64,000 nt of DNA from positions 1-64,000 of the forward strand of contig CAJJBR010000056.1 in the NCBI GenBank assembly GCA_905182475.1, in the 5' to 3' direction. This document shows, piece after piece, positions 1-64,000 of this stretch (within the stretch, counting starts at the first letter, position 1; each line of letters opens with the position of its first letter). Made by a program: the position numbers and the translations under genes. The notes beneath the pieces are model-generated. The model made no database searches, was not told where the DNA came from, and saw only the letters and a list, made by a program, of their open reading frames with translations. The DNA is from Akkermansiaceae bacterium. Its GTDB lineage: Bacteria > Verrucomicrobiota > Verrucomicrobiia > Verrucomicrobiales > Akkermansiaceae.

Positions 1-101
1 CTGTTGTTGCATCTCGCCTACAGCGAGGAAGACCTAAAATTCAAAGCTGAAATTCCGCCCTTTCCGGAAGCGCCAAATCTCAAATCCCAATGCGCGCCAG
101 T

Positions 102-251
102 ATAATACTCCGCCATCAACTCATTAGCCACACGCCCATCAGACGAACGGAAGCGCATCAAAGATGCCATTACAATGCGGTTCGGCAGGGTGGACGCTCC
201 GGCTTTCAGTGGTTGAAATAACGAATCAGACAAATTGCCATAGTGGGACAC
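102..251 (-). pseudogene. Old yellow enzyme (NADH:flavin oxidoreductase) N-terminal fragment
   Basis: About 50 codons from an ATG at 251 match the start of the OYE family: an LFQPLKAGASTLPNR-like stretch, then IVMASLMRFRS and a GRVANELMAEYY stretch, which in full proteins form the first strand and loop of the FMN-binding barrel. After AEYY the similarity ends and the frame runs into unrelated sequence, so only about the first seventh of a 350-residue enzyme remains. It is a remnant. Loss of the rest may reflect the repeat-rich nature of this chromosome; the window edge is not the cause, because the break lies inside the window. Confidence 0.7.
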
Positions 252-308
252 CCGGATGAGTGGCCGTCAAAGGGATAGCCTTAGAATTCCCCGGCATCCT
301 CTTCCTTG

Positions 309-336
309 CAGTTTAAAGTTTAAAATTTAAAATTTC
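309..336 (+). repeat. Heptad repeat, AT-rich type, upstream of the FGase-like gene
   Basis: Four 7-bp units (CAGTTTA, AAGTTTA, AAATTTA, AAATTTC) follow a CTCTTCCTTG anchor. They end 17 bp before the ATG at 354. The same anchor and unit type recur before several other genes in the window. Confidence 0.8.
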
Positions 337-353
337 CCGTACATCGTGCACCC

Positions 354-1010
354 ATGACTTCCTTTCTCATCACTTGCAACCACGCAACCTGCGCCATTCC
401 CACGGCGAACCGCGAGCTATTCATGGATTCCGAGGATCTCGTTTCTTCTACCAAAGGCTGGGAGCCCGGATCGCTCAACCTAGCCCAAGGTCTCGCCATG
501 AAGCTCAGCACCCCTCTGATCCACGGGGATGTCACCCGACTCCTCATCGATCTCGACCAAGAGGGAGAGAAACGTTGGAGCAAGATTTCCTCGAAACTCC
601 CGGAAGCCACACGCGCCAAGCTCGTTGACCGCCACGAGAAAAAGTTCCGCAACGCCATCGATATTCGTCTTACCGAGGATTTTAAACGCTACGACAATAC
701 CGTCCACCTCATCATCAACACCGCTCCCATTGCTGACGGGGAAATCACTTTCGAATACCTTGGTTCGGCACTCGCCCAGAAGATCTCCGATGGATCGGTA
801 AAAAAGCTCCCCAGCGCGGAAGTCGATTCCTCCAGCCTCCCCCTCCAGGGCAAAACCGCTTTCATCGAGTGGATGCTCAAAACCTACGATTCGCCGAAAT
901 ACGGAATAATCCGCATCACCGTTTCCCAATCCTTCTTCATGAAATCCTTACCCATGCGTTGGGAGACCATCAAGAAATCACTAATCCAAGCAATTTCCAC
1001 CACAACCTAA
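354..1010 (+). CDS. N-formylglutamate amidohydrolase-like protein
   Basis: A 218-residue cytosolic protein. The opening LITCNHATCAIPTANREL corresponds to the metal-binding start of the FGase family (usually SHAGNAIP-like). The GWEPGSLNLAQGLAMKL and SRLLIDLDQ-like stretches match the DxGW and RLxxDxNR motifs. Family members hydrolyse N-formyl amino acids such as N-formylglutamate; the exact substrate cannot be read here, and the protein is shorter than the 250-290 residues typical of HutG-type enzymes. Upstream lies an AT-rich heptad repeat. The stop codon TAA is part of a palindromic REP-like element (1006-1032). The gene is not in a his-utilisation cluster, so a general amidohydrolase role is possible. 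Confidence 0.7.
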   Translation: MTSFLITCNHATCAIPTANRELFMDSEDLVSSTKGWEPGSLNLAQGLAMKLSTPLIHGDVTRLLIDLDQEGEKRWSKISSKLPEATRAKLVDRHEKKFRNAIDIRLTEDFKRYDNTVHLIINTAPIADGEITFEYLGSALAQKISDGSVKKLPSAEVDSSSLPLQGKTAFIEWMLKTYDSPKYGIIRITVSQSFFMKSLPMRWETIKKSLIQAISTTT

Positions 1011-1032
1011 GGAGCCGGGACATTCCTGTCCC
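1006..1032 (+). repeat. REP-like palindrome, family P (copy 1)
   Basis: The element reads CTAAGGAGC, one variable base, then GGGACATTCCTGTCCC, whose ends GGGACA and TGTCCC form a hairpin. The TAA in its first bases is the stop codon of the FGase-like gene. A second copy lies in frame inside the lipoprotein gene at 39856-39882. Confidence 0.75.
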
Positions 1033-1048
1033 GACAACGCTCTTCATT

Positions 1049-1069
1049 GAAGTTTGAAATTTGAGTTTT
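1049..1069 (+). repeat. Heptad repeat overlapping the mfd start
   Basis: Three units (GAAGTTT, GAAATTT, GAGTTTT) follow a CTCTTCATT anchor. The probable TTG start codon of mfd (1061-1063) straddles units two and three. No Shine-Dalgarno-like sequence is seen in front of it. Confidence 0.8.
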
Positions 1070-4000
1070 AACCCAAAATCCTGCCTCCGGCGGGCAATCA
1101 CATCCCCTGAATTTTCCCAACGCCTGGCTCCCTTAGCCACCGGCGCTTGCCCCGTCGTGCTCGACCACGCCGCCGAGGCATCCCACTCCTTCCTTGCTGC
1201 CCTCGCCTGCACCGCCGCATCCGACCTAGCAAAAAAGCGCCACTGGATCCTTCACGAATCCCCCCGCCAGCGCGAGCGACTCGCCACCGAACTCGAACTC
1301 TGGGGCATCACCGCCCTCGTCCTCCCGGACTCCCCGGTCAACCCCGAGGACGACCTCCACGAAATCCAAGATCCCGAGACCGCCGCCGAGTGGTTCGCCA
1401 TCTTGGAAATCCTCGCCACCTCCGACTCCTTCACCATCCTCTGCGGCTCCGAATCGTTCGACCAATACGCCCCTTCCCCGAAATCCCTCCTCTCCAACCG
1501 CACCCAGCTAAAACCCGGCATCACCCTAGATCCCACCACCTTCGCAGAAACCCTCACCGAGCACGGCTACGAGCGACACCCCACCGTCACCGGACGAGGC
1601 CATTTCGCCATCCGCGGTGGCATCCTAGACCTCTTCCCCTTCCAATCCCCCCGCCCCCTCCGCCTAGAATTCTTCGATACCGAACTCGAATCCCTCCGCG
1701 AGTTCGACATCAACACCCAAGCCTCCACCCGCAAGCTACCCGAGCTAGACCTCCTCCTAACAGAACCCCCCGCCGTAGCCAAAATCGCAGATTATTTGCG
1801 AAAAGATGACACCGTCATCGAAATTGCAAGTAGCTGCCCCGTCCCGGGGCAGGCCGTGGAAACACCGTCTCGGGGTGACTCTTCTTTCCTCATCACCGAA
1901 AACACCGCCGAAGGCGTGTTAGAGGAAGACTTCACCCTAGCCACCTTCGAGTCCCCCCTAGGCACCTTCGACGCCGGAGACTTCGTCCTCGACGAACTCC
2001 GCCGAGAAACCTTTTTCAAACAACTCAACGAATGGCAGCGCGAAAAATGGGACACCCTCATCGTCTTCTCCACCAAAGGCGAACTCGAACGCTTCACCGA
2101 ACTCTCCGGAAAAGACCTAGAACGCGACCTAGGCCTCACCCCAGTCCTAGGAGAACTGATAAGTAGCTTCACCCTACCCGCCACAAAACTAGCCGTCCTC
2201 TCCTCCAGCGAGCTCTTCGGCCGCTACCGCACCCCCGGAGCCGCCCGACGCTCCACCGTCGAGAAAGCCCGCGCCATCCGCGCCCGCGCAACCCTCGACG
2301 ACATCGAAGAAGGCGACCTCGTCGTCCACTACGAATACGGCATCGGGAAATTCCGCGGCATCGCCCAAGAAGACGAAGGCGAAGAACTCCAGATCGAATA
2401 CAAAGACGGCTCCATCCTCTCCGTCCCCCTAGAACAAGCCCACCTCATCGGAAAATACGTAGGAGTCGGAGGAAAAACCCCGGACCTCAACAAGCTCGGC
2501 AACGCCACCTGGCAGAAAAACCGCAAACAAGCCGAGAAATCCATCCTAGATTACGCCGCCCGCCTGCTCCGCATCCAGGCAGAGCGCGAGCACGAACAAG
2601 GCTACGCCCATCCGCCAGATACCCGCTGGATGTTCGAGTTCGAGCAAAGTTTCCACTACACCGAAACACCCGACCAGAAACAGGCGATCATCGATACCAA
2701 ACTCGACCTAGAATCCCCCAACTCCATGGATCGCCTCATCTGTGGCGACGTAGGATTCGGAAAAACAGAAGTAGCAATCCGCGCCGCCTTCAAAGCCATC
2801 ACCGGCGGCAAACAAGCCGCCCTGCTCTGCCCCACCACCGTCCTCGCAGAGCAACACTGGCGCACCTTCCGCGAGCGCTTCTCCGACTACCCCATCCGAG
2901 TCGATCTCCTCAACCGCTTCCGCAAACCCGCCGAAGTCCGCGCCACCATCAAAGGCCTAGCCGACGGCTCCGTAGACATGGTCATCGGCACACACAGACT
3001 CATCTCCGGCGATGTCGCCTACAAAGACCTCGGCCTCGCCATTGTCGATGAAGAGCAACGCTTCGGAGTCGCTCATAAGGAAAAGTTCAAAGACCTGTTC
3101 CGCCAGATCGACGTCCTCACCCTCTCCGCAACCCCCATTCCGCGCACCTTATATATGGCACTCATGGGAGCCAGAGATATGTCCACTATCGACACCCCCC
3201 CGGCAAACCGCCTCCCAGTCTCCACCTCTGTAGTCGCCTACGACGAACGCATCATCCGCGATGCCATCCGCCGCGAGATGAAACGCGGCGGCCAAGTCTT
3301 CTTCCTCCACAACCGCGTAAAAACCATCGAGCAAGTCCACAGAAAGCTCAAAGAACTCGTCCCCGAAGCCCGCGTCCTCGTCGGCCACGGCCAGATGGAC
3401 AAAGACGACCTAGAAACCGTCATGCACTCCTTCGTTAACCACGAAGCCGACGTCCTCCTAGCCACCACCATCATCGAGACCGGCATCGACATCCCCAACG
3501 CCAACACCATCCTCATCGACCGCGCCGACCGCTTCGGCCTAGCCGATCTCTACCAGCTCAGAGGCCGCGTCGGCCGCGCCGGAGAAAAAGCTTACGCCAT
3601 TCTCCTCCTCCCCAAGGAAATGATCACCCAAGGCGACGCCCGCAAACGTATCCACGCCATCAAGCAATACACCGCCCTAGGCTCTGGCTTCAAAATCGCC
3701 ATGCGCGACCTAGAAATCCGCGGAGCCGGCAACCTCCTAGGCACCAAACAATCCGGCCACATCGCCCAAATCGGCTTCGACCTCTACTGCCAGCTCCTCC
3801 GCCAATCCGTAGACCGCCTGAAAGGTAAAAAAGACCCCACCCTCCAAGACACCACCTTCAAAGCCGACTTCATCGTCCCCACAGAAACCCAATGGGTTAC
3901 TAAAATTTCAAATTCCAAATCTCAAACCTCAACCCAAGAAAACTTATCTTCCTTGGCGGACTTGGCGGTTAAAAACTCTTCCCCCGACCTACTCCCAGCC

Positions 4001-4342
4001 TTCATCCCGACATCATATCTCAGTGACGCCAAGCTCCGCATCAACGCCTACCGCGAACTCGCCGAAGCCAATACCCCCAAATCCATCACATCCCTAGAGA
4101 AGAACTGGATCGACCGCCACGGCCGCCTCCCCCACCCCATCCAAAACCTCTTCACCATCGCCCGCATCAAAGCCGAAGCCGCCTCCAACCAAATTACATC
4201 CGTAGAAATCTCCGGCCAGCGCCTGATGCTGCAGAGGAACGGCAGCCCGATTTTGATGGATGGATCGAGGTATCCGAGGCTCGCCAAGGTGAAGCCGGGG
4301 GAGAAGCTGGAAGAGGCGCTCGAGATGCTGAAGAACTTTTAG
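1061..4342 (+). CDS. mfd: Transcription-repair coupling factor Mfd
   Basis: A 1093-residue DNA translocase that removes stalled RNA polymerase and recruits UvrA to lesions. Order of domains: UvrB-homology module near residues 175-215 (ITEHG-type, GHFAIRGGILDLFPF); RNAP-interaction and linker region near 415-450 (LVVHYEYGIGKFRG); helicase motor with Walker A GDVGFGKTE near 561, DEEQRFGV near 663 and SATPIPRTLYM near 688; second RecA lobe (IIETGIDIPNANT, QLRGRVGR); C-terminal TRCF domain. The reading frame begins with TTG inside a heptad repeat; the next ATG codons are deep in the protein, so TTG is the best start. Two foreign-looking in-frame insertions are present: a REP-like element (1830-1877) and a heptad plus 9-mer repeat (3903-3990). 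Both lie between conserved domains, so the protein is probably functional. Confidence 0.95.
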   Translation: MSFNPKSCLRRAITSPEFSQRLAPLATGACPVVLDHAAEASHSFLAALACTAASDLAKKRHWILHESPRQRERLATELELWGITALVLPDSPVNPEDDLHEIQDPETAAEWFAILEILATSDSFTILCGSESFDQYAPSPKSLLSNRTQLKPGITLDPTTFAETLTEHGYERHPTVTGRGHFAIRGGILDLFPFQSPRPLRLEFFDTELESLREFDINTQASTRKLPELDLLLTEPPAVAKIADYLRKDDTVIEIASSCPVPGQAVETPSRGDSSFLITENTAEGVLEEDFTLATFESPLGTFDAGDFVLDELRRETFFKQLNEWQREKWDTLIVFSTKGELERFTELSGKDLERDLGLTPVLGELISSFTLPATKLAVLSSSELFGRYRTPGAARRSTVEKARAIRARATLDDIEEGDLVVHYEYGIGKFRGIAQEDEGEELQIEYKDGSILSVPLEQAHLIGKYVGVGGKTPDLNKLGNATWQKNRKQAEKSILDYAARLLRIQAEREHEQGYAHPPDTRWMFEFEQSFHYTETPDQKQAIIDTKLDLESPNSMDRLICGDVGFGKTEVAIRAAFKAITGGKQAALLCPTTVLAEQHWRTFRERFSDYPIRVDLLNRFRKPAEVRATIKGLADGSVDMVIGTHRLISGDVAYKDLGLAIVDEEQRFGVAHKEKFKDLFRQIDVLTLSATPIPRTLYMALMGARDMSTIDTPPANRLPVSTSVVAYDERIIRDAIRREMKRGGQVFFLHNRVKTIEQVHRKLKELVPEARVLVGHGQMDKDDLETVMHSFVNHEADVLLATTIIETGIDIPNANTILIDRADRFGLADLYQLRGRVGRAGEKAYAILLLPKEMITQGDARKRIHAIKQYTALGSGFKIAMRDLEIRGAGNLLGTKQSGHIAQIGFDLYCQLLRQSVDRLKGKKDPTLQDTTFKADFIVPTETQWVTKISNSKSQTSTQENLSSLADLAVKNSSPDLLPAFIPTSYLSDAKLRINAYRELAEANTPKSITSLEKNWIDRHGRLPHPIQNLFTIARIKAEAASNQITSVEISGQRLMLQRNGSPILMDGSRYPRLAKVKPGEKLEEALEMLKNF
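1830..1877 (+). repeat. REP-like double hairpin, family Q (copy 1, inside mfd)
   Basis: Begins GTAGCTGC, continues with a CCCGTCCCGGGGC hairpin, the conserved core CAGGCCGTG, and ends with a CACCGTCTCGGGGTG hairpin. It is translated in frame within mfd. Related copies are at 36712-36760 (in frame in the U32 gene) and 38400-38430 (at the U32 stop). Confidence 0.8.
3903..3990 (+). repeat. Heptad and 9-mer repeat insertion inside mfd
   Basis: Four 7-bp units (AAATTTC, AAATTCC, AAATCTC, AAACCTC) at 3903-3930 are followed near 3950-3970 by a TTGGCGGACTTGGCGG 9-mer repeat. The region is translated as a Ser/Lys/Asn/Thr-rich linker between the second helicase lobe and the TRCF domain, and keeps the frame. 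Confidence 0.7.
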
Positions 4343-4363
4343 TAGCTACCTAGTAGACAACGA

Positions 4364-4660
4364 CTAGCTCTTCATCATTTTCTTGTAGTGTTTTGAGTAG
4401 CCGTTTTTCTCAAACACTAGCCTCAACCCTTCTTTGAAAATCGAATAGTCAAACTCCTTGGTGTCAAAAATATTCTGGCTGATAGAATGAGACTCCTTAT
4501 TCACATACCGGTAAAACGCATGGAATTTGTCGTCCTCCAAATCGGGAGGGAAAATGTTACTCAGTTCCCTCTTCTCGATGAATCCGAAAAAGTATTCGAT
4601 GACGTTCCTCATGCAGTTTGCCAGAAAAGCGGGGTGACTATCAGTCACCCTCGAAAGAGT
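4364..4660 (-). pseudogene. AAA-type ATPase (AAA_13-like) C-terminal fragment
   Basis: About 95 codons. The end of the fragment (MRNVIEYFFGFIEK, then YRYVNKESHS and the final HYKKMM) resembles the C-terminal tail of large AAA_13/RloC-type ATPases found in defence islands. The ATP-binding part is absent. The 5' end runs into the remnant of a different gene near 4645. AT-rich compared with mfd, so probably acquired. Family assignment is from remembered tail motifs only. Confidence 0.5.
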
Positions 4661-4904
4661 AGGCATTGTAGGCTGGAATCTTACGGAACCGAGTAGGTCT
4701 CAGCCCATGTCTTGAGCAAAAATAATGCCGCTCAAAAATCAGGTCGCTGATCAATTCAGATTCGAAAGGGGTTTTGAACTCTTCTGCGTTTATAATTTCT
4801 TGAATCGCTTTCACCGCAGCAGACTGAGTCTTAAAATCCCGCCAAAATATTGAAGGCCTTTTCATAAGACCACTTGATCCTAATTTGTCAGATAGACTTT
4901 CCAA
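4641..4904 (-). pseudogene. Fragment, possibly DCL/DUF3223-like
   Basis: An 87-codon frame with FWRDFKTQSAAVKAIQEII, DLIFERHYFCSRHG and an AYSFEGD end. Spacing of the FxTKxxA-like start and the LIxERH...G segment resembles DCL (DUF3223) domains, but this is a weak match. The frame stops immediately after the YSFEGD motif, where it collides with the ATPase fragment. The N-terminal part and a proper C-terminus are missing. AT-rich. Confidence 0.35.
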
Positions 4905-4960
4905 ACAAAAATTCTAAATACCTGCTATCGCCCATTTTCGAATATTTGCAGGACGGGTTG

Positions 4961-5554
4961 ATGAAAGTCGTCCCCTTCGACCTCTCCGGCGAATCCGAAA
5001 CCACCAAAACGAGGTATGGCATTGGCGAAAAAGCGACCGAGGACTACGGCCGCCAATGCCTCATGGCCCGCCGCCTCGCGGAGCGCGGCGTCCGTTTCAT
5101 TCAGGTCAACTACTCCGACGAATCAGTCAATCCGCGCTGGGACCAACACTCCAACATGCCCCAGCACGAAGTGCATGCCCGCGCCACCGACCAACCCGTC
5201 GCAGCCCTCCTGCAAGATCTCAAACAACGTGGCCTCCTCGAAGACACCCTCGTCTGGTGGGGCGGCGAATTCGGACGCGCACCCTTTGCACAGGGCAAAG
5301 ACGGTCGCGACCACAACCCGCGCGGCTTCACCACCTGGCTCGCCGGCGGCGGAACCAAACCCGGCTACGCCCACGGCGCCACCGATGAAGTCGGCGACAC
5401 CGCGGTGACCGACCGCCTCCACATGCACGACCTCCACGCCACCCTGCTCCACCTCCTCGGCCTCGACCACGAACGCCTCACCTACAACTACGCCGGCCGC
5501 AACTTCCGCCTCACCGACGTCGCCGGAAACGTCGAAAAAGCGATCATCGCTTAG
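4961..5554 (+). pseudogene. DUF1501 (sulfatase-like) protein, C-terminal fragment
   Basis: About 197 codons matching the last 40-45% of a DUF1501 protein: [17 protein letters not shown], the [18 protein letters not shown] core, [33 protein letters not shown] and [13 protein letters not shown]1501 proteins are exported alkaline-phosphatase-superfamily proteins common in Verrucomicrobiota and Planctomycetota, often paired with DUF1553 cytochromes. The Tat signal and N-terminal half are missing, and an open frame upstream (from 4874) codes for unrelated sequence. The 3' end looks native. A truncated remnant. Confidence 0.8.
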
Positions 5555-5741
5555 CTCAGGAAGTCATCGCTCTCACCAAGACACAGGGCGCCTCTTTTCT
5601 TCGCTCTTTGGATGGTCGATTGCAAAAAATGCGAAAAGAAGAATCAATCCCTTTTGAAAACGACCAAGGGGCGGAGGTGAAAGATTAGTTCCCGGCGACA
5701 GAAGGTCTACCAGTGAAGACATCCCCAGGAAGACAAGCGAA
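5555..5741. other. Intergenic stretch with short open-frame remnant
   Basis: After the DUF1501 stop, one plus-strand frame stays open without a start from about 5545 to 5687 (about 45 residues ending in a GAEVKD-like tail). It looks like the 3' end of a lost gene, but the family is not recognised. Confidence 0.25.
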
Positions 5742-5818
5742 CAACCCCCTTTTCCCCGCCCTCCGGTCTAGCCCAACGGCTGTTTCAGGCCTCCCGCCAA
5801 AAGCAAATTCCTAGCAGT
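5742..5818 (+). repeat. 77-bp dispersed repeat, type A (copy 1)
   Basis: Starts CAACCCCCTTTTCCCC and ends AAATTCCTAGCAGT. A central AGCC-CAAC-GGCT hairpin is present. Copies at 17157-17233 and 18319-18395 read the same by eye. Sequence after the GCAGT end differs at each site. Confidence 0.9.
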
Positions 5819-5909
5819 CAGTCAGTATAAGTATTTACGATATTCACACCGGATTCCCTAGGAAATAAAATAACTCAAGACAGTTGCTTGCCTCCATTCC
5901 TTCGAGCGA

Positions 5910-7436
5910 TCAGGGCAGCTTAAGCTCGCTAAGTCGCAAGGTGTGTTCCTCGTGGGTTTTCCCATCAATATCGATGAGCTCAAACTTCACCTGCGGGTTT
6001 TCGCCAGTGGTATCGAAGTGCATCAGACCAAATGAGCAGGTCTTGTTATACCCCCAAATGAGCCCATCTGTTTTCACCACTGGATGGGTGTGTTTGTTGG
6101 TAAGCTTTGAACTTTGGAACTCATAGAGGGGGTAGGCTCCAGGATTCTTGATGGTGCGTAAGTCCGTGCGGTGCCGGTCTGCGGCGACGAGAAACACGCC
6201 TTCGATTTTTTCATCACCGATCCATGAAAAAATCTCATCTCGCTCTTCAGGAAAACCATCCCAAGGATCCTTACTTCCTTTCTTAATTTTCGGGGAAAAG
6301 GGAACCGGTGAGACGATCACTTTGAACGTTGCCTTCGATTCGGCGAGCGTCTTTTTAAACCATGCCTTCTGGACAGGGCCGAGCATCGAGCCGCCTTTTA
6401 GATCGCGATAGTAGCGACCATCAAGCATGATGAAATGGACATCTGCGAGGTGGAAGTCATACCAGCAACCTGGATTTTTTTTGCCTCCACCGTATGCTGG
6501 ATTGACCCAATTTTCGCGGAACACATTCCACACATCGCGCTTCCAAAGCGGAGTGTCTATTTCTGGTCCAGGGACACAGTCGTTGACACCGAAGTCATGA
6601 TCATCCCAGATTGAATAGATTGGGGTGGCCGCAGTAAGACGGCGCCATTCCGGGCGGCTCTGCCTGCGGGAATAACAGTAGTGTTGGGTAATCGGATGCT
6701 CTGGGTCGTCGCTATAAACATTGTCACCGAGGGTGAGGAAAGCCAGCGGTTTGCGGGAAAGAATGGTATCCCACATGTATTCCCACTCCGGGACGAACCC
6801 TGCACCGCCGCCGAAAGCTACGGTGAATGGTCTAGGCTTATCGGCGGAAGGTGCGGTGGTAAAATGAACATCGCCTCCTTCAACCGGGTTCCCATTGATG
6901 AGCAATTTGCCGACAAAGGCGGTATTGGGCTTGAGTCCGTCGACTTTAACGACTCCGGTGAAATTACTCTCCGAGCTAGTCTTGCCGTTGATCTTGCGAT
7001 CTCCAATCATGATGGATATCTCGGCAGCCTCACGAGTCCGCAGCCAGATGGATGCCCCGCTTTCAGTGAGAGCCCCAACCATTGGCCCGTGGATAAGGTC
7101 AGGGGCTGGCACAGCCTTGAGCGGGGGAAGTTTTTTCAACAACTCACGTGGCCCAGCGGCGAGCCTTCCCAGTGGAAGTCCGGCGGCGAGCGCAGCCCGA
7201 GCCTTCGTCTCCGCAGCCTCGATCTTGTCCTGAGCGAGAAGACTCAAAGCCTCTACAAAAAGCGATTCCGCCGGTCCGCCATAAGGTTTTTTACCCGAAG
7301 CTAGCTTGACAGCCGCTTGGTCATATTGCCCTTTCGCAATAAGCCGCACCGCATCTCGCTGGAGGTCGTGCTGAGCCACAGCATTTGGAGCTGTGGCTGC
7401 AAGCCCGACGCAGATAAATAACAGATAATTTTTCAT
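5910..7436 (-). CDS. PhoD-like exported metallophosphatase
   Basis: 508 residues with a signal peptide (Lys followed by LLFICVGLAATAP, cleavage near AVAQ). A short helical N-terminal region is followed by a fibronectin-like PhoD N domain (GPMVGALTESGASIWLR) and a calcineurin-like phosphoesterase domain: GGGAGF, LTLGDNVYSDD, WDDHDFGVND and the late ADRHRTDL metal ligands. PhoD-family enzymes are periplasmic or secreted alkaline phosphatases or phosphodiesterases needing Ca/Fe; the substrate here is unknown. The ATG at 7436 is followed directly by the signal peptide. The gene stands alone, convergent to the repeat at 5742. Confidence 0.85.
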   Translation of the reverse strand: MKNYLLFICVGLAATAPNAVAQHDLQRDAVRLIAKGQYDQAAVKLASGKKPYGGPAESLFVEALSLLAQDKIEAAETKARAALAAGLPLGRLAAGPRELLKKLPPLKAVPAPDLIHGPMVGALTESGASIWLRTREAAEISIMIGDRKINGKTSSESNFTGVVKVDGLKPNTAFVGKLLINGNPVEGGDVHFTTAPSADKPRPFTVAFGGGAGFVPEWEYMWDTILSRKPLAFLTLGDNVYSDDPEHPITQHYCYSRRQSRPEWRRLTAATPIYSIWDDHDFGVNDCVPGPEIDTPLWKRDVWNVFRENWVNPAYGGGKKNPGCWYDFHLADVHFIMLDGRYYRDLKGGSMLGPVQKAWFKKTLAESKATFKVIVSPVPFSPKIKKGSKDPWDGFPEERDEIFSWIGDEKIEGVFLVAADRHRTDLRTIKNPGAYPLYEFQSSKLTNKHTHPVVKTDGLIWGYNKTCSFGLMHFDTTGENPQVKFELIDIDGKTHEEHTLRLSELKLP

Positions 7437-7571
7437 GCCTCAGTGAATAATTTTTAGCTTCATCTGTAAATAAATATAATGACGACTCTAATATACGGAG
7501 CTATTGTTTCCCCTCTTCGTGAGCTAGTTTTACCCTAGAAGCTCAGTGTACCGACGCAGTCTGGCGATTGA

Positions 7572-7868
7572 CTATTTCACTTTGTTCTCTTTGCCTTTTT
7601 CATTTTCGAGCTTAGCCCTATATTCGGAACGCTTTTCTTCAAGAAGCTTCTTAGATGATAAATGCGTTGTTATTGAAATCCGAAGAGACCCCTTCGCTTG
7701 GTTATGAGTTATTTGCCAATGCTTATAGGCTTTAACATCTAGTGGAACCCACAACTTCACGGTGTATTCTTGTTCGAGGAGTTCAAGGTCAGCAAGACTC
7801 AAAGAATCTATAGGCAGCTTTCTTAAGATTTCAAAATTAAGCTTTTGGGACTTTTGGGTGAGTTCATC
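7572..7868 (-). pseudogene. Unrecognised protein, 5'-truncated
   Basis: An open frame with charged, helical composition (ELLEQEYTVKLWVPLDVK in the middle, a Lys/Glu-rich end). The frame stays open upstream of the TTG at 7802 up to about 7868, where a stop appears beside the RAYT fragment. The absence of a good start suggests the original N-terminus was lost. AT-rich relative to neighbours. I do not recognise the family. Confidence 0.4.
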
Positions 7869-7877
7869 TCATCGGGG

Positions 7878-8086
7878 TCAGGTGCCGCATCGTAACATTT
7901 TTTCAAGTGCATCCAGCTTTTTCTGGTTCTTGGCTTCTTTTCTGAAGGTGCCAATCAACCGGCTCACGCTACTCGTGTGACCCATCGCGAGGCGTTCACT
8001 AAGCCAGCGGTTCCCCACCGAAGTTCGATCCCGCAGGAGCACTGCAACAAGAACCTTGCCCACATCGCCTTTCCTCAGCTTCGACA
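7878..8086 (-). pseudogene. REP-associated tyrosine transposase (RAYT, Y1_Tnp) C-terminal fragment
   Basis: About 69 codons: LRKGDVGKVLVAVLLRDR, SVGNRWLSERLAMG and SSVSRLIGTFRKE. This is the helical DNA-binding tail that follows the Y1 HUH domain in many verrucomicrobial RAYT (IS200-like) proteins. The catalytic HUH and Tyr part is missing, lost where the IS91-type remnant begins near 8086. RAYTs move REP palindromes, so this remnant is a candidate source for some of the dispersed repeats; that link is inferred. A GGGGTCAGGT sequence lies just past its stop. Confidence 0.65.
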
Positions 8087-9280
8087 GGCTCTCTTCACCA
8101 TCCCCAAAGTCCTGCGCGGCATCTTCCGCAAACGCCGCCACCTACTCACACTCCTCTTCCATACCGCCACCTTAACCCTCCGCGATTCCTTCCGCATCCG
8201 CCTCAACCTCCCCGATGGGAAACTCGCCGCCATCGCCGGAGTCCACACCTTCGGCGATTACCTCATCTTTCATCCCCACCTCCACGTCCTCGCCGCCGAC
8301 GGCCTTTTCGACTCCCAAGGCCGCTTCTACTGCATGCCCGCCGAAGATCTAGCCCCCGCCATCGAACTCTTTCGCCACCGCTTCCTCCACGCCCTCCGCG
8401 ACGCCAAACTCATCAGCCCCTCCAAGCTCGCCAACCTTCTCGCCTGGAAACACTCCGGCTTCAATATCCACGACGGCGGCGAAAAAACCGTCCCCGCCCA
8501 CGACACCGCCGGCCGCCGTTTAACAGTTCGTTCACTCAATGAAAAATCGCGTGAGGCGAAGCCTTTATACGCGACTCCCTCCAGAAAATCACCTGGAACG
8601 CCACCACCAAGACCGTCATCTACCGCTCCAAGCGCCACCACAACACCAAGCGCAACTTCGAGATCTTCAAAGCCCCCGACTTCATCGCCGCCGCTCTGCT
8701 CCACATCCCACCGAAAGGCCAGCAAACCGTCCGCTATTACGGCCTCTACTCCAATAAATCCCGGGGCCAAACCTCCCCCATCTCGGACCGCATCATCCGG
8801 CCATCCCAACCCGAGACTCCCCCCGAAAAACCACCGCCCGCCCAGATCCTCCTCATTCCCGCGCCGCCCAAAAGTCGATCCCGCGACATGCGCCCCCTCT
8901 GGCGCGACCTCATCCTCAAGGTTTGGGGCGGCGACCCTCTCCAGTGCCCCTGCTGCAAGGGCACCATGAAGCCCGTCCGCAAGGTCCTCCGTCGCGAGGA
9001 AATCGAATTCTTTCTCCGGCTCCACGGCCTTTGGGAAGGCATCATCCATCTTCCACGCCCGCCACCACCGCCCTTCGACATCGACACCATCGAGAAGATC
9101 GAGCCACCCTGGCAAGCCATCAAGGAATGGATCCCGGATGACGACCCTGACCTCAACTGGTTCAACCAGGAAAGGGCACCCACCGGCGCAGAGCCTGAAT
9201 GCTTCGACCAAAGTCCCGACTGGCAGCCCAAAGAGATCTCTCTTGGCGACGGCCGGACTCTCGTCCTCGACGACAGCTGA
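8087..9280 (+). pseudogene. IS91-family (Y2 rolling-circle) transposase remnant
   Basis: The first part (frame of 7977) shows RQALFTIPKVLRG, HTFGDYLIFHPHLHVLAADG with the HUH motif HPHLH, and KHSGFNIHDGG. From about 8585 the similarity continues in another frame: KITWN, YRSKRHHNTKRNFE, YYGLYSNKSRG, and a CPCCKGTMKP zinc ribbon near 8950. The switch lies in an odd AT-rich 60 bp stretch (8520-8580). The N-terminal zinc-binding domain usual in IS91 proteins is missing. So the gene is truncated at the 5' end and frameshifted, hence inactive. IS91 elements transpose by rolling circle and can carry flanking DNA. Confidence 0.8.
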
Positions 9281-9482
9281 CAGGCAAGAAGCTTGGTGAC
9301 CTAAAAAAACCGCTGCCAAAAAAGACCTTGGCAAGGCGGACTGGGAATCCACGCTCTCGTGCCATGAAAACCGTGCTAAAATTTCCCGGTTCCAGTAAAA
9401 TCTGGCATAAATTAGGGGCTTTTCCTGCCGAAACACTGCCCACCGCCAAACCAAACCACCGTCTCCGCCCCTCTTCCCCCCG
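9281..9482. other. Downstream flank of the IS91 remnant
   Basis: No gene seen. Probably includes the 3' (oriIS-side) end of the IS91-type element, but I cannot define its border. It runs directly into the first 429-bp module. Confidence 0.3.
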
Positions 9483-9560
9483 CAACCCCCTTTCGCCCCC
9501 CTCTGCTCCGGTCCAAAGGCGGCTACAAAGCCCTCCCGCCAAAAGCAATTTCCTAGCAGT
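9483..9560 (+). repeat. 78-bp dispersed repeat, type B (copy 1)
   Basis: Starts CAACCCCCTTTCGCCCCC and ends CAATTTCCTAGCAGT. The central hairpin is GGCT-ACAA-AGCC, the mirror arrangement of the type A hairpin. Ends are shared with type A, the middle differs. Confidence 0.9.
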
Positions 9561-9700
9561 ATAGAAATGCGGCAACTGTTCCGTGTCGAACTTGACGAGG
9601 ACATCAGCAGCTTCCCTCAAGGCCGGCATCACCCGGCACTAGTCAAACACCAGCTCGGAGGGGTCATCGATCAATACGCGAGCCGCAGGCATGGGTGGAT

Positions 9701-9728
9701 TTTAAGCTCTAAGTTTTAAACGCTAAAC
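9701..9728 (-). repeat. Heptad repeat in module copy 1
   Basis: Four AT-rich 7-bp units (TTTAAGC, TCTAAGT, TTTAAAC, GCTAAAC on plus). Read on minus they precede a short frame starting at an ATG near 9693. The twin copy is at 11137-11164. Confidence 0.7.
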
Positions 9729-9797
9729 ACCAAACTGAAAAAATTCGCAAAAACCTGTCACAATTCCTCGCCCTGCTGCCAATAGGGGGTGAAGATC

Positions 9798-10676
9798 ATG
9801 AAAAAATTACCAACCGATTCATCACCGTCTCATCCTGCTGACCGTCAACCCCCTTATCACCCCATGAAAGCACCTCCGAACACCTCACTCAAAAAGCAAA
9901 TTCCTAGCAATAAAGCCATCTGTTTGACCATTGCACTTTTGCTCCAGTGCGTATCGCAGGGACAGAGCATCAAGGAACGCGCCGAGCAGGGGGATGCGGA
10001 AGCACAGTCCGCTTTGGGGATAATGTATGATCTCGGCGAGGGAGTGCCTGAGGATGACGCCGAGGCCGTTAAGTGGTATCGGAAAGCCGCCGAGCAGGGG
10101 AATGCGGACGCGCAGTGCAATTTGGGGGTAATGTATCGTCGCGGCGAGGGAGTGCCTGAGGATGACGTCGAGGCCGTTAAGTGGTTTCGGAAAGCCGCCG
10201 AGCAGGGGAATGCGAAGGCGCATTACAATTTGGGGCGAGCGTATAATTTCGGCAAGGGAGTGCCTGAGGATGACGCCGAGGCCGTTAAGTGGTATCGGAA
10301 ATCCGCCGAGCAGGGGTATGCGGACGCGCAGTGCATTTTGGGGGACATGTATGAATTAGGCAAAAGAGTGCCTCAGGATGACGTCGAGGCCGTTAAGTGG
10401 TATCGGAAAGCCGCCGAGCAGGGGCATGGGGAGGCACAGCACAGTTTGGGGATAATGTATGATCTCGGCAAAGGAGTGCCTGAGGATGACGCCGAGGCCG
10501 CTAAGTGGTATCGGAAAGCCGCCGAGCAGGGGCATGGGGCGGACTATCTAGATAGCGCATCAGGACATGAGAAAGCCAAGAAGGGTAAGGAGATTATCTC
10601 TCGTAAGATGACTCAGGAGCAGATTGCAGAAGCACAGAAACTGAGTCGTGAATGGAAGCCAAGAAGGTCTCGCTAG
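9798..10676 (+). CDS. Exported Sel1-repeat protein
   Basis: About 292 residues from the ATG at 9798, which has an AGGGGGTG ribosome binding site 5-7 bp upstream; an ATG at 9864 is an alternative closer to the hydrophobic segment. A long basic n-region and ICLTIALLLQCVSQGQS suggest export. Then come six or so Sel1-like repeats of 36 residues (AEQG.A.AQ..LG.MY..G.GVPEDD.EAVKWYRKA), also visible as a 108-bp period in the DNA from about 9981. The tail is basic (EWKPRRSR). Sel1 repeats are protein-protein scaffolds; no partner is evident. The first 38 residues are the same as in the ankyrin-like protein at 11234 because both lie in the shared module. Confidence 0.85.
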   Translation: MKKLPTDSSPSHPADRQPPYHPMKAPPNTSLKKQIPSNKAICLTIALLLQCVSQGQSIKERAEQGDAEAQSALGIMYDLGEGVPEDDAEAVKWYRKAAEQGNADAQCNLGVMYRRGEGVPEDDVEAVKWFRKAAEQGNAKAHYNLGRAYNFGKGVPEDDAEAVKWYRKSAEQGYADAQCILGDMYELGKRVPQDDVEAVKWYRKAAEQGHGEAQHSLGIMYDLGKGVPEDDAEAAKWYRKAAEQGHGADYLDSASGHEKAKKGKEIISRKMTQEQIAEAQKLSREWKPRRSR

Positions 10677-10728
10677 ATCAACAGTCCATTATTCTCTTCT
10701 GAAATGAGCCGGCGAAAAGGGAACGGGC

Positions 10729-10748
10729 TTTTCCTAGCAGGTATAAGA
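10729..10748 (+). repeat. Degenerate 3' end of a dispersed repeat
   Basis: The sequence TTTTCCTAGCAG followed by GTATAAG resembles the type B end plus its flank (TTTCCTAGCAGTATAG). Only this end is preserved. It lies after the Sel1 gene. Confidence 0.5.
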
Positions 10749-10830
10749 AAATCTGGACTAGGTCACAAATTAGGCACATTTAAGCCGATTCGGTTTGTTT
10801 TTCGTCCTGTAATCCTTATGAAATAAGGAA

Positions 10831-10857
10831 GTGGAGCGTAGCGGATTCGAACCGCTG
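10831..10857 (-). other. tRNA 3'-end remnant
   Basis: On minus, AGCGGTTCGAATCCGCT forms a perfect T-arm (5-bp stem, TTCGAAT loop) followed by ACGCTCCA, like an acceptor strand with discriminator. I find no matching 5' acceptor (GGAGCGT), D-arm or anticodon arm in the preceding sequence. tRNA 3' ends left alone are typical att-site footprints of integrated elements; serine identity is only a guess. Confidence 0.5.
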
Positions 10858-10918
10858 AAAAGATTACGCCCCCCATACCTACGGGGAAACCCTTATGGAT
10901 AAAGAGAAACGGAACAGT

Positions 10919-11347
10919 CAACCCCCTTTCGCCCCCCTCTGCTCCGGTCCAAAGGCGGCTACAAAGCCCTCCCGCCAAAAGCAATTTCCTAACAGTATAG
11001 AAATGCGGCAACTGTTCCGTGTCGAACTTGACGAGGACATCAGCAGCTTCCCTCAAGGCCGGCATCACCCGGCACTAGTCAAACACCAGCTCGGAGGGGT
11101 CATCGATCAATACGCGAGCCGCAGGCATGGGTGGATTTTAAGCTCTAAGTTTTAAACGCTAAACACCAAACTGAAAAAATTCGCAAAAACCTGTCACAAT
11201 TCCTCGCCCTGCTGCCAATAGGGGGTGAAGATCATGAAAAAATTACCAACCGATTCATCACCGTCTCATCCTGCTGACCGTCAACCCCCTTATCACCCCA
11301 TGAAAGCACCTCCGAACACCTCACTCAAAAAGCAAATTCCTAGCAAT
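10919..11347 (+). repeat. 429-bp module, copy 2
   Basis: Second copy of the module at 9483-9911, with the type B repeat at 10919-10996 (one base changed near its end), the heptad at 11137-11164, the same ribosome binding site and the same 38-codon leader. It is followed by the ankyrin-like gene body. Confidence 0.95.
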
Positions 11348-12727
11348 CGATATACAAGCACCGTCTTCGCCGCATTACGCCTTCTCAGCGTTGGCGCTGT
11401 GATGACCTGGATGATCCAGGACACCGGGGCTGAACCGAAACTGATTGCAAATGGACACAGTAAAAGTAATAAGGCATTATATGAAAATTTATGTGAATTA
11501 AATACTCAGTGGGAAAAATACACACCGCGTTATGCGGCTTTACCTGTTGACTGGAAAAGTGATGGGGACGTGAATTTAATTAAAACCCATTTGTTTCTAA
11601 TACTGGACAAGTTAAAGAAAAAAGATGTTTCACACATGAATGACCTTCAGAAATCAAATAGACGTGATCATATCACGGGGCTTGAAAAGTACATGCATCG
11701 TGGGATTTTTCCTATAAATACTTTATGGGTAGGTCGTCGACCCGTCTTTATCGATTCGGTGGGTACGCATTGTGCTGTCGGAAAACTTATTTATAATTCT
11801 GGATTCGAGAAACTGGCAAAAAAAATTAATGATGAGCACCAATTATCTTACCTGAATGCCATTAAAACTCAGGGGCTTGTCAAATGGCAGGAAAACAGTG
11901 GCTTAGCACTTGACGAGTTGGCGTTAATACAACCCTCATACGCTCCTGCACATTACACAGAGCTTCAGAAATTAATCATGGCTGGAAAAATTAAAGACAT
12001 CATCGCTGCAATTGAAAAAGATCCCACAAAGTTAAATAAGGTTGAGGAGTTTAGTGCAGGTGGGGGTCGTAGTAGAGCAGCGATGGCTCCTTTGCAATTT
12101 GCCATGGAGCGCAATCAGTTGGATATTGTTAAGGCTCTACTGAAGTTAAACGCCAAGGTGGACACAACGTCCATGGCAATGGCCGTGCGCAAACAAAATA
12201 TTGATCTGATGGAGAAAATGGTCGCAAACGGGGCAAGTTATATGTGGGGCAATTACGTTGATAAATCAAAGGCATTGAACCATCTATTTACGTTGGACAA
12301 TGCAAGTAAAGAAAACACGATCGATTTTCAGGCGGTATTGTTGCAGTTTGTTGCAACGGCACCACCTCTTGGTGACCATAACTGGGTTCAGAAAGAAGCA
12401 GTAATAGACATGGAATCGCTTTTGAAGCACATGAAAAAAAACGGTCAATTAGACAAAAAGCAGCCCTACATCGCATTATTATGTTGGAGTCAAGGTCATC
12501 ACTGTGTGGAGCGCTTAAAACTTTTGATTAAATATGGTGTTGATACAAACGCACGATGCCAGATCGGACATGAAGGAAACGCGGGAAAAAAAACCGGACT
12601 TGAATGGCTGACATATTTTTCCAATAAAAGAAGTCAGTATAGTCATCATAAATACACAATGCAGCTCCACCGAGTGTTGGAAGCTTACCCGCAGTATGCG
12701 CTAGACTCAACTAAGAGCGCCCAATGA
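11234..12727 (+). CDS. Exported ankyrin-like protein with conserved N-terminal domain
   Basis: About 497 residues from the ATG at 11234 (same leader and ribosome binding site as the Sel1 gene). After a weak hydrophobic segment (STVFAALRLLSVGAVMTWM) comes a domain with RRPVFIDSVGTHCAVGKLI, HQLSYLNAI, LVKWQENSGL and LDELALIQPSYAP; I recall this block from uncharacterised Bacteroidetes proteins. The second half has ankyrin-like helices (PLQFAMERNQLDIVKALLK, IDLMEKMVANGA, ERLKLLIKYGVDTNAR). Codon use is AT-rich compared with the FAS1 genes next door, which suggests transfer. Function unknown; a protein-binding role is likely. Confidence 0.75.
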   Translation: MKKLPTDSSPSHPADRQPPYHPMKAPPNTSLKKQIPSNRYTSTVFAALRLLSVGAVMTWMIQDTGAEPKLIANGHSKSNKALYENLCELNTQWEKYTPRYAALPVDWKSDGDVNLIKTHLFLILDKLKKKDVSHMNDLQKSNRRDHITGLEKYMHRGIFPINTLWVGRRPVFIDSVGTHCAVGKLIYNSGFEKLAKKINDEHQLSYLNAIKTQGLVKWQENSGLALDELALIQPSYAPAHYTELQKLIMAGKIKDIIAAIEKDPTKLNKVEEFSAGGGRSRAAMAPLQFAMERNQLDIVKALLKLNAKVDTTSMAMAVRKQNIDLMEKMVANGASYMWGNYVDKSKALNHLFTLDNASKENTIDFQAVLLQFVATAPPLGDHNWVQKEAVIDMESLLKHMKKNGQLDKKQPYIALLCWSQGHHCVERLKLLIKYGVDTNARCQIGHEGNAGKKTGLEWLTYFSNKRSQYSHHKYTMQLHRVLEAYPQYALDSTKSAQ

Positions 12728-12745
12728 TGATCACATTAAACGACG

Positions 12746-12823
12746 CAACCCCCTTTCGCCCCCCTCTGCTCCGGTCCAAAGGCGGCTACAAAGCCCTCCC
12801 GCCAAAAGCAATTTCCTAGCAGT
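12746..12823 (+). repeat. 78-bp dispersed repeat, type B (copy 3)
   Basis: Same as 9483-9560 as far as can be read. It starts 19 bp after the ankyrin-like gene stop and ends 61 bp before the FAS1 gene start. The rest of the 429-bp module is absent here. Confidence 0.9.
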
Positions 12824-12884
12824 AAATGGGGGTCAACGGAAGAAAGTTGAATCCATTCCGGGATAGTAGCCGAAAGACCACCTG

Positions 12885-14576
12885 ATGAAGCTCGCTAATA
12901 TTCCCCGCCTATTCCTCTACTCCGCATGCACGGTATTCCTTCTCGGAGGTGCCCATGCCGCCGACCCCGCCGAAGCCAAGACCATTGGTCGAGTGATCCG
13001 CGAACGACCGGATCTTTCCAACTTCCTCCAATTGTTGGAAAAGACCGAAGCTGGTTCACAGCTATCCGAACGCACCAGTATACGGCGCACCGTTTTCGCA
13101 CCCACGGACGCGGCATTCGCCAAGATTCCCGAGGAGTCGCTGAAAACCCTGCTGGATCCCCGGAACGACGACCGGCTTGAGGAAGTCTTCGGATTCCATG
13201 TTCTGAATCGCACCGTGCCGGCCTTCGGACTCGAATTCTATGCGGCGCTCCAGATGGCCACGGGACAGTTTTTGTCCATCGACTTCAAGGGCGGTACGAT
13301 CGGTGAGGCTCGCTTCACCGGCGAGTCGATTGAGTGCTCGAATGGAGTCATCTTCCTGGTCGATCAGGTCCTCAAGCCCAACACCGACGACCTGTTTCAG
13401 CGACTTCAGAAGGATGGCCGGTTCACCATCTTCACCAAAGCCATCACCGCGAGTCGCCAGGGCAAACTCTTCCAGAACATGCATGGCCTCTACACCACCT
13501 TCGCGCCCACCGACGAAGCGTTCAAGAAGCTGCCGCCGGAGTTTGTCGAATCACTTTTCCTTCCCGAGAACGACGAGAGACTCGAGGACATCATCAAGCA
13601 TCACATCATCGACGACGTGCGCGCCTTTGGGAACATTCCGGGATACTTCAGTCTTGGTGTTTCCGATGTCACTCCCTCATCCGCCTTTGGTCAGCAGATC
13701 AATTTCAAGATGACCGCGAACGTCCCGACCGTCGATGGAGCGAAGATCTTGGAAGCCGACATTCCCTGCGCCAATGGCGTCATTCACGTTATTGATTCCG
13801 TAATCCCGCCTGTCGAATCCAGCCTCCTTGAGCTACTCCGCAAGGACGAGCGCTTCAGCACGTTGGTTTCCCTGCTTGAGACCACCGGATTGAGCCTTCC
13901 GGTCGCATCATCTTCGCTGTTCACCCTCTATGCTCCCGTGAACGAGGCATGGACAAAGGAACCTTACGCCTCACTCGTGGCAAACCCGAGCGGTGACACG
14001 AGAGAAGCCCTCTATGGCATCCTCGCTCGTCACGTCATCACGGGAAAGCATGTGAGCGAGAACTGCAGACCCTACAACAAGCTGCGCACCATTCACGGCG
14101 CTCCCATCTACCTCACACGCACGGGAACCACGCGGAAGATCAGTGGCATCTCGATCACCGAGACGGATACCGAGGCATTCAACGGCCTGATCAATGCCAT
14201 CGGAGCTGTGATCGAAGATCCCATGGAGCTTCCCGAGGGAGACATCAGCACCGTGGACGCCATCGAGTTTGTGCAGGATACCCTGACCAAGGCCGCGCCG
14301 CTCTACGACGGAGGTAACTACGAGGCATGCTGGCGCTACTACACAGCCCGTGGCTACGAGTTCCTCTCCAAGTACGCCCAATTCCTCGATAGCAACATTC
14401 GCACCAGTCTTGAGAAGGCCATTCTGGATGATCAACCGCTGTTCCAACTGGCTTCGGATGCCTGGGCGTCCCGCAATGCATTCCGCGCCGTTCTGAGAGC
14501 CCTCGAGCAACGTGAGGATCGGATCCAGGACAGCTATCTGATGCAGGAACCCACCAAGGCTCGATTTGGCAGATGA
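12885..14576 (+). CDS. Exported protein with three FAS1 (fasciclin) domains
   Basis: 563 residues. Signal peptide (FLYSACTVFLLGGAHA). Three FAS1 units: residues near 35-165 (TVFAPTDAAFAKIPEE ... SNGVIFLVDQVL), 170-310 ([16 protein letters not shown] ... [13 protein letters not shown]) and a more diverged third to about 450 (FTLYAPVNEAW ... GLINAIGAVI). The C-terminal 110 residues form an extra helical region. FAS1 domains mediate surface adhesion. With the smaller FAS1 gene at 14877 and the sigma/anti-sigma pair at 15471 this forms a cluster. It ends before a strong terminator at 14647. Confidence 0.9.
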   Translation: MKLANIPRLFLYSACTVFLLGGAHAADPAEAKTIGRVIRERPDLSNFLQLLEKTEAGSQLSERTSIRRTVFAPTDAAFAKIPEESLKTLLDPRNDDRLEEVFGFHVLNRTVPAFGLEFYAALQMATGQFLSIDFKGGTIGEARFTGESIECSNGVIFLVDQVLKPNTDDLFQRLQKDGRFTIFTKAITASRQGKLFQNMHGLYTTFAPTDEAFKKLPPEFVESLFLPENDERLEDIIKHHIIDDVRAFGNIPGYFSLGVSDVTPSSAFGQQINFKMTANVPTVDGAKILEADIPCANGVIHVIDSVIPPVESSLLELLRKDERFSTLVSLLETTGLSLPVASSSLFTLYAPVNEAWTKEPYASLVANPSGDTREALYGILARHVITGKHVSENCRPYNKLRTIHGAPIYLTRTGTTRKISGISITETDTEAFNGLINAIGAVIEDPMELPEGDISTVDAIEFVQDTLTKAAPLYDGGNYEACWRYYTARGYEFLSKYAQFLDSNIRTSLEKAILDDQPLFQLASDAWASRNAFRAVLRALEQREDRIQDSYLMQEPTKARFGR

Positions 14577-14646
14577 ATCGCCGCGGGGGACTTCGTCCGG
14601 TTGGGAAAGCTCCGCCTTAACCAAGGTTCCCTAGCTCCTATTCAGC

Positions 14647-14679
14647 CCCATCTCTCGTCCGCGGGAGATGGGTTTTTTT
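14647..14679 (+). terminator. Rho-independent terminator after the triple-FAS1 gene
   Basis: An 8-bp stem CCCATCTC/GAGATGGG with a GC-rich loop is followed by seven or more T residues. It separates the two FAS1 genes into different transcripts. The remaining sequence to 14876 shows no gene. Confidence 0.85.
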
Positions 14680-14876
14680 GGCTTAGGTCAGCCACTAACT
14701 CATTCATGACGGCTCCATCCATGTTCGCTGCGACGGCCATCCCCACCACGTCCAATTCGGCACCTCCAGAAAAATGTGAGACTTCTTGAATCCAAAATCC
14801 ACGACTCACCGAAGACTCTACTGAATGCCCGCTTGGGCTACCACGAAACAACATCAACCAACCAAAACTGATTCCC

Positions 14877-15377
14877 ATGAAAGCCATTGTTACTACCCTC
14901 GTCGTCGGACTCCTTGCCCTCGTTTCTCCTGCTACTGCAGACGACGCCAAGGCCGCCAAGAAAGACATCGTCGATACCGCCGTTGCCGCCGGATCATTCA
15001 AGACGCTCGCCGCTGCACTCGGTGCCGCCGGTCTTGTCGACACCCTGAAGGGAGACGGCCCGTTCACGGTGTTCGCTCCCACCGATGAAGCCTTTGCCAA
15101 ACTTCCCAAAGACACCGTCGAAGATCTGCTTAAGCCAGAGAACAAGGCCAAGCTTGTCGACATCCTCACCTATCACGTCGTATCCGGCAAGGTGATGGCT
15201 GAAACGGCCGTGACCCTCGACAAGGCCACTGCGCTTAACAAGAAGGTCATCGTTCTTGCGGTGAAGGACGGAGTACTCACTCTCAATGGCAGCGCCAAGG
15301 TCGTAACGGCTGACATCGACTGCTCAAACGGGGTGATTCACGTCATCGACGCGGTGATTCTGCCACCGTCCGAGTAA
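14877..15377 (+). CDS. Secreted single-FAS1-domain protein
   Basis: 166 residues. Signal peptide ([18 protein letters not shown], cut before DDAKA) and one complete FAS1 domain: [42 protein letters not shown], and [15 protein letters not shown] at the end. This is the compact form seen in MPT70/MPT83-like and cyanobacterial proteins. It precedes an ECF sigma factor and an RskA-type anti-sigma factor, so it is a likely target of that regulon. Hairpin downstream. Confidence 0.92.
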
Positions 15378-15399
15378 GCCATTCCGCAACCCGTTCCAT

Positions 15400-15429
15400 C
15401 CCCGATACCGCCTTTTTGCGGTATTGGGG
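15400..15429 (+). terminator. Hairpin after the FAS1 gene
   Basis: CCCC, ATACCGC, a short T-rich loop, GCGGTAT, then GGGG gives a long imperfect stem. The T-run lies in the loop rather than after the stem, so it may pause transcription rather than terminate fully. It lies between the FAS1 gene and the sigma factor. Confidence 0.5.
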
Positions 15430-15470
15430 ATAGACATTCACCAAGCCAACGAGCTAAGTTCCCACCGTTC

Positions 15471-16058
15471 GTGGCCGATCGACTTCAAGACGACTCAGAC
15501 GGTGGCATCCTCCAAGAGGTCGCCCAAGGAATCGAATATGCCATGGATCACTGTATCTCCAGATACGGGGGCTTGGTTTGGTCCATCGCACAGCGCTACG
15601 TGCAGGATCACTCATCCGCGGAAGACGTCGTTCAGGAAACCTTCACCGACCTTTGGAAATCCGCCAAGCGCTACGATCCTGCGATCGCGACCGAATGCAC
15701 CTTCATCGGCATGCTGGCCCGAAGACGGGCGATTGACTTCGCGCGCAAAGAGAGCCGCCGTCCCCAGCTTGAACCACTTCCCGAAGGCGAGTCCCTCCAC
15801 CACGCTTCGGTCGAACCCTCTGCCGCCGTCTCCTGCGAAAGCGAAGATGTCCGCGCAGCGCTCAAAGAGCTTCCTCAAGAAACCCAGCAAATTTTCTCCC
15901 TCCACTTTGACGAGGGAATGACCCACCCCGAAATCGCCAAGAAGACCGGGCTTCCTCTCGGCACCGTCAAGACGCGCCTCCGGCGAGGACTGATCGAGGT
16001 CCGAGATAGACTGCGCCGCCTCGATGGAGGCCAACCCTTCACCTCCGCCACATCATGA
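15471..16058 (+). CDS. ECF RNA polymerase sigma factor
   Basis: 195 residues. Sigma-70 region 2 near residues 28-90 (YGGLVWSIAQRYVQDHSSAEDVVQETFTDLW) and region 4 near 130-180 (LKELPQETQQIFSLHFDEGMTHPEIAKKTGLPLGTVKTRLRRG). GTG start at 15471; ATG at 15543 would remove part of the N-terminal helix. The stop overlaps the start of the RskA gene by four bases, indicating translational coupling. By analogy with SigK/RskA it probably controls the FAS1 genes and itself. Confidence 0.9.
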   Translation: MADRLQDDSDGGILQEVAQGIEYAMDHCISRYGGLVWSIAQRYVQDHSSAEDVVQETFTDLWKSAKRYDPAIATECTFIGMLARRRAIDFARKESRRPQLEPLPEGESLHHASVEPSAAVSCESEDVRAALKELPQETQQIFSLHFDEGMTHPEIAKKTGLPLGTVKTRLRRGLIEVRDRLRRLDGGQPFTSATS

Positions 16059-16858
16059 GTGACCAAGATATCCTGCGACGCTTCGAAGAACTCGAAGCCG
16101 GACGTATCCTCGGTGACCTTGATGCCGAGGAATCCAAGGAGTGGGAAGAGCTCTCGAAAGGCTCTCGATGCCACATGGATCTGTCGCTCGAACTGACGGC
16201 GGCAGCCATCGAAACCGAGTTCCTCCAATCTCGGGACTCCGTCCTCCCCGACAAGGTGTTGGCGAACTTGAATGAAGGTAAAGCCCAGTTCATCACGAAC
16301 GAGCCAGACACCGAGACCGTCGTAAGACCAACCCTGTGGCTACAACTACTTTCCGCACCGCAGACTGCATGGGCCATAGCCGCACTGTTCGCCATTCTCT
16401 TCGTCGCCAAGTCGCTGGTGCAAGGTCCGACAATCAACTCAGATCCGCCGGTTGTAATAATCCCACCTTCACCAGAAGAGGCGCGGGACCAGCTACTCAG
16501 AGAGGCTAGTGATTTGATCGAATCGGACTTCGGAGGTCTCGAGCGCTACGATGAGATGTCCGGCAAGGTCGTCTGGAGTGACGAACTTCAGGAAGGCTAC
16601 ATGACTCTCACCAACCTTCCGGCCAATGACCCGGCGGCGAATCAGTATCAACTTTGGATCGTCGATCCGGATCGTGATGAGAAGCCGGTTGACGGCGGAG
16701 TGTTTGACATCCCCACCGATGGAAACACCGCCATCATCCCCATCCGCAATCCTCTCGCGATCACCAAGCCCCAGGCCTTCGTCATCACTTTGGAACAACC
16801 GGGCGGCGTCGTGGTCTCCAAGCAAGAGGTGGTTGTCGCCCTTGCCAAGGCTTCCTAG
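16055..16858 (+). CDS. RskA-family anti-sigma factor
   Basis: 267 residues. The N-terminal cytosolic zinc-less anti-sigma helix bundle (residues 1-85; FEELEAGRILGDLDAEE) is followed by one membrane span (TAWAIAALFAILFVAKSLV, near 105-125) and an extracytoplasmic RskA domain (QLWIVDPDRDEKPVDGGVF, AFVITLEQPGGV). The partner is the ECF sigma at 15471, which it should hold at the membrane until regulated proteolysis. Overlap of the coding regions supports a one-to-one ratio. Confidence 0.9.
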   Translation: MSDQDILRRFEELEAGRILGDLDAEESKEWEELSKGSRCHMDLSLELTAAAIETEFLQSRDSVLPDKVLANLNEGKAQFITNEPDTETVVRPTLWLQLLSAPQTAWAIAALFAILFVAKSLVQGPTINSDPPVVIIPPSPEEARDQLLREASDLIESDFGGLERYDEMSGKVVWSDELQEGYMTLTNLPANDPAANQYQLWIVDPDRDEKPVDGGVFDIPTDGNTAIIPIRNPLAITKPQAFVITLEQPGGVVVSKQEVVVALAKAS

Positions 16859-16877
16859 CTGGGGCGGCGACTCCAAA

Positions 16878-17114
16878 TCATCTCGTTGCCGCAATCTTAC
16901 TCTGGAGTAGCTCCAACATGCGCTTGACGCGTTCCGGGTATTCCTTCGGACGGTCAATCCGCTCACCGAAGTCCTCTTCCACATTGAACAGGATGGGTTT
17001 CTCCACGCTGGCTTCGAATCCGTGGTTGCTCCGTGTCTGGGATGGCGTGGCCACCATGAGTTACCAGGGCCCTTGACGGACCGCAATCATGTTGTTCCTC
17101 GCATGACTGTAGTA
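16878..17114 (-). pseudogene. Arylsulfatase C-terminal fragment
   Basis: Reading on minus from about 17114: YYSHARNNMIAVRQGPW, an in-frame TAA, then LMVATPSQ and KPILFNVEEDFGERIDRP, KEYPERVKRMLELLQ. This is the usual end of verrucomicrobial sulfatases (AVRxGxWKL, LYNLxxDPGE). The stop codon sits where a Lys codon is expected. The catalytic domain is absent. It lies next to a GGGGATAAAGG repeat and the type A repeat at 17157. Confidence 0.7.
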
Positions 17115-17156
17115 AGGGGATAAAGGGGGATAAAGGGTCCGTCCCTATATCAGGAA

Positions 17157-17233
17157 CAACCCCCTTTTCCCCGCCCTCCGGTCTAGCCCAACGGCTGTTT
17201 CAGGCCTCCCGCCAAAAGCAAATTCCTAGCAGT
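17157..17233 (+). repeat. 77-bp dispersed repeat, type A (copy 2)
   Basis: Same sequence as 5742-5818. Upstream flank GGAA as at copy 1 (GCGAA); downstream flank differs. Sequence from 17234 to 17475 holds no gene that I can recognise. Confidence 0.9.
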
Positions 17234-17475
17234 TGAAGCAGGAGGAAGAACCAGATTTCGAGTTGCTCACGGAGATCGACTCGATACTCGCCAAACCGGC
17301 AAAGGGCGGATCGACAGATCGGGTGGAGCAAGATTTGTTCGGATGATGCGGATTTTTGAAAGAAATTCCACCATGATTTGGTATTTTGATTGCTGATGAT
17401 CAATATAGCTGAACATTACGACCTTCGCCCGGGGCATGGCTCGCGGACCGTTAAAAATTCACACATATCTGCCCC

Positions 17476-17871
17476 ATGCATCGGTTGCCATCAGAATACA
17501 TATTGAGGAGATTCAGGATCGCATCCGTGCTGGTTCTGGTCATGTTCCTGATGATTCCTCCGTTTTTTGGGTTCTTTCTCAGCGGAATTATTCTCGGGGA
17601 AAATCGATGGTTTCTCTACGCATGGGTGGCCTTGGCGGTTGCGCTGTTTTGTATGGTGACGAATTTTCTCCTGAGCGGACGGCTGAGATGCCCGCTGTGC
17701 ATGGTGCCTCCGCTAGCGAGCCGCCGGTGCTCGAAACACCGCAGTGCGACGAAATTATTTTGGAGCTACAAGTTGAAGGTCGCGCACTCAATCATTTTCA
17801 GGAATAGCTTTCGCTGTCCGTATTGCGGGGAACCGACGGTGATGGAGGCTAGGCGTAAGAGAGCCCGCTGA
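17476..17871 (+). CDS. Small membrane protein with C-terminal zinc-ribbon cysteines
   Basis: 131 residues. Two hydrophobic spans (IASVLVLVMFLMIPPFFGFF and WVALAVALFCMVTNFLL) are followed by a soluble tail with CPLC ... C ... CPYCG, which could bind one zinc ion, and a basic end. ATG start at 17476. Similar short proteins appear as hypothetical genes in Verrucomicrobiota; function unknown. It lies in a decayed area and could itself be mobile cargo. Confidence 0.6.
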   Translation: MHRLPSEYILRRFRIASVLVLVMFLMIPPFFGFFLSGIILGENRWFLYAWVALAVALFCMVTNFLLSGRLRCPLCMVPPLASRRCSKHRSATKLFWSYKLKVAHSIIFRNSFRCPYCGEPTVMEARRKRAR

Positions 17872-17960
17872 GGGATGGGTTAAGGCGGGATCAATTTCCG
17901 CAAGTCCGGGATTGCCGGTTGCACTGGGCGCGGGTGATGGCAAGCTACGCGCAGTTTTAT

Positions 17961-18318
17961 ATGACAACGGAAGAACTACAGGAACGGATTTAGGAAAGCA
18001 GTGCATGGATCGGCGAAGTGAAGGCCGAGATGGCGAAGGTGCTGGTGGGGCAAAATGACTTGGTAGACAGGCTGCTTGTTGGCTTGCTCTGCAACGGCCA
18101 TATCCTGCTGGAGGGAGTGCCCGGGCTGGCCAAGACCCTGGCGGTGAAAGCCCTCTCTGGATCGCTTTCGGCGTCGTTCGCGCGGTTCCAGTTCACCCCG
18201 GACCTACTGCCTGCGGATCTTGTCGGAACGATGATCTACCATCCGCAGGACGCTAGGTTCGAGCCGAAGCTGGGTCCCATTTTCAATAACCTGATCCTCG
18301 CTGACGAGATCAACCGGG
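17961..18318 (+). pseudogene. MoxR-type AAA+ ATPase, broken
   Basis: From ATG 17961 the frame gives TTEELQERI, a TAG at 17991, then ESSAWIGEVKAEMAKVLVGQ. Walker A GVPGLAKT and Walker B LILADEINRA follow. Full MoxR proteins run to about 330 residues (sensor 1, sensor 2); here the gene stops exactly where the type A repeat begins at 18319, two residues after the Walker B motif. A GTG at 18018 could start a shorter product, but it would lack the ATPase core. Two independent lesions show it is dead. Confidence 0.85.
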
Positions 18319-18395
18319 CAACCCCCTTTTCCCCGCCCTCCGGTCTAGCCCAACGGCTGTTTCAGGCCTCCCGCCAAAAGCAAATTCCTAGCAGT
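18319..18395 (+). repeat. 77-bp dispersed repeat, type A (copy 3), at a gene break
   Basis: Reads the same as copies 1 and 2. Its first base abuts the MoxR reading frame and its last base abuts a fragment of a minus-strand gene, so it marks a junction between unrelated sequences. Confidence 0.9.
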
Positions 18396-18398
18396 TAC

Positions 18399-18656
18399 CA
18401 GCTTTGTTTTTCCCTTCACGAGCTCAAGCAATTTATCAGCGAATGACGGCTCACGCACCGGATAACCCTCGTCCGCATCGGTCTGATAAACCCCCTGCCA
18501 AATGGCGTTCCCGGCAGGCCGGCCGGCTTTGAGGTAGTGCTCGTCGTTGAGAGCTGCGCGGAGCTGGTCGATCTCGAATTTCGTGGTGGCCTGCCTGATT
18601 TTGAGGCTCTGGCTGACGGGATCGTGAAGGGAGCAAATATGAGTCGATGTCATCAC
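18399..18656 (-). pseudogene. Probable transposase N-terminal fragment
   Basis: About 85 codons: LKIRQATTKFEIDQLRAALN, DEHYLKAGRPAGNAIWQGVY and PSFADKLLELVKGKTKLV. The LNxEHYLxAGRPAG block resembles the start of IS-encoded transposases or DruA-like (DUF4338) proteins, but I cannot decide which. It is cut at its C-terminal side by the type A repeat at 18395. Confidence 0.4.
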
Positions 18657-18941
18657 TCGCTTAACTTGCCCGTTTTAGGAGAGAAGTTTAGCGGAAATCA
18701 AAAATCCCTTTGCCCATTCGCTTCCGAGGCTCTGCTGAACAACCGCCCTACGCGGTGACGCAGTTACTTCAACTTCTCATCGGCACAACGGCTACCAATG
18801 GGCTAGGTCTCCCACCCAGCAAGAGGACGCTGCCTCGCAGCGCACGAGCAGGTGCGTCTACGCGCCTTGAATCAAGCGGGTATCCTGTTGGCCATCGCCT
18901 TGACGGAGACGCTAGCCCAGACCCAAGAGGAGGCGACGCCC
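18657..18941. other. Intergenic stretch
   Basis: No convincing gene. Long frames on plus lack recognisable motifs and are broken. It separates the accessory region from the MFS gene. Confidence 0.3.
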
Positions 18942-20177
18942 CTACTCCTCACGTGCCAATCGCCCCCGATGCTCTTCGAGGATTTCAGGGACGAGGGCGA
19001 GCGTGCTGAGGAAAACCAAAGAAGCTGAAATACATGCGACCCATGTGGGAGAAGCATAGGTGGCGAGCATGAAGGCAAGGAAAGGTGCGATGACTCCTCG
19101 TGCGCCAGTTAGGAAAGTATGCACGCTCATGTATTCCACTACTTTATCGCTATCCGCGAATTTCGTGACCCAGAGAGTCCACAGGATATTGCCCCCGGCT
19201 CTGGCGACGCCATGAAATCCTATGCCGATGCAAAGTGCCATGAAGCCACTGCACAAAAAGTAGATGAGGATACCCAAAATGAAGAAGACATTTACCAGCG
19301 CACGCACCGAGTAGAAAGGCAGGCGGTCAAAGATCGTGCCCCATGGCACCACGAAAACGATGAAGGCCGCCATCGGCACGGTGCCAGTGATGATACCTAC
19401 GTTCTTGGCTTCATAGCCATAGCCGTAAACCGGGTTACTGATGTATTCTACGAATAGTGCGAAGCTGATCAGATTCCCCATCCCGAAGACCATCCATACG
19501 GTTAGCAGTTTCCGAAATGGTGCATCGTCAGAAACGTGACGGAAAGCATCGAACCACTGCAAGCGGAGCGTTTTTCTCAGGACAACTGGTGCCATGAAAA
19601 GCACGCATCCAGCCATGACCAGACAGGCAACTGCGTATCCCCAGAAGAGGGCAGAGAAATCATTCTCACGAGAGTTGAGCCATATCCCGACGAGCCATGC
19701 TATCAGTCCTGCGGCACTGGCTCGCATCATGGCAGTCTTGGAGAAAAGCCGTCCGCGCGAATGCGATGAATAATGCTTCCGATAGATCTGAGAGGTGAGC
19801 GGCGAGCTCATCCCCAGAAATGTGAACGCGATGAAACAGCCAGCGAAGTAGAGCCTGGCATCGTCCCCAGCCATGGCGGCAATCGCGAAGCCGATAAATG
19901 AAAGCAGCCAGATGAATGCGGCAAGCGCATTAACCGGTCGTCCGAGCCGCCGCGCGATTTGCACGATAAAGAGACTGCATAGCAGACCCATACTTCCAGC
20001 AGAAAGCATCGCGGCTTTGACCGCCCAATGCATGTCAAAGACCTGAATGGCAAAGAAGATAGCGAAGGTAGTCGCAGCCGTATCGATAAAACCTGCTGGC
20101 ACTGCACGCAGCACTTCAAGCCGGAAGGTGCGTCCCTGCTGGTCGAAGTCCTCTTGACCGGGAACGGGCGTGCTCAT
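18942..20177 (-). CDS. Major facilitator superfamily permease
   Basis: 411 residues with about twelve hydrophobic helices. Soluble N-terminus (VPGQEDFDQQGRTFRLE), then AVPAGFIDTAATTFAIFFAI. A loop with RRLGRPVNAL and a central charged loop (RKTLRLQWFDAFRHVSDD) divide two six-helix halves. This resembles a conserved verrucomicrobial/planctomycete MFS group whose substrate is unknown. ATG at 20177. It ends with a charged tail near 18942. It is monocistronic. Confidence 0.85.
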   Translation of the reverse strand: MSTPVPGQEDFDQQGRTFRLEVLRAVPAGFIDTAATTFAIFFAIQVFDMHWAVKAAMLSAGSMGLLCSLFIVQIARRLGRPVNALAAFIWLLSFIGFAIAAMAGDDARLYFAGCFIAFTFLGMSSPLTSQIYRKHYSSHSRGRLFSKTAMMRASAAGLIAWLVGIWLNSRENDFSALFWGYAVACLVMAGCVLFMAPVVLRKTLRLQWFDAFRHVSDDAPFRKLLTVWMVFGMGNLISFALFVEYISNPVYGYGYEAKNVGIITGTVPMAAFIVFVVPWGTIFDRLPFYSVRALVNVFFILGILIYFLCSGFMALCIGIGFHGVARAGGNILWTLWVTKFADSDKVVEYMSVHTFLTGARGVIAPFLAFMLATYASPTWVACISASLVFLSTLALVPEILEEHRGRLAREE

Positions 20178-20206
20178 TGACGGGCAGCATCTTCGAAGAC
20201 GCGCAA

Positions 20207-20572
20207 ATGTCGATGCTTAGCTCACTACGAGGATTGTCACTCTGGAGTCAGGTGGTCTCATTGGAACATCCACCCTCAAAGAGACAGCCGAAAAGCGACT
20301 ACGACAACACCGCCCTTGATGCCGGGTCGCGGGGAAGACTGCTGATCGGCGATGCCATCGACATCATGAAATCGATGCCGAATTACGCCACCGAGATCCT
20401 GCCGACCTTCGACTCCCTGACCGTAGACGGAAGCAATAGGATCGTTGCATGCAATGAGTTCTTGGCCGGAGCCATCACCTCGGGACAGGAAACTGCGAGA
20501 CGGGTTCTCGCGCTACGCCGGAAGCTGGAACTGATTGTGCATTTGCGGGCAGAAGATCAGCTGTTTCACTAG
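20207..20572 (+). CDS. Hypothetical protein, doubtful
   Basis: About 121 residues from an ATG at 20207. A part near the middle (RGRLLIGDAIDIMKSMPN, FDSLTVDGSNRIVACNEFL) looks protein-like, with an amphipathic C-terminal helix. No family recognised. It could be a fragment of a larger gene or a real short gene divergent from the MFS permease. Confidence 0.3.
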   Translation: MSMLSSLRGLSLWSQVVSLEHPPSKRQPKSDYDNTALDAGSRGRLLIGDAIDIMKSMPNYATEILPTFDSLTVDGSNRIVACNEFLAGAITSGQETARRVLALRRKLELIVHLRAEDQLFH

Positions 20573-20626
20573 GCACGTTTTTCCAATAGCTTTAGTTGAT
20601 TCAATAAGGCGTAGGTGATTCTTACC

Positions 20627-21319
20627 CTACGACTTGCGGCGGGCAAGGAGGAGACAATGCCTTGATCTTTTCGCTCGTTCGTGAGTCTTGGAAGCAAACT
20701 CCTCCACGATAAAACCGGCTTTGATGAGGAGCTTCTTGAACTTCGGAGCCGGCTCCGAAAGCCAGTAGGCGATGCAGCCCTGCGGCGTGATCACTTGACG
20801 CAGTTTCTCCAGGAACCCGGGCGAATACAGGCGGGCGTTCCCGGACGTGATCAGATCATCCGGGGTATTGTCGATATCGAGCAGCAAGGCGTCGTAGGAT
20901 CCAGGCTTCTTTTTCGAGACGATGTCGAAAAGATCACCCAAGATGATCACGGTTCTGGGATCCTCAAGCAAGGGACCGTTGAACTCCACCAGATGAGTCC
21001 GGTTCCATTCAATCAATGGAGGCATCAGTTCCGCGACATCCACTGTCGCCGGGCTACCAACGAGTTCGAGGGTTCTTTTAAGCGTGAATCCCAGCCCCAA
21101 TCCACCGATCAGGATCTTGGGATGTTTTGGCCTTGATGCTTTTCCCTCAAGTAGGGACTGGCAGCCGATGTCCGCTAGCTGCTGCTCGGAAAAGGTGAGA
21201 GCCGTACTCATCAACTCGTAGCCGTTGTATTTCAGGTAGATCTTACCGTCGTGCTTATGAAGCGAATAATGAGTGCCATCAGGCATCGTGGATTCGTCAA
21301 TTTTAACGTATGGCTTCAT
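20627..21319 (-). CDS. Spermidine synthase-like methyltransferase-fold protein (paralogue 1)
   Basis: 230 residues. Rossmann core: KILIGGLGLGFTLKRTLEL (glycine-rich nucleotide loop), VDVAELMPPLIEWNR (acidic end of strand 2), YDALLLDIDNTPDDL (motif post I), and GCIAYWLSE. The pattern matches SpeE-like proteins of unknown substrate common in Verrucomicrobiota; the short beta N-domain of true SpeE (HEYAQ) is replaced by a DGKIYLKYNGYELMST segment. A related copy is at 26289. No speD or other polyamine genes nearby, so polyamine synthesis is not shown. Confidence 0.75.
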   Translation of the reverse strand: MKPYVKIDESTMPDGTHYSLHKHDGKIYLKYNGYELMSTALTFSEQQLADIGCQSLLEGKASRPKHPKILIGGLGLGFTLKRTLELVGSPATVDVAELMPPLIEWNRTHLVEFNGPLLEDPRTVIILGDLFDIVSKKKPGSYDALLLDIDNTPDDLITSGNARLYSPGFLEKLRQVITPQGCIAYWLSEPAPKFKKLLIKAGFIVEEFASKTHERAKRSRHCLLLARRKS

Positions 21320-21672
21320 GGCGAAGAATCTTACCGCCTGAGCTGGATGGACAAGATTTTATTCTCAAAAATAGGCTCGGTTGGTGTATCGCAAAATATC
21401 CCACTGCGAGTGAAGCCCTCCTGCGCCAAGACTCTGGCGGGAGAACACCGGATGATTTTCCGTCGATTCCTTGCGATTTGACTCAAAATCACTACACATC
21501 ACAAGACGTGCGGAAAACCTCTGAATCCCCACCTGTTCTGGGCTCTCGCAGCGCACGTAGGCAGAGAGATGCCGATGCGGCAGAGTGGAGAGATGGCAAC
21601 ACAGGATTGAGAAACGGCCCCACCACTACAGCGAGCCTTGCGGTATCGCAGGAATGGAACAATGCTTAGAGC
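21320..21672. other. Intergenic stretch between divergent genes
   Basis: No gene or clear repeat seen. It should hold the promoters of the methyltransferase-like gene (minus) and the rhodanese gene (plus). Confidence 0.3.
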
Positions 21673-22059
21673 ATGAAACTCCTGATCCTCACCACGGCTA
21701 TCCTGCTTTCCATCGTTTCCATTCCACAGGCAGCCGAGCCTGCAGACGCCGCCCCAGTAAAAATCGAACAGGCGGAGAAGCAACTCGCCGCTGGCGCACA
21801 ACTCCTAGATGTCCGGACCAAGGAGGAATGGGATAAGGGTCACCTCAAAGGCGCCACACTTGTCACCGTCACCGAACAAGGATTTCTCGACAAAGCCAAA
21901 GCGGCACTCGATCCGAAAAAGGGAGTGGTCGTTTATTGTAAGAGCGGCGGGCGCAGCGCGAAGGCGGCGCAGCTACTACGTGCAGCCGGATTCACCGTGT
22001 ATGACCTAGACGGAGGCATCACCGCCTGGAAAGCCGCAGGCAAACCGGTGGTAAAATGA
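21673..22059 (+). CDS. Exported rhodanese-like sulfurtransferase
   Basis: 128 residues with a signal peptide (LLILTTAILLSIVSIPQA) and one rhodanese domain: LLDVRTKEEWDKGHLKGA, the active-site loop CKSGGRS with Cys89, and DLDGGITAWKAAGKP. Such periplasmic single-domain rhodaneses move sulfane sulfur or work in redox upkeep; the acceptor is unknown. Alone in its transcription unit. A RAYT-REP-like GGGGTCAGAT sequence follows at about 22078. Confidence 0.92.
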   Translation: MKLLILTTAILLSIVSIPQAAEPADAAPVKIEQAEKQLAAGAQLLDVRTKEEWDKGHLKGATLVTVTEQGFLDKAKAALDPKKGVVVYCKSGGRSAKAAQLLRAAGFTVYDLDGGITAWKAAGKPVVK

Positions 22060-22109
22060 GCCACGCAGTCTAGTAGATGGGGTCAGATCTATTCTAGCCT
22101 GAAGCTCCT

Positions 22110-23893
22110 TTATTCAGCTTTGGATACGATGAGGTAGTAGGCTCCGACTTCTTTTCCGTCTGCGGTGGTAAAGACCGGGGCTAGCTGGTGAGAGCCTTCG
22201 GTTAGTTCTGCGGTGAAGGTGACTTGTGTGGCCCACTCGGGGATGTTTTTTGACGCGATGTCTTTTCCATTCAGACGCATGACGGCGCTGGTGAAGGGAA
22301 AGGCTTTGCCGGGTTTGGTGCTAAAAGCTTTGCTGGCGCCGGGCACGTTCGACTCTACGGGGAGACCTGCGGTGATGGCTGTATCTGCCTCTTTCGGCCA
22401 GCGGCGCATCTCGAGATTGTAGGTTCCCGTCTCGATAACTTTGACTGCCCAATGACCTTGGTGTTTACCATCTTTGGTGGCGGGGTCATTGCGCACGTGG
22501 CCTTGATTCCAGGGCGGGAGACGTTCTTGGATCCAGTCATGGCCGGTGAGGGTGACGACCGGGGCTTTCGGGTGACCGAGGTGAATTTCGGTGGTTTGGG
22601 AAAAGGTAGGCTCAAGCTCTGCCCACCAGTCTTCGTAGAATTGGCGCATGGCCTGGACTTGCTCCGGGTGGGCGGCGGCTATGTTATTTTTCTGACCGGG
22701 GTCTGCGGTGATGTCGTAGAGTTCTTTCCCATTAATGAGACGCCATTTCTGGGACATGACGGAGGAGCCGCGCCATTTAATAGGGTCGCGGACGCGTTGC
22801 GAATCGGTGATAAGATAACGGGCAGGCCAGGCTATGCTATCGCCTTTGTAGAGGAGTTCCTTGATGGATGTTCCGTCAAATTTCAGGCTAGCAGGGATAT
22901 TTTCTGAGCCGGTGAGATCGAGCAATGTGGGCACGATATCGACGAAACCGGTGAGTATTTTGATGGATTTCTTCTCGGTCAGTTTTCCATCCGGCCAATG
23001 GATAATGAAGGGAACACGGTGCCCGCCATCGTAGGCGCTGCCCTTTTTTCCGCGCATTCCGGCGTTGTGGACTTTCGCCCCGTAGGCGGTGCCGTTATCG
23101 GTGGTGAAGATGAAGATGGTATTGTCCGCGATGCCTAGCTCTTCGATGACTTTGCGGGTCGGGCGACATTGTCATCGATATTTGTGATCATGCCGTAGAA
23201 GGCTTGGCTGGCTTTTGGTTCATCAGGGTAGAGATCCATGTATTTTTGCGGGCAGTGGAGCGGGCCGTGGGGGGCATTTGTGGAAATGTAGGCGAAGAAG
23301 GGTTTCTTTGCCGCGGCACTGTCTTTGATGAACTGAATGCCGTAGTCAAAAAAGACATCAGTGCAGAAGCCCTTGGCGACAACGATCTTGCCGTTGTGAA
23401 AGTAGCTACCATCGAAGTAGTTGTTATTCCATACATCCGGGGTCTGGCCTACGCCGCCGCCGCCGTGGCGATACACCTCATCGAAGCCGCGATCTTCCGG
23501 GCGGTAGGGATAATTATCACCAAGATGCCATTTCCCGAACATGCCGGAAGTGTAGCCGTTTTCCTTTAGGAGGGAGGCAATGGTGATTTCATTTCCACGG
23601 AGCATGGAGCGTCCGTTGACGGTGTGCCAGACGCCGGTGCGGTTCGTCCAATGCCCGGTGAGGAGACCGCAGCGTGTTGGGGAACAGGTGGGAGCTACGT
23701 GGTAATCATCGAGAGCTACGGATTCCGAGTGGAGCTTGTCGATGGCGGGGGTTTTGACGTATGGGTGGCCGTTGTGCGCGAGATCGCCGTAGCCTTGTTC
23801 ATCTGTGATGACGAAGACGATATTGGGCTTCCCCTTGGCTGTTGCGAGCGAGATGCCGACAGCTAGGATTAGGAGTAGTGAAATGTGTTCCAT
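22110..23893 (-). pseudogene. Arylsulfatase, single frameshift
   Basis: The 5' part (from 23893) has a signal peptide, [16 protein letters not shown] (metal ligands), and the sulfatase signature [11 protein letters not shown], whose Cys becomes formylglycine. The frame breaks near 23160: after NIDDNV the codons read RPAKSSKS and stop. In the next frame the protein continues [39 protein letters not shown] and on to 22110. One missing base in the GTCGCCCGACC stretch would explain it. All catalytic motifs remain, so it is either a recent mutation or a sequencing error. Length without the shift is about 594 residues, normal for sulfatases. Confidence 0.85.
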
Positions 23894-23948
23894 CTTCTTG
23901 CACGTTCTATATTTTCAGTATTTTCTGAAAAGGAAGAAATTTCTCACA

Positions 23949-24404
23949 ATGAAACTACCAGAACAAATCACCAAGATTGAGGTCTTCTATGATGGACGCT
24001 GCAGGATGTGCTGCAGCTTCCATGAGTGGATCAACCGCCAGCCGCGAGCTTTCGAGATCGCCTTCATCCCCTACCAGGCGGCGGATGCTGAACGGATCTT
24101 TCCCGGGATCGGCATGCTCGATCCTGCACGGGAAATGATCGTGAGGACTTGCGGAAACAAAATTTATCGGGGTGCCGAGGCTTGGGTGCTGTGCCTCTAC
24201 AGTTGCTCGAATTACCAGACGGCGGCGCGTAGATTAGCAGGACCGGGATTACTACCCGTTGCCATCCATGCCTGCCGGGTGCTCGCTGCGAACCGCCATG
24301 CGCTGAGCAAGGTTTTCTTCAGGGGCAAGGACAGGAAAGTGCGAGACGAGCTTCACAACATGCAAGCCCCGGAATGCCCTGATGATTTTTGCGCGAACCA
24401 TTGA
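23949..24404 (+). CDS. DCC-family (DUF393) thiol-disulfide oxidoreductase-like protein
   Basis: 151 residues from the ATG at 23949 (GGAAG ribosome binding site). The motif YDGRCRMCC (Asp15, Cys18, Cys21) defines the DUF393/DCC thioredoxin-like group. The later EAWVLCLYS and a Cys near the end (PDDFCANH) are typical. Longer frames upstream are not supported by motifs. First gene of a four-gene plus-strand unit with two small membrane proteins and an MBOAT acyltransferase. Confidence 0.85.
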   Translation: MKLPEQITKIEVFYDGRCRMCCSFHEWINRQPRAFEIAFIPYQAADAERIFPGIGMLDPAREMIVRTCGNKIYRGAEAWVLCLYSCSNYQTAARRLAGPGLLPVAIHACRVLAANRHALSKVFFRGKDRKVRDELHNMQAPECPDDFCANH

Positions 24405-24423
24405 ACCCCCTTATCAAAAAATC

Positions 24424-24828
24424 ATGGACACATTCATCTTGGAAAGCGGACTACGCATCGCGGGACTAATGCTTTCGGGCTTGGTTGTTGCGAATTTCGT
24501 CGCGGCGAAACGGTGGGACTACGCGGGTAATCTTGCGGGCCGCCAAGTGATTATTCGGCAGGTTTTTTTCGTCCACTGCGCCTACATCGTCGCGATCATC
24601 ACCGCACTCGCAATCCAGTGCCTAGGTTGGCCGGGTCTGCTATTGGAGGGCGGTATGGCACGAGTTGTCTGCGCATTTTTCGGCCTTTTCTGGGGAAGCC
24701 GTGTGGTGGTGCAACTCACCTACTACGATAAGGAAATGAGACGCCGCGACCGTGGTTGGGATGTCTTTTTCCTCGGGGTCTTTCTCACTCTTGCTCTCAT
24801 CTTCACCCTCGCCGCCATCTACCAATGA
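24424..24828 (+). CDS. Small integral membrane protein, four helices
   Basis: 134 residues from the ATG at 24424. Four hydrophobic segments (LRIAGLMLSGLVVANFVAA, CAYIVAIITALAIQCLG, VVCAFFGLFWGSRVVVQL, VFFLGVFLTLALIFTLAAIY), with a conserved-looking RQVFFVHCAY and YYDKEMRRRDRG loop. It resembles the next gene in size and arrangement, so the two may be ancient paralogues. Stop overlaps the next start (ATGA), so it is translationally coupled. Function unknown. Confidence 0.7.
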   Translation: MDTFILESGLRIAGLMLSGLVVANFVAAKRWDYAGNLAGRQVIIRQVFFVHCAYIVAIITALAIQCLGWPGLLLEGGMARVVCAFFGLFWGSRVVVQLTYYDKEMRRRDRGWDVFFLGVFLTLALIFTLAAIYQ

Positions 24829-25268
24829 AAGAACTGTTAGAATTCGGACTCATCATCGCCGGATGCTCGCTGGCGGCACTCAGCATCGCCAGCTTCTGGA
24901 TTCCCAAAGCACTCGGATGGCGGGAGAAATTGGCTGGGCTTACCCCGCTGATGCGAGAGCTGTTTTTAACTTATTCGTTCTACGTATGGAGCAGCCATGT
25001 GCTTTTCACAGTATTAGCCCTCGGTTTTGGCGATTGGCTGATTGGCGGAACGAATGCGGCGAAGGCAATGAACACCTTCATGCTGCTGTGGTGGAGCGTG
25101 CGACTCTACTTGCAGTTCTTCGGGTTTGATCTGAGTGAGATCAAGGCAAGCAGGTTCAACCGCATCGCCAAGCACCTGCTGACCTTGCTCTTCATCGGCC
25201 TCGTCGTCCTCTTCGGCGGCCTGCTTTGCTGGAACTTGGGATGGTTGCAACCAGGGAGCCTTCAATGA
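24825..25268 (+). CDS. Small integral membrane protein, four helices
   Basis: 147 residues. Start ATG overlaps the previous stop. Segments FGLIIAGCSLAALSIASFWI, LFLTYSFYVWSSHVLFTVLA, MNTFMLLWWSVRLYLQFFG and LTLLFIGLVVLFGGLLC. Like its neighbour it has an RELFxxY...H pattern in helix 2 and a WWxxR/WGxR pattern in helix 3. It overlaps the MBOAT gene by four bases. Probably forms a membrane complex with that enzyme; inferred from context only. Confidence 0.7.
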   Translation: MKELLEFGLIIAGCSLAALSIASFWIPKALGWREKLAGLTPLMRELFLTYSFYVWSSHVLFTVLALGFGDWLIGGTNAAKAMNTFMLLWWSVRLYLQFFGFDLSEIKASRFNRIAKHLLTLLFIGLVVLFGGLLCWNLGWLQPGSLQ

Positions 25269-26188
25269 TCGCTGTTATTCCATTCCTCGTGATCGCCGGA
25301 GTTGCCGCCGGGCCGCTGTTGACGAAGGTGAAACCAACTGCATTCAAGCGAGCCCTAGGATGGCTTATTTTGGTAGCTCTGGTATTCGCAGCCGACTTCG
25401 CGATGAAGGACGGAGAACCGCTCTGGCGGATGGTTGCGATTTGCAGCGTGCTGCTCGGAGCGATGAAAGGTCTGGTCTATGTGGAGTGGGCGGGGTCGCA
25501 AAAGCTTCCCCTTCCCCGTTACGGAGTCTTCGCCTTCCTATGGTTCGGCATGGATCCGAGGAGTTTCCGGGTCAGGCGGACGGGTCTTAGCTGGCAGCGC
25601 GACGTGTCGCTTGGCCTATTTCTCATGCTGGTCGGAACACTTGGAGCTTGGCTCGTCTGGGCTATGGGCTGGCGGCAGATCTTTGTAATGTTTCTGCCGA
25701 TGAGTCTCGGCTTCCACTTCGGAGCCCTACGCGTGCTTAAAGGCGTCCAACGTGCCGCAGGCTTTCCTGTCAGGACGCTTTTCCCAAATATCTTAGAAAC
25801 CCATGGTATAGCCGACTTTTGGAGCAGGCGCTGGAATACCGGATACTCGCAGATGATGCAGCGGTTGGTCGGGCGACCGGTGGCAAAATGCTTCGGCGAA
25901 AGCGCCGGTATCATGGCAGTCTTTGTCTCATCCGGCCTGCTACATGAAGCCGCAATCACCCTTCCGGTCGGCTCGGGCTTCGGGCTTCCTACCATCTATT
26001 TCACTCTCCACGGATTTCTGATCCTCTTGGAAAGAAAATGGAACCGCCGGTTAGGAAAAATTCCAACCTTACTTGCTGTCATCCTCCCGCTGGGATGGCT
26101 TTTTCCTCCCGATTTCCAAACAGAAGTGATCGCGAAGTGCCTGCGGGTGTTTGATTTTGTAAGTGGCATGGCTGGAAATTTGCTGTGA
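25265..26188 (+). CDS. Wax synthase-type MBOAT (MBOAT_2) acyltransferase
   Basis: 307 residues from the ATG at 25265 (overlaps the previous stop). Multi-span protein; the C-terminal half has FWSRRWNTGYSQMMQRLV and VSSGLLHEAAITLPVG, where the Asn/His pair fits the catalytic His of plant and bacterial wax synthase-like MBOAT_2 enzymes. These transfer acyl groups to alcohols or other acceptors. The product might be a wax ester, an acylated polymer or a lipid; context with a DCC protein does not settle it. Last gene of the operon. Confidence 0.8.
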   Translation: MIAVIPFLVIAGVAAGPLLTKVKPTAFKRALGWLILVALVFAADFAMKDGEPLWRMVAICSVLLGAMKGLVYVEWAGSQKLPLPRYGVFAFLWFGMDPRSFRVRRTGLSWQRDVSLGLFLMLVGTLGAWLVWAMGWRQIFVMFLPMSLGFHFGALRVLKGVQRAAGFPVRTLFPNILETHGIADFWSRRWNTGYSQMMQRLVGRPVAKCFGESAGIMAVFVSSGLLHEAAITLPVGSGFGLPTIYFTLHGFLILLERKWNRRLGKIPTLLAVILPLGWLFPPDFQTEVIAKCLRVFDFVSGMAGNLL

Positions 26189-26288
26189 TATACTGCCGTT
26201 GCGGGCTCCGCCAGGGATCACAAGCCAAACATGGCGACTACCTTCTCAGCGGCAGCCCTTCTCCTATTCAGAAGGCGCAGGGATTGGA

Positions 26289-26957
26289 TCAATCCCTCTC
26301 GGCGACGAACAAGGTGTGGGTGAAGCGTTTCGCCTTCGGGTAAGCCTTGGCACCCACGCACTCGACGCTTTTGAAAAATTTTCCCAAGGAGCGTGCGAAA
26401 GTCTTGTCCTGGTTCGCCGACCAATAGACGACGCAGCCACCCGGGCGGAGGGCGGCTTTTACCCGGGAGATCCCTCCCCCATCGTAAAGTTTCGCATTCC
26501 CCTTCTGGACCAGAGGATCCGGGCTATTGTCCACATCTAGCAGGATCACATCGTAACGATCTTTTCCCACACGGTCGATCAGCTCGGAAACGTCGCGGAT
26601 GTGGATGCGAACGCGCGGATCATCGACCAGGTGGCCGTTGACCTCTGTTAGAAATTCTCGATTCCAATCGACTACCACTTGGAGCAGCTCCGCGACATCA
26701 ACTATTGCATCGGGCGGGCAGAGTTCGAGCACGCGTCGGAGGGTGAAACCAAAACCAAGTCCGCCGATGAGGATACGCGGCTTTGAGGGCATTTTCCCAC
26801 ATGCCAGATCGGCCATCTGTTGCTCCGATGAAGAGGCGTTCGTGCTCATCAATGGCACCCCGCCGACTTTCATAAAATGATGGCCGTCGTGCTCCTGAAG
26901 AAGCAGCGTTTCGCCATCCGGAGTTTTGGAGGTGGCGAGGGTGGTAGTCGGTTTCAT
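26289..26957 (-). CDS. Spermidine synthase-like methyltransferase-fold protein (paralogue 2)
   Basis: 222 residues. Same layout as the protein at 20627: DGHHFMKVGGVPLMST N-segment, PRILIGGLGFGFTLRRVLEL, IVDVAELLQVVVDWNREFL, YDVILLDVDNSPDPLVQ, GGCVVYWSANQ. The two share the SSSEQQMADL/FSEQQLADI linker. Substrate unknown. The two copies lie on the same strand about 5 kb apart with an unrelated plus-strand operon between them. Confidence 0.75.
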   Translation of the reverse strand: MKPTTTLATSKTPDGETLLLQEHDGHHFMKVGGVPLMSTNASSSEQQMADLACGKMPSKPRILIGGLGFGFTLRRVLELCPPDAIVDVAELLQVVVDWNREFLTEVNGHLVDDPRVRIHIRDVSELIDRVGKDRYDVILLDVDNSPDPLVQKGNAKLYDGGGISRVKAALRPGGCVVYWSANQDKTFARSLGKFFKSVECVGAKAYPKAKRFTHTLFVAERD

Positions 26958-27091
26958 GAGAAAAAAATGAGCATCGACGATTTAGCGTGTGGAGCGCCGC
27001 CCTTTCAGGCGGCTGGATTTAGCCGTGGCTTTGTATTCACGCAGGGCTGGTGTGCTTAGGTTCCGCTGCAGCCTAGAAGGACGGCTTTCTA

Positions 27092-28615
27092 CTACTCCCA
27101 CTCGATGCTTGCAGGTGGCTTGGTGGAAATATCGTAGAGGACGCGGTTGATTCCATCCACTTCGTTGAGGATTTGTTGGCTGGTCTCGCGAAGGAGTTGC
27201 GCCGGGAGATCTACCCATTCGGCAGTCATCGCGTCTTCGGAAATTACGGCTCTCAGGTTCGTCGCCCATTCATAGCTGCGCTCGTCACCTTTCACGCCAA
27301 CGGTTTTCACCGGAATCAGGCCGGCATACGCCTGCCAGACTTTGTCATACCAGCCGTGCTCCTTGAGTTTCCCAATGAAAATCGCATCGCATGCGCGGAT
27401 GATATCGAGTCTGTCCTGCGTGACCTCACCCGGGCAGCGGACAGCAAGGCCGGGGCCAGGGAATGGATGGCGACCCAGGATATCCGGGGCGATACCGAGG
27501 GAATGCCCCAGTTCGCGCACCTCGTCTTTGAATAGCTCAGCAAGCGGTTCGAGGACTTTACCCTGCGCCTGAAGTTCAAGAATGCGATCCACACGGTTGT
27601 GGTGAGTTTTGATCTTGGAGGCTTTGGATTTCGCGTTCGAGGCGCTTTCGATCACGTCGGGGTAAAGGGTTCCCTGGGCGAGAATTTCGGCATCGCCTAC
27701 GGAATCCCAGAAAACATCGATGAAAAGATTTCCGATGATCACCCGCTTTTTCTCAGGATCTGCTTCACCGGCTAAGGCAGTAAGGAAACGCTCGCTGCAA
27801 TCGACAGTTTCAATGGGCACGCCCATGCGGTGGAAGTTGCTACGGACTTCTTCTCCTTCGTCTTTGCGCATAAGTCCGTGATCCACGAAAATCGCGCGGA
27901 CATTGGCTCCGGCTTCTTTCAGGAGCACTGCAAGCACAGTGCTATCCACGCCACCGGAAACGCCGCAGACGACTTGTTTATTGCCACAGGTCTTGCGGAT
28001 ACCTTCGATCATCTCGCGTTTAAAATCATCGATCTTAAATGGCATGAGTTCCTCGGCCGTGAGGAGGAAATTGTGGAGGATTCGCAGACCCTCGTGGCTG
28101 TGTGTCACCTCCGGGTGGAACTGGATACCGAAGAATCTCTCGCCCCACTGGAGTGAAACAGGAGTGCCGTGCTGGTTGCTTGCAATGACCTTGGCGCAAT
28201 CCGGGATGACTTTCACAGTATCCGAATGGCTCATCCAAACCTGGGATTTCTCCGAGATACCTTCGTAAAGACCATCGTGACTTTCCGGGTAAAGGTTTGC
28301 CGGGCCGTATTCGCGGCGGTCGCTCGGCTCGATCGTGCCGCCGAACTTCAAGTTGAGAAGCTGCATCCCGTAACAAACCCCAAGTACCGGAACCCCGAAG
28401 GCTTTAAGCGCCTCGAAATCCAAATCCGGCGCATCAGGATCACTGGTGCTTTTCGGTCCGCCCGAAAGGATGATCGCGCCCGGCTTCCCGATATCAGGAA
28501 AATCCTCGAGTGCGTAAAGCATTGCGAAGTATCCAAGTTCCCGCACACGCCGGACGATGAGTTGCGTGTATTGCGAGCCGAAGTCGATGACTGCTACGTG
28601 TTTGTTGTCGTGCAT
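27092..28615 (-). CDS. guaA: GMP synthase (glutamine-hydrolysing)
   Basis: 507 residues. Class I amidotransferase domain with ILSGGPKST and nucleophile Cys81 in GVCYGMQ, then HPEVTHS with the catalytic His. ATP-pyrophosphatase domain with P-loop GVSGGVDSTVLA and the C-terminal dimerisation domain ending in PPASIEWE. It turns XMP, ATP and glutamine into GMP. The ATG at 28615 directly abuts a heptad repeat. A TTG at 28624 is within the repeat. Downstream of guaB on the same strand (110 bp gap), a normal purine operon. Confidence 0.97.
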   Translation of the reverse strand: MHDNKHVAVIDFGSQYTQLIVRRVRELGYFAMLYALEDFPDIGKPGAIILSGGPKSTSDPDAPDLDFEALKAFGVPVLGVCYGMQLLNLKFGGTIEPSDRREYGPANLYPESHDGLYEGISEKSQVWMSHSDTVKVIPDCAKVIASNQHGTPVSLQWGERFFGIQFHPEVTHSHEGLRILHNFLLTAEELMPFKIDDFKREMIEGIRKTCGNKQVVCGVSGGVDSTVLAVLLKEAGANVRAIFVDHGLMRKDEGEEVRSNFHRMGVPIETVDCSERFLTALAGEADPEKKRVIIGNLFIDVFWDSVGDAEILAQGTLYPDVIESASNAKSKASKIKTHHNRVDRILELQAQGKVLEPLAELFKDEVRELGHSLGIAPDILGRHPFPGPGLAVRCPGEVTQDRLDIIRACDAIFIGKLKEHGWYDKVWQAYAGLIPVKTVGVKGDERSYEWATNLRAVISEDAMTAEWVDLPAQLLRETSQQILNEVDGINRVLYDISTKPPASIEWE

Positions 28616-28650
28616 AAAATTCAAAATTCAACTCTCAAAATTCAACTCTC
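28616..28650 (-). repeat. Heptad repeat abutting the guaA start
   Basis: Five 7-bp units alternating AAAATTC and AACTCTC on plus (GAATTTT and GAGAGTT in gene sense). The first unit touches the guaA ATG. Confidence 0.85.
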
Positions 28651-28697
28651 AATCAAAAGTGCGTAACGCAATCACCTCAGAATCTTTATTCTTTCTT

Positions 28698-28725
28698 GAA
28701 GTTTGAGATTTGAATTTTGAGCTTT
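28698..28725 (+). repeat. Heptad repeat at the guaB 3' end
   Basis: Four units (GAAGTTT, GAGATTT, GAATTTT, GAGCTTT) after an ATTCTTTCTT anchor. The last T is the first base of the guaB stop triplet region. Opposite orientation to the guaB-guaA genes. Confidence 0.8.
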
Positions 28726-30179
28726 TACCCAAGCGGTTGGTAATTGGTTGGTTCCTCGGTCATGACGATGTCGTGGACGTGGCTTTCGCGAAGGCCGCCG
28801 GCGGTGATGCGGGTGAAAGTGGCTCGCTCGCGGAGTTCTGCGAGGGTGGAGGCACCAACGTAGCCCATGCCGGATTTCAGGCCGCCCATGAGTTGGAAGA
28901 TGACATCGGAGAGAGGGCCTTTGTAGGGCACACGACCTTCGACTCCCTCGGCGACGAGTTTCCCTGAGCTATTTTGAGAATAGCGGTCAGCAGCGCCTTT
29001 GCGCATGGCACCGAGCGAACCCATTCCGCGGTAGGTTTTGAAACGGCGACCCTGGTAGTAAACGCTCTGGCCGGGGCTTTCGCGAGTTCCGGCGAGGATG
29101 GAGCCGAGCATTACTAGATCGGCTCCGGCGGCGATGGCTTTCACCACATCACCGGAGTAGCGGATGCCTCCGTCGGCGATTACTTTCACGCCGCGTTCAC
29201 GGCAGTAGCCGGCCACGTTCTGGATGGCGGTAAACTGGGGCATACCCACGCCGGCAATGACCCGGGTGGTGCAGATCGAGCCAGGCCCGACTCCGACTTT
29301 CAGAGCACTGGCTCCTGCGGAAACGAGATCGCGCGCGCCTTCTGCGGTTACCACATTTCCGGCAACGACGGGCAGATCGCCCATGCTGCGAAGTTTCTCG
29401 ATGACGTTCATCACGTGGCGGGTGTGCCCGGTTGCAGCATCGATGAAAAGAGCATCCGCTCCGGCTTCGATAAGTGCGGCGGCGCGTTCCTCGACATCGG
29501 GTCCGACACCGACTGCCGCGCCACAGCGGAGCTGTCCGTTCGAGTCTTTCGCCGCGCTGGTGAAGGTGATGCGTTTTTCGATATCTGATCCGGTGATGAG
29601 GCCCACGAGGTGCCCGCAATCATCAACTAGAGGAAGTTTTTCGATCCGGCTTTGGTAAAGGATGCGGCGGGCTTCCTCCAAGCTGGTGTTCGGCGGGGCG
29701 GTGACCACTTTGTCGCGTGGCGTCATGACTTCAGAAACAAGAGCGCCGGGACGATCCAAGTAGCGGACATCGCGGCCAGTGACCATGCCTTCGAGTTTCC
29801 CCTGGCCATCGACTACCGGAAAACCGGAGAAGCCGTTTTCAGCCATGATCGAGAGGATACGCTCAACGGTATCGGTTTTGGAAACGGTGAGAGGGTCAAT
29901 GATGACCGCGCTTTCCGAACGTTTCACTTTCGAGACCATCGCCGCCTGTTCCTCAATCGAACATGCCCGGTGGATCACGCCCATGCCGCCTTCACGGGCG
30001 AGCGCGATCGCGAGATCGTGCTCGGAGACGGTATCCATCGCTGCGGAAACAACCGGAAGCCGCAGGGAAATCCCGTCGGTAAGGTTGGTTGCAAGGTCGG
30101 CTTCACCCGGTAAAATCGAGCTCAAAGCCGGAACAAGAAGCACATCGTCAAACGACAATCCCAATGAAATCTCTGCCAT
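28725..30179 (-). CDS. guaB: Inosine-5'-monophosphate dehydrogenase
   Basis: 484 residues. TIM barrel start [18 protein letters not shown], a two-CBS Bateman insert around residues 95-205 ([36 protein letters not shown]), the catalytic loop GPGSICTTR with Cys near 303, and the mobile flap [10 protein letters not shown]. It converts IMP to XMP, the step before guaA. Length and motifs are normal. First gene of the guaB-guaA pair. Confidence 0.97.
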
Positions 30180-30221
30180 GAGATATTAAACAGAGCCGCC
30201 AACGACTGAGCAAGCCTGGAT

Positions 30222-31160
30222 TCAAGTTCTTTTCATTTCCATGCCCTTTGGGGAAGTGAGAGCGGAGAAAACCATAGAATACACCCGGTGGCGCGGGACT
30301 TTGATTCGTTTCCTGAGACTTTTGAGATCCGCCACATCCATGCATTCTAGGGTTTCCTTGGCGATCATAGCGGGCAGGATACTCGCGGTGCGGAGACGGC
30401 GGGATTCCAGATCTGCGGAATAGGAAAATCCAGCCTCCACCCTCCCCAGCGCGATCTTCCTCCATTTTAAAAACTCCCCCATCAGCAATTTTTCATCTGT
30501 CGGATCGGCAACAGGAAGATAGCATCGCCCGTTCGCGAGATCCTCGGGGAGGTCGCGGAGGATATTTACGAGCTGTAGGGATTTTCCGTAGTCAACCGCA
30601 TGCTTTAGGAGTTCTCTTTCCGGTTGGAGGGAGAATTTTCTACCAAGGGTGAGGTATCCGAGTTTCGTCCAAAACTCCCCCACGCATCCGGCGACCCGCC
30701 AAGTGTAGTCCTCAAGTTCCGCGTCATTTGCCAGTGATATGGGATTTGAAGCACCCGCTTCACCGAACCTCTTCAAATCCAGACGCTGCCCGCTAATGAT
30801 GATCCCGATCACTTCACGGATCAGCTCCTTTTGCTCCGCGGAAAGCGAAACGAACACTTTAATCACCTCCCCCGCCCTTTCCAAGAGAAGCTTTTCTCGG
30901 GGATCCGGTGTCCCTTCGATCATAGCGGCTGACCAAGGCCTGATCCCTTCGCCATCGGTTACCTGTTTCGAAAAATTCTCCAAGCAACAGAGCCTTTCCC
31001 CTGCGGGAACTTCGGCAGAATCCGCAATCGTATCACTGATCCGCGCCAGTAGATACGCGATCCCCGCCGGACGCCGCATCGGCTTCGGGAGGAGTCGAAG
31101 ACTCAGGTAAAACGAACGCGAAACCCCTTTCAGAACGCCCGTTTCAAGCCCCGTATCCAT
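30222..31160 (-). CDS. Squalene/phytoene synthase family protein
   Basis: About 312 residues. First Asp-rich motif DTIAD (Asp43-Asp47) and second motif LQLVNILRDLPED near residue 197, which bind the two prenyl diphosphates through Mg. The family joins two farnesyl or geranylgeranyl diphosphates head to head, giving squalene or phytoene. No hpn or crt genes flank it, so the product is not settled; squalene for hopanoids is the likelier role in this phylum. The start overlaps the stop of the CdsZ-like gene (TGATG), so they are co-translated. GTG at 31163 is an alternative start. Confidence 0.85.
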   Translation of the reverse strand: MDTGLETGVLKGVSRSFYLSLRLLPKPMRRPAGIAYLLARISDTIADSAEVPAGERLCCLENFSKQVTDGEGIRPWSAAMIEGTPDPREKLLLERAGEVIKVFVSLSAEQKELIREVIGIIISGQRLDLKRFGEAGASNPISLANDAELEDYTWRVAGCVGEFWTKLGYLTLGRKFSLQPERELLKHAVDYGKSLQLVNILRDLPEDLANGRCYLPVADPTDEKLLMGEFLKWRKIALGRVEAGFSYSADLESRRLRTASILPAMIAKETLECMDVADLKSLRKRIKVPRHRVYSMVFSALTSPKGMEMKRT

Positions 31161-31864
31161 CACTCATCGACAGCAAGGATCCGACCGCAGTTCTCGCATT
31201 GCGTGACCTCTTTTTCGCCCTGCACGGCGATAGCAGTGGAGGCGATCACTTTCATGTGGCAGCCGGTGCATTTTCCGTCTTTCAGGGTACCGATGGCCAT
31301 CCCGTCTTTGGATTTCATTAGTTTTACGTAGAGCGGCAGGTAGTCTTCGGAAACTTCGGCCACGTGCTTCTCGCGCTCAGCCTTCACTTCCTTCACCTGC
31401 TCCTCCATCTGAGTGTGGCGTTGCTTGATCGATACTAGATCTTCTTCCACGAAACCTTTCGTCTTCGCGAGCTGAGCCTGGGCTTCCGTCTGCTTTTTCC
31501 GAAAAATATCCACCTCTTCCATCGCCTCAAGCTCGCGGGTCTCAAGATCGTCGATTTCCTTTTTGTAACGAACCACCTCATGGCCGAGGGCATTGTATTC
31601 GTCGTTCTTCTTGGTCTCGAACTGCTGGGTCTGGAGGCGCTTGATCGTCGTCCGGCGCGTTTCCGCATCCATCTCGATTTTCTTCACTTTCAGCTCGATC
31701 GCTATGAGTTCGTCGTGAGCTTTCTTCAGAGCAGCGGTATCCCCATTGAGCTTAGCATTCGCACGGGCTTCCTCCTGCGGGAGTTTTGCCAGTTCTTTTC
31801 CCAGCGTTATCAAGCGCCTGTCCCTATCCTGCAAAATTAAAAGTCCGCGAATCTCATCCAACAT
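31160..31864 (-). CDS. Coiled-coil zinc-ribbon protein, CdsZ-like
   Basis: 234 residues. A long coiled coil (residues 1-170, rich in Lys, Glu and Ala; LKKAHDELIAIELKVKKIE, DDLETRELEAMEEVDIF) followed by a C4 zinc ribbon with CTGCHMK and CENCGR near the end. This matches the C4-type zinc ribbon family (CdsZ/CT398-like), which in chlamydiae binds type III secretion and sigma-54 proteins. No secretion genes are near, so the partner is unknown. It is co-translated with the prenyl synthase. Confidence 0.8.
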   Translation of the reverse strand: MLDEIRGLLILQDRDRRLITLGKELAKLPQEEARANAKLNGDTAALKKAHDELIAIELKVKKIEMDAETRRTTIKRLQTQQFETKKNDEYNALGHEVVRYKKEIDDLETRELEAMEEVDIFRKKQTEAQAQLAKTKGFVEEDLVSIKQRHTQMEEQVKEVKAEREKHVAEVSEDYLPLYVKLMKSKDGMAIGTLKDGKCTGCHMKVIASTAIAVQGEKEVTQCENCGRILAVDE

Positions 31865-31873
31865 GAGAAACCA

Positions 31874-32788
31874 TTATCCGCCCGCCGCCCGCTCCGCAAG
31901 TACCGCGTGCCTCTCATTTTTCCGCCGCCGCACCGCATCCCATGCATACAGGGCAATCGCGAGCCAGATCAGGACAAATGAAAGCAGTCTCACGGCCGTC
32001 ATCGGCTCGCCGTAGATTTTCCAACCGATAAAAAACTGCAGGGTCGGCCCGATAAACTGAAGCATCCCCAGCGTGCCCAACCGAATATTCCTGCTCGCGT
32101 AGCCAAAACACAGCAGCGGCACAGCAGTCACCACACCCGTCCCCACCATCCAGAATGCATTCTCCCAACTCCCGCCGAAAGCCGCAGGAACACTCGCACT
32201 CTGCCAAAGCAGCCACCCCAGAGCCACCGGCATCAGCAGCGAACTCTCCACGGTAAGCCCGTTCAAAGCACCCAGTGGTGAGCGTTTCCTCACCACACCA
32301 TAAAGCGAAAACGAAAGTGCCAGACTTAGAGCCACCCACGGAAAATGCCCGACCCCAGGGATCTGTAAAAGCACCCCACAGAAGGCCACCGCCACTGCCG
32401 TAATCTGTAGCCGGTTTTGCCTTTCCCCGAACCAGAGAGCTCCGAACAGAATATTCAGGAACGGATTTATATAGTAACCGAGCGCCCCCTCGATCATCCG
32501 CTCGTTCAGGGTCGCCCAGACATAGAGCAGCCAGTTTGCTCCAATCAGGCATCCGGAGAGGAAATGCCAACCCAGCGTCTTCAGATCCGTCCGCAGACCC
32601 ACCTTCTGCCACCAGAGCAGCGGCCACAGCATCAGGCAGGTCCAGCAAGTCCTCTGTGCGACGATACTCACCGGATGAAGGAAATCGAGATGCTTCCAGT
32701 AAATGGGCAATACCCCCCATAGAGTGAATGCCATCACCCCGACCAGCATCCCTTTCGTGTTCCCCGTCACACTCCCAACTAGCCGCAT
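31874..32788 (-). CDS. rarD: RarD-type EamA permease
   Basis: 304 residues with ten hydrophobic helices in two EamA halves. Near the start KGMLVGVMAFTLWGVLPIYWK is the RarD signature; NWLLYVWATLNERMIEGALGYYINPF is the conserved middle part of the family. RarD proteins are drug/metabolite-type permeases of uncertain substrate. ATG at 32788. The gene ends 10 bp before the CdsZ-like gene, so the three minus-strand genes form one transcript. Confidence 0.88.
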   Translation of the reverse strand: MRLVGSVTGNTKGMLVGVMAFTLWGVLPIYWKHLDFLHPVSIVAQRTCWTCLMLWPLLWWQKVGLRTDLKTLGWHFLSGCLIGANWLLYVWATLNERMIEGALGYYINPFLNILFGALWFGERQNRLQITAVAVAFCGVLLQIPGVGHFPWVALSLALSFSLYGVVRKRSPLGALNGLTVESSLLMPVALGWLLWQSASVPAAFGGSWENAFWMVGTGVVTAVPLLCFGYASRNIRLGTLGMLQFIGPTLQFFIGWKIYGEPMTAVRLLSFVLIWLAIALYAWDAVRRRKNERHAVLAERAAGG

Positions 32789-32815
32789 CCAGACATTACG
32801 GCAACATCTTCCCTT

Positions 32816-32843
32816 GAAGTTTGAAGTTTAAAATTTCAAGTTT
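32816..32843 (+). repeat. Heptad repeat before the dCMP deaminase
   Basis: Four units (GAAGTTT, GAAGTTT, AAAATTT, CAAGTTT) after an ATCTTCCCTT anchor. The GTG start at 32850 lies 6 bp beyond. Confidence 0.85.
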
Positions 32844-32849
32844 CTTCCC

Positions 32850-33290
32850 GTGTCCGAAACCCGCCTCAGCATCCCCCAATACGCCATGGCTCTCGCCCAT
32901 GTCGCCAGCCTCCGCTCCGAGGATCCTTATAGGAAAGTCGGAGCCGCCGCCCTCGATTTCGACAACCGCGTGATCGGCACCGCCTACAACGGCCTCGCCC
33001 CGGGCTACAATCCCTCACCGGAATTCTGGGAGGATCGCGAAGCACGTCAGAAATTCATGCTACACGCGGAAATCAACCTCTGCTCCCTTTTTAAACGCGG
33101 CGAGGCCAAAATCATCGCCACCACCACCATGCCCTGCACCGCATGCATGCAGACCCTTTGCTCCTACGGCATCAAGGAAATCTACTACCAGGAAGTTTAC
33201 CACGCCTCCGATGCACCGGAGATCGCGGAGCTTTATGGGATCAGACTGGAGCAGGTGAGCGATTTCCCGATGTCCGCGGATACCCCATGA
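32850..33290 (+). CDS. dCMP/cytidine deaminase family enzyme
   Basis: 146 residues. Zinc site His72-Ala-Glu74 (MLHAEINLC) and PCTAC (Cys96, Cys99). The GAAALDFDNRVIGTAYNGLAPG and YRKVG stretches fit deoxycytidylate deaminases, which make dUMP for thymidylate synthesis. The short length without an allosteric extension also fits. GTG start next to a heptad repeat. The stop overlaps the start of the next membrane protein gene. Confidence 0.85.
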   Translation: MSETRLSIPQYAMALAHVASLRSEDPYRKVGAAALDFDNRVIGTAYNGLAPGYNPSPEFWEDREARQKFMLHAEINLCSLFKRGEAKIIATTTMPCTACMQTLCSYGIKEIYYQEVYHASDAPEIAELYGIRLEQVSDFPMSADTP

Positions 33291-33655
33291 CGAGCTACCG
33301 CGACACCAACAGACCAAGGACGGAGCTCAACTCTCCCGAGACTGGCATTTCCAGAGGGACTCGAAGCCCGTGGATCTGGGCGGTAGTCTTTTTCGCGACT
33401 GCTATCGGCATTCGATACGGCCCTCTTTACGTTCTTGGCGATGTCACCACGGTTGATCTTGATTCAATTGTGAACCTGAGTCTTTACCTGTTCTCGTGGT
33501 TTTTCTGGATGCTGGGAACATATTTCTTCGTAACCGCCCTCCACCTGCATCCCGGCTGGACATTCTTCGGACTTTTCTCGGTTCTCGGGCTCGTCGCCCT
33601 CCTCATCTTCTCACGCTACAAAAAGACTCCCCAGGAAAACCCGGAGGATTGGTAA
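33287..33655 (+). CDS. Small membrane protein
   Basis: 122 residues from the ATG at 33287, which overlaps the deaminase stop (ATGA). Three hydrophobic segments (WIWAVVFFATAIGIRYG, LSLYLFSWFFWMLGTYFFVTAL, WTFFGLFSVLGLVALLIFS) and a charged end. Not recognised. The overlap makes it likely real and co-translated with the deaminase. Longer frames upstream overlap the deaminase and are shadows. Confidence 0.65.
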   Translation: MTSYRDTNRPRTELNSPETGISRGTRSPWIWAVVFFATAIGIRYGPLYVLGDVTTVDLDSIVNLSLYLFSWFFWMLGTYFFVTALHLHPGWTFFGLFSVLGLVALLIFSRYKKTPQENPEDW

Positions 33656-33833
33656 AACTCGATAAATCACCCTTGAGCGGGTGAAGCCCCCCCCAAACTT
33701 CCCAGCTAAAATGAACCCTACCGGGGTACAGACGCGCCGGTCGGATCGTTCGAGAGGAAAATCCCCACCATTCCTACTTCCACCCCAGCAAACGCCATTG
33801 ACCCGGCGTAGGTTCCCCGTTAAGCCCTCACGC

Positions 33834-35369
33834 ATGGCAAAGAAACCAGTAGTGCTCATCATCCGCGACGGTTGGGGAACAAACCCCGGCGGCAAAGAGA
33901 CCGCAGAAAAGGACGGTAACGCCGTAATCCTCGGAAATACCCCTTTCACCGACGAGACCCTCTCCCAATACCCCCACAGCTTCCTCTCCGCATCCGGACT
34001 CGATGTCGGCCTACCTGACGGACAAATGGGCAATTCCGAAGTCGGCCACCTCAACCTCGGCGCAGGTCGCGTAGTCTATCAGGACTTCACCCGTATCAAC
34101 AAAGCCATCGCCGAAGGCACCATCGCCGATAACGAAGTCTTCAAAAATGCCCTGGAGAAAGCCAAGTCCGGCCGTCTCCACCTCCTCGGCCTCGTCTCCG
34201 ATGGCGGCGTCCATTCCCACCAGGATCAGCTCATCGCAATGACCAAGCTCGCCTCCGAAGCGGGCGTGAAAGACATTTTCATCCACGCCATCACCGACGG
34301 ACGCGATACCTCCCCAACTGGCGGTGCCGCCTACGTTTCCAAAGTCGAGGACGAGACCGCGAAATTCGGAGCAAAGATCGCAACTGTCGTCGGACGCTAC
34401 TTCGCCATGGATCGCGACAAGCGCTGGGATCGAGTGAAACTCGCATGGGACGCCATCGTTCACGGCATCGGTGCGCAAAAGGAAATTCTCGCCTCAGAAG
34501 CCATCGCCGAAACTTACGAAACCCAATCAAAGACCGACGAGTTCATGCCCGCCATGGTCTTCACCGAGGCAGACACTCAGCGCATCCGCGATGGCGATGT
34601 CGTCCTCTGGTTCAACTTCCGCGCCGACCGCGCCCGCGAACTATCCGAAGCATTTCTCCAAAAAGAATTCGACGGATTCGACCGCGGCCATGTGCCCGAC
34701 GTCCACTTCGTCACCCTCACCGTCTATGACGAAAAGTATCCTTGCGATGCGATCTTCACCCCTCAGTCGCTCAAAATGACCCTAGGCGAAACCGTCGCAG
34801 CAGCTGGCATGAAGCAAATGCGTATCGCCGAGACCGAGAAATACCCGCACGTTACCTATTTCTTCAACGGTGGTATAGAAGCAGAAAACAAAGGCGAGCA
34901 ACGTTTCATTATCCCCTCCCCGAAGGACGTCCCCACCTACGATTTTAAACCACAGATGTCCGCCGAGGAAGTCACCAAGACCGTGGTGGAGAACCTCAAG
35001 GAGTTCGATCTCGTGATCCTAAACTTCGCCAACCCCGACATGGTCGGACACACCGGCGTCGTGGAAGCAGCAAAGAAAGCCGTCGAAGTCATCGATGACT
35101 CAGTGAAACAGATCGTCGAGCAAACCCTCCGCCTCGGAGGTAAACTCCTCATCACCGCCGACCACGGAAACTGCGAATTCATGCGCAACGAGGACGACTC
35201 ACCGAACACCGCACATACTACAAACCTCGTAGAAATCATCTACGTAGCCGACGACGCATCCTCGAAGAAAATGCACGACGGCATCCTAGCCGACGTAGCA
35301 CCAACCCTTCTCGAAATGCTCCGACTCGACCAGCCCAAGCAGATGACCGGGAAATCGCTACTCTCGTAG
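33834..35369 (+). CDS. gpmI: 2,3-bisphosphoglycerate-independent phosphoglycerate mutase
   Basis: 511 residues from the ATG at 33834. Mn-binding start VVLIIRDGWG, the nucleophile Ser in MGNSEVGHLNLGAGR (near residue 66), HSHQDQ, the DGRDTSPTGG loop, ANPDMVGHTG and the final ADHGNCE metal ligands. It interconverts 3- and 2-phosphoglycerate. Normal length for the family. An in-frame extension upstream (from 33681) has no motif support. It stands alone, with an intergenic repeat cluster downstream. Confidence 0.96.
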   Translation: MAKKPVVLIIRDGWGTNPGGKETAEKDGNAVILGNTPFTDETLSQYPHSFLSASGLDVGLPDGQMGNSEVGHLNLGAGRVVYQDFTRINKAIAEGTIADNEVFKNALEKAKSGRLHLLGLVSDGGVHSHQDQLIAMTKLASEAGVKDIFIHAITDGRDTSPTGGAAYVSKVEDETAKFGAKIATVVGRYFAMDRDKRWDRVKLAWDAIVHGIGAQKEILASEAIAETYETQSKTDEFMPAMVFTEADTQRIRDGDVVLWFNFRADRARELSEAFLQKEFDGFDRGHVPDVHFVTLTVYDEKYPCDAIFTPQSLKMTLGETVAAAGMKQMRIAETEKYPHVTYFFNGGIEAENKGEQRFIIPSPKDVPTYDFKPQMSAEEVTKTVVENLKEFDLVILNFANPDMVGHTGVVEAAKKAVEVIDDSVKQIVEQTLRLGGKLLITADHGNCEFMRNEDDSPNTAHTTNLVEIIYVADDASSKKMHDGILADVAPTLLEMLRLDQPKQMTGKSLLS

Positions 35370-35529
35370 CTACCATCTTCGGACATAGCTCTCCAGAGCC
35401 AGTCTTTCTCTCCACCGCTTCCCCGGGATTCGATGATTTCCATCGATTAATCCGTCGGGGTCGCTTCGCTAGCCCAACGGCTAGAGGCTGAGACACTTCC
35501 GGCATAAAATCAGTTATCTCGGTTTTCCC

Positions 35530-35571
35530 ACTGATCACTGATCACTCGGCACTCGGCACTAGCAACTCAAT
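35530..35571 (+). repeat. Heptad repeat, ACTNNNC type
   Basis: Six units: ACTGATC twice, ACTCGGC twice, ACTAGCA, ACTCAAT. Intergenic. Confidence 0.85.
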
Positions 35572-35864
35572 CACACCATCCCTATCCCCTTAAAATCGCC
35601 ACCCTGCCTCCCCCGATATTCGGAGCCTGCAGCCACCCGCCCAACCGTTGCGCCCGACCTCCCCCCCTAGTTTCATCTCCACCACCACCCTCATCGGGTC
35701 TCCAGTTCCAACACCATCTTCCACAAGGAATGCGATCCGCGTCTGCTATGCCCTCCGGGTGCATTTGACGAAATATTTGTTTTTTTTCAGTTCGTCTATG
35801 TCCGCTGCGCTCCCATTGTGGTTCCTCTTTCCTCTACTCCAGTCTTACTCTACCCTAGTCTTCC

Positions 35865-35892
35865 ACTGATCACTGATCACCAGCCACTTAAT
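35865..35892 (+). repeat. Heptad repeat, ACTNNNC type, at the U32 start
   Basis: Four units: ACTGATC twice, ACCAGCC, ACTTAAT. The U32 ATG (35896) follows 3 bp later, with no Shine-Dalgarno-like sequence between. Confidence 0.85.
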
Positions 35893-35895
35893 CCA

Positions 35896-38403
35896 ATGAC
35901 CGAACTCCTCTCACCAGCCGGAAACTGGGACTGCGCCCGCGCCGCCGTCGCCTCCGGTGCCGATGCCATCTACTTCGGCCTGCCGAAATTTAACGCCCGC
36001 CTCCGCGCCGACAACTTCTCCGAAGAAGACCTCCCAGAACTCATGGCCTACCTCCACAAGCACGGGGTCAAAGGCTTCGTTGCCATGAACACCCTCATCT
36101 TCACCGACGAACTGGAGACTGCGGAGAAACAGCTCCGCACCATCGCCGCCGCCGGAGTCGACGCCCTCATCATCCAGGATCTCGGCCTCGCAAAGATGGC
36201 TCGCCTCATCACCCCGGAAGTAGAGCTCCACGCCTCCACCCAGATGACCATCACCTCCCCCGAAGGCCTAGCATTTCTGGAAACAATCTTCCCGATGGAG
36301 CGCGCAGTCCTCTCAAGAGAACTCTCCATCAAGGAAATCGAAAGATTTCAAAACTCTTCACTTCTCACTTCTCACTCGCCACTTTCCACACCTCTCGAGG
36401 TCTTCGTCCACGGCGCCCTCTGCGTCGCCTACTCCGGCCAGTGCCTTACCTCAGAATCCCTCGGCCAGCGCTCCGCCAACCGCGGCGAATGCGCCCAGGC
36501 CTGCCGCATGCCCTACGAGATCGTAGTCGATGGAGAAACCCGCGACCTCGGCGAACACCGCTACCTCCTCTCCCCCCAAGATCTCGCCGCCGTAGACCTC
36601 ATCCCCGACCTAATCAAAGCCGGAGTCGTCTCCTTCAAAATCGAAGGCCGCCTCAAAACCCCCGAATACGTAGCCGCCGTAACCCGAGTCTACCGCAAAG
36701 CCATCGACGCCGTAGCTGCGTCCGTCCCGGCGCAGGCCGTGCAAACCCCGTCTCGGGGTGTGTCAGCCGAGGAGAAATACGAGCTAGAAATGACCTTCTC
36801 CCGAGGCCTCACCACCGGTTGGTTAGCAGGCACCAACCATCCCTACCTCACCCACGGCAAGTTCGGTAAAAAACGCGGACCCTTCCTCGGCACAATCATC
36901 GAAGCACAGAACGGCTGGATCCGCCTCGACACACCTCCCTCCCAGCAAACCCCGCCCCTCAAAGCCGGCGACGGCATCGTCTTCGACGCAGGCGAGAACC
37001 GCGACCTCGAACAAGGTGCCTCCATCTGGAAAATCGAGAGCGACCGCATTATCTTCCACCGCACCTTTTCCGGCATCAATTTCGACCGCATCCGCCCCGG
37101 CGTCACCCTCTATAAAACCGCCGATCCCGCCCTAGAATCCGAGATCCGCAAGTTCTGGCAAAACGCCAAGCCCAAGCAACACAAAACCCCACTCCACCTA
37201 ACCATCACCGGCCAACCCGGCGAACCAGCGGTTCTTTCCTCCTCATTCGATGTTCAGCGTTCGACGTTCGATGTTCGATGTTCATCCAAAATCCACCTAA
37301 CCGAGGCCACCAACCGCCCCCTCTCCACCGAGGTATTGGAAAAACAGCTCTCCCGCCTAGGCGACACCCCCTACGAACTAGCCTCACTAGAAAACAACAT
37401 CACCGGAGACTGCCACCTGCCCATCTCCGCCCTCAACCAACTCCGCCGCGACCTAGTTGAGCAACTAGAAGCCGAGCAAGGCACGCAGACTTTAGTCCGC
37501 CCCAGTGCCCCAGCCACAACCCAAGCCCTCTTCCCACTGATCACTCGGCACTCGGCACTAGCCACTTCTTCCCTCTCCGTCCTAACCCGCACCACCGACC
37601 AACTAGAAGCCGCCATCGCTGCCAATATCCAGCAAATCTACTGCGACTTCGAAGACCCCCGCCGCTACAAGCACGCCGTCGAACTCGCACGCGAATCGGA
37701 CAGTAAAATCATCCTAGCCACCCCCCGCATCATCAAGACAGGCGAGACCGGCTACCTTAATCTCATCAAGCGCGCCAACCCCCACGGCCTCCTACTCCGA
37801 AACCTCGCCGCCCTCCACCATTTCAAAAACAACGATGATCTCATCAAGATCGGCGACTTCTCCCTCAACGCCGCCAACCCCCTCACCGCGAAGATCCTCA
37901 AAGAATCCGCCAACCTTGAGCGCCTCACCATCTCCTACGACCTGAACATCTCCCAGGTCATCGACCTCTTAGAACAGACCCCGCCCGATTGGTTGGAACT
38001 CACCCTCCACCAGCACATGCCCATGTTCCATATGGAGCACTGCGTCTTCTGCACTTTCCTCAGCAGCGGCACCACCTACAAGGACTGCGGCCGCCCCTGC
38101 GAGAAACACGTTGTCCATCTCCGGGATCGCGTCGGCCAGCTCCACCGGCTCCAAGCGGATGTCGGCTGCCGGAACACCCTCTTCAACGGCCGCGCCCAAA
38201 CCGGCGCCCGCTTCTTCCAAAGCCTCCTCTCCACTGGCCTCAGAAATTACCGCATCGAGCTCCTCGACGAAGACAAGCAATCCGCCACCTCCACCATCCA
38301 AGCCTACCAAGACCTCCTCTCCGGGAAACTCACCGCCGACCAACTCCTAACCGAAATCCAGGCCACCGAAAAACTAGGAGTCACCGAAGGAACCCTCGCG
38401 TAG
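35896..38403 (+). CDS. Peptidase U32 family protein with four repeat insertions
   Basis: 835 residues from the ATG at 35896. N-terminal barrel: LLSPAGNWDCARAAVASGADAIYFG, ELHASTQM, HGALCVAYSGQC, SANRGECAQACRMPY (Fe-S-type Cys set), and FKIEGRLKTPEYVA. A DUF3656-like middle part and a second barrel end with EHCVFCTFLSSG and CGRPCEKH cysteines. Related proteins (RlhA, TrhP) use Fe-S and prephenate in hydroxylation of RNA; the role here is inferred. In-frame insertions: heptads at 36353-36387, 37246-37287 and 37536-37570, and a REP-like element at 36712-36760. They add Ser/Thr-rich loops but leave the conserved blocks intact. The stop codon lies in another REP-like copy. Confidence 0.88.
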   Translation: MTELLSPAGNWDCARAAVASGADAIYFGLPKFNARLRADNFSEEDLPELMAYLHKHGVKGFVAMNTLIFTDELETAEKQLRTIAAAGVDALIIQDLGLAKMARLITPEVELHASTQMTITSPEGLAFLETIFPMERAVLSRELSIKEIERFQNSSLLTSHSPLSTPLEVFVHGALCVAYSGQCLTSESLGQRSANRGECAQACRMPYEIVVDGETRDLGEHRYLLSPQDLAAVDLIPDLIKAGVVSFKIEGRLKTPEYVAAVTRVYRKAIDAVAASVPAQAVQTPSRGVSAEEKYELEMTFSRGLTTGWLAGTNHPYLTHGKFGKKRGPFLGTIIEAQNGWIRLDTPPSQQTPPLKAGDGIVFDAGENRDLEQGASIWKIESDRIIFHRTFSGINFDRIRPGVTLYKTADPALESEIRKFWQNAKPKQHKTPLHLTITGQPGEPAVLSSSFDVQRSTFDVRCSSKIHLTEATNRPLSTEVLEKQLSRLGDTPYELASLENNITGDCHLPISALNQLRRDLVEQLEAEQGTQTLVRPSAPATTQALFPLITRHSALATSSLSVLTRTTDQLEAAIAANIQQIYCDFEDPRRYKHAVELARESDSKIILATPRIIKTGETGYLNLIKRANPHGLLLRNLAALHHFKNNDDLIKIGDFSLNAANPLTAKILKESANLERLTISYDLNISQVIDLLEQTPPDWLELTLHQHMPMFHMEHCVFCTFLSSGTTYKDCGRPCEKHVVHLRDRVGQLHRLQADVGCRNTLFNGRAQTGARFFQSLLSTGLRNYRIELLDEDKQSATSTIQAYQDLLSGKLTADQLLTEIQATEKLGVTEGTLA
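36353..36387 (+). repeat. Heptad insertion 1 inside the U32 gene
   Basis: Five ACTNNNC units (ACTCTTC, ACTTCTC twice, ACTCGCC, ACTTTCC). Translated as a Ser/Leu/Thr-rich loop between the IKEIERF helix and the PLEVFVHGALC strand. Confidence 0.85.
36712..36760 (+). repeat. REP-like double hairpin, family Q (copy 2, inside U32)
   Basis: GTAGCTGCG start, CAGGCCGTG core and a CCCCGTCTCGGGG hairpin (5-bp stem, TCT loop). Translated as VPAQAVQTPSRG. Confidence 0.85.
37246..37287 (+). repeat. Heptad insertion 2 inside the U32 gene
   Basis: Six TTCGATG-type units (TTCGATG, TTCAGCG, TTCGACG, TTCGATG twice, TTCATCC), exactly 42 bp or 14 codons, so the frame is kept. Translated FDVQRSTFDVRCSS. Confidence 0.9.
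37536..37570 (+). repeat. Heptad insertion 3 inside the U32 gene
   Basis: Five ACTNNNC units (ACTGATC, ACTCGGC twice, ACTAGCC, ACTTCTT), the same units as the intergenic copy at 35530. Translated LITRHSALATS. Confidence 0.85.
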
Positions 38404-38430
38404 CTGCGCCCGTCCCGGCGCAGGCCGTGC
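38400..38430 (+). repeat. REP-like element, family Q (copy 3, at the U32 stop)
   Basis: The GTAGCTGC start of the element carries the TAG stop of the U32 gene; CCCGTCCCGG and CAGGCCGTG follow. The last hairpin of the other copies is missing or altered. Confidence 0.75.
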
Positions 38431-38530
38431 CCGTGCCGCCCCGCCAAAAAAAAACACCCCAAAACCGGCTTCCCACAGGCAAGTCCCCACCCCAGCGGCA
38501 TTCTTAGACACTGCCACCTTCCTCTTCATT

Positions 38531-38558
38531 GGAGTTTAAAGTTTGAAATTTAAAGTTT
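38531..38558 (+). repeat. Heptad repeat overlapping the lipoprotein gene start
   Basis: Four units (GGAGTTT, AAAGTTT, GAAATTT, AAAGTTT) after a CTCTTCATT anchor. The TTG start (38543-38545) uses the last two T of unit two and the first G of unit three, the same phase as in mfd. Confidence 0.85.
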
Positions 38559-40693
38559 CCTCCATCCTCCTCATGTGCCTCCTCGCCTCATGCGAGAAAC
38601 CCGCGCCCATCGCACGGGACGTCCCGAAAGTTCCTTCCGCGCCAGAAACAAACCTCATCCTCGCTGCCTCCCAGCTCGCCCTAGCGAAATCCCATCTCAC
38701 CGCCGAAGCCCCCGAGAAAGCCATCCCGTACCTAGAAGCCGCCATTACAAACGGCTCCCCCACCGAGGCAAAAATCCTCCTCGCCGAGAGCCTAGCATCC
38801 GCCCGCTTCACCGTCCCGGTCACCCGTTTCTCCCACCCGTATCCGGTCACCACTTTCGTCCGCTCGGACACCTCCCTCTTCGCCGCCATCGCCGGCCCGC
38901 ACCCCACCGTAGTCCGCTGGGATCTCGAGAAAAAACCGCGGGCCGCCGCCGTCCTCTTCCCCACCGGAAAGCAAACCATCCGCCACCTCGCCCTTTCTCC
39001 CTCTGGGAAACACCTCCTCGTCCACCGTGGGGACACGAACCTCCTCTGCCTCGCGGAAACCCTCAAACCCGTCACCAACCTCGGCACCTTCCCAGCCTAC
39101 ATCGATTCCAACCACCTCCAGCCCTTTTCAGGAAACTCCCTCCTACTAGCCCACCCCACATCAAACGAGCGCACCTTCACATTCCACATCCGCGATTCCG
39201 CCACCGGCGAAACCCTCCGCTCCGAGTCCTTCCCCCTTTTCCCAAAACCCACCCGCGCCACCTTCCAAGACACCACCCTCTTCATCGAACTCGAAGACCA
39301 CACCCGCATCGAAATCCCCATCATCGGTGAAACCATCCGCACCGGCTCCCAAGAACGGAACGCGGAATTTAGTCCGCAGCCCCAAACCGAATTCACCAAC
39401 GTTACCGGAAACCTCCTCCGCCACACCTCCATCCCCCCCTCCCTCATTCCCTCCTTCCCCCCCTCCCTCTATCCGGCAATCACCGGCTACCGCCTAAATC
39501 TCACCACCCAGTCTCTAGCAAAAGTCCCCACCCCCGAACGCCTTGCCACACTCTCTGAAACTTTCCCAGAGATCCCTCCCACCTTCACCATCCACACCTG
39601 CGAGACAGCCGTCCACACCCGCCTCGCCGCCGCTTTTCCGGAGGAGTTCCCGGAACTCACCGCCCCCGCCCGGGCCCACGCAAAAATCATCGAGGAAATC
39701 TTCGCCACCGGAGACCCCGCCGCCATCGCCGCCATCATCCGCTCCGTCCCCCCATCCGGACTCCCCACCGCCACCGCCCTCTTCCTTTCCCTGAAATCGA
39801 AAAACCCAGCCTACATCCGCGAGACCCTAGCCATCGCCGAAAACGTCCCGCACGCCCTAAGGAGCAGGGACATTCCTGTCCCACCAAACTACCGCAACGA
39901 ACAGGACTGGCTAGGCTACGAATCCCCGGACTTCTCCGAAATCTTCACCCGCCGCCAAACGGAAACCACCAACCTCCTCACCGAACTCAAACTCCCCGCC
40001 ACCCCCACCGAAGAAGACGTCCAAGCCTTCATCACCCACCTACTCTCCCCGGAAACCCAAGCCCGCCTGCCCCGCGAGATCCTCGCCCTCTCCGCCATCA
40101 CCGTCGCCCGCTCCCTTTCCAAAATCGAAGCCCAAGCCACCTCCTCCCTCCAGCTCACCGCCCTCGCCCAAAGGCTCGGCACCCCGCAGCCGGAAATCCT
40201 CCGCACCCAGGCTACCGCGCTCGGCACCCTAGCCCAGTTCCTGCCCGCACACCGCGCATGGATCTCCCTCATCACCCAGCAGCCAGAGGCGACCCATCTC
40301 CCCTCCGATTACTCAGAAGCCGCCCACAGCGCCTTCGAAAATGCTGATCCCGACCAAGCCGCCGAAATCCTCCGCATCGGCCTCTTCCGTTTCCCCAACG
40401 ATGTAGTCCTCGCCATCCGCGCCGGCTGGATCGCCCTCCTCACGGAACAGCCAGAGCAAGCCGCCGACTACCTCACCCGCGCCACCCGCATCGGCCTCCC
40501 CAGAGACGAGGTTGAAAACACCACCGCCCTCCTCGCCATCGCCCACACCCAGCGAGGCGATCCCGATACCGCCTACGCCTTCCTCCAGCAACTCACCGCC
40601 ATCAACGAGAAATGGGCAGACCCTGCCACCATAGAGAAGCTCCCCTGGCCAGAGCCCCTAAAAGCCTCTCTCCGCCAGCTCACCTGGGAGTGA
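38543..40693 (+). CDS. Lipoprotein with TPR-like C-terminal half
   Basis: 716 residues. TTG start inside a heptad repeat, then lipoprotein signal VSSILLMCLLASC with the lipid-anchored Cys. A first helical pair (ILAASQLALAKSHL, APEKAIPYLEAAI), a beta-propeller-like middle region with WDLEKKPRAAAV and LALSPSGKHLLVH (WD40-like), then Ala-rich helical repeats (YSEAAHSAFENADPDQAAEIL, AIRAGWIALLTEQPEQAADYL). The middle has a family P palindrome in frame (39856-39882) and a Pro/Ser stretch from a CCCTCC-rich repeat near 39430-39470. Probably anchored in the envelope; function unknown. Without the TTG no signal peptide start exists, so TTG is supported. Confidence 0.75.
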   Translation: MKFKVSSILLMCLLASCEKPAPIARDVPKVPSAPETNLILAASQLALAKSHLTAEAPEKAIPYLEAAITNGSPTEAKILLAESLASARFTVPVTRFSHPYPVTTFVRSDTSLFAAIAGPHPTVVRWDLEKKPRAAAVLFPTGKQTIRHLALSPSGKHLLVHRGDTNLLCLAETLKPVTNLGTFPAYIDSNHLQPFSGNSLLLAHPTSNERTFTFHIRDSATGETLRSESFPLFPKPTRATFQDTTLFIELEDHTRIEIPIIGETIRTGSQERNAEFSPQPQTEFTNVTGNLLRHTSIPPSLIPSFPPSLYPAITGYRLNLTTQSLAKVPTPERLATLSETFPEIPPTFTIHTCETAVHTRLAAAFPEEFPELTAPARAHAKIIEEIFATGDPAAIAAIIRSVPPSGLPTATALFLSLKSKNPAYIRETLAIAENVPHALRSRDIPVPPNYRNEQDWLGYESPDFSEIFTRRQTETTNLLTELKLPATPTEEDVQAFITHLLSPETQARLPREILALSAITVARSLSKIEAQATSSLQLTALAQRLGTPQPEILRTQATALGTLAQFLPAHRAWISLITQQPEATHLPSDYSEAAHSAFENADPDQAAEILRIGLFRFPNDVVLAIRAGWIALLTEQPEQAADYLTRATRIGLPRDEVENTTALLAIAHTQRGDPDTAYAFLQQLTAINEKWADPATIEKLPWPEPLKASLRQLTWE
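39856..39882 (+). repeat. REP-like palindrome, family P (copy 2, in frame)
   Basis: CCTAAGGAGC, A, then GGGACATTCCTGTCCC. Translated LRSRDIPVP within the lipoprotein gene. Same element as at 1006-1032, read in a different frame so that its TAA is not a stop. Confidence 0.85.
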
Positions 40694-40775
40694 CCAATTG
40701 TAAACCATGAACAGCAAAGTAATTTAATGGTAAATACCCATAGTTCGGGAAATCCGAATCAACCGCTAGCAAGCC

Positions 40776-40964
40776 ATGGAACCCTCAGAAAAGATCAATC
40801 GCGAATCACGCGACGCTGAGAAACGCGCATCCCGCCGCGTAGATGCGGAACGCTTGGCCGCTGGCGAAGACCCTACGGTTTTACAACGGGAAAACTCTAT
40901 TTTTCCAGAAGGCTTTTTCAAGAACGCGAGGATTTCAAATTTAAAAAAAGCCATCGGACGCTGA
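40776..40964 (+). CDS. Short charged protein
   Basis: 62 residues, highly charged (INRESRDAEKRASRRVDAER) with a compact end (NSIFPEGFFKNARI). ATG at 40776. Composition and clean start suggest a true small gene; I recall similar short proteins in Verrucomicrobiota but cannot name a family. It lies between the lipoprotein gene and a broken gene. Confidence 0.5.
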   Translation: MEPSEKINRESRDAEKRASRRVDAERLAAGEDPTVLQRENSIFPEGFFKNARISNLKKAIGR

Positions 40965-41187
40965 ACAGTGCCCGAAACCCGGATCAGCGATTACTCGGCC
41001 TTTCTCCATAGGCTCGGAGCTAACCAAGCCGATTACTTTCTAGAAGGTGGACAGCAGTAAATTTCTGGTCGGAATATTACAGCAGGAAAGATGCGGCAGC
41101 CGCCCTCGCTCCCTTCCTTTCACCTCAAAGGACTGCGACATCTGAGTGAGCTATGCCGCATTTAAGTTTCTGTAGTCCCAACCTGAT

Positions 41188-41688
41188 GGTGGAACACTCG
41201 TCAAAGGGACCTCACCGGCAGACGGCCAACTCGGAATTTTCACTCTAGATTCGGAACCAAAGATTGCCATTGATCTAATGACGAACGTGTATGGTATCCC
41301 GCAAAACCAAATACCCAGATTATTGGATCGCTCGCTAATAATCGATGGAATCCGTGTAATGGATCCGATTTTTCTTTTTCAGTGCAAGTGCCATTGCCTT
41401 CTCGACCTCGACCAGACCGGGCGGCAGGACGAAAAGCATGTGAAAATGTTAGCAGTGCTAGTTCCTAGCCATTTGGAAAACCTGATTGAAGAAGCCATAG
41501 AGGGAAACATTTCGGGAAGGGCGTTACTCAATGAAATGAAGCTTCTACAAAAGGTATTAAAAACGAGTAAGTGCAAGATTGCCCTGCATAAAATCTCGGC
41601 CAGTCCCGCAGAGTTTCTTCCCGTCAAGTCAATCCTCACAAGCGGTTTAAGCAAAATCGAACGCTTTGCCGATACGGTATTAAAATAA
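41188..41688 (+). pseudogene. Nucleotidyltransferase-like protein, 5'-truncated
   Basis: The frame is open from about 41188 with no start before the ATG at 41278: DGGTLVKGTSPADGQLGIFT, LDSEPKIAIDLMTNVYGI, VMDPIFLFQCKCHCLLDL, and DQTGRQDEKHVKMLAVLVP. The DPxFLFxCKxxxLLDLxQxxRQDxKH block resembles the second half of uncharacterised nucleotidyltransferase-fold proteins. The first catalytic half is missing. More AT-rich than neighbours. It could be expressed from 41278 as a 136-residue product. Confidence 0.5.
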
Positions 41689-41790
41689 TATCGGATAATC
41701 CCCGCTTCCTGAGTCGGGTTCTGGAGAACGTGACTCCGTATCATATTCTTCCTCCTTCCCTCCAGCCCGTGGTTTATTCATAAGACTACC

Positions 41791-44700
41791 ATGAAAACCC
41801 TGCTTCTCCTTTTCATCTCCTCCTTAGCCCTCCACGCCGCGCCGGATGATTTCCGCGAAACCTTCGCCGATCCCGCCACGCGCCTCGCCGCGCTGGCGAC
41901 GCTCACTCCCGGCACGCGGGATTTCTTTTTCCACACCGCCCTCGATCATCAGCTCAACGGACGCGGGAACGAATACGCAGATACCATAGACGCATGGAAG
42001 GCAGCCACGGCGGACAAGAAGAAGCGGGTCTCCAAGGAGGGTCTAGCCATCCTAGAAAACCGCCGCATCCTCCTCGCCTACGACACCGATCCCAAGGCGG
42101 CTCTCGCCGAACTCAAGGAAACCCTCGGCCTGAAGTTTGATGCGACCAAGCCCGACTCCGCAGCCACCAACAAAGCCCTCCCCACTACCCTGGCACCCGC
42201 GCTGATCGCCCCCGCCGCATTCCAAAAAGCCGCCGAGATAGCGAATCCACGCACACCCTACACCACCTACTCTGAGCAACTCCTCTACAGCGAGCTCGAT
42301 TCCCTAGAAACCTTCTCCGAGAAACGACTCCGCTGGTTCGCTCAGAGCTTCGAGCGCCACGACCACCCGCGCTACACCGAACTACTCACCAAGGCACTCG
42401 CCCTCAAGCCGCCCTTCTCCAGCGGCAGCATCAGCTTCGGCACGCTCACCCTCGCACAGCTAGACGACCTGAAGAAATCCACCCCCGTCCTCCTTTCCAG
42501 CGGGCGTTTCAACTCCGACTACCTGAAGAAACTCACCCCCGCCTACCCCACGGAACTCCTCCGCCATCCTGCTGCCCACGCCGCATTCCTCGCCGCTTGC
42601 AAGAACTACGTCGTCACCCTCCCGCCTTCGCAAAACTCGCTCAAAGCGCACGTCCTCTACCACCACCTCCGCCTCCAGGAAATTACTACCTCCTACAGAA
42701 TAAAGACGAGAAAACGGAAATCACCGTCCTCCCCGCAGACAGCGAGCGCGACGGACTGCTCGTCACCGAGGACAGCATCCGCCCTCTCAGCAACCCCGCC
42801 ACCCCCACCGTTTCCGCCACCAACATCGAGAACGGCACCCTCAACATCCGCCTAGCCAACGCCTCCCCGGAGACACGCGTGACCGTCGTAGCCAAGCGCT
42901 ACCACTTCCAAGAATGGGATGCCGGATACGCGCCCCTCCCCTTCGAGCCGGATGGTATTGACGGCCAGACCCGTAGCGTGCGCCCCTCCAGCTACCTCAC
43001 CGAGCGCCGGCTCAGCGATGAGATGCGCTACATCCTGGATAGACGCAATGCCACCACCTTTCCCGGCTCCATGCTCCCCCGCCCCGGCCAACTCCTCTAC
43101 CGCTGGACTCCCGACAATCTCGACCAGGAGGACAATGTCGTTCGCTACCAGACGGATGGAGATGAACACACTGGCTTGGATGGCCGGGGTAGATCCTTTG
43201 TCTCGGAAAAAATGGATAGGAACCGTAACTCCGCCTCCACCCACCCCGCCGTCATCGATTTCCTCCAGCTCCCCTCCGCCGTAGAATTCAACCTCACACC
43301 GGATGCCGATGGAAAACTGGAGATCCCCATGGCGGATCTCGAAGGCTCTCAGTTCATCGAGATCATCACCGCCGATCTCTCCTCCTTGGAAATCACCTAC
43401 CTTCCCCTCCCACCATCCCAGACCCCACTGCGCGACCGCCGTATCGCCCGGCCTCTCGCGCCGGACACCCACCACCTAGCCACCCGCTTCGCCGCCGCCC
43501 TCGCCACCGGTGCCGAGGCAAAGATCGAAAACCTGCTAGATGCCGACTGGCGCGCCTTCACCACACTAACGGAAGCCCACCAGTTCCTCCTCGCCACCAC
43601 AGGAGACAACCGGCTGGGCACTTTCACCTTCCTCACCACCTGGCCGGATCTTGAGGAAAAGGAAAAGCTCGCCCTCCTCGCAGATCACCATTGCCACGAG
43701 CTGCACCTCTTCCTTTCCCGGAAAGACACTGAGTTCTTCGAGAAACACGTGAAACCCTTCCTCGTCGCCAAGCCCGAGCCGCAATTCATCGACGACTACC
43801 TCCTCGACCGCGACCTCACCAGCTACCTTCGCCCCTACGCCTTCACCCGCCTCAACGCCGCCGAAAAAGCACTCCTCGCCCAAGCTCTCCCCACCCGCAA
43901 AGCCGACATCTCCCGCGAACTGGACATCCGCTGGAAATCCGAAGCTCCCACCCCCGACGCCGAAACCATCCTCTTCTCCCAGACACTGAAAGGCGCGGAT
44001 CTCTCGCCAACGGATTCGCTGGGCCTGGCGAGGAATCCAAAGCAGATCAGGGTCACGACCAAAAACATTGTCACCGCTAGCCTGCGCTCTGGTGACTCAG
44101 CAATCAGCCGCAGCAGCATCGACGCGATGCTGAACAACCCAAACCGGGCGAACTTTGGTGCTGTTGATAAAGTCCGCCGTGCGCTTTACATGGCGCAAGG
44201 CAACTACGACCTGGGCAAGTTCGACGCAGCGAAAGATAACTATGAGGACGTCCTTCGTTTGGATCCATATAACTCCGCCGCTCGGCGCGGCTTGGAGAAA
44301 ATCGCAGCCAGTAATAGTGACTACTACCGTGCCGCATACGATCACACCCGTGCGGAAATGCTCATGCAGGTGGACAAGGCATGGGAACTATCCGTTCCTG
44401 AGGAATCCAACGGAGTCGCCTACATCACGGAAAAGCTGCGCCGCATCATTATTCCACGAATCGACTTCGAGAATGTTACTGTCCAGGAAGCTATCGACTT
44501 CCTCCGCCTCCGGAGTATGGAACTGGACACGCTGGAACTCGACCCGGAAAGAAAGGGTATGAATTTCATCGTCCGCAAGGGCGCAGGAGACGCCCGCATC
44601 AAGGAACTTAAACTGCGCAACGTTCCCATTGCCGTCGCACTCAAATACATCGGCGATGCCACGAAGATGAGGGTCAAGACCGACGACTTCGCGGTCAGCC

Positions 44701-47192
44701 TCGTCCCGCAGACGGAAACCGGAGCAGACCTCATCACCCGCACCTTCCGCGTCCCGCCAGATTTCGCATCTTCTCTCTCGGGAGGCGATGGAGGTGGAGG
44801 CGGAGACGTCGATCCCTTCGCCGACACAGGCGGCAAAGGAGCTCTTTACGCCCGACCACCAATCAGCGAGCTCCTAGAAAACGCTGGCATCAACCTACCG
44901 GAAGGAAGCTCCGCAACTCTCGGAGCGAACGGGGAATTGCTCGTGACAGCGACCCCATCCGAGCTGGATAAGATTGGGCAACTGACCGAAACATATGGAG
45001 TAAGCGAAGCTGGCAGCATGGACACATTCTCAGGCTTATCAGGCCTCGACGCGCCAGCCGGAGATCCCTTCGCAGGCCGAGTCCCCCGCCTTTTCCCCGA
45101 CCGCACCCGGCTGTGGCTTGAGTCCAACTACTACGAACACCGTGGATCCACCGGGGAGGATCTGATCCCGCTGAACCGCTTCTGGCTGGAGCTTTCCGCA
45201 TGGGACGGGAAGACACCTTTCACCTCTCCACACTTCAATGCCTGCACCAGCTCCGCTACAGAGGCGCTGATGTGTCTTGCCATGCTCGACCTCCCCTTCA
45301 CAGCGGAGAAGCCCGAGGTGACAGTTGAGGAAAGCACGCTGAAAGTGAAAGCCCGCGCGCCCATGCTGCTTTTCTACAAGGACACCCGCCGCACGAAAAA
45401 CATCGCACCGGAATCTCCCCTCCTCGTCCGCCAGTCCTACCACCCCCTCTCAGAGCCGTTCCGCACCGACGCGCAAGGACGCAAGATCGAGAACACCGTC
45501 ACCGGGGATTTCCGCACCGGCGTCCCCTACGGCCAGTCCCTCGTCATCACCAATCCCACCGGCACCGAGCGGCGGATAGAAACCCTTGCGCAGATCCCGG
45601 CGGGGGCGATCCCGCTGGCGAGCAGCATAGAGCAAAAGCTTATCGGCGACGGAGTCCTTCCCCCGCTGCAACACACCAAACACGCCCCGGAAACCCTCTC
45701 CACCTCCCACATGCTCGCGCCCTACGGAGTCGTCCAGCTCCAGCTTGCCTTCTACTTCCCCGCGGCCGGCGATTACCCGGCATACCCGCTGCATGTTTCC
45801 GAAGGCGAGCATATCCTCGCCCACGCGAAGTCGCGCACCCTCCGCGTCAGCGCCGATCCCGCGCCGGAAGATTCCGCATCGTGGCTGGTCATTGCCCGCG
45901 ATGGGACGGACGAGGCGGTGCTGAATCGACTCTCCACGGCAGACCTCGCGCAGACCGATCTGCGCGCGATCATGTGGCGGATGATGGACAAAGAGTTTTT
46001 TCTAAAAGCCACCCCCATCCTCCGCAAACGGCTGGCGAATGCGCCGGAAATTTCCCTCTACGGCATGCTGCACGACGATGCGGAGACCATCTCCGATTAT
46101 CTGATGAATCTAGAGTTCGCGGACAATCTCGGGCAGTGGTTTTCCTCCAAGCTCATCAGCATCGATCCAGTCACCCACCACAACTGGAAGACGATGGAGT
46201 TCGATCCACTGGTGAACGCCCGCGTCCATCCCTTCGGCGACAATCCGCGCCTGACCCACGCCCAGGCAAGGCAGCATTACGAGGCCTTCCTCGATACCCT
46301 CATCTGGAAGCCCGTCCTCGCCTCCGCCGACGAACTGACCTTTACCTACCATCTCTTCCTCCAGGATCGCATCGCGGAAGCGCTGGCTCGCTTCGCGAAA
46401 ATCAAGCCAGCCGATCTCCCCGACCCCTTGCAATACGACTACCTCCACGCGGTCGCGCTCTTCTACCAAGCGAAGCCCGCCGAGGCAAAAGCCATCGCCG
46501 ATGGGCATCTAAAAAAGCTCCCACCCGGCACCTGGTTGGATCGGTTCCAATCCGTATCCGCACAGGCGCAAGAGATCTCCAAACCCATCGCTGCGGTGGC
46601 GGAGGAGAAGAGCGACACCCGGCCTTCGCTGGAGATCAACCAACTCCCCGATGGCACGCTACTCCTCAAGCACACGAACCTCGAAGAGACGACCCTCAGT
46701 CTCTACAACATCGACTTGGAAGTGCTTTTCTCGAAAGACCCCTTCCTGAAAAGCGGCGCAGAATCATCACTACCAGCCATCTCGCCGAACCAGACCACGA
46801 GCATCCCTTTCGAAAAAGGAAGCACCGAGACGGCCTACCAACTCCCAGAGAATTTCCGCCAAGGGAACATCCTCGTAGCCGCGGAATCGAATAACGCAAA
46901 GCAACTAAAGATCCTCGACTCCCGACTATTGGAAACCCGTATCGTCCCGGTGGAGCGCACGGTCCAGGTCATCGACCCCGCAACGAACAAGCCCCTCCCC
47001 GGCACCTACGTAAAAGTCTTCGCGGAGAGCCACGATGGCTCCATCGAATTCCACAAGGACGGCTACACGGATCTGCGCGGGAAGTTTGATTACCTTTCAC
47101 ACACTGCTACCGATCCCTCCACCATCCGCCGCCTCGCCATCCTCGTAAGTCATGCGGAAAAGGGATCTCTGACCCGGATCACGGAGCGGTAG
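41791..47192 (+). pseudogene. Giant exported envelope protein, single frameshift near 42677
   Basis: Two overlapping frames make one protein of about 1,800 residues. The first (41791-42680) has a signal peptide (LLLLFISSLALHA) and TPR-like helices. It then leaves frame at CTCCAGGAAATT; adding one G restores LRLQGNYYLLQNKDEKTEI in the second frame, which ends at 47192. The second part has beta-rich macroglobulin-like regions, and near 44000-45050 a TPR plus secretin N-type module (LDPYNSAARRGLEKIA, YDHTRAEMLMQVDKAWE, DFENVTVQEAIDFLRLRSMELD, ELLENAGINLPEGSSA) typical of verrucomicrobial Amuc_1098-like proteins. The end has a carboxypeptidase-regulatory-like domain (VQVIDPATNKPLPGTYVKVF). All motifs intact; the shift may be recent or a sequencing error. 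Confidence 0.75.
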
Positions 47193-47209
47193 CCCCCCAA
47201 GGAGGGGCT
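47191..47209 (+). terminator. Hairpin at the end of the giant gene
   Basis: AGCCCC and GGGGCT pair around a CCAAGGA loop directly after the stop codon. No T-run follows. Confidence 0.4.
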
Positions 47210-47350
47210 GCATCCTCCTGCCCAGCAACCCAAGCACTCTAGACCAGCCATTTCCTCCGTTCCTATTTGAGGGAAAATGTGATTTTACGTGTCCCTCTAT
47301 CTCCGCTGCGCTTCGATTGGCAGCAGAATGCAGCCACTCCTTGGTGAAGA

Positions 47351-50300
47351 TTATTTCTCGAGCGGGTGCTCTTTCAGGAGGACATCCATCTGATTAAAGC
47401 CGGACTGGGCTTTGGTCTCATCGCGGACTTTCTTGACCTGCTCCGACGTAATGGCGGAGGCCTTGTTGCCGAAGCGGTTGCGGACGTAGGTGAGAACGCT
47501 GGCGACTTCCTTGTCATTGAGCATGCCGCCGAATGGGGTCATGGGAACCTGGCCGTTGTATTTTTTGCCGTTCATTTCGAATGGCCCCATGAGGCCGTGG
47601 AGGGTAATCTTGATCAGGCGATCCGCATCTCCGTGGACGAAGATGCTATCCTCTAGGGGCGGGAATGCGGGATCGAGGCCTTTGCCATCCGGCTGGTGGC
47701 AGGTGGAGCAATGTGCATCGCGGAAATAGATTTCGTGACCGGCGGTGAACTGGCTCTTCTCCTCTTTTGAAAGATACTCGGGAACGGGAGGCATGGGATT
47801 CTCGATGACCTCGATTTCAGCTTCGCCTTTGAGGCGTCCGAGCGCGGTATTAATGGCGTCCTTGTCCCATTTATCAGTGCCTTTGGCATTGGCGGTTTCC
47901 ACAACAGCGATGGCCCCAGACTTGTCATACCATGTAGAGGCGACAACCGCCTCTAGGCGGACTCGTCCGTGCTCGTCGTCAGCGGCCAGCTTGAGCAGAT
48001 CGATGGCATCGGGGAAGAGGTCGAAGTTGTAGCGGATGACGCGGACCGCGGCAGCGCGGACGTGGAAGTCATCGGACTTGAGTAGCTTTTTCACCAGATC
48101 CGTATCGACCTTATTCATGCCCCATGTGACCCAGAGGCCTTCGAGGATGTGGTGGGAGTAGCGCGGGTCGCTCTTGTCGAGGGCGGCGATCCATTTCTGC
48201 ACGGCAGGGATCACGGTATCGGCAGAATGGCCGCGGAGCTCGCGGCGGCTGCGGTAGCGGCTGCGGTATTCGGGAAGTTTGAGGTTTTCCAAAAGCGTTT
48301 CCACGGAGGCGCCTGCGACATCGGCAGGTTTCACCAGAGGACGGGACGGATAGGTGATGCGGTAGATGCGGCCGTGCATGTGATCGCGGAGGGGATCGCG
48401 GGCGTTGTGCTGCATGTGACCGATGAGGACGTTGTGCCAATCGATGATGTAGAGGGAGCCGTCCGGGGCAAATTCGAGATCGCCGGGACGGAAGTTTCCG
48501 TCGGAGGATTTCAGGAGATCCTGGCGGAAGGCGGTCTTGTAGCCGGTGCCGTCATCGACGATGGAGTGCTGTTTCACGCCGAGGAAACCGATGCAGTTTC
48601 CGATAAGGGCATCGCCCTGGACTTCGTCCGGGAAATGGCGGGAGGAGACGAATTCCAGACCGGAGGTTGGGCGGACCGACTGGCCTTTCGGGACGAGATT
48701 TACGCTCCTCGGGTTTTTCTCACCATAGGGAACTTTGAGGGAACCCGGAAGGTGCCATTCCCATTGCGGGCCAGAGGTGTAGATGAAGAAGTCCTGACCC
48801 CATTCATCGAAGGCGAAGCCCCATGGGTTGGGGATGCGGAGCTGGGAGGTGCGCTCGAGTTTGGTTTTCTGTGGGGAAAAACGGTAGAAGCCGCCATCGA
48901 CGCCGCGAACCGGGCCGTAGGGAGTTTCGACATTCGAGTGGAGGAAGACTCCCTCGCAAAGCATGAACGCACCAGAAGGATCGGCAGCGTAGGCACTGAT
49001 AGCGTGGTGGGTATCGTGGGAGTCGAAGCCGGTGAGAACTACTTCCTTGGAGTCCGCCTTATCATCGCCATCCTTGTCCGCAAGGAAAATGAGGTGCGGC
49101 TCCTGGGAAACATAGACGCCGCCGGGAGCAAACTCGAAGCCGATGGGAAGGTGAAGCCCGTCCGCGAAGACGGTTTCTTTGTCGGCCTTTCCGTCGCCGT
49201 CCGTGTCCTCGTAGATGAGGAGTTTATCGTCCGGGAGCGGATCGCCGGGACGGTAGTGCGGGTAGGTAGGCATGGTGGCGACCCATAGGCGACCTTTGTT
49301 ATCGAAGGAAACCTGCATGGGATTTGCGAGGTTTGGGAAATCTTTTTCAGACGCGAAAAGCTCGACCTTGTAGCCTTCCGGGGTGGTGAGATCTTTCACT
49401 GCATCTTCCCCGTATTTGTAATCTGTGCTGCCGTTCTTCTTGCTAGACGCGTAGTTGGTTTTTACCTCGGGCAGCGGATGGGTCTCCTTGTCTGCGGAGA
49501 CCAGGTCGAAGGTATTTCCAGAAACCTCTGCCCAGATCGCCTGGTCGCGGATCTCGGTCATTTCGCGGTTCTTGGTCTTCTCGGCAGGATAGTTGGCGGG
49601 GCCGAAAGGCTTGTAGCGGCGGCCATCGACATGGACGCCGTTGAGCATACGGTAATCGTTGAACCAGAACCAGTTCTTGTCCTTCACGGCAGTCAAGACA
49701 GCTTCGCGTTTCGATAGAGCGGCGGAGCTTCCTTTTCCGAAAATTTCGTCCTGGAGGTTCAGGGCCAGCCACTTGTAACCGTCGTCGTTCGGCAGGAAAC
49801 CGTTGCGGGTGAAGGGGGCCTTAATGGTGGAGTAGAGCTTGTGGGTCTTGTCGTAAAGATTGACGAATTCTACTTTGTTCGCGGCAGCGATCTCTCCCAT
49901 TGCCTGGGTGTAGAGAGCGAGGTTCGCGTTTTCTGCACGACCGTCTGGGAGATCGCGTGTGTTCGAGAGATCCTCGTAGGCGATCGGGGAAACAAGAACA
50001 AAGCGAGGTGCGGCCTTGCCATTGTATTTTTGCGAGAGCGTGTGTTTTATGAAGGCGTCGAGTTCGCCTTTGAAGTTATTCAGACCGGACGGGCCATCGA
50101 AGGACTCGTTGTAGCCGAAGAAGGCGATGAGAGTATCGGGCTTGAGGTCGGTGAGCCATTCGTCCGGGGTCGGGTAAAAACCTTGACCGGCATGAATCTT
50201 GTGCTGCGGGTGGAATTTTTCCGCACCGGGAAATGCCCACTGGGATTTGCGGGAAGGATGGGGACGGAAACCTGGCGTATCGCCGGGGTGGCAGAGGTTA

Positions 50301-50491
50301 CGGAAGTAGAGATTTTCCTTAGGAAATCCGAGCTGAAGCCCAGTCTCGAAATACGGGTGGTCCACCATCCGCTCTCCAAGGCCGTTCCCAATCAGGACGA
50401 TGCGTTCGGATTCGGCGGGAGCCTTGATTTCCGCCATGAGCGGAGCTAGGGGAAGCAGTAGAAGAAAGGGCAGTGCTAGTTTTTTAATCAT
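47351..50491 (-). CDS. SGNH hydrolase, PVC-type dehydrogenase and cytochrome c fusion
   Basis: About 1046 residues from the ATG at 50491 (TTG 21 bp upstream also possible). Signal peptide (ALPFLLLLPLAPLMA). Domain 1, to about residue 270: SGNH-type hydrolase (RIVLIGNGLGERM; late PNDDGYKWLA). Domain 2, 370-760: PVC membrane-bound dehydrogenase beta-propeller (FPNLANPMQVSFDNKGRLWV, YEDTDGDGKADKE, GVYVSQEPHLIFL, FAPDGSLYIIDW). Then HEAT-like helices. Domain 4, C-terminal: cytochrome c with CSTCH near residue 940 and a distal Met. Such fusions are hallmark periplasmic oxidoreductases of Planctomycetota and Verrucomicrobiota, thought to act in sugar or polysaccharide oxidation; substrate unknown. 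Confidence 0.9.
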   Translation of the reverse strand: MIKKLALPFLLLLPLAPLMAEIKAPAESERIVLIGNGLGERMVDHPYFETGLQLGFPKENLYFRNLCHPGDTPGFRPHPSRKSQWAFPGAEKFHPQHKIHAGQGFYPTPDEWLTDLKPDTLIAFFGYNESFDGPSGLNNFKGELDAFIKHTLSQKYNGKAAPRFVLVSPIAYEDLSNTRDLPDGRAENANLALYTQAMGEIAAANKVEFVNLYDKTHKLYSTIKAPFTRNGFLPNDDGYKWLALNLQDEIFGKGSSAALSKREAVLTAVKDKNWFWFNDYRMLNGVHVDGRRYKPFGPANYPAEKTKNREMTEIRDQAIWAEVSGNTFDLVSADKETHPLPEVKTNYASSKKNGSTDYKYGEDAVKDLTTPEGYKVELFASEKDFPNLANPMQVSFDNKGRLWVATMPTYPHYRPGDPLPDDKLLIYEDTDGDGKADKETVFADGLHLPIGFEFAPGGVYVSQEPHLIFLADKDGDDKADSKEVVLTGFDSHDTHHAISAYAADPSGAFMLCEGVFLHSNVETPYGPVRGVDGGFYRFSPQKTKLERTSQLRIPNPWGFAFDEWGQDFFIYTSGPQWEWHLPGSLKVPYGEKNPRSVNLVPKGQSVRPTSGLEFVSSRHFPDEVQGDALIGNCIGFLGVKQHSIVDDGTGYKTAFRQDLLKSSDGNFRPGDLEFAPDGSLYIIDWHNVLIGHMQHNARDPLRDHMHGRIYRITYPSRPLVKPADVAGASVETLLENLKLPEYRSRYRSRRELRGHSADTVIPAVQKWIAALDKSDPRYSHHILEGLWVTWGMNKVDTDLVKKLLKSDDFHVRAAAVRVIRYNFDLFPDAIDLLKLAADDEHGRVRLEAVVASTWYDKSGAIAVVETANAKGTDKWDKDAINTALGRLKGEAEIEVIENPMPPVPEYLSKEEKSQFTAGHEIYFRDAHCSTCHQPDGKGLDPAFPPLEDSIFVHGDADRLIKITLHGLMGPFEMNGKKYNGQVPMTPFGGMLNDKEVASVLTYVRNRFGNKASAITSEQVKKVRDETKAQSGFNQMDVLLKEHPLEK

Positions 50492-50513
50492 AGAAAAGAG
50501 TTTTAGAGTCAAT

Positions 50514-50565
50514 CGATACGCTGCAGAGGGGGGCAGTCGATACGCTGCAGAGGGGGGCAGTCGAT
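50514..50565. repeat. 24-bp tandem repeat between divergent genes
   Basis: Two full units and the start of a third; each unit reads CGATACGCTGCAG followed by a G-run and CAGT. It lies 20 bp upstream of the PVC-fusion start and about 60 bp before the DUF1460 gene, so in the shared promoter region. Confidence 0.85.
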
Positions 50566-50623
50566 CAAAAATTTCTCCAAATGGGGACTTTTAGGTATTT
50601 CCGTTAGGGTGTAACACATAGGT

Positions 50624-51637
50624 ATGAATTTCAAGATAGCTATCCTCCCGCTTTGCATCGCCATGCTGGCGAGTTGTGCTGGCCCGGAGATAGTATCGAC
50701 CACGATGAACGGGATCACTCGTCTGCAAGTGCAGTCTCCGGGCAAGCAGGCTTCCGTCCCACCCGCGAGCAGACCCCGGCTCCCCATGGCCACTGTTTTC
50801 AAAGGGGAATCGAAGTTTTACGCCATCGTGGCGAAGGCGGAGCGGGAGAACTGGAGGAAAATGCCCATAGGGGAGCGAACGGTGAGGATCGCTAGGGAAA
50901 TGGTCGGCACGCCTTATGTGAACTACACGCTGGAGGCGGATGACCGCATCGAGTCCCCCGTGGTGAACATGCGAGAAATGGACTGCTGGACGTATTACGA
51001 GAACGCCTTGGCGATCTCCCGTATGCTCACCTACAAGCCCGGCCCTTACAAAACCGAAGACATGCTCCATATGGTAGAGATCGAACGCTACCGGAACGGG
51101 ATCTGCACGGGAAACTACCTCTCTCGCATGCATCACCTCGAGGAAGTTTTCCACGATAACCAGCGGCGGGGATACGCGAACAATATTTCCTCTCGCATCC
51201 CCGGAGCCCAGCGTCTTTCGCGCGAAATCAAGGAAATGACGGTGCCGTGGAAGAGCTACCGATACCTAAAAAACAACAAGGGAATGCTCCCGGCGATAGG
51301 CCGGATCGAGGCACAGGTTTCGCGTCTCCCAGTTTACCACATCCCGAAGGTAAAGGCTCGTGCTGCGGAAAAATATCTTCAGAACGGCGATATCTGCGCG
51401 ATCACCACAAACTGGAAAAACGGCTACACCTCTCACGTAGGGCTCATCGTCCGGCTGAAAGGCCGCGCGTATTTCACCCACGCCACATCGGACAGCAAGA
51501 AGGGGCGCATGACCATCATCGACCGCCCGATCACCGACTACCTGAACGGCTCCTCAAAGCACGCTGGCATCATCATCTGCCGCCCGTTTGACATTCCCCC
51601 TTCCCCTCTCTGGCAAAAAAACACCGCGGGACAGTGA
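50624..51637 (+). CDS. DUF1460 lipoprotein, N-acetylmuramoyl-L-alanine amidase-like
   Basis: 337 residues. Lipoprotein signal (IAILPLCIAMLASC). The RIAREMVGTPYVNYTLE block and MDCWTYYENALAISRML, where Cys is the presumed nucleophile, then HHLEEVFHDN, and the late SHVGLIVRLKGRAYFTHATS with a catalytic-type His. This is the NlpC/P60-like DUF1460 fold. Members cut the link between muramic acid and L-Ala in peptidoglycan or its fragments. Divergent from the PVC-fusion gene. An ECF sigma gene follows. Confidence 0.85.
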   Translation: MNFKIAILPLCIAMLASCAGPEIVSTTMNGITRLQVQSPGKQASVPPASRPRLPMATVFKGESKFYAIVAKAERENWRKMPIGERTVRIAREMVGTPYVNYTLEADDRIESPVVNMREMDCWTYYENALAISRMLTYKPGPYKTEDMLHMVEIERYRNGICTGNYLSRMHHLEEVFHDNQRRGYANNISSRIPGAQRLSREIKEMTVPWKSYRYLKNNKGMLPAIGRIEAQVSRLPVYHIPKVKARAAEKYLQNGDICAITTNWKNGYTSHVGLIVRLKGRAYFTHATSDSKKGRMTIIDRPITDYLNGSSKHAGIIICRPFDIPPSPLWQKNTAGQ

Positions 51638-51766
51638 AGAAACCCCACCGTTTCCCGTCCAAGGGAGATGCCAGGAAAGGAAATCAAAAATACCCCGCAA
51701 CCTATCCCAGCAACCGGTGTTGAAATACCCATGTTTCTAACCGGAAACCCGCCTTTTATTATCCCA

Positions 51767-52369
51767 ATGGAGGAGACAGCAGCATCCACTCACGCCGATC
51801 CCGAAGCGGCTCTCGACCACGCCCTCATGGCACGCATTGCCAAGGGCGATCACCAGGCGTTCCGGCAACTCGTGGAAAGGCACCAGGATGCAATCGTTGG
51901 CACGGTCACGAAAATGCTCGGGAACTCGTCCGACTCGGAGGACATCACCCAGCTAGTTTTCGTCCGGGTATGGAAGCACGCGAAGCGCTACAAGCCGGAC
52001 AGCAAGTTCACCACTTACCTATATACCATCGCGCGGAACCTCGTTTATAACGAATCCCGCCGCCGCTCCCGTAAGAAGACCGTTTCCTCCGACCAGCGCG
52101 AGGACGACCACCACCTCCAGCATCCCGACGATCCTGCGGCGCAACCCGACTCCTCCCTCCTCACCGCAGAACTCCAACAGGCCATCGACGATGCCGTCCA
52201 GGCTCTTCCCGAAAAGCAGCGACTCGCCGTGGTGCTCCGCCGTTATGAAAGCCTTCCCTATGAGGAGATTGCCGAAGTGCTGAACGTATCCGTCCCATCC
52301 GTAAAAAGCCTTCTTTTCCGTGCGCGGACAACGCTGCGGGAGTCGCTGGAGAAGTATATGGAGGGGTGA
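51767..52369 (+). CDS. ECF-type RNA polymerase sigma factor
   Basis: About 200 residues. Region 2 (DHQAFRQLVERHQDAIVGTV, SEDITQLVFVRVWKHAKRY, FTTYLYTIARNLVYNESRR) and region 4 (ALPEKQRLAVVLRRYESLPYEEIAEVLNVSVPSVKSLLFRARTTL). I prefer ATG 51767; ATG codons at 51731 and 51668 are in frame, the last with AAGGGAG immediately before it. No anti-sigma gene follows: the next gene is on the other strand. The type resembles stand-alone ECF factors of PVC bacteria. Confidence 0.88.
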   Translation: MEETAASTHADPEAALDHALMARIAKGDHQAFRQLVERHQDAIVGTVTKMLGNSSDSEDITQLVFVRVWKHAKRYKPDSKFTTYLYTIARNLVYNESRRRSRKKTVSSDQREDDHHLQHPDDPAAQPDSSLLTAELQQAIDDAVQALPEKQRLAVVLRRYESLPYEEIAEVLNVSVPSVKSLLFRARTTLRESLEKYMEG

Positions 52370-52404
52370 GGAGCTGCTGTGTCTCACGGCATGAGTTCCA
52401 GCGA

Positions 52405-52447
52405 TGTCTCACCGCCAGTGCACAGGTCTTCCGCAGATGGTGAGACA
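52405..52447. terminator. Hairpin between the ECF sigma and GAF genes
   Basis: A 9-bp perfect stem TGTCTCACC/GGTGAGACA spaced by 25 bp. An extra TGTCTCAC copy lies at about 52380. It might end transcription of the two converging genes, but no T-run is present. Confidence 0.45.
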
Positions 52448-52512
52448 CCATTCAGCCTCAAGGCGTGTGACACACCTGCTACATATTTCATGACCAGCAT
52501 GATTTCTTGTAG

Positions 52513-52926
52513 TTAGAGAATCTTGCCAATCTCTGCGGCCAACTCCGCCAGCCTGTCCTTCTCCGTTTCAGAAAATTCATACGGCACCACCTTACCTATG
52601 CCGAGCGTGCCGATCACGGTCTCCCCGTCTTCGGATAAAATCGGCACCGCCAGCGATCCGGACACACCCGTCTTTCGAGCATCTTCCTTCGCCACCCCAC
52701 CGAGATCCTGCTGGAGGTTGCAAAGTTCCACCGGCTCGCGCGTTTCCGCAGCCACCCCAGCAATCCCTTTTCCAAACGGGATCTTCGAGATCTTTTCAAT
52801 CAGGAACTCAGGCACTCCCGCGTGGCTCACAAGAAACAACCACGCCCCCTCCGCCCGGTGCAACGTGCCCGTCTGGCAGCCGAACTCATCCATCGCTTCT
52901 TTCAATTTCGTATTAGCTTCATTCAT
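52513..52926 (-). CDS. GAF-domain protein
   Basis: 137 residues from the ATG at 52926 (longer frame upstream to 53088 lacks support). One GAF domain: GTLHRAEGAWLFLVSHAGVPEFL, IPFGKGIAGVAAETREPVELCN, SGSLAVPILSEDGETVIGTLGIGK and EKDRLAELAAEIGKIL. The layout matches free-standing GAF proteins including fRMsr-like ones, but the fRMsr Cys residues are not seen in the expected places. Ligand unknown. Confidence 0.82.
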   Translation of the reverse strand: MNEANTKLKEAMDEFGCQTGTLHRAEGAWLFLVSHAGVPEFLIEKISKIPFGKGIAGVAAETREPVELCNLQQDLGGVAKEDARKTGVSGSLAVPILSEDGETVIGTLGIGKVVPYEFSETEKDRLAELAAEIGKIL

Positions 52927-53068
52927 GGATAAAAACTGAAACCCACACCCATTCCTGTCCAATTCATTCGTCGTATGAAATTGATGAGAGGGGCGAACCA
53001 GCGTTCGCCCCTCCATCCCCCCATCCCAAATTTCCCTTCCCTTCCCCGGACTCTGCGCCATTCTTTCG

Positions 53069-55669
53069 GTGTTGAAATTCCTTCCCATAATCCTTTTCCT
53101 GACAATATTCCAGACTCTCCATGCCCAGGAATCGGCGGGTACGATTGCAGCATCTGCGAAACGTGCGATGGAGAACGGCCTTTGGGATGTAGCAATCCTC
53201 CGCCTAGAGCGCGCTGTGAAAATTCAAGATCTCGATCCAACCGAGCGCTCGGAAATTCTGATTCTTCTAGCGGAGGGACTGGTGCGGGCGAACGAGCCAG
53301 CCAAGGCTTTCACCATCCTCGAACAATCTGACGTGCGGGAACATCCCGACGCAGGTTTCTGGACGGGTCAGGTGCTGGCCGGATTGGGCCGTTACTCGGA
53401 TGCGGTGGATGCTCTCGTGCCGATTGCCGCAGACCCTTCGCAGCGCCTCCGTGAAGATGCCGGACTCACCGCTGCAAGTCTTCAGCTTTCCCTAGGCCAG
53501 CCCGAAGCTTCCTTGGAGACTCTTACTCTGCTTGCGCAACCTGCTGGCACCCCTACCGCCGTGCGTTCGAAACTCCACCGCATTGAAATCCTTCTCGATC
53601 AAGGGCAGGTAGTGAAGGCGCGGGAGCTTTTTTCCACACTCGCTGAATTACCGAAAACGTTACCGGAAACGATAAAACCTTTCGCCTCATTTCTTGACGG
53701 GCAACTCATGCTAGCAGAAGGCCGGCATGGTGAAGCGGTGACCGTGTTTACAGAACTCCTTACCACACCCGGCAGCCAGACCCTGCCGCGCCACAATCTA
53801 GCAGCAATCGGCAAGGCGGATGCGCTGGCAGGCCTAGGTAACAACAGTGACGCGACCGACTCCCTCCTCACATTCATCCAGTCAAATCCAGAGACGCCCC
53901 TGCTCGAACCAATGTTTGATCGGATTATCAAGTGGCTCCCGGAGGAAATCGTCACCACCGACAATCCCACCCTTCAGAGGCTTTCTGAATGGCAACCCAA
54001 AGCCCCTCCTGCGAGCATCGAGTATCTTTATGCGGATGTGTCCTACGCGGCCATCGAATGGTCGTCCTCTGGTCGGGAAATTCCTGATCTCGCGATCTTC
54101 TCCCTCTACGCACGCGCACTGGGTCTCCACCGCATCGGCACTGCCGATGCGACCAAACAAGCCGAGCTTCTCTTACAACGCATCCGGATGATCGCACCCA
54201 TGCATTTCCTCACCCCGCGCAGCCTGATGACGCTGGCACGCTGGAAAATGAATGAAGGAAATTCCTCCCAAGCCTTCGGCATCCTCGACACGCTCCGTCT
54301 CACCGCGAAATCCCCCCTTGTGAAGGGTGAGGCAGCCTTCTTAGATGCGCAGATCGCATTTGAGAGAGGCGACACAGCACTCGCAGCATCCCTTTTCGAA
54401 GAAGCAGCCACGCTGCTCGACGGCCAAAACGAAGAAGCTGCCGTTTTCAACTCTGCGCTTGCCCGGCTTTCCGACGACCCTTCCGCAACAATCCTGATCC
54501 AGAATGAGAACCCGGAGGTTGCAGTAAAACTTGCCATCGATCTTGATTTAGAAAAAGCCCTTCTCGCGGACACTCCAGAGGAAGCAAAAACTGCCATCGA
54601 TGCGTTTCTAAAGGCAAACCCTGATCATCCTCGCGCGGCAGAAGCACGGCTGGCGATTTCTGAGGCCGCATTGAAAACTTCGCCTCCCGATCTTTCCCTC
54701 GCTCGCGCCCAGTTGGATACCTTACGCGCCTCCGAAAAAACACTTCCTATCGACACAACTCCCCGCCTCCTCCTTGCCGAGCTGCAACTCCTCAATCTCT
54801 CTGGGGAAATGGAAAAAACCGTCGAGCTGGCGAAGTCAATCATCGCAAACCACCCCGAGACACCCGCTGCATCAGAGGCGTCCCTAGTCATGGGAAAATC
54901 CCTTTTCGAATCCGGTAACTACAACGAAGCCCGACTTGTTTTGGAAAAACTGGCAACCTCCGAGCCGGGAACCCAGCGTAGTCAAGCGGCTCTTCTTCTC
55001 GCCGCACGATCCGCCGCACTAGGAGCCACCGCACAATCACGGGAGGAGGCACTCGCAATTTTCGATAAGGCAATTGAGATCGACGGCCCGCTCCGCTCGC
55101 TTGCACGATTGGAAAAGGCACGACTCAACATCGACCTCAACCGGCTGCCTATAGCGATCAAATCCCTACGCGAAGCCTACAACACAGCCTCACCCGACGA
55201 TCCCTCCCGGCTCCCCACTGGCTTAATGCTCGCAGAGGCGATCTATGCGCGCGGCGAAACCCTTCCCGGAAGCCTTGAGGATGCACTAAAAGTTTACGAC
55301 GAATTGCTAGTCCTCACCGCCAGCAACCCGGCTCAGTATTTCCGACTCCAATATCTGCGAGGACTGACCTTGGAAAAACTCCCAGATCCGGAAGACCCCA
55401 CGAAGACCCGGCTCGGCGATGCACTTTCTGCTTACTTTTCCGTCCTCGACCGCCCTATAGATCCGTCACCGCCCGAGTGGGAATGGTTCGAGCGCAGTGG
55501 TTTTCGCGCGCTCGCCCTACTGGAAAACGCGAATCGCTGGCAGGCAGCCATCTCAATTGCCGGGAAAATCGCGGCATTCAAGGGCCCCCGTGCCGAGGAA
55601 GCTGCAACCCGTGCCCGCCAGCTCCAGCTCAAGCACATGATTTACGAGGACGCGCCTCCCAATCAATAA
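53069..55669 (+). CDS. Exported TPR-repeat protein
   Basis: 866 residues. GTG start at 53069, then signal peptide (LKFLPIILFLTIFQTLHA). At least fifteen helix-turn-helix TPR-like units, for example LWDVAILRLERAVKIQD, KAFTILEQSDVREHPDAGF, and the clear pair ASLVMGKSLFESGNYNEARLVLEKLA with DKAIEIDGPLRSLARLEKARL. This layout is like YbgF/BamD-type periplasmic scaffolds but much longer. It starts a plus-strand unit with the LptF/LptG-like gene (gap 62 bp), hinting at an envelope assembly role. Confidence 0.82.
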   Translation: MLKFLPIILFLTIFQTLHAQESAGTIAASAKRAMENGLWDVAILRLERAVKIQDLDPTERSEILILLAEGLVRANEPAKAFTILEQSDVREHPDAGFWTGQVLAGLGRYSDAVDALVPIAADPSQRLREDAGLTAASLQLSLGQPEASLETLTLLAQPAGTPTAVRSKLHRIEILLDQGQVVKARELFSTLAELPKTLPETIKPFASFLDGQLMLAEGRHGEAVTVFTELLTTPGSQTLPRHNLAAIGKADALAGLGNNSDATDSLLTFIQSNPETPLLEPMFDRIIKWLPEEIVTTDNPTLQRLSEWQPKAPPASIEYLYADVSYAAIEWSSSGREIPDLAIFSLYARALGLHRIGTADATKQAELLLQRIRMIAPMHFLTPRSLMTLARWKMNEGNSSQAFGILDTLRLTAKSPLVKGEAAFLDAQIAFERGDTALAASLFEEAATLLDGQNEEAAVFNSALARLSDDPSATILIQNENPEVAVKLAIDLDLEKALLADTPEEAKTAIDAFLKANPDHPRAAEARLAISEAALKTSPPDLSLARAQLDTLRASEKTLPIDTTPRLLLAELQLLNLSGEMEKTVELAKSIIANHPETPAASEASLVMGKSLFESGNYNEARLVLEKLATSEPGTQRSQAALLLAARSAALGATAQSREEALAIFDKAIEIDGPLRSLARLEKARLNIDLNRLPIAIKSLREAYNTASPDDPSRLPTGLMLAEAIYARGETLPGSLEDALKVYDELLVLTASNPAQYFRLQYLRGLTLEKLPDPEDPTKTRLGDALSAYFSVLDRPIDPSPPEWEWFERSGFRALALLENANRWQAAISIAGKIAAFKGPRAEEAATRARQLQLKHMIYEDAPPNQ

Positions 55670-55731
55670 CCCGCCTTCCTCCCGAATAACTCGACAGCCG
55701 CTCGCCTCCCGTCCACCCTTCCGTCCGTCCC

Positions 55732-57087
55732 ATGTCGAACGTCCCGCGCTGGTTGCCCCCCCTGTTACTCGTCCTCTTCGGACTGGCCGCCATATCGATT
55801 ATCGTTCCCTATGAGCTGGTGGCGGTGAAAGAACAGTTCAGCGGCTTTCCCGACTCCCACATTTTCTCCAACAAGCTCCGCCCCTACATCTTGGTATTGA
55901 TCTGCCTGATGCCCGGTTTTGCGGGGATAGCATACAGTCTTGGCACCACTTTCGACCGATACGTCACCCGCCAATTTATAGCAGTTTTCCTCATCTGCCT
56001 CGGCGCACTATTCGCCATCTGGCTGCTGATCGATCTCAGCGATAATCTCAGCGATTTCAAAAACAGCGAGAACAAGACCAAGTCCTTACTGGTATTTTAC
56101 CTCTACCGTTCACCTGCCATTCTACTTGTCCTCCTGCCCTACACCCTGCTCCTTTCCCTGATCTATGGACTAGGAAAACTTTCGAAAAGCAACGAGATCG
56201 TGGCCATGATCCAGAGCGGCACAGGAGTCGTCCGTGTGACCGCCCCGCTCATCTTTGCAGGGATTTGGAGCAGCGTCTTGCTCCTCGGATTAAATTACCA
56301 TTGGGCACCCCACGCAGAAGGCATGCGTGACGAACTGACCGCCCGCGCCAACAACCTCCCCGTCCTGCAGGCAAAGAACGTTCTCTACCGGGATCCGGCC
56401 TCGCGACGCCTTTGGATGGTTGGAGCTTTCCCTGAAAATTTCCACAAAGGAGCGCCACTCCAGAACGTCGAGATCACTACGATCAACCCGGATCGTACTT
56501 TGAAGACGCGGATGACCTCCCCCTCCGCCCGGTGGGATCGCGACTCAAGGCACTGGATCTTCGCCAATCCCTTATTCACTCGCTTTACCGAAGGGGAAGC
56601 CCCGGAATTTGAGCAGATGGAAGAACCCCTCGTGCACACGACGTGGAAAGAGACGCCATCCCAGATCATCAAGCCCGGTCTGGACGTGGAGTATCTTGGC
56701 ATACCGGAACTGAGCACGTGGCTCATTTCCCCGCTGGCGGATCAACCGACCTCGAACCGTGCAGCCTACCTCACCCATTGGCACTACCGCTGGGCGCTTC
56801 CTATCACCTGTATCGTGACCGTTCTTCTCGCCGCTCCCCTTTCCATCCACTTCGCACGGCGCGGTGCTGGCAGCGGAGTTTTTCTCGCTGTCGTACTTTC
56901 CGTTCTGATGTTGTTCGTATCCAGCATCACCCTGGCTCTCGGGGAAGCAGCAACGATCCCCCCTTTGCTCGCCGCATGGCTGCCGAACATCGTCTTCACT
57001 CTGATCGGATTTCACCTATTCCACCGCCGTATCACCGGACGACCTATTTACCAATCCGTCAAACGCCTCCTCATCCCGCAAACCTGA
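55732..57087 (+). CDS. LptF/LptG-family permease
   Basis: 451 residues. N-terminal hydrophobic segment (LLLVLFGLAAISIIV), then the LptF/G start GTTFDRYVTRQFIAVFLICLGALFAIWLLIDLSDNL, YLYRSPAILLVLLPYTLLLSLIYGLGKLSKSNEIVAMIQSG-type block, a periplasmic beta-jellyroll (residues 210-330), and three C-terminal helices with LPITCIVTVLLAAPLSI. These proteins with LptB move lipopolysaccharide from the inner membrane. Whether it is the F or G subunit is not clear. Confidence 0.88.
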   Translation: MSNVPRWLPPLLLVLFGLAAISIIVPYELVAVKEQFSGFPDSHIFSNKLRPYILVLICLMPGFAGIAYSLGTTFDRYVTRQFIAVFLICLGALFAIWLLIDLSDNLSDFKNSENKTKSLLVFYLYRSPAILLVLLPYTLLLSLIYGLGKLSKSNEIVAMIQSGTGVVRVTAPLIFAGIWSSVLLLGLNYHWAPHAEGMRDELTARANNLPVLQAKNVLYRDPASRRLWMVGAFPENFHKGAPLQNVEITTINPDRTLKTRMTSPSARWDRDSRHWIFANPLFTRFTEGEAPEFEQMEEPLVHTTWKETPSQIIKPGLDVEYLGIPELSTWLISPLADQPTSNRAAYLTHWHYRWALPITCIVTVLLAAPLSIHFARRGAGSGVFLAVVLSVLMLFVSSITLALGEAATIPPLLAAWLPNIVFTLIGFHLFHRRITGRPIYQSVKRLLIPQT

Positions 57088-57098
57088 TTTAATAATCC

Positions 57099-57812
<714 letters not shown>

Positions 57813-57953
57813 CATCCTAACGTTTTTACTTGGCGAAAACGCCGTCCGATCTCCCGACACCAAAGGTGTTGCGTCCAGGTCCGCCTATCCCTGCCGCTTG
57901 TATCCAATTCAGACGGAGATGTGGCGTTCCGGAGAACGCCACTCCGCTAAATC

Positions 57954-59375
57954 CTATACCTTCGCGTCCAGCCAGCGCCCCTTGAAGTGTAGCCGGACGA
58001 ATACGATTGCTTGGGTCAGGAGATCAAAGCCCAAGACGATCCAAACACCCGTCAGAGTCACCCAACCGAACTGGGAAAGAACCCAAAGGACTCCGACCCG
58101 ATAGAATAGCATACTGCTGAATGCCCAGCGCATTACGAGTTTTGTCGCACCCGCGCCACGCATCGTCGTTTTTAGAATGATACAAGTAGCGAAGAACGGT
58201 TGGGTCAGTGCACAGACGACGAGCAAAGGCCCTGCGAGATCCGCATGAATTTCACTTCCCGGAGCCATCAGTCCGATCAGCCATTCCCTGCCGACCACGA
58301 AACAGAGCCCCATGAAAACCATCAAACCTACCGCAAGTTTCCAAGAGAATCGAACAGCTTCGACTGCCAATGCCTTGGATCCAGCTCCAAGATATTGCCC
58401 GGTCAATGCCGCCGCCGCCGCAGCAATCGCAAAGCCTGGTAGGAAACTCATCGACTCCAACCGGATCGCGATAAAATGGGCTCCGAGTGCGCCTTCCTTG
58501 TTCAGACTGGAAATCACCCGCAGGCCGTAGGAATGGATCACCCACATCCCGGCGATCTCAAATGCCTGTGGCATTCCCACTCTCCAAATACGCATTAGTG
58601 TTTCCGAGTGGAAGCGCATTCCCTCGCGAGACCATTTGAGACCTTCGCGCTTTTTAAACGTAAGTAGCAAGACCACTGTGAACAGGCCGGCAATCCATCC
58701 TATCACCGTTCCTAAGGCGATTCCGGAAACTCCATGCCCCCCAAAAGGTTCCGGTCCGAACACGAGTAGAATGCTTGCTCCCATGTTGACCACGTTCACC
58801 ACTAGCATCGCAAAAAACGGCGTTTTCGTATCGCCTGAGCCACGCAAAGCCGCATTCACGGAGAACATCGCCCCTGCAACCGGCCCCGACCATGCGAGCA
58901 TGCGGATGTAGCTTTCGGCCTCAACTGCCGCAGCAGAGGTGAGCCTCATCCACATAATAAGGTATGGCGCACCTACTTGGAGAATTACGAAAGCAGCACA
59001 ACCCGCCAGTGCGCCGAGCCAAACACCCTGCCCCAGACCCCTGTTTGCCAGTTCAGTATCGCGGGCGCCTGTAGCACGGGAAACGAGAGCCATAACCCCC
59101 GTGGCTACGGCTCCTTGAAAAATGTAAATAAACCAACCCACGTAACCTCCCAGACCAAGCGCATCGAGAATTGCAATACGCTCCGTTCCCTCGGCCATCC
59201 GCCCGGCGATTAGAATGTCCGTCATCCCAACAAAAAACGAAAGAACCTGCTCCATCAACGGCCACATCGCCAGTGTCAGCACCTGCCTGGTGAGTGTCAT
59301 TTTCCCGAGCTTGCCACCGAGCCGGATTCCCTCCCCCCGCTCGTTTGCCTCCACAGAAATACCCGGCTTATCCAT
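57954..59375 (-). CDS. MATE-family efflux transporter
   Basis: 473 residues with twelve helices. TLAMWPLMEQVLSFFVGMTDILIAGRM start, GAVATGVMALVSRATGA, AWSGPVAGAMFSVNAALRGSGDTKTPF (conserved motif in helix 6 region), and a second half with GMPQAFEIAGMWVIHSYGLRVI and ILKTTMRGAGATKLVM. MATE pumps export cationic drugs with Na or H gradient. ATG at 59375. Alone. Confidence 0.9.
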   Translation of the reverse strand: MDKPGISVEANERGEGIRLGGKLGKMTLTRQVLTLAMWPLMEQVLSFFVGMTDILIAGRMAEGTERIAILDALGLGGYVGWFIYIFQGAVATGVMALVSRATGARDTELANRGLGQGVWLGALAGCAAFVILQVGAPYLIMWMRLTSAAAVEAESYIRMLAWSGPVAGAMFSVNAALRGSGDTKTPFFAMLVVNVVNMGASILLVFGPEPFGGHGVSGIALGTVIGWIAGLFTVVLLLTFKKREGLKWSREGMRFHSETLMRIWRVGMPQAFEIAGMWVIHSYGLRVISSLNKEGALGAHFIAIRLESMSFLPGFAIAAAAAALTGQYLGAGSKALAVEAVRFSWKLAVGLMVFMGLCFVVGREWLIGLMAPGSEIHADLAGPLLVVCALTQPFFATCIILKTTMRGAGATKLVMRWAFSSMLFYRVGVLWVLSQFGWVTLTGVWIVLGFDLLTQAIVFVRLHFKGRWLDAKV

Positions 59376-59437
59376 CCACTCAGACCCTCACCTCCTTGAC
59401 GAGCTTCAGCAATTCCAAATTCGTCAATCGCCACCGG

Positions 59438-60466
59438 TCATGCGCGCCGCATGTAATCCGGAACCTGATCACGCTGACGGGCAGGTGGCACCGCCGTGCT
59501 GGAAAACGAAATCACCGCACCGATCCCAGCTGCGTGGCTCCCGCCCATCCTTGGCTCCACCTCGAACTCCGGAAAAAGGAAACGCGACCGATGTTTCCAC
59601 CACATCAATGAACTCCAAACCAAGAGCAATCCCCCGCACAACGAAACGAATACTCCCCCGACTAATCCTATCCAACTGGGAAGAGCGGCAGTTTCCTCCT
59701 CCTTCTCCATTCTCTCATGAAAAGCCCTGGCTTCTTCACCATCCGGGATCGCTTCCTTGGTAGCAGCGGCAGTGCCTTCTGTCATACGCTCCATCCAATA
59801 GATACGGATCGACATCTGCACTAGGAAAGCCTCCAACTGATCGGCGAGGTTCACGCTGGAAAAAGCCTGCACCACTGAACTTTTCAGCGCTCGCCTCTGC
59901 TCGGCAGCGGAAACGGCATCCGTGATAATCGGGCTCAGATAAATCTCTGATCGTTGAGGGGCGCCCAAGTAATAATAGGCAACGACCGCCGGCTTCCCTA
60001 CAGAATACAAACGCTCGACCACCTCCTCCTCCCGCACATCCCCAGGGATCTGCTGGTCACCACCGAACACGTAGATATACATATCGATGGACGAATCGCT
60101 CGCGTGGTAATCAAGGAAGGACTGCAAGTCCTGCTTCTCTTTCGTCCCGAGGAGCGACTGCGGATCGACCAAGTAGAGTTCCGGTTTCTCCTCGAAGTAC
60201 CCAGTCAGGTATTCTTCCCCGACAATGTTTTCTTCCGTTTCCAACTCTGCGAGTTCCTCCTGTGTCGGTTCGTCAATCGCTAGAGGCGTATCCTCCGCCT
60301 GATCCTCTTCCGGCAAAGACTCATAGGTCAGGAGAGAGCCGCCTGCCATCCAGCCGTCATCCAACATGGATGCCCGGTCTTCCGTATTCCACTCCGGCAG
60401 CGGTGGTTCCACGTTTGCAAAAAGAAAACCGCTGCATAGCCAGAGAAGCAGGAGTCGCTTTTTCAA
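59438..60466 (-). CDS. Membrane-anchored TPM-like domain protein
   Basis: 342 residues. Signal peptide (LLLLWLCSGFLFA). Acidic linker (residues 20-90), then a TPM/Repair_PSII-like domain (YLVDPQSLLGTKEKQDLQSFLDYH, DMYIYVFGGDQ) that lacks some of the usual conserved residues, one membrane span (SWIGLVGGVFVSLCGGLLLVWSSL) and a tail. It overlaps the preceding TPM gene by four bases. TPM proteins are envelope or photosystem repair phosphatase-like factors of unclear function. Confidence 0.6.
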   Translation of the reverse strand: MKKRLLLLWLCSGFLFANVEPPLPEWNTEDRASMLDDGWMAGGSLLTYESLPEEDQAEDTPLAIDEPTQEELAELETEENIVGEEYLTGYFEEKPELYLVDPQSLLGTKEKQDLQSFLDYHASDSSIDMYIYVFGGDQQIPGDVREEEVVERLYSVGKPAVVAYYYLGAPQRSEIYLSPIITDAVSAAEQRRALKSSVVQAFSSVNLADQLEAFLVQMSIRIYWMERMTEGTAAATKEAIPDGEEARAFHERMEKEEETAALPSWIGLVGGVFVSLCGGLLLVWSSLMWWKHRSRFLFPEFEVEPRMGGSHAAGIGAVISFSSTAVPPARQRDQVPDYMRRA

Positions 60467-61131
60467 AACTCAACCCCCTCGCTCTCGGGTCTCAACGGTT
60501 CATACATAGGATGAATGTTCCCTCCCCGGATTTTTTTCACCAAATCCTCCACCGCCACCGGGGTCGCAACCTTGCGTTCGTATCTTTCCGGATCACGGCG
60601 CACCTGTCTGCTCCGCTTCCGGAGCAGAGTCCTGACGTGGTTCAGCACTTTCAGTAATCCGTCGCAATAGCGGCCTTCCAACCAATGAGAGTGTGCTCTG
60701 GAAAGACACTCGAAAGTGTCCCGCTCTTCAAAAAACGGATCCAAAAGGTAACCGAAACTGATCCCAGCCGCCTTCGAATCGGGATCGATCACAATGAGTA
60801 CCCCTCCTTCGTTCGGCTTCGTGACATCCACGTCCTCAAAGACCCCCCGGTTCAGCAGCCAAAAACCGAACTGCCTGAGATTCCCCGTTTCCCCGAGACT
60901 TCCCGTGTAAACCGCTATGAACATCTGCGGGAATGAAGTCCCAAATGCCTCCATTGCATCCTCGATCCTATCCCGCTCCTTTCGGCGAAACAGACCAGCG
61001 GCATCCGTCAAACTCCGGAGTTTTACCTCCCCGTCCCCAAACATCTTATCCGAATCCGCGAGCGAAAATCCACAATGCGGGCAGGCCGCAGCCGCCCGGT
61101 GAATTCGCTGCACACATCGAGGACATTTCAT
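60463..61131 (-). CDS. Zinc-ribbon and TPM-domain protein
   Basis: 222 residues. Zinc ribbon at residues 3-20 (CPRCVQRIHRAAAACPHCG), a linker, then a TPM domain (DRIEDAMEAFGTSFPQMFIAVYTGSL, GFWLLNRGVFEDVDV, VLIVIDPDSKAAGISFGYLLDPFF) and a helical end. No signal peptide, so cytosolic, while its partner at 59438 is exported; the two are translationally coupled. Confidence 0.7.
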   Translation of the reverse strand: MKCPRCVQRIHRAAAACPHCGFSLADSDKMFGDGEVKLRSLTDAAGLFRRKERDRIEDAMEAFGTSFPQMFIAVYTGSLGETGNLRQFGFWLLNRGVFEDVDVTKPNEGGVLIVIDPDSKAAGISFGYLLDPFFEERDTFECLSRAHSHWLEGRYCDGLLKVLNHVRTLLRKRSRQVRRDPERYERKVATPVAVEDLVKKIRGGNIHPMYEPLRPESEGVEF

Positions 61132-61210
61132 AATCTCTCCCGTTTATTACTGAATTCCCAGTATTCAGTCAAAGTAAATCACTTGCGTCAGGTGTGCGGC
61201 GCTCTTCCTT

Positions 61211-61231
61211 GAAGTTTAAAACTTAGTGTTT
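61211..61231 (+). repeat. Heptad repeat before the ALDH-like gene
   Basis: Units GAAGTTT, AAAACTT, AGTGTTT after a CTCTTCCTT anchor. ATG at 61247 follows; a GTG at 61226 lies inside the repeat. Confidence 0.8.
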
Positions 61232-61246
61232 AACCTATTTTCCACA

Positions 61247-62113
61247 ATGCCCCGTCTCACCGTAACCAAAACGCCGAAGTGCTACGTCGGCGGAGCCTTC
61301 ATCCGATCCGAGAGTAACCGCACTTACGCGATCAACGATGCAGCAGGCGAGTTCTTCGGAAACGTCCCGCTTTGCACCCGGAAGGATGTCCGCAATGCAG
61401 TCGAGGCGGCAGCGAAGGCCGGCCTAGGTTGGGCGAAGCGCTCCGGTTACAACCGTGGGCAGATCCTTTACCGCATGGCCGAAATGCTCGAAGCCCGTGC
61501 CGATGAACTTGTGGCCGCCCATTTCCCTACCAATGCTGAGGAGAAGAAACGAGCTACCGCCGAGGTCTCCGCAGCGATCGACCGCATCGTCCACTACGCC
61601 GGCTGGACTGACAAATACGAGTCACTCCTGGGCAGCGTGAATCCTGTCGCCACAGCGCACTTCAATTTCTCCGTCACCGAGCCTATGGGTATCGTGGCAG
61701 TAACCGCGCCCGAAGAAGCCCCACTTCTCGCTCTCATCTCGATGATTCTGCCAATCATCGCGAGCGGCAACGCAGTCATCGCGCTCGCATCGGAATCAAA
61801 ACCATACCCAGCCATCCTCCTCGGGGAAATGCTCGCTACCTGCGACCTTCCCGGCGGTGTCATCAATCTCCTCACCGGAAAGAACGCCGACATACTCCCC
61901 ACCTTCGCCACCCACGAGCACATTCGCGCAGTCTCCGCATTCGCCAATCTGGAGGAAAGAAAAAGCCTCCAAGCAGGAGCTTCAAAATCAGTAAAACGCA
62001 CCAAGTTTATCCCTGCGGAGAAGCCCTACGACTGGTTCTCCGAATCAGCCCAAAGCCTCTACCACATCCGCGACTTCGTGGAACTCAAGACCACGTGGCA
62101 CCCGGTCGGGTAA
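61247..62113 (+). CDS. Short aldehyde-dehydrogenase-like protein without catalytic domain
   Basis: 288 residues from the ATG at 61247. Matches the N-terminal cofactor-binding half of ALDHs: CYVGGAFIRSESNRTY, AVEAAAKAGLGWAKRSGYNRGQILYRMAEMLE, EPMGIVAVTAPEEAPLLALISMILPIIASGNAVI, and GGVINLLTG. The half that carries the active-site Cys (GQxC) and the ELGG Glu is not present; instead the protein ends with a shorter unique tail (PYDWFSESAQSLYHIRDFVE). Such short ALDH-like proteins are encoded beside full ALDHs in some PVC and actinobacterial genomes; no full ALDH lies in this window. Regulatory or structural role possible. Confidence 0.75.
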   Translation: MPRLTVTKTPKCYVGGAFIRSESNRTYAINDAAGEFFGNVPLCTRKDVRNAVEAAAKAGLGWAKRSGYNRGQILYRMAEMLEARADELVAAHFPTNAEEKKRATAEVSAAIDRIVHYAGWTDKYESLLGSVNPVATAHFNFSVTEPMGIVAVTAPEEAPLLALISMILPIIASGNAVIALASESKPYPAILLGEMLATCDLPGGVINLLTGKNADILPTFATHEHIRAVSAFANLEERKSLQAGASKSVKRTKFIPAEKPYDWFSESAQSLYHIRDFVELKTTWHPVG

Positions 62114-62119
62114 TATCAG

Positions 62120-62794
62120 TTAGCTTTTCACGGCCTCATACACACTGACTACTCCGAATGTCATTGGAGTAAATGCGCCTTGGGAGAGGCCGTTTTTTTC
62201 CAAGAGAGCAATCATCGAGTCCCCTGCGGGAAATTGTTCGATGGAATCACCGAGGTATTCGTAAGCGTCCTTCTCCTTGGTGAGGAAGCCGGCCATCTTC
62301 GGTAGGATATTGTGAAGATAGAAGCGGTAGGGTGCGCAGAGGATTCCCTTTGGAAGGGAGAAATCTAGGATAAAGAGATGGCCGCCGGGCTTGAGAACAC
62401 GGCGCATTTCTTTCAGTCCGAGTTCGTAGTCCGCCATGTTGCGCAGTCCGAAAGCTACGGTGAGGACGTCGAATTCGTTCTCGGGGTAAGGGAGATCAAG
62501 TGCGTCTGCGACGAGGGTCTTTTTGACACCACGTGAAGAAGCATGCTCGAGCATTTCCGCACAGAAATCCGTGGCAATGACATCACAGGAGGGAATCTCC
62601 TTTTGGATCTTCAGGGCGAGATCTCCAGTGCCGCTAGCGACATCGAGGAGATTCTTCGGAGAGAGTTTCTCGATCCGATTTGTGACAACGTGTCGCCACC
62701 AGAAGTCCATACCTCCGGAGAGGATGTGGTTGGTCATCACATAGCGATCCGCGATTCGAGCGAAGGCGTCTCGGACGTAGATGGGATCTGGCAT
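62120..62794 (-). CDS. menG/ubiE: Demethylmenaquinone methyltransferase
   Basis: 224 residues. UbiE family: YVRDAFARIADRYVMTNHILSGGMDFWWR start, SAM loop LLDVASGTGDLAL, FDVLTVAFGLRNMADYELGLKEMRRVLKPGGHLFILDFSLP, and the C-terminal GDSMIALLEKNGL segment. It performs C-methylation in menaquinone (or ubiquinone) synthesis; menaquinone is the likely quinone in this phylum. Start ATG at 62794. msrA lies 19 bp upstream on the same strand. Confidence 0.92.
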   Translation of the reverse strand: MPDPIYVRDAFARIADRYVMTNHILSGGMDFWWRHVVTNRIEKLSPKNLLDVASGTGDLALKIQKEIPSCDVIATDFCAEMLEHASSRGVKKTLVADALDLPYPENEFDVLTVAFGLRNMADYELGLKEMRRVLKPGGHLFILDFSLPKGILCAPYRFYLHNILPKMAGFLTKEKDAYEYLGDSIEQFPAGDSMIALLEKNGLSQGAFTPMTFGVVSVYEAVKS

Positions 62795-62813
62795 TGGAGT
62801 TCAGCGGGTGGGA

Positions 62814-63491
62814 TCAGTGCTTCGCACCTTTTTTGAGGATGTCTGGAAATTTCGCCTGGAAATTTTTCAGCCTCGGGATCGAGACCCCTTGGATATAGCC
62901 GTTCGTCGGGTTGAGCTTTTCATAATTCTGGTGGTAGTCCTCGCCTATCCAAAACTTCTCAAAAGGATATACTTCGGCGGCAACCTCTTTGGGTGCGAGT
63001 TCCTTATTCAGAGCAGCGATCTTCTCATCAATGATCTTTTTCTGTTCCTCGTTTTGGTAGAAAATGATGGAGCGATATTGGGAACCGTTGTCCGGCCCCT
63101 GCCCATACACTTGCGTAACATTTTGCGAACCGAAATAGACATCCACGAGGGTGGCGAAGGAAACGACCTTGGGATCGTATATAATCTCGACGGCTTCAGC
63201 GTGCCCGGTGCGGCCTGTGTTACTGGACTCGTAGGTAGGATTCTTCGTATGTCCCCCCGCGTAGCCGGATATGGATTCCTCCACACCTTTGACACTTTCG
63301 TAAACAGCCTCGACGCACCAGAAACACCCGCTGGCAAAGTAGGCACGGGCTTTCCCGTCTTTCAACAGGGTTTGTACGGGATCGGACTTCTGTGCCTTGA
63401 TCTGGGCGGCGCGGTCGGTCTTCTGCTGGCTGCAACCTGTGGAAATTAGCAGTGCAGTCAGAGTTACGATCAGGGAAAATGGCTTCTTCAT
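62814..63491 (-). CDS. msrA: Peptide methionine sulfoxide reductase MsrA, lipoprotein form
   Basis: 225 residues. Lipoprotein signal ending STGC (Cys20). MsrA domain with the active-site motif GCFWC (Cys56; Cys59 beside it), YAGGHTKNPTYE, TGHAEAVEI, and FWIGEDYHQNYEKLNPTNGYI. It repairs oxidised methionine (S-sulfoxide) in envelope proteins. Normal length after removing the signal. Followed by menG/ubiE, preceded by trpB on the same strand. Confidence 0.95.
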   Translation of the reverse strand: MKKPFSLIVTLTALLISTGCSQQKTDRAAQIKAQKSDPVQTLLKDGKARAYFASGCFWCVEAVYESVKGVEESISGYAGGHTKNPTYESSNTGRTGHAEAVEIIYDPKVVSFATLVDVYFGSQNVTQVYGQGPDNGSQYRSIIFYQNEEQKKIIDEKIAALNKELAPKEVAAEVYPFEKFWIGEDYHQNYEKLNPTNGYIQGVSIPRLKNFQAKFPDILKKGAKH

Positions 63492-63518
63492 AATTGGTAA
63501 GAGTAACGGAAGGTCAGT

Positions 63519-64000
63519 TTATTTCAACGGGTCGCCGTCCTTGAAAAGATACTTCATGGCTTGCTCCATATCTTTGTCTCCCCGTCCGGAGACGTTGACG
63601 ATGATGATCTCCGACTTCGGGAGGGAGCCGGCGACTTTGAGGATGTATGCCATGGCGTGGGCGGTTTCCAGAGCGGGGATAATTCCCTCAGTGGTGGCGA
63701 GATCCTTGAAACCTGCGAGCGCTTCCTCGTCTGTTGCGAATGTGTATTCGACGCGGCCTGCCTCTTGCAGGAAGGCGTGTTCGGGGCCAATGGCCGCGTA
63801 GTCGAGCCCGGCGGAAACCGAATGGGTGAGTTCGATCTGGCCGTCGTCGTTTGCTAAGAGCCAGGTTTTCGTGCCTTGGAGGACTCCGAGTTTCCCTCCT
63901 TGGAAACGGGCTGCGTGACGCTCCGGGATGATGCCGTCTCCACCTGCCTCAACGCCAACCATGCGGACGTTTTCATCGCCGAGGAATGGATGGAAAAGCC
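63519..64000 (-). CDS. trpB: Tryptophan synthase beta chain, 3' part (cut by window edge)
   Basis: About 160 residues are inside the window; the start lies beyond 64000. LFHPFLGDENVRMVGVEAGG, LQGTKTWLLANDDGQIELTHSVSAGLDYAAIGPEHAFLQE, and the end NVSGRGDKDMEQAM are highly conserved parts of the PLP-dependent TrpB. It joins indole (from the alpha chain) with serine. No trpA seen within the window. Confidence 0.95.
   Translation of the reverse strand, partial: LFHPFLGDENVRMVGVEAGGDGIIPERHAARFQGGKLGVLQGTKTWLLANDDGQIELTHSVSAGLDYAAIGPEHAFLQEAGRVEYTFATDEEALAGFKDLATTEGIIPALETAHAMAYILKVAGSLPKSEIIIVNVSGRGDKDMEQAMKYLFKDGDPLK

Follow-up and report, generated by a model that had tools for sequence, protein, structure and literature searches.

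What do the four closely packed genes at positions 23949-26188 of a 64,000-nucleotide stretch of Akkermansiaceae DNA (the window) encode, and how are they controlled? The initial annotation had placed here, in this order, a thioredoxin-like DCC protein, two small membrane proteins (S-A and S-B) and a wax-synthase/DGAT1-type MBOAT protein, and its coordinates and gene order are correct. The features discussed below are as follows.

23898..23900, + strand: TTG, possible -35 element whose first base lies 15 nt ahead of the operator-like palindrome; TTG is also seen in relatives
23913..23930, no strand: operator-like palindrome TTTCAGTATTTTCTGAAA, one mismatch to TTTCAGTAWWTACTGAAA
23949..24404, + strand: DCC1-like thioredoxin-like protein (PF04134, E 5.4e-13; DxxCxxC)
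24424..24828, + strand: S-A, small membrane protein of 134 aa, His-type paralogue by S tree group and column-50 His
24825..25268, + strand: S-B, four-helix membrane protein of 147 aa, Tyr-type, MBOAT-adjacent (MBOAT pairing; predicted model, pLDDT 95.8)
25265..26188, + strand: MBOAT_2 (wax-synthase/DGAT1-type) acyltransferase of 307 aa (PF13813, E 6.3e-9; predicted model, similar to DGAT1 6vyi)
25835..25837, + strand: codon of Asn191, presumed catalytic (DFWSRRWN), Asn in 48/48
25943..25945, + strand: codon of His227, presumed catalytic (SSGLLHE), His in 48/48

As had been noticed, the last three genes are joined by 4-base ATGA overlaps, which link the S-A stop to the S-B start (24825-24828) and the S-B stop to the MBOAT start (25265-25268). 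If S-A begins at the ATG at 24424, which is favoured by its 134-aa relatives, then it does not overlap DCC and a gap of 19 nt separates the two. An alternative S-A start at 24382 would overlap DCC.

The MBOAT protein matches PF13813 at 36.4 bits, against a curated cut-off of 25, and the Asn191 and His227 positions, which we take to be catalytic, are intact in all 48 relatives compared. Its predicted model (pLDDT 96.5) aligns with DGAT1 (6vyi) at Z 20.7 and rmsd 3.7 over 280 aligned positions, followed by ACAT1 (Z 18.6), DltB (17.5) and PORCN (16.2). Another structural comparison placed plant DGAT1 at the top, then DltB, then human ACAT/DGAT1, and a profile search matched solved DGAT1 with a best E of 8e-7. 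As DGAT1 leads DltB by only about 3 Z units, the fold leaves the acceptor class unfixed. A search of plasmids with the MBOAT as query gave no matches. We see the protein as a DGAT1/ACAT-like minimal core. It probably accepts a fatty acyl group from acyl-CoA in the cytosol, and the Asn191/His227 chamber is probably where this group is transferred to a small alcohol embedded in the membrane, at its hydroxyl, so that the product would be a lipid ester.

Most bacterial MBOATs that have been characterised act on envelope polymers. The enzyme could be imagined to resemble AlgI, DltB or PatA and to carry acyl groups across the membrane for polymer O-acylation, with S-A and S-B replacing the SGNH protein. 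The MBOAT fold and the DltB score are in keeping with this, and one study describes MBOAT-SGNH pairs as serving many bacterial polymer acylation pathways (PMC12148441). However, the C-terminal FxYxxF motif, given in that same study as the shuttle motif of SGNH-coupled MBOATs (PMC12148441), is found in the last 70 residues of none of the 48 MBOAT relatives, and no SGNH family was seen in 29 related-locus proteins, a minority of the neighbours, scanned against Pfam. DltB also ranks below both DGAT1 and ACAT in one structural comparison and second, after plant DGAT1, in the other. We consider polymer O-acylation unlikely, although it keeps some weight. Acylation of a protein or peptide, as by HHAT, GOAT or PORCN, would draw on the same superfamily, in which HHAT and PORCN score at about Z 16. 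Both rank under DGAT1/ACAT, though, an SDR and an SRPBCC protein are part of the proposed regulon, and the recurrent neighbours that were examined included no recognisable gene for a peptide substrate, leaving this a very improbable reading.

For the two small proteins, the proposed paralogy is borne out: BLASTP of S-A against S-B gives E 1e-10 with 28% identity over 107 aa, S-B as query recovers S-A from its own genome (E 1.8e-7) and, judged by sequence, the two are old paralogues. Neither has a credible Pfam match (below curated cut-off, E 0.03 or worse), and an NCBIfam search gave nothing for S-B and a best E of 0.047, not credible, for S-A. S-B, which alone was modelled, is predicted to be a four-helix bundle. 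We claim no fold relative for it, because the best structural matches (Foldseek E 0.26; Z 11.0 in a second comparison) are unrelated helical bundles.

The residues common to both S groups are Trp90, Arg93, Gln97 and mostly Asp102 (S-B numbering), with Trp90 and Arg93 invariant in both groups and present in 59/59 sequences. At column 50, 87 of the 88 MBOAT-adjacent S proteins have Tyr, His is the residue in 33 of the 36 'near' and all 9 of the 'solo' ones, and S-A falls in the S-tree group that contains 44 of the 45 non-adjacent S (support 0.889). The spaced Arg/His pattern ascribed to both proteins in the initial annotation thus holds for the Arg but not for the His, which is found in S-A and is Tyr in S-B. 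The accompanying idea of a shared cofactor is unsupported, the His being S-A-specific and no alignment column having Cys in more than 17 of the 59 sequences. That S-A and S-B bind heme or quinone in the service of the acyltransferase might be argued from a His that is conserved among S-A-type proteins, in the region of the second helix, and from the invariant Trp90 and Arg93. Against it stand the Tyr that replaces this His in MBOAT-adjacent S and the lack of any outstanding heme or quinone protein among S fold or family matches, and we give this reading little credence. In the lipid acyltransferase assembly that we favour, S-B would be the near-constant partner of the MBOAT, probably as a subunit whose translation is coupled to that of the enzyme; S-A is probably another member of the same assembly.

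The genes do recur together. S adjoins the MBOAT in 76 of the 79 loci of the best relatives, and two of the three exceptions lie near contig ends; the concern that these genes might never be found together elsewhere, on which the first reading would have fallen, is thereby removed. A first locus set gave S beside the MBOAT in 22 of 26 cases (7 of these repeat loci of the 79), and among 288 genomes drawn from the host phylum all 12 with a strong MBOAT also carry S. The pairing extends over several bacterial phyla. At 52 of 75 S-to-MBOAT junctions the two genes could share a 4-base overlap. One S-MBOAT fusion was found (L042), together with three DCC-MBOAT fusions (L057, L058 and, by Pfam, L143). 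We see that the membrane acyltransferase assembly with a thioredoxin-like partner, as initially annotated, is backed by genomic context only: the 76/79 pairing, the fusions and a shared operator-like sequence. S also occurs in genomes and gene contexts without this MBOAT, suggesting a wider role: 8 of the 20 S-bearing genomes in the same draw had no match to it, and S-A-type proteins are also found with DUF2071 and a methyltransferase. Among other neighbours, the DUF1501, PSD1/PSCyt, RecQ, TIM, chorismate-binding enzyme and ribosomal protein S9/L13 clusters were set aside as lineage-specific or housekeeping. A carotenoid/squalene link was likewise dropped; the window has a squalene/phytoene synthase gene at 30222-31163, and none is found among the recurrent neighbour clusters scanned.

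The first gene product matches PF04134 at 50.6 bits, over a curated cut-off of 27.8. Its DxxCxxC motif reads DGRCRMC and is kept in 45 of the 47 DCC domain matches of the set, 35 of which also match a crude pattern for a C-terminal pair of Cys. By eye there is no obvious signal peptide. DCC would be a thiol/disulfide module of the cytosol, and the natural DCC-MBOAT fusions suggest that it would dock on the N-terminus of the MBOAT. It seems inessential to the MBOAT-S pair, because it lies nearby in just 31 of the 79 MBOAT loci. Could the operon instead be a redox module first, in which S-A and S-B, like DsbB or VKOR, connect the thiols of DCC with quinones in the membrane and the MBOAT comes second, as a client? 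DCC is indeed thioredoxin-like with DxxCxxC, a VKOR-like chain (6wvi) is among the S structural matches listed at Z 9.2, and one genome (G403, 94% complete) keeps the operator, DCC and S-A but yielded no MBOAT of the family. However, Z 9.2 is within the range common for helical bundles, and S stands beside the MBOAT with no nearby DCC in most such loci outside Verrucomicrobiota. A VKOR/DsbB identity for S-A and S-B was rejected, since without a conserved Cys column the redox-active Cys pairs that define this chemistry are missing. A redox module of this kind is, in our judgement, distinctly improbable.

The 18-bp palindrome TTTCAGTAwwTACTGAAA lies 18 nt upstream of the operon and is the sole window match at up to 3 mismatches (0.03 expected). 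The organism's draft genome (3.38 Mb) has two sites at up to 1 mismatch, against 0 for a reversed-pattern control, and the second is at the start of a pair of genes for a GbsR/MarR-like regulator and a reductase (GbsR-SDR, on C44). This is the only other such site, and relatives of the pair adjoin the MBOAT cluster elsewhere; the operon thus looks, from its sequence context, like half of a split, dedicated regulon. In a survey of 132 stretches, 63 of 71 sites at up to 2 mismatches stand ahead of a regulon gene, at a distance of no more than 200 bp; after deduplication by distinct context and removal of 15 stretches that were picked for a site, 46 of 49 precede one. The reversed pattern gave 0 in 1.55 Mb, and three shuffles of the 79 loci gave 2, 0 and 0. 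The site upstream of DCC is conserved in relatives, and its form recurs from Verrucomicrobiota to Bacteroidota. Palindromes precede both GbsR-SDR and DCC-S-S-MBOAT in this genome and in relatives, which is, at sequence level, the pattern of a GbsR-type regulon.

As to those relatives of the regulator-reductase pair, the SDR of this genome is 81% identical to one downstream of the cluster in L055, and its MarR protein 63% identical to a clustered MarR in L092. MarR_2 is over cut-off in the regulator members tested (L045, L043, L128). The best NCBIfam match of the L045 regulator is CudC (E 3.5e-12), and as its 46.5 bits fall short of the cut-off of 218 this protein is not CudC itself. An ORF cluster, 'c9', was rejected as a separate gene, as it overlaps the GbsR gene on the opposite strand. 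The four genes are present as initially annotated; beyond them, the regulator and the reductase seem to be further members of this regulon. The GbsR-like MarR protein would bind the palindrome ahead of both transcription units as a repressor, and the TIGR01777 reductase may supply the alcohol for esterification, by making or recycling it.

The whole is best explained, with moderate confidence, as an operon for a membrane lipid O-acyltransferase assembly that is half of a GbsR-type regulon. A bolder claim, to which we would give slightly less than an even chance, is that this is a new multi-subunit lipid acyltransferase, comprising a DGAT1-like MBOAT, early-split Tyr/His four-helix partners, a fusible DCC, a reductase and one GbsR-like regulator, and that it makes an ester lipid new to these phyla. 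No publication among the open-literature matches listed is recognisable by title as this system. The MBOAT resembles DGAT1/ACAT (SOAT) and plant MBOAT-type wax synthases in its PF13813 match, Asn/His pair, predicted fold and DGAT1 profile matches. Unlike DGAT1, it is bacterial, is smaller at 307 aa (its alignment covers DGAT1 residues 132-477) and has a dedicated four-helix partner; we know of no eukaryotic DGAT1/ACAT with such a partner. Bacterial MBOAT-SGNH systems such as PatA/PatB, and the AlgI and DltB pairs, similarly join a bacterial MBOAT to a conserved gene partner, but here FxYxxF is lacking and the partner is a four-helix membrane protein rather than an SGNH hydrolase. The DCC protein is like other DCC1-like proteins (DUF393, YuxK) in its PF04134 match and DxxCxxC, and unlike them in that some members of the set are linked to an MBOAT gene or fused with the MBOAT. 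The regulators tested share the MarR_2 domain and, for L045, the CudC match with GbsR/CudC-type regulators, whereas the predicted targets are lipid-type rather than choline/betaine genes. The making of wax esters and triacylglycerols in bacteria is usually credited to unrelated WS/DGAT enzymes. If our reading is true, bacteria would have a second way to make neutral or modified lipids, through a DGAT1-like MBOAT that is almost constantly paired, in several phyla, with a small protein, and the system would serve as a simple model of a DGAT1/ACAT-type core working with subunits.

With the proposed operator and regulator, members could be found even where the genes are scattered, and the system could be tested directly. 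There are exceptions to the placement of the site. Among 31 DCC loci, 25 have it at up to 2 mismatches and 26 at up to 3, those without being the three Bacillota loci L105, L107 and L126 as well as L143 and L072. At the operator place L072 has a different palindrome. Of 15 operator-like sites examined away from the cluster, five do not precede a regulon gene. The sites that precede no regulon gene within 200 bp are those of L182, L187, L192, L193 and L194, those inside the MBOAT gene in L120 and L121, and that of L091, which has S 388 bp downstream, with no DCC found. Finally, the TTG at 23898..23900 is a possible promoter -35 element: of the 16 listed DCC-first relatives that have no GbsR directly upstream, 13 carry TTG at -15 or -16, as against 0 of the 6 with GbsR upstream.

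The operon, on the plus strand of the window, comprises the following genes.

23949-24404, plus strand: DCC, a thioredoxin-like protein, PF04134 over the cut-off
24424-24828, plus strand: S-A, a small membrane protein, no credible Pfam or NCBIfam match
24825-25268, plus strand: S-B, a small membrane protein, no credible Pfam or NCBIfam match
25265-26188, plus strand: MBOAT, a wax-synthase/DGAT1-type acyltransferase, PF13813 over the cut-off

The initial annotation had proposed this four-gene set and order at 23949-26188, ATGA overlaps between the last three genes, and paralogy of the two small proteins. All of this holds: the S-A/S-B and S-B/MBOAT junctions are both 4-base ATGA overlaps, and a BLASTP match between S-A and S-B (E 1e-10) confirms the paralogy. 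That observation was right, and the interpretation drawn from it, a membrane acyltransferase complex with a thioredoxin-like partner plus a possible shared cofactor, was half right. Both Pfam and NCBIfam were searched with S-A and S-B and gave nothing credible, and we file S (these two and their relatives) as a putative partner family that has no entry in either library.

The pairing of S with MBOAT extends well beyond the window. A scan of genome contigs found 360 MBOAT relatives, and the best 80 of the 360 were kept, giving 79 loci (L071-L149). Record titles among these best 80 name Verrucomicrobiota, Planctomycetota, Bacteroidota groups, Cohnella and Paenibacillus (Bacillota) and the myxobacterium Nannocystis, with Acidobacteria, Actinomycetota and Caenarcanales as further labels. 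In the neighbourhood search of the small membrane proteins with MBOAT_2 that had been suggested, S adjoins MBOAT in 76 of the 79 loci; two of the three misses lie near contig ends (L098, L080), and S is clearly absent only in L138 (Caenarcanales). A first set of loci, with the window counted in, gave 22/26, where 7 of the 26 are contigs also found among the 79. Its four misses are L046 (S one ORF away), L068 (a weak partial MBOAT), L040 in genome G319 (S about 8 kb away) and L070 in genome G390, where a second MBOAT copy (7136-8068, minus strand) has just an S-B fragment alongside and is apparently a decaying duplicate. When 288 genomes were drawn from the phylum, S was present in 20, including all 12 with a strong MBOAT match; eight more MBOAT matches were weak (E 1e-10 to 4e-4), all without S. 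Gene order varies by clade, with S before MBOAT in 85 loci and after it in 13 (both sets pooled), and the pair is kept together. Of 75 S-to-MBOAT junctions, 52 allow a 4-base overlap (ATGA 36, GTGA 13, TTGA 3), and L042 carries a natural S-MBOAT fusion.

We file the MBOAT among the DGAT1/wax-synthase-type MBOATs. His151, Asn191, His227 and Glu228 occur in all 48 MBOAT sequences, and a PDB profile search gave credible E-values for DGAT1 only (best 8e-7). The predicted model (pLDDT 96.5) aligned best to DGAT1 (Z 20.7, 280 residues, 3.7 Å), followed by ACAT1 (Z 18.6), DltB (17.5) and PORCN (16.2), and in Foldseek the top match was plant DGAT1 (E 1.5e-5), with DltB second (E 8e-4). The motif FxYxxF, which excerpts of one paper assign to MBOATs encoded with SGNH partners (PMC12148441), was found in 0/48 sequences. 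According to a review, likewise in excerpt, MBOATs other than DltB use acyl-CoA (PMC10213974). Because of the conserved residues, the DGAT1-like ranking in searches and model, the lack of FxYxxF and the acyl-CoA use stated in that excerpt, we infer that the predicted chemistry is acyl-CoA:lipid-alcohol.

In an alignment of 59 S sequences, Trp90 and Arg93 (S-B numbering) are invariant, with Gln97 in 57, Tyr53 in 56 and Asp102 in 54. S-B is modelled with confidence as a four-helix bundle (pLDDT 95.8), and structural searches with the model gave no telling match. A tree of 133 S domains places 44 of the 45 S that do not neighbour an MBOAT in one group, with zero neighbours inside (support 0.889); the 45th, from L046, actually is an MBOAT neighbour, with one ORF between them. 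One column tracks this split, with Tyr in 87/88 MBOAT-adjacent S and His in 33/36 of the 'near' and 9/9 of the 'solo' non-neighbours, the three exceptions being L046 (Tyr) and Planctomycetota L104 and L119 (Gln). A spaced Arg/His pattern had been proposed for both small proteins. The common Arg stands (Arg93, 59/59), but the common His does not, because this column is Tyr in adjacent S and His in 'near' and 'solo' S.

The gene set as a whole is predicted to have a dedicated regulon. Clusters in other genomes often add a MarR/GbsR-like regulator, a TIGR01777 reductase (SDR), a small hydrophobic protein (c4) and an SRPBCC-like protein, present in 15, 18, 11 and 5 of the 79 loci, respectively; these labels derive from Pfam/NCBIfam matches of single members, those for SRPBCC being below the Pfam cut-off. 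None of the four was found beside the operon in the window. Comparison of the DNA in front of DCC among relatives revealed an operator-like palindrome, TTTCAGTAwwTACTGAAA. It occurs once in the window, against 0.03 expected, and lies 18 nt ahead of DCC. In the organism's own genome (3.38 Mb, 144 contigs, 90% complete), two sites differ from the palindrome by no more than one base: the operon's and C44:42437-42454, where a GbsR-like gene begins that is followed by an SDR. Further sites there are one with 2 mismatches and four with 3, and the reversed pattern used as control gave no site in this genome. The SDR on contig C44 shares 81% identity with an SDR that follows the MBOAT gene of L055 at a distance of about 3 kb, and the GbsR-like regulator is 63% identical to the clustered regulator of L092; the genome's other over-cut-off SDR (C70) has about 31% mean identity to clustered SDRs.

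Each of 14 relatives has 1 to 6 sites at up to 2 mismatches, with control matches in 2/14. For sites off the MBOAT cluster we took 15 stretches, one of them from the own genome and 14 from relatives, leaving aside two weaker sites of G439: 10/15 lead into a regulon gene (GbsR-SDR 5, c4-DCC 2, c4 1, SRPBCC-like 1, SDR 1) and 5/15 do not. Across 132 stretches, 63 of 71 sites with up to 2 mismatches lie no more than 200 bp in front of a regulon gene, or 56/64 when counted once per distinct context, and 46/49 once the 15 stretches picked because they held a site are also set aside. Over 1.55 Mb the pattern gave 55 matches at 2 mismatches and 69 at 3, against 0 and 4 for the reversed pattern, and shuffling the bases of the 79 loci (40 real sites) three times gave 2, 0 and 0. 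In Bacteroidota, L123, L131, L133 and L149 have sites resembling TTTCAATA...TATTGAAA at the corresponding position, and two further loci from the own phylum (L038, L049) have TTTCTGTA...TACAGAAA sites; in Bacillota clusters with DCC, neither clustered regulator nor palindrome site was found. In the window a TTG starts 15 nt before the site. Of the 16 listed DCC-first relatives that lack a GbsR gene in front, 13 likewise have a TTG at -15 or -16. If it is a -35 element, a palindrome covering the start region would be consistent with repression. A perfect copy at L182 4001-4018 lies 179 bp before a gene that its His motif leads us to take as fatty-acid-desaturase-like, a possible further regulon member. 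The one-mismatch copy at L193 4021-4038, at the start of a presumably polyprenyl-synthase-like gene, may be chance.

DCC is on the same strand and within 3.5 kb of MBOAT in 31/79 loci, mostly Verrucomicrobiota but also Cohnella (n=2), Paenibacillus (n=1) and Solitalea (n=1), and DCC-MBOAT fusions occur naturally in L057, L058 and L143 (in L143 with both domains by Pfam). In L081 (2657-3292), a single ORF joins S-B to a DCC fragment that lacks the CxxC pattern, and S-A is missing; the ORF resembles a deletion product. Genome G403 (L062 3839-4747) keeps the palindrome, DCC and S-A, and S-B and MBOAT were not found at L062 or elsewhere in that genome. Since DCC is not universal, S-A-type proteins also occur without this MBOAT and G403 keeps S-A and DCC, these two may have a separate function. 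S-A-type proteins of sister genomes (L059, L060, L061, L063, L064, L065) adjoin a DUF2071 protein and a methyltransferase (labelled from Pfam of the L060 members only), and no MBOAT of the family was found in these genomes; this looks like a second system with the same small membrane protein. Some Bacteroidota (L116, L120, L121, L125) flank the S-MBOAT pair with a 130-aa protein and a DinB/mycothiol-transferase-like protein, another thiol-chemistry neighbour.

A literature search, mainly of open-access papers, gave no title recognisable as this system among the matches listed. The operon is flanked in the window as follows.

22110-23057 and 23135-23893, minus strand: a split gene in two ORFs, which we take from its sequence to be sulfatase-like, divergent from the operon and starting 19 nt from the palindrome
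20627-21319 and 26289-26957, minus strand: two proteins related to each other, one on either side of the region, in one sequence cluster

The sulfatase-like gene looks as if interrupted, and the 26289-26957 protein matches Spermine_synth (E 3e-10).
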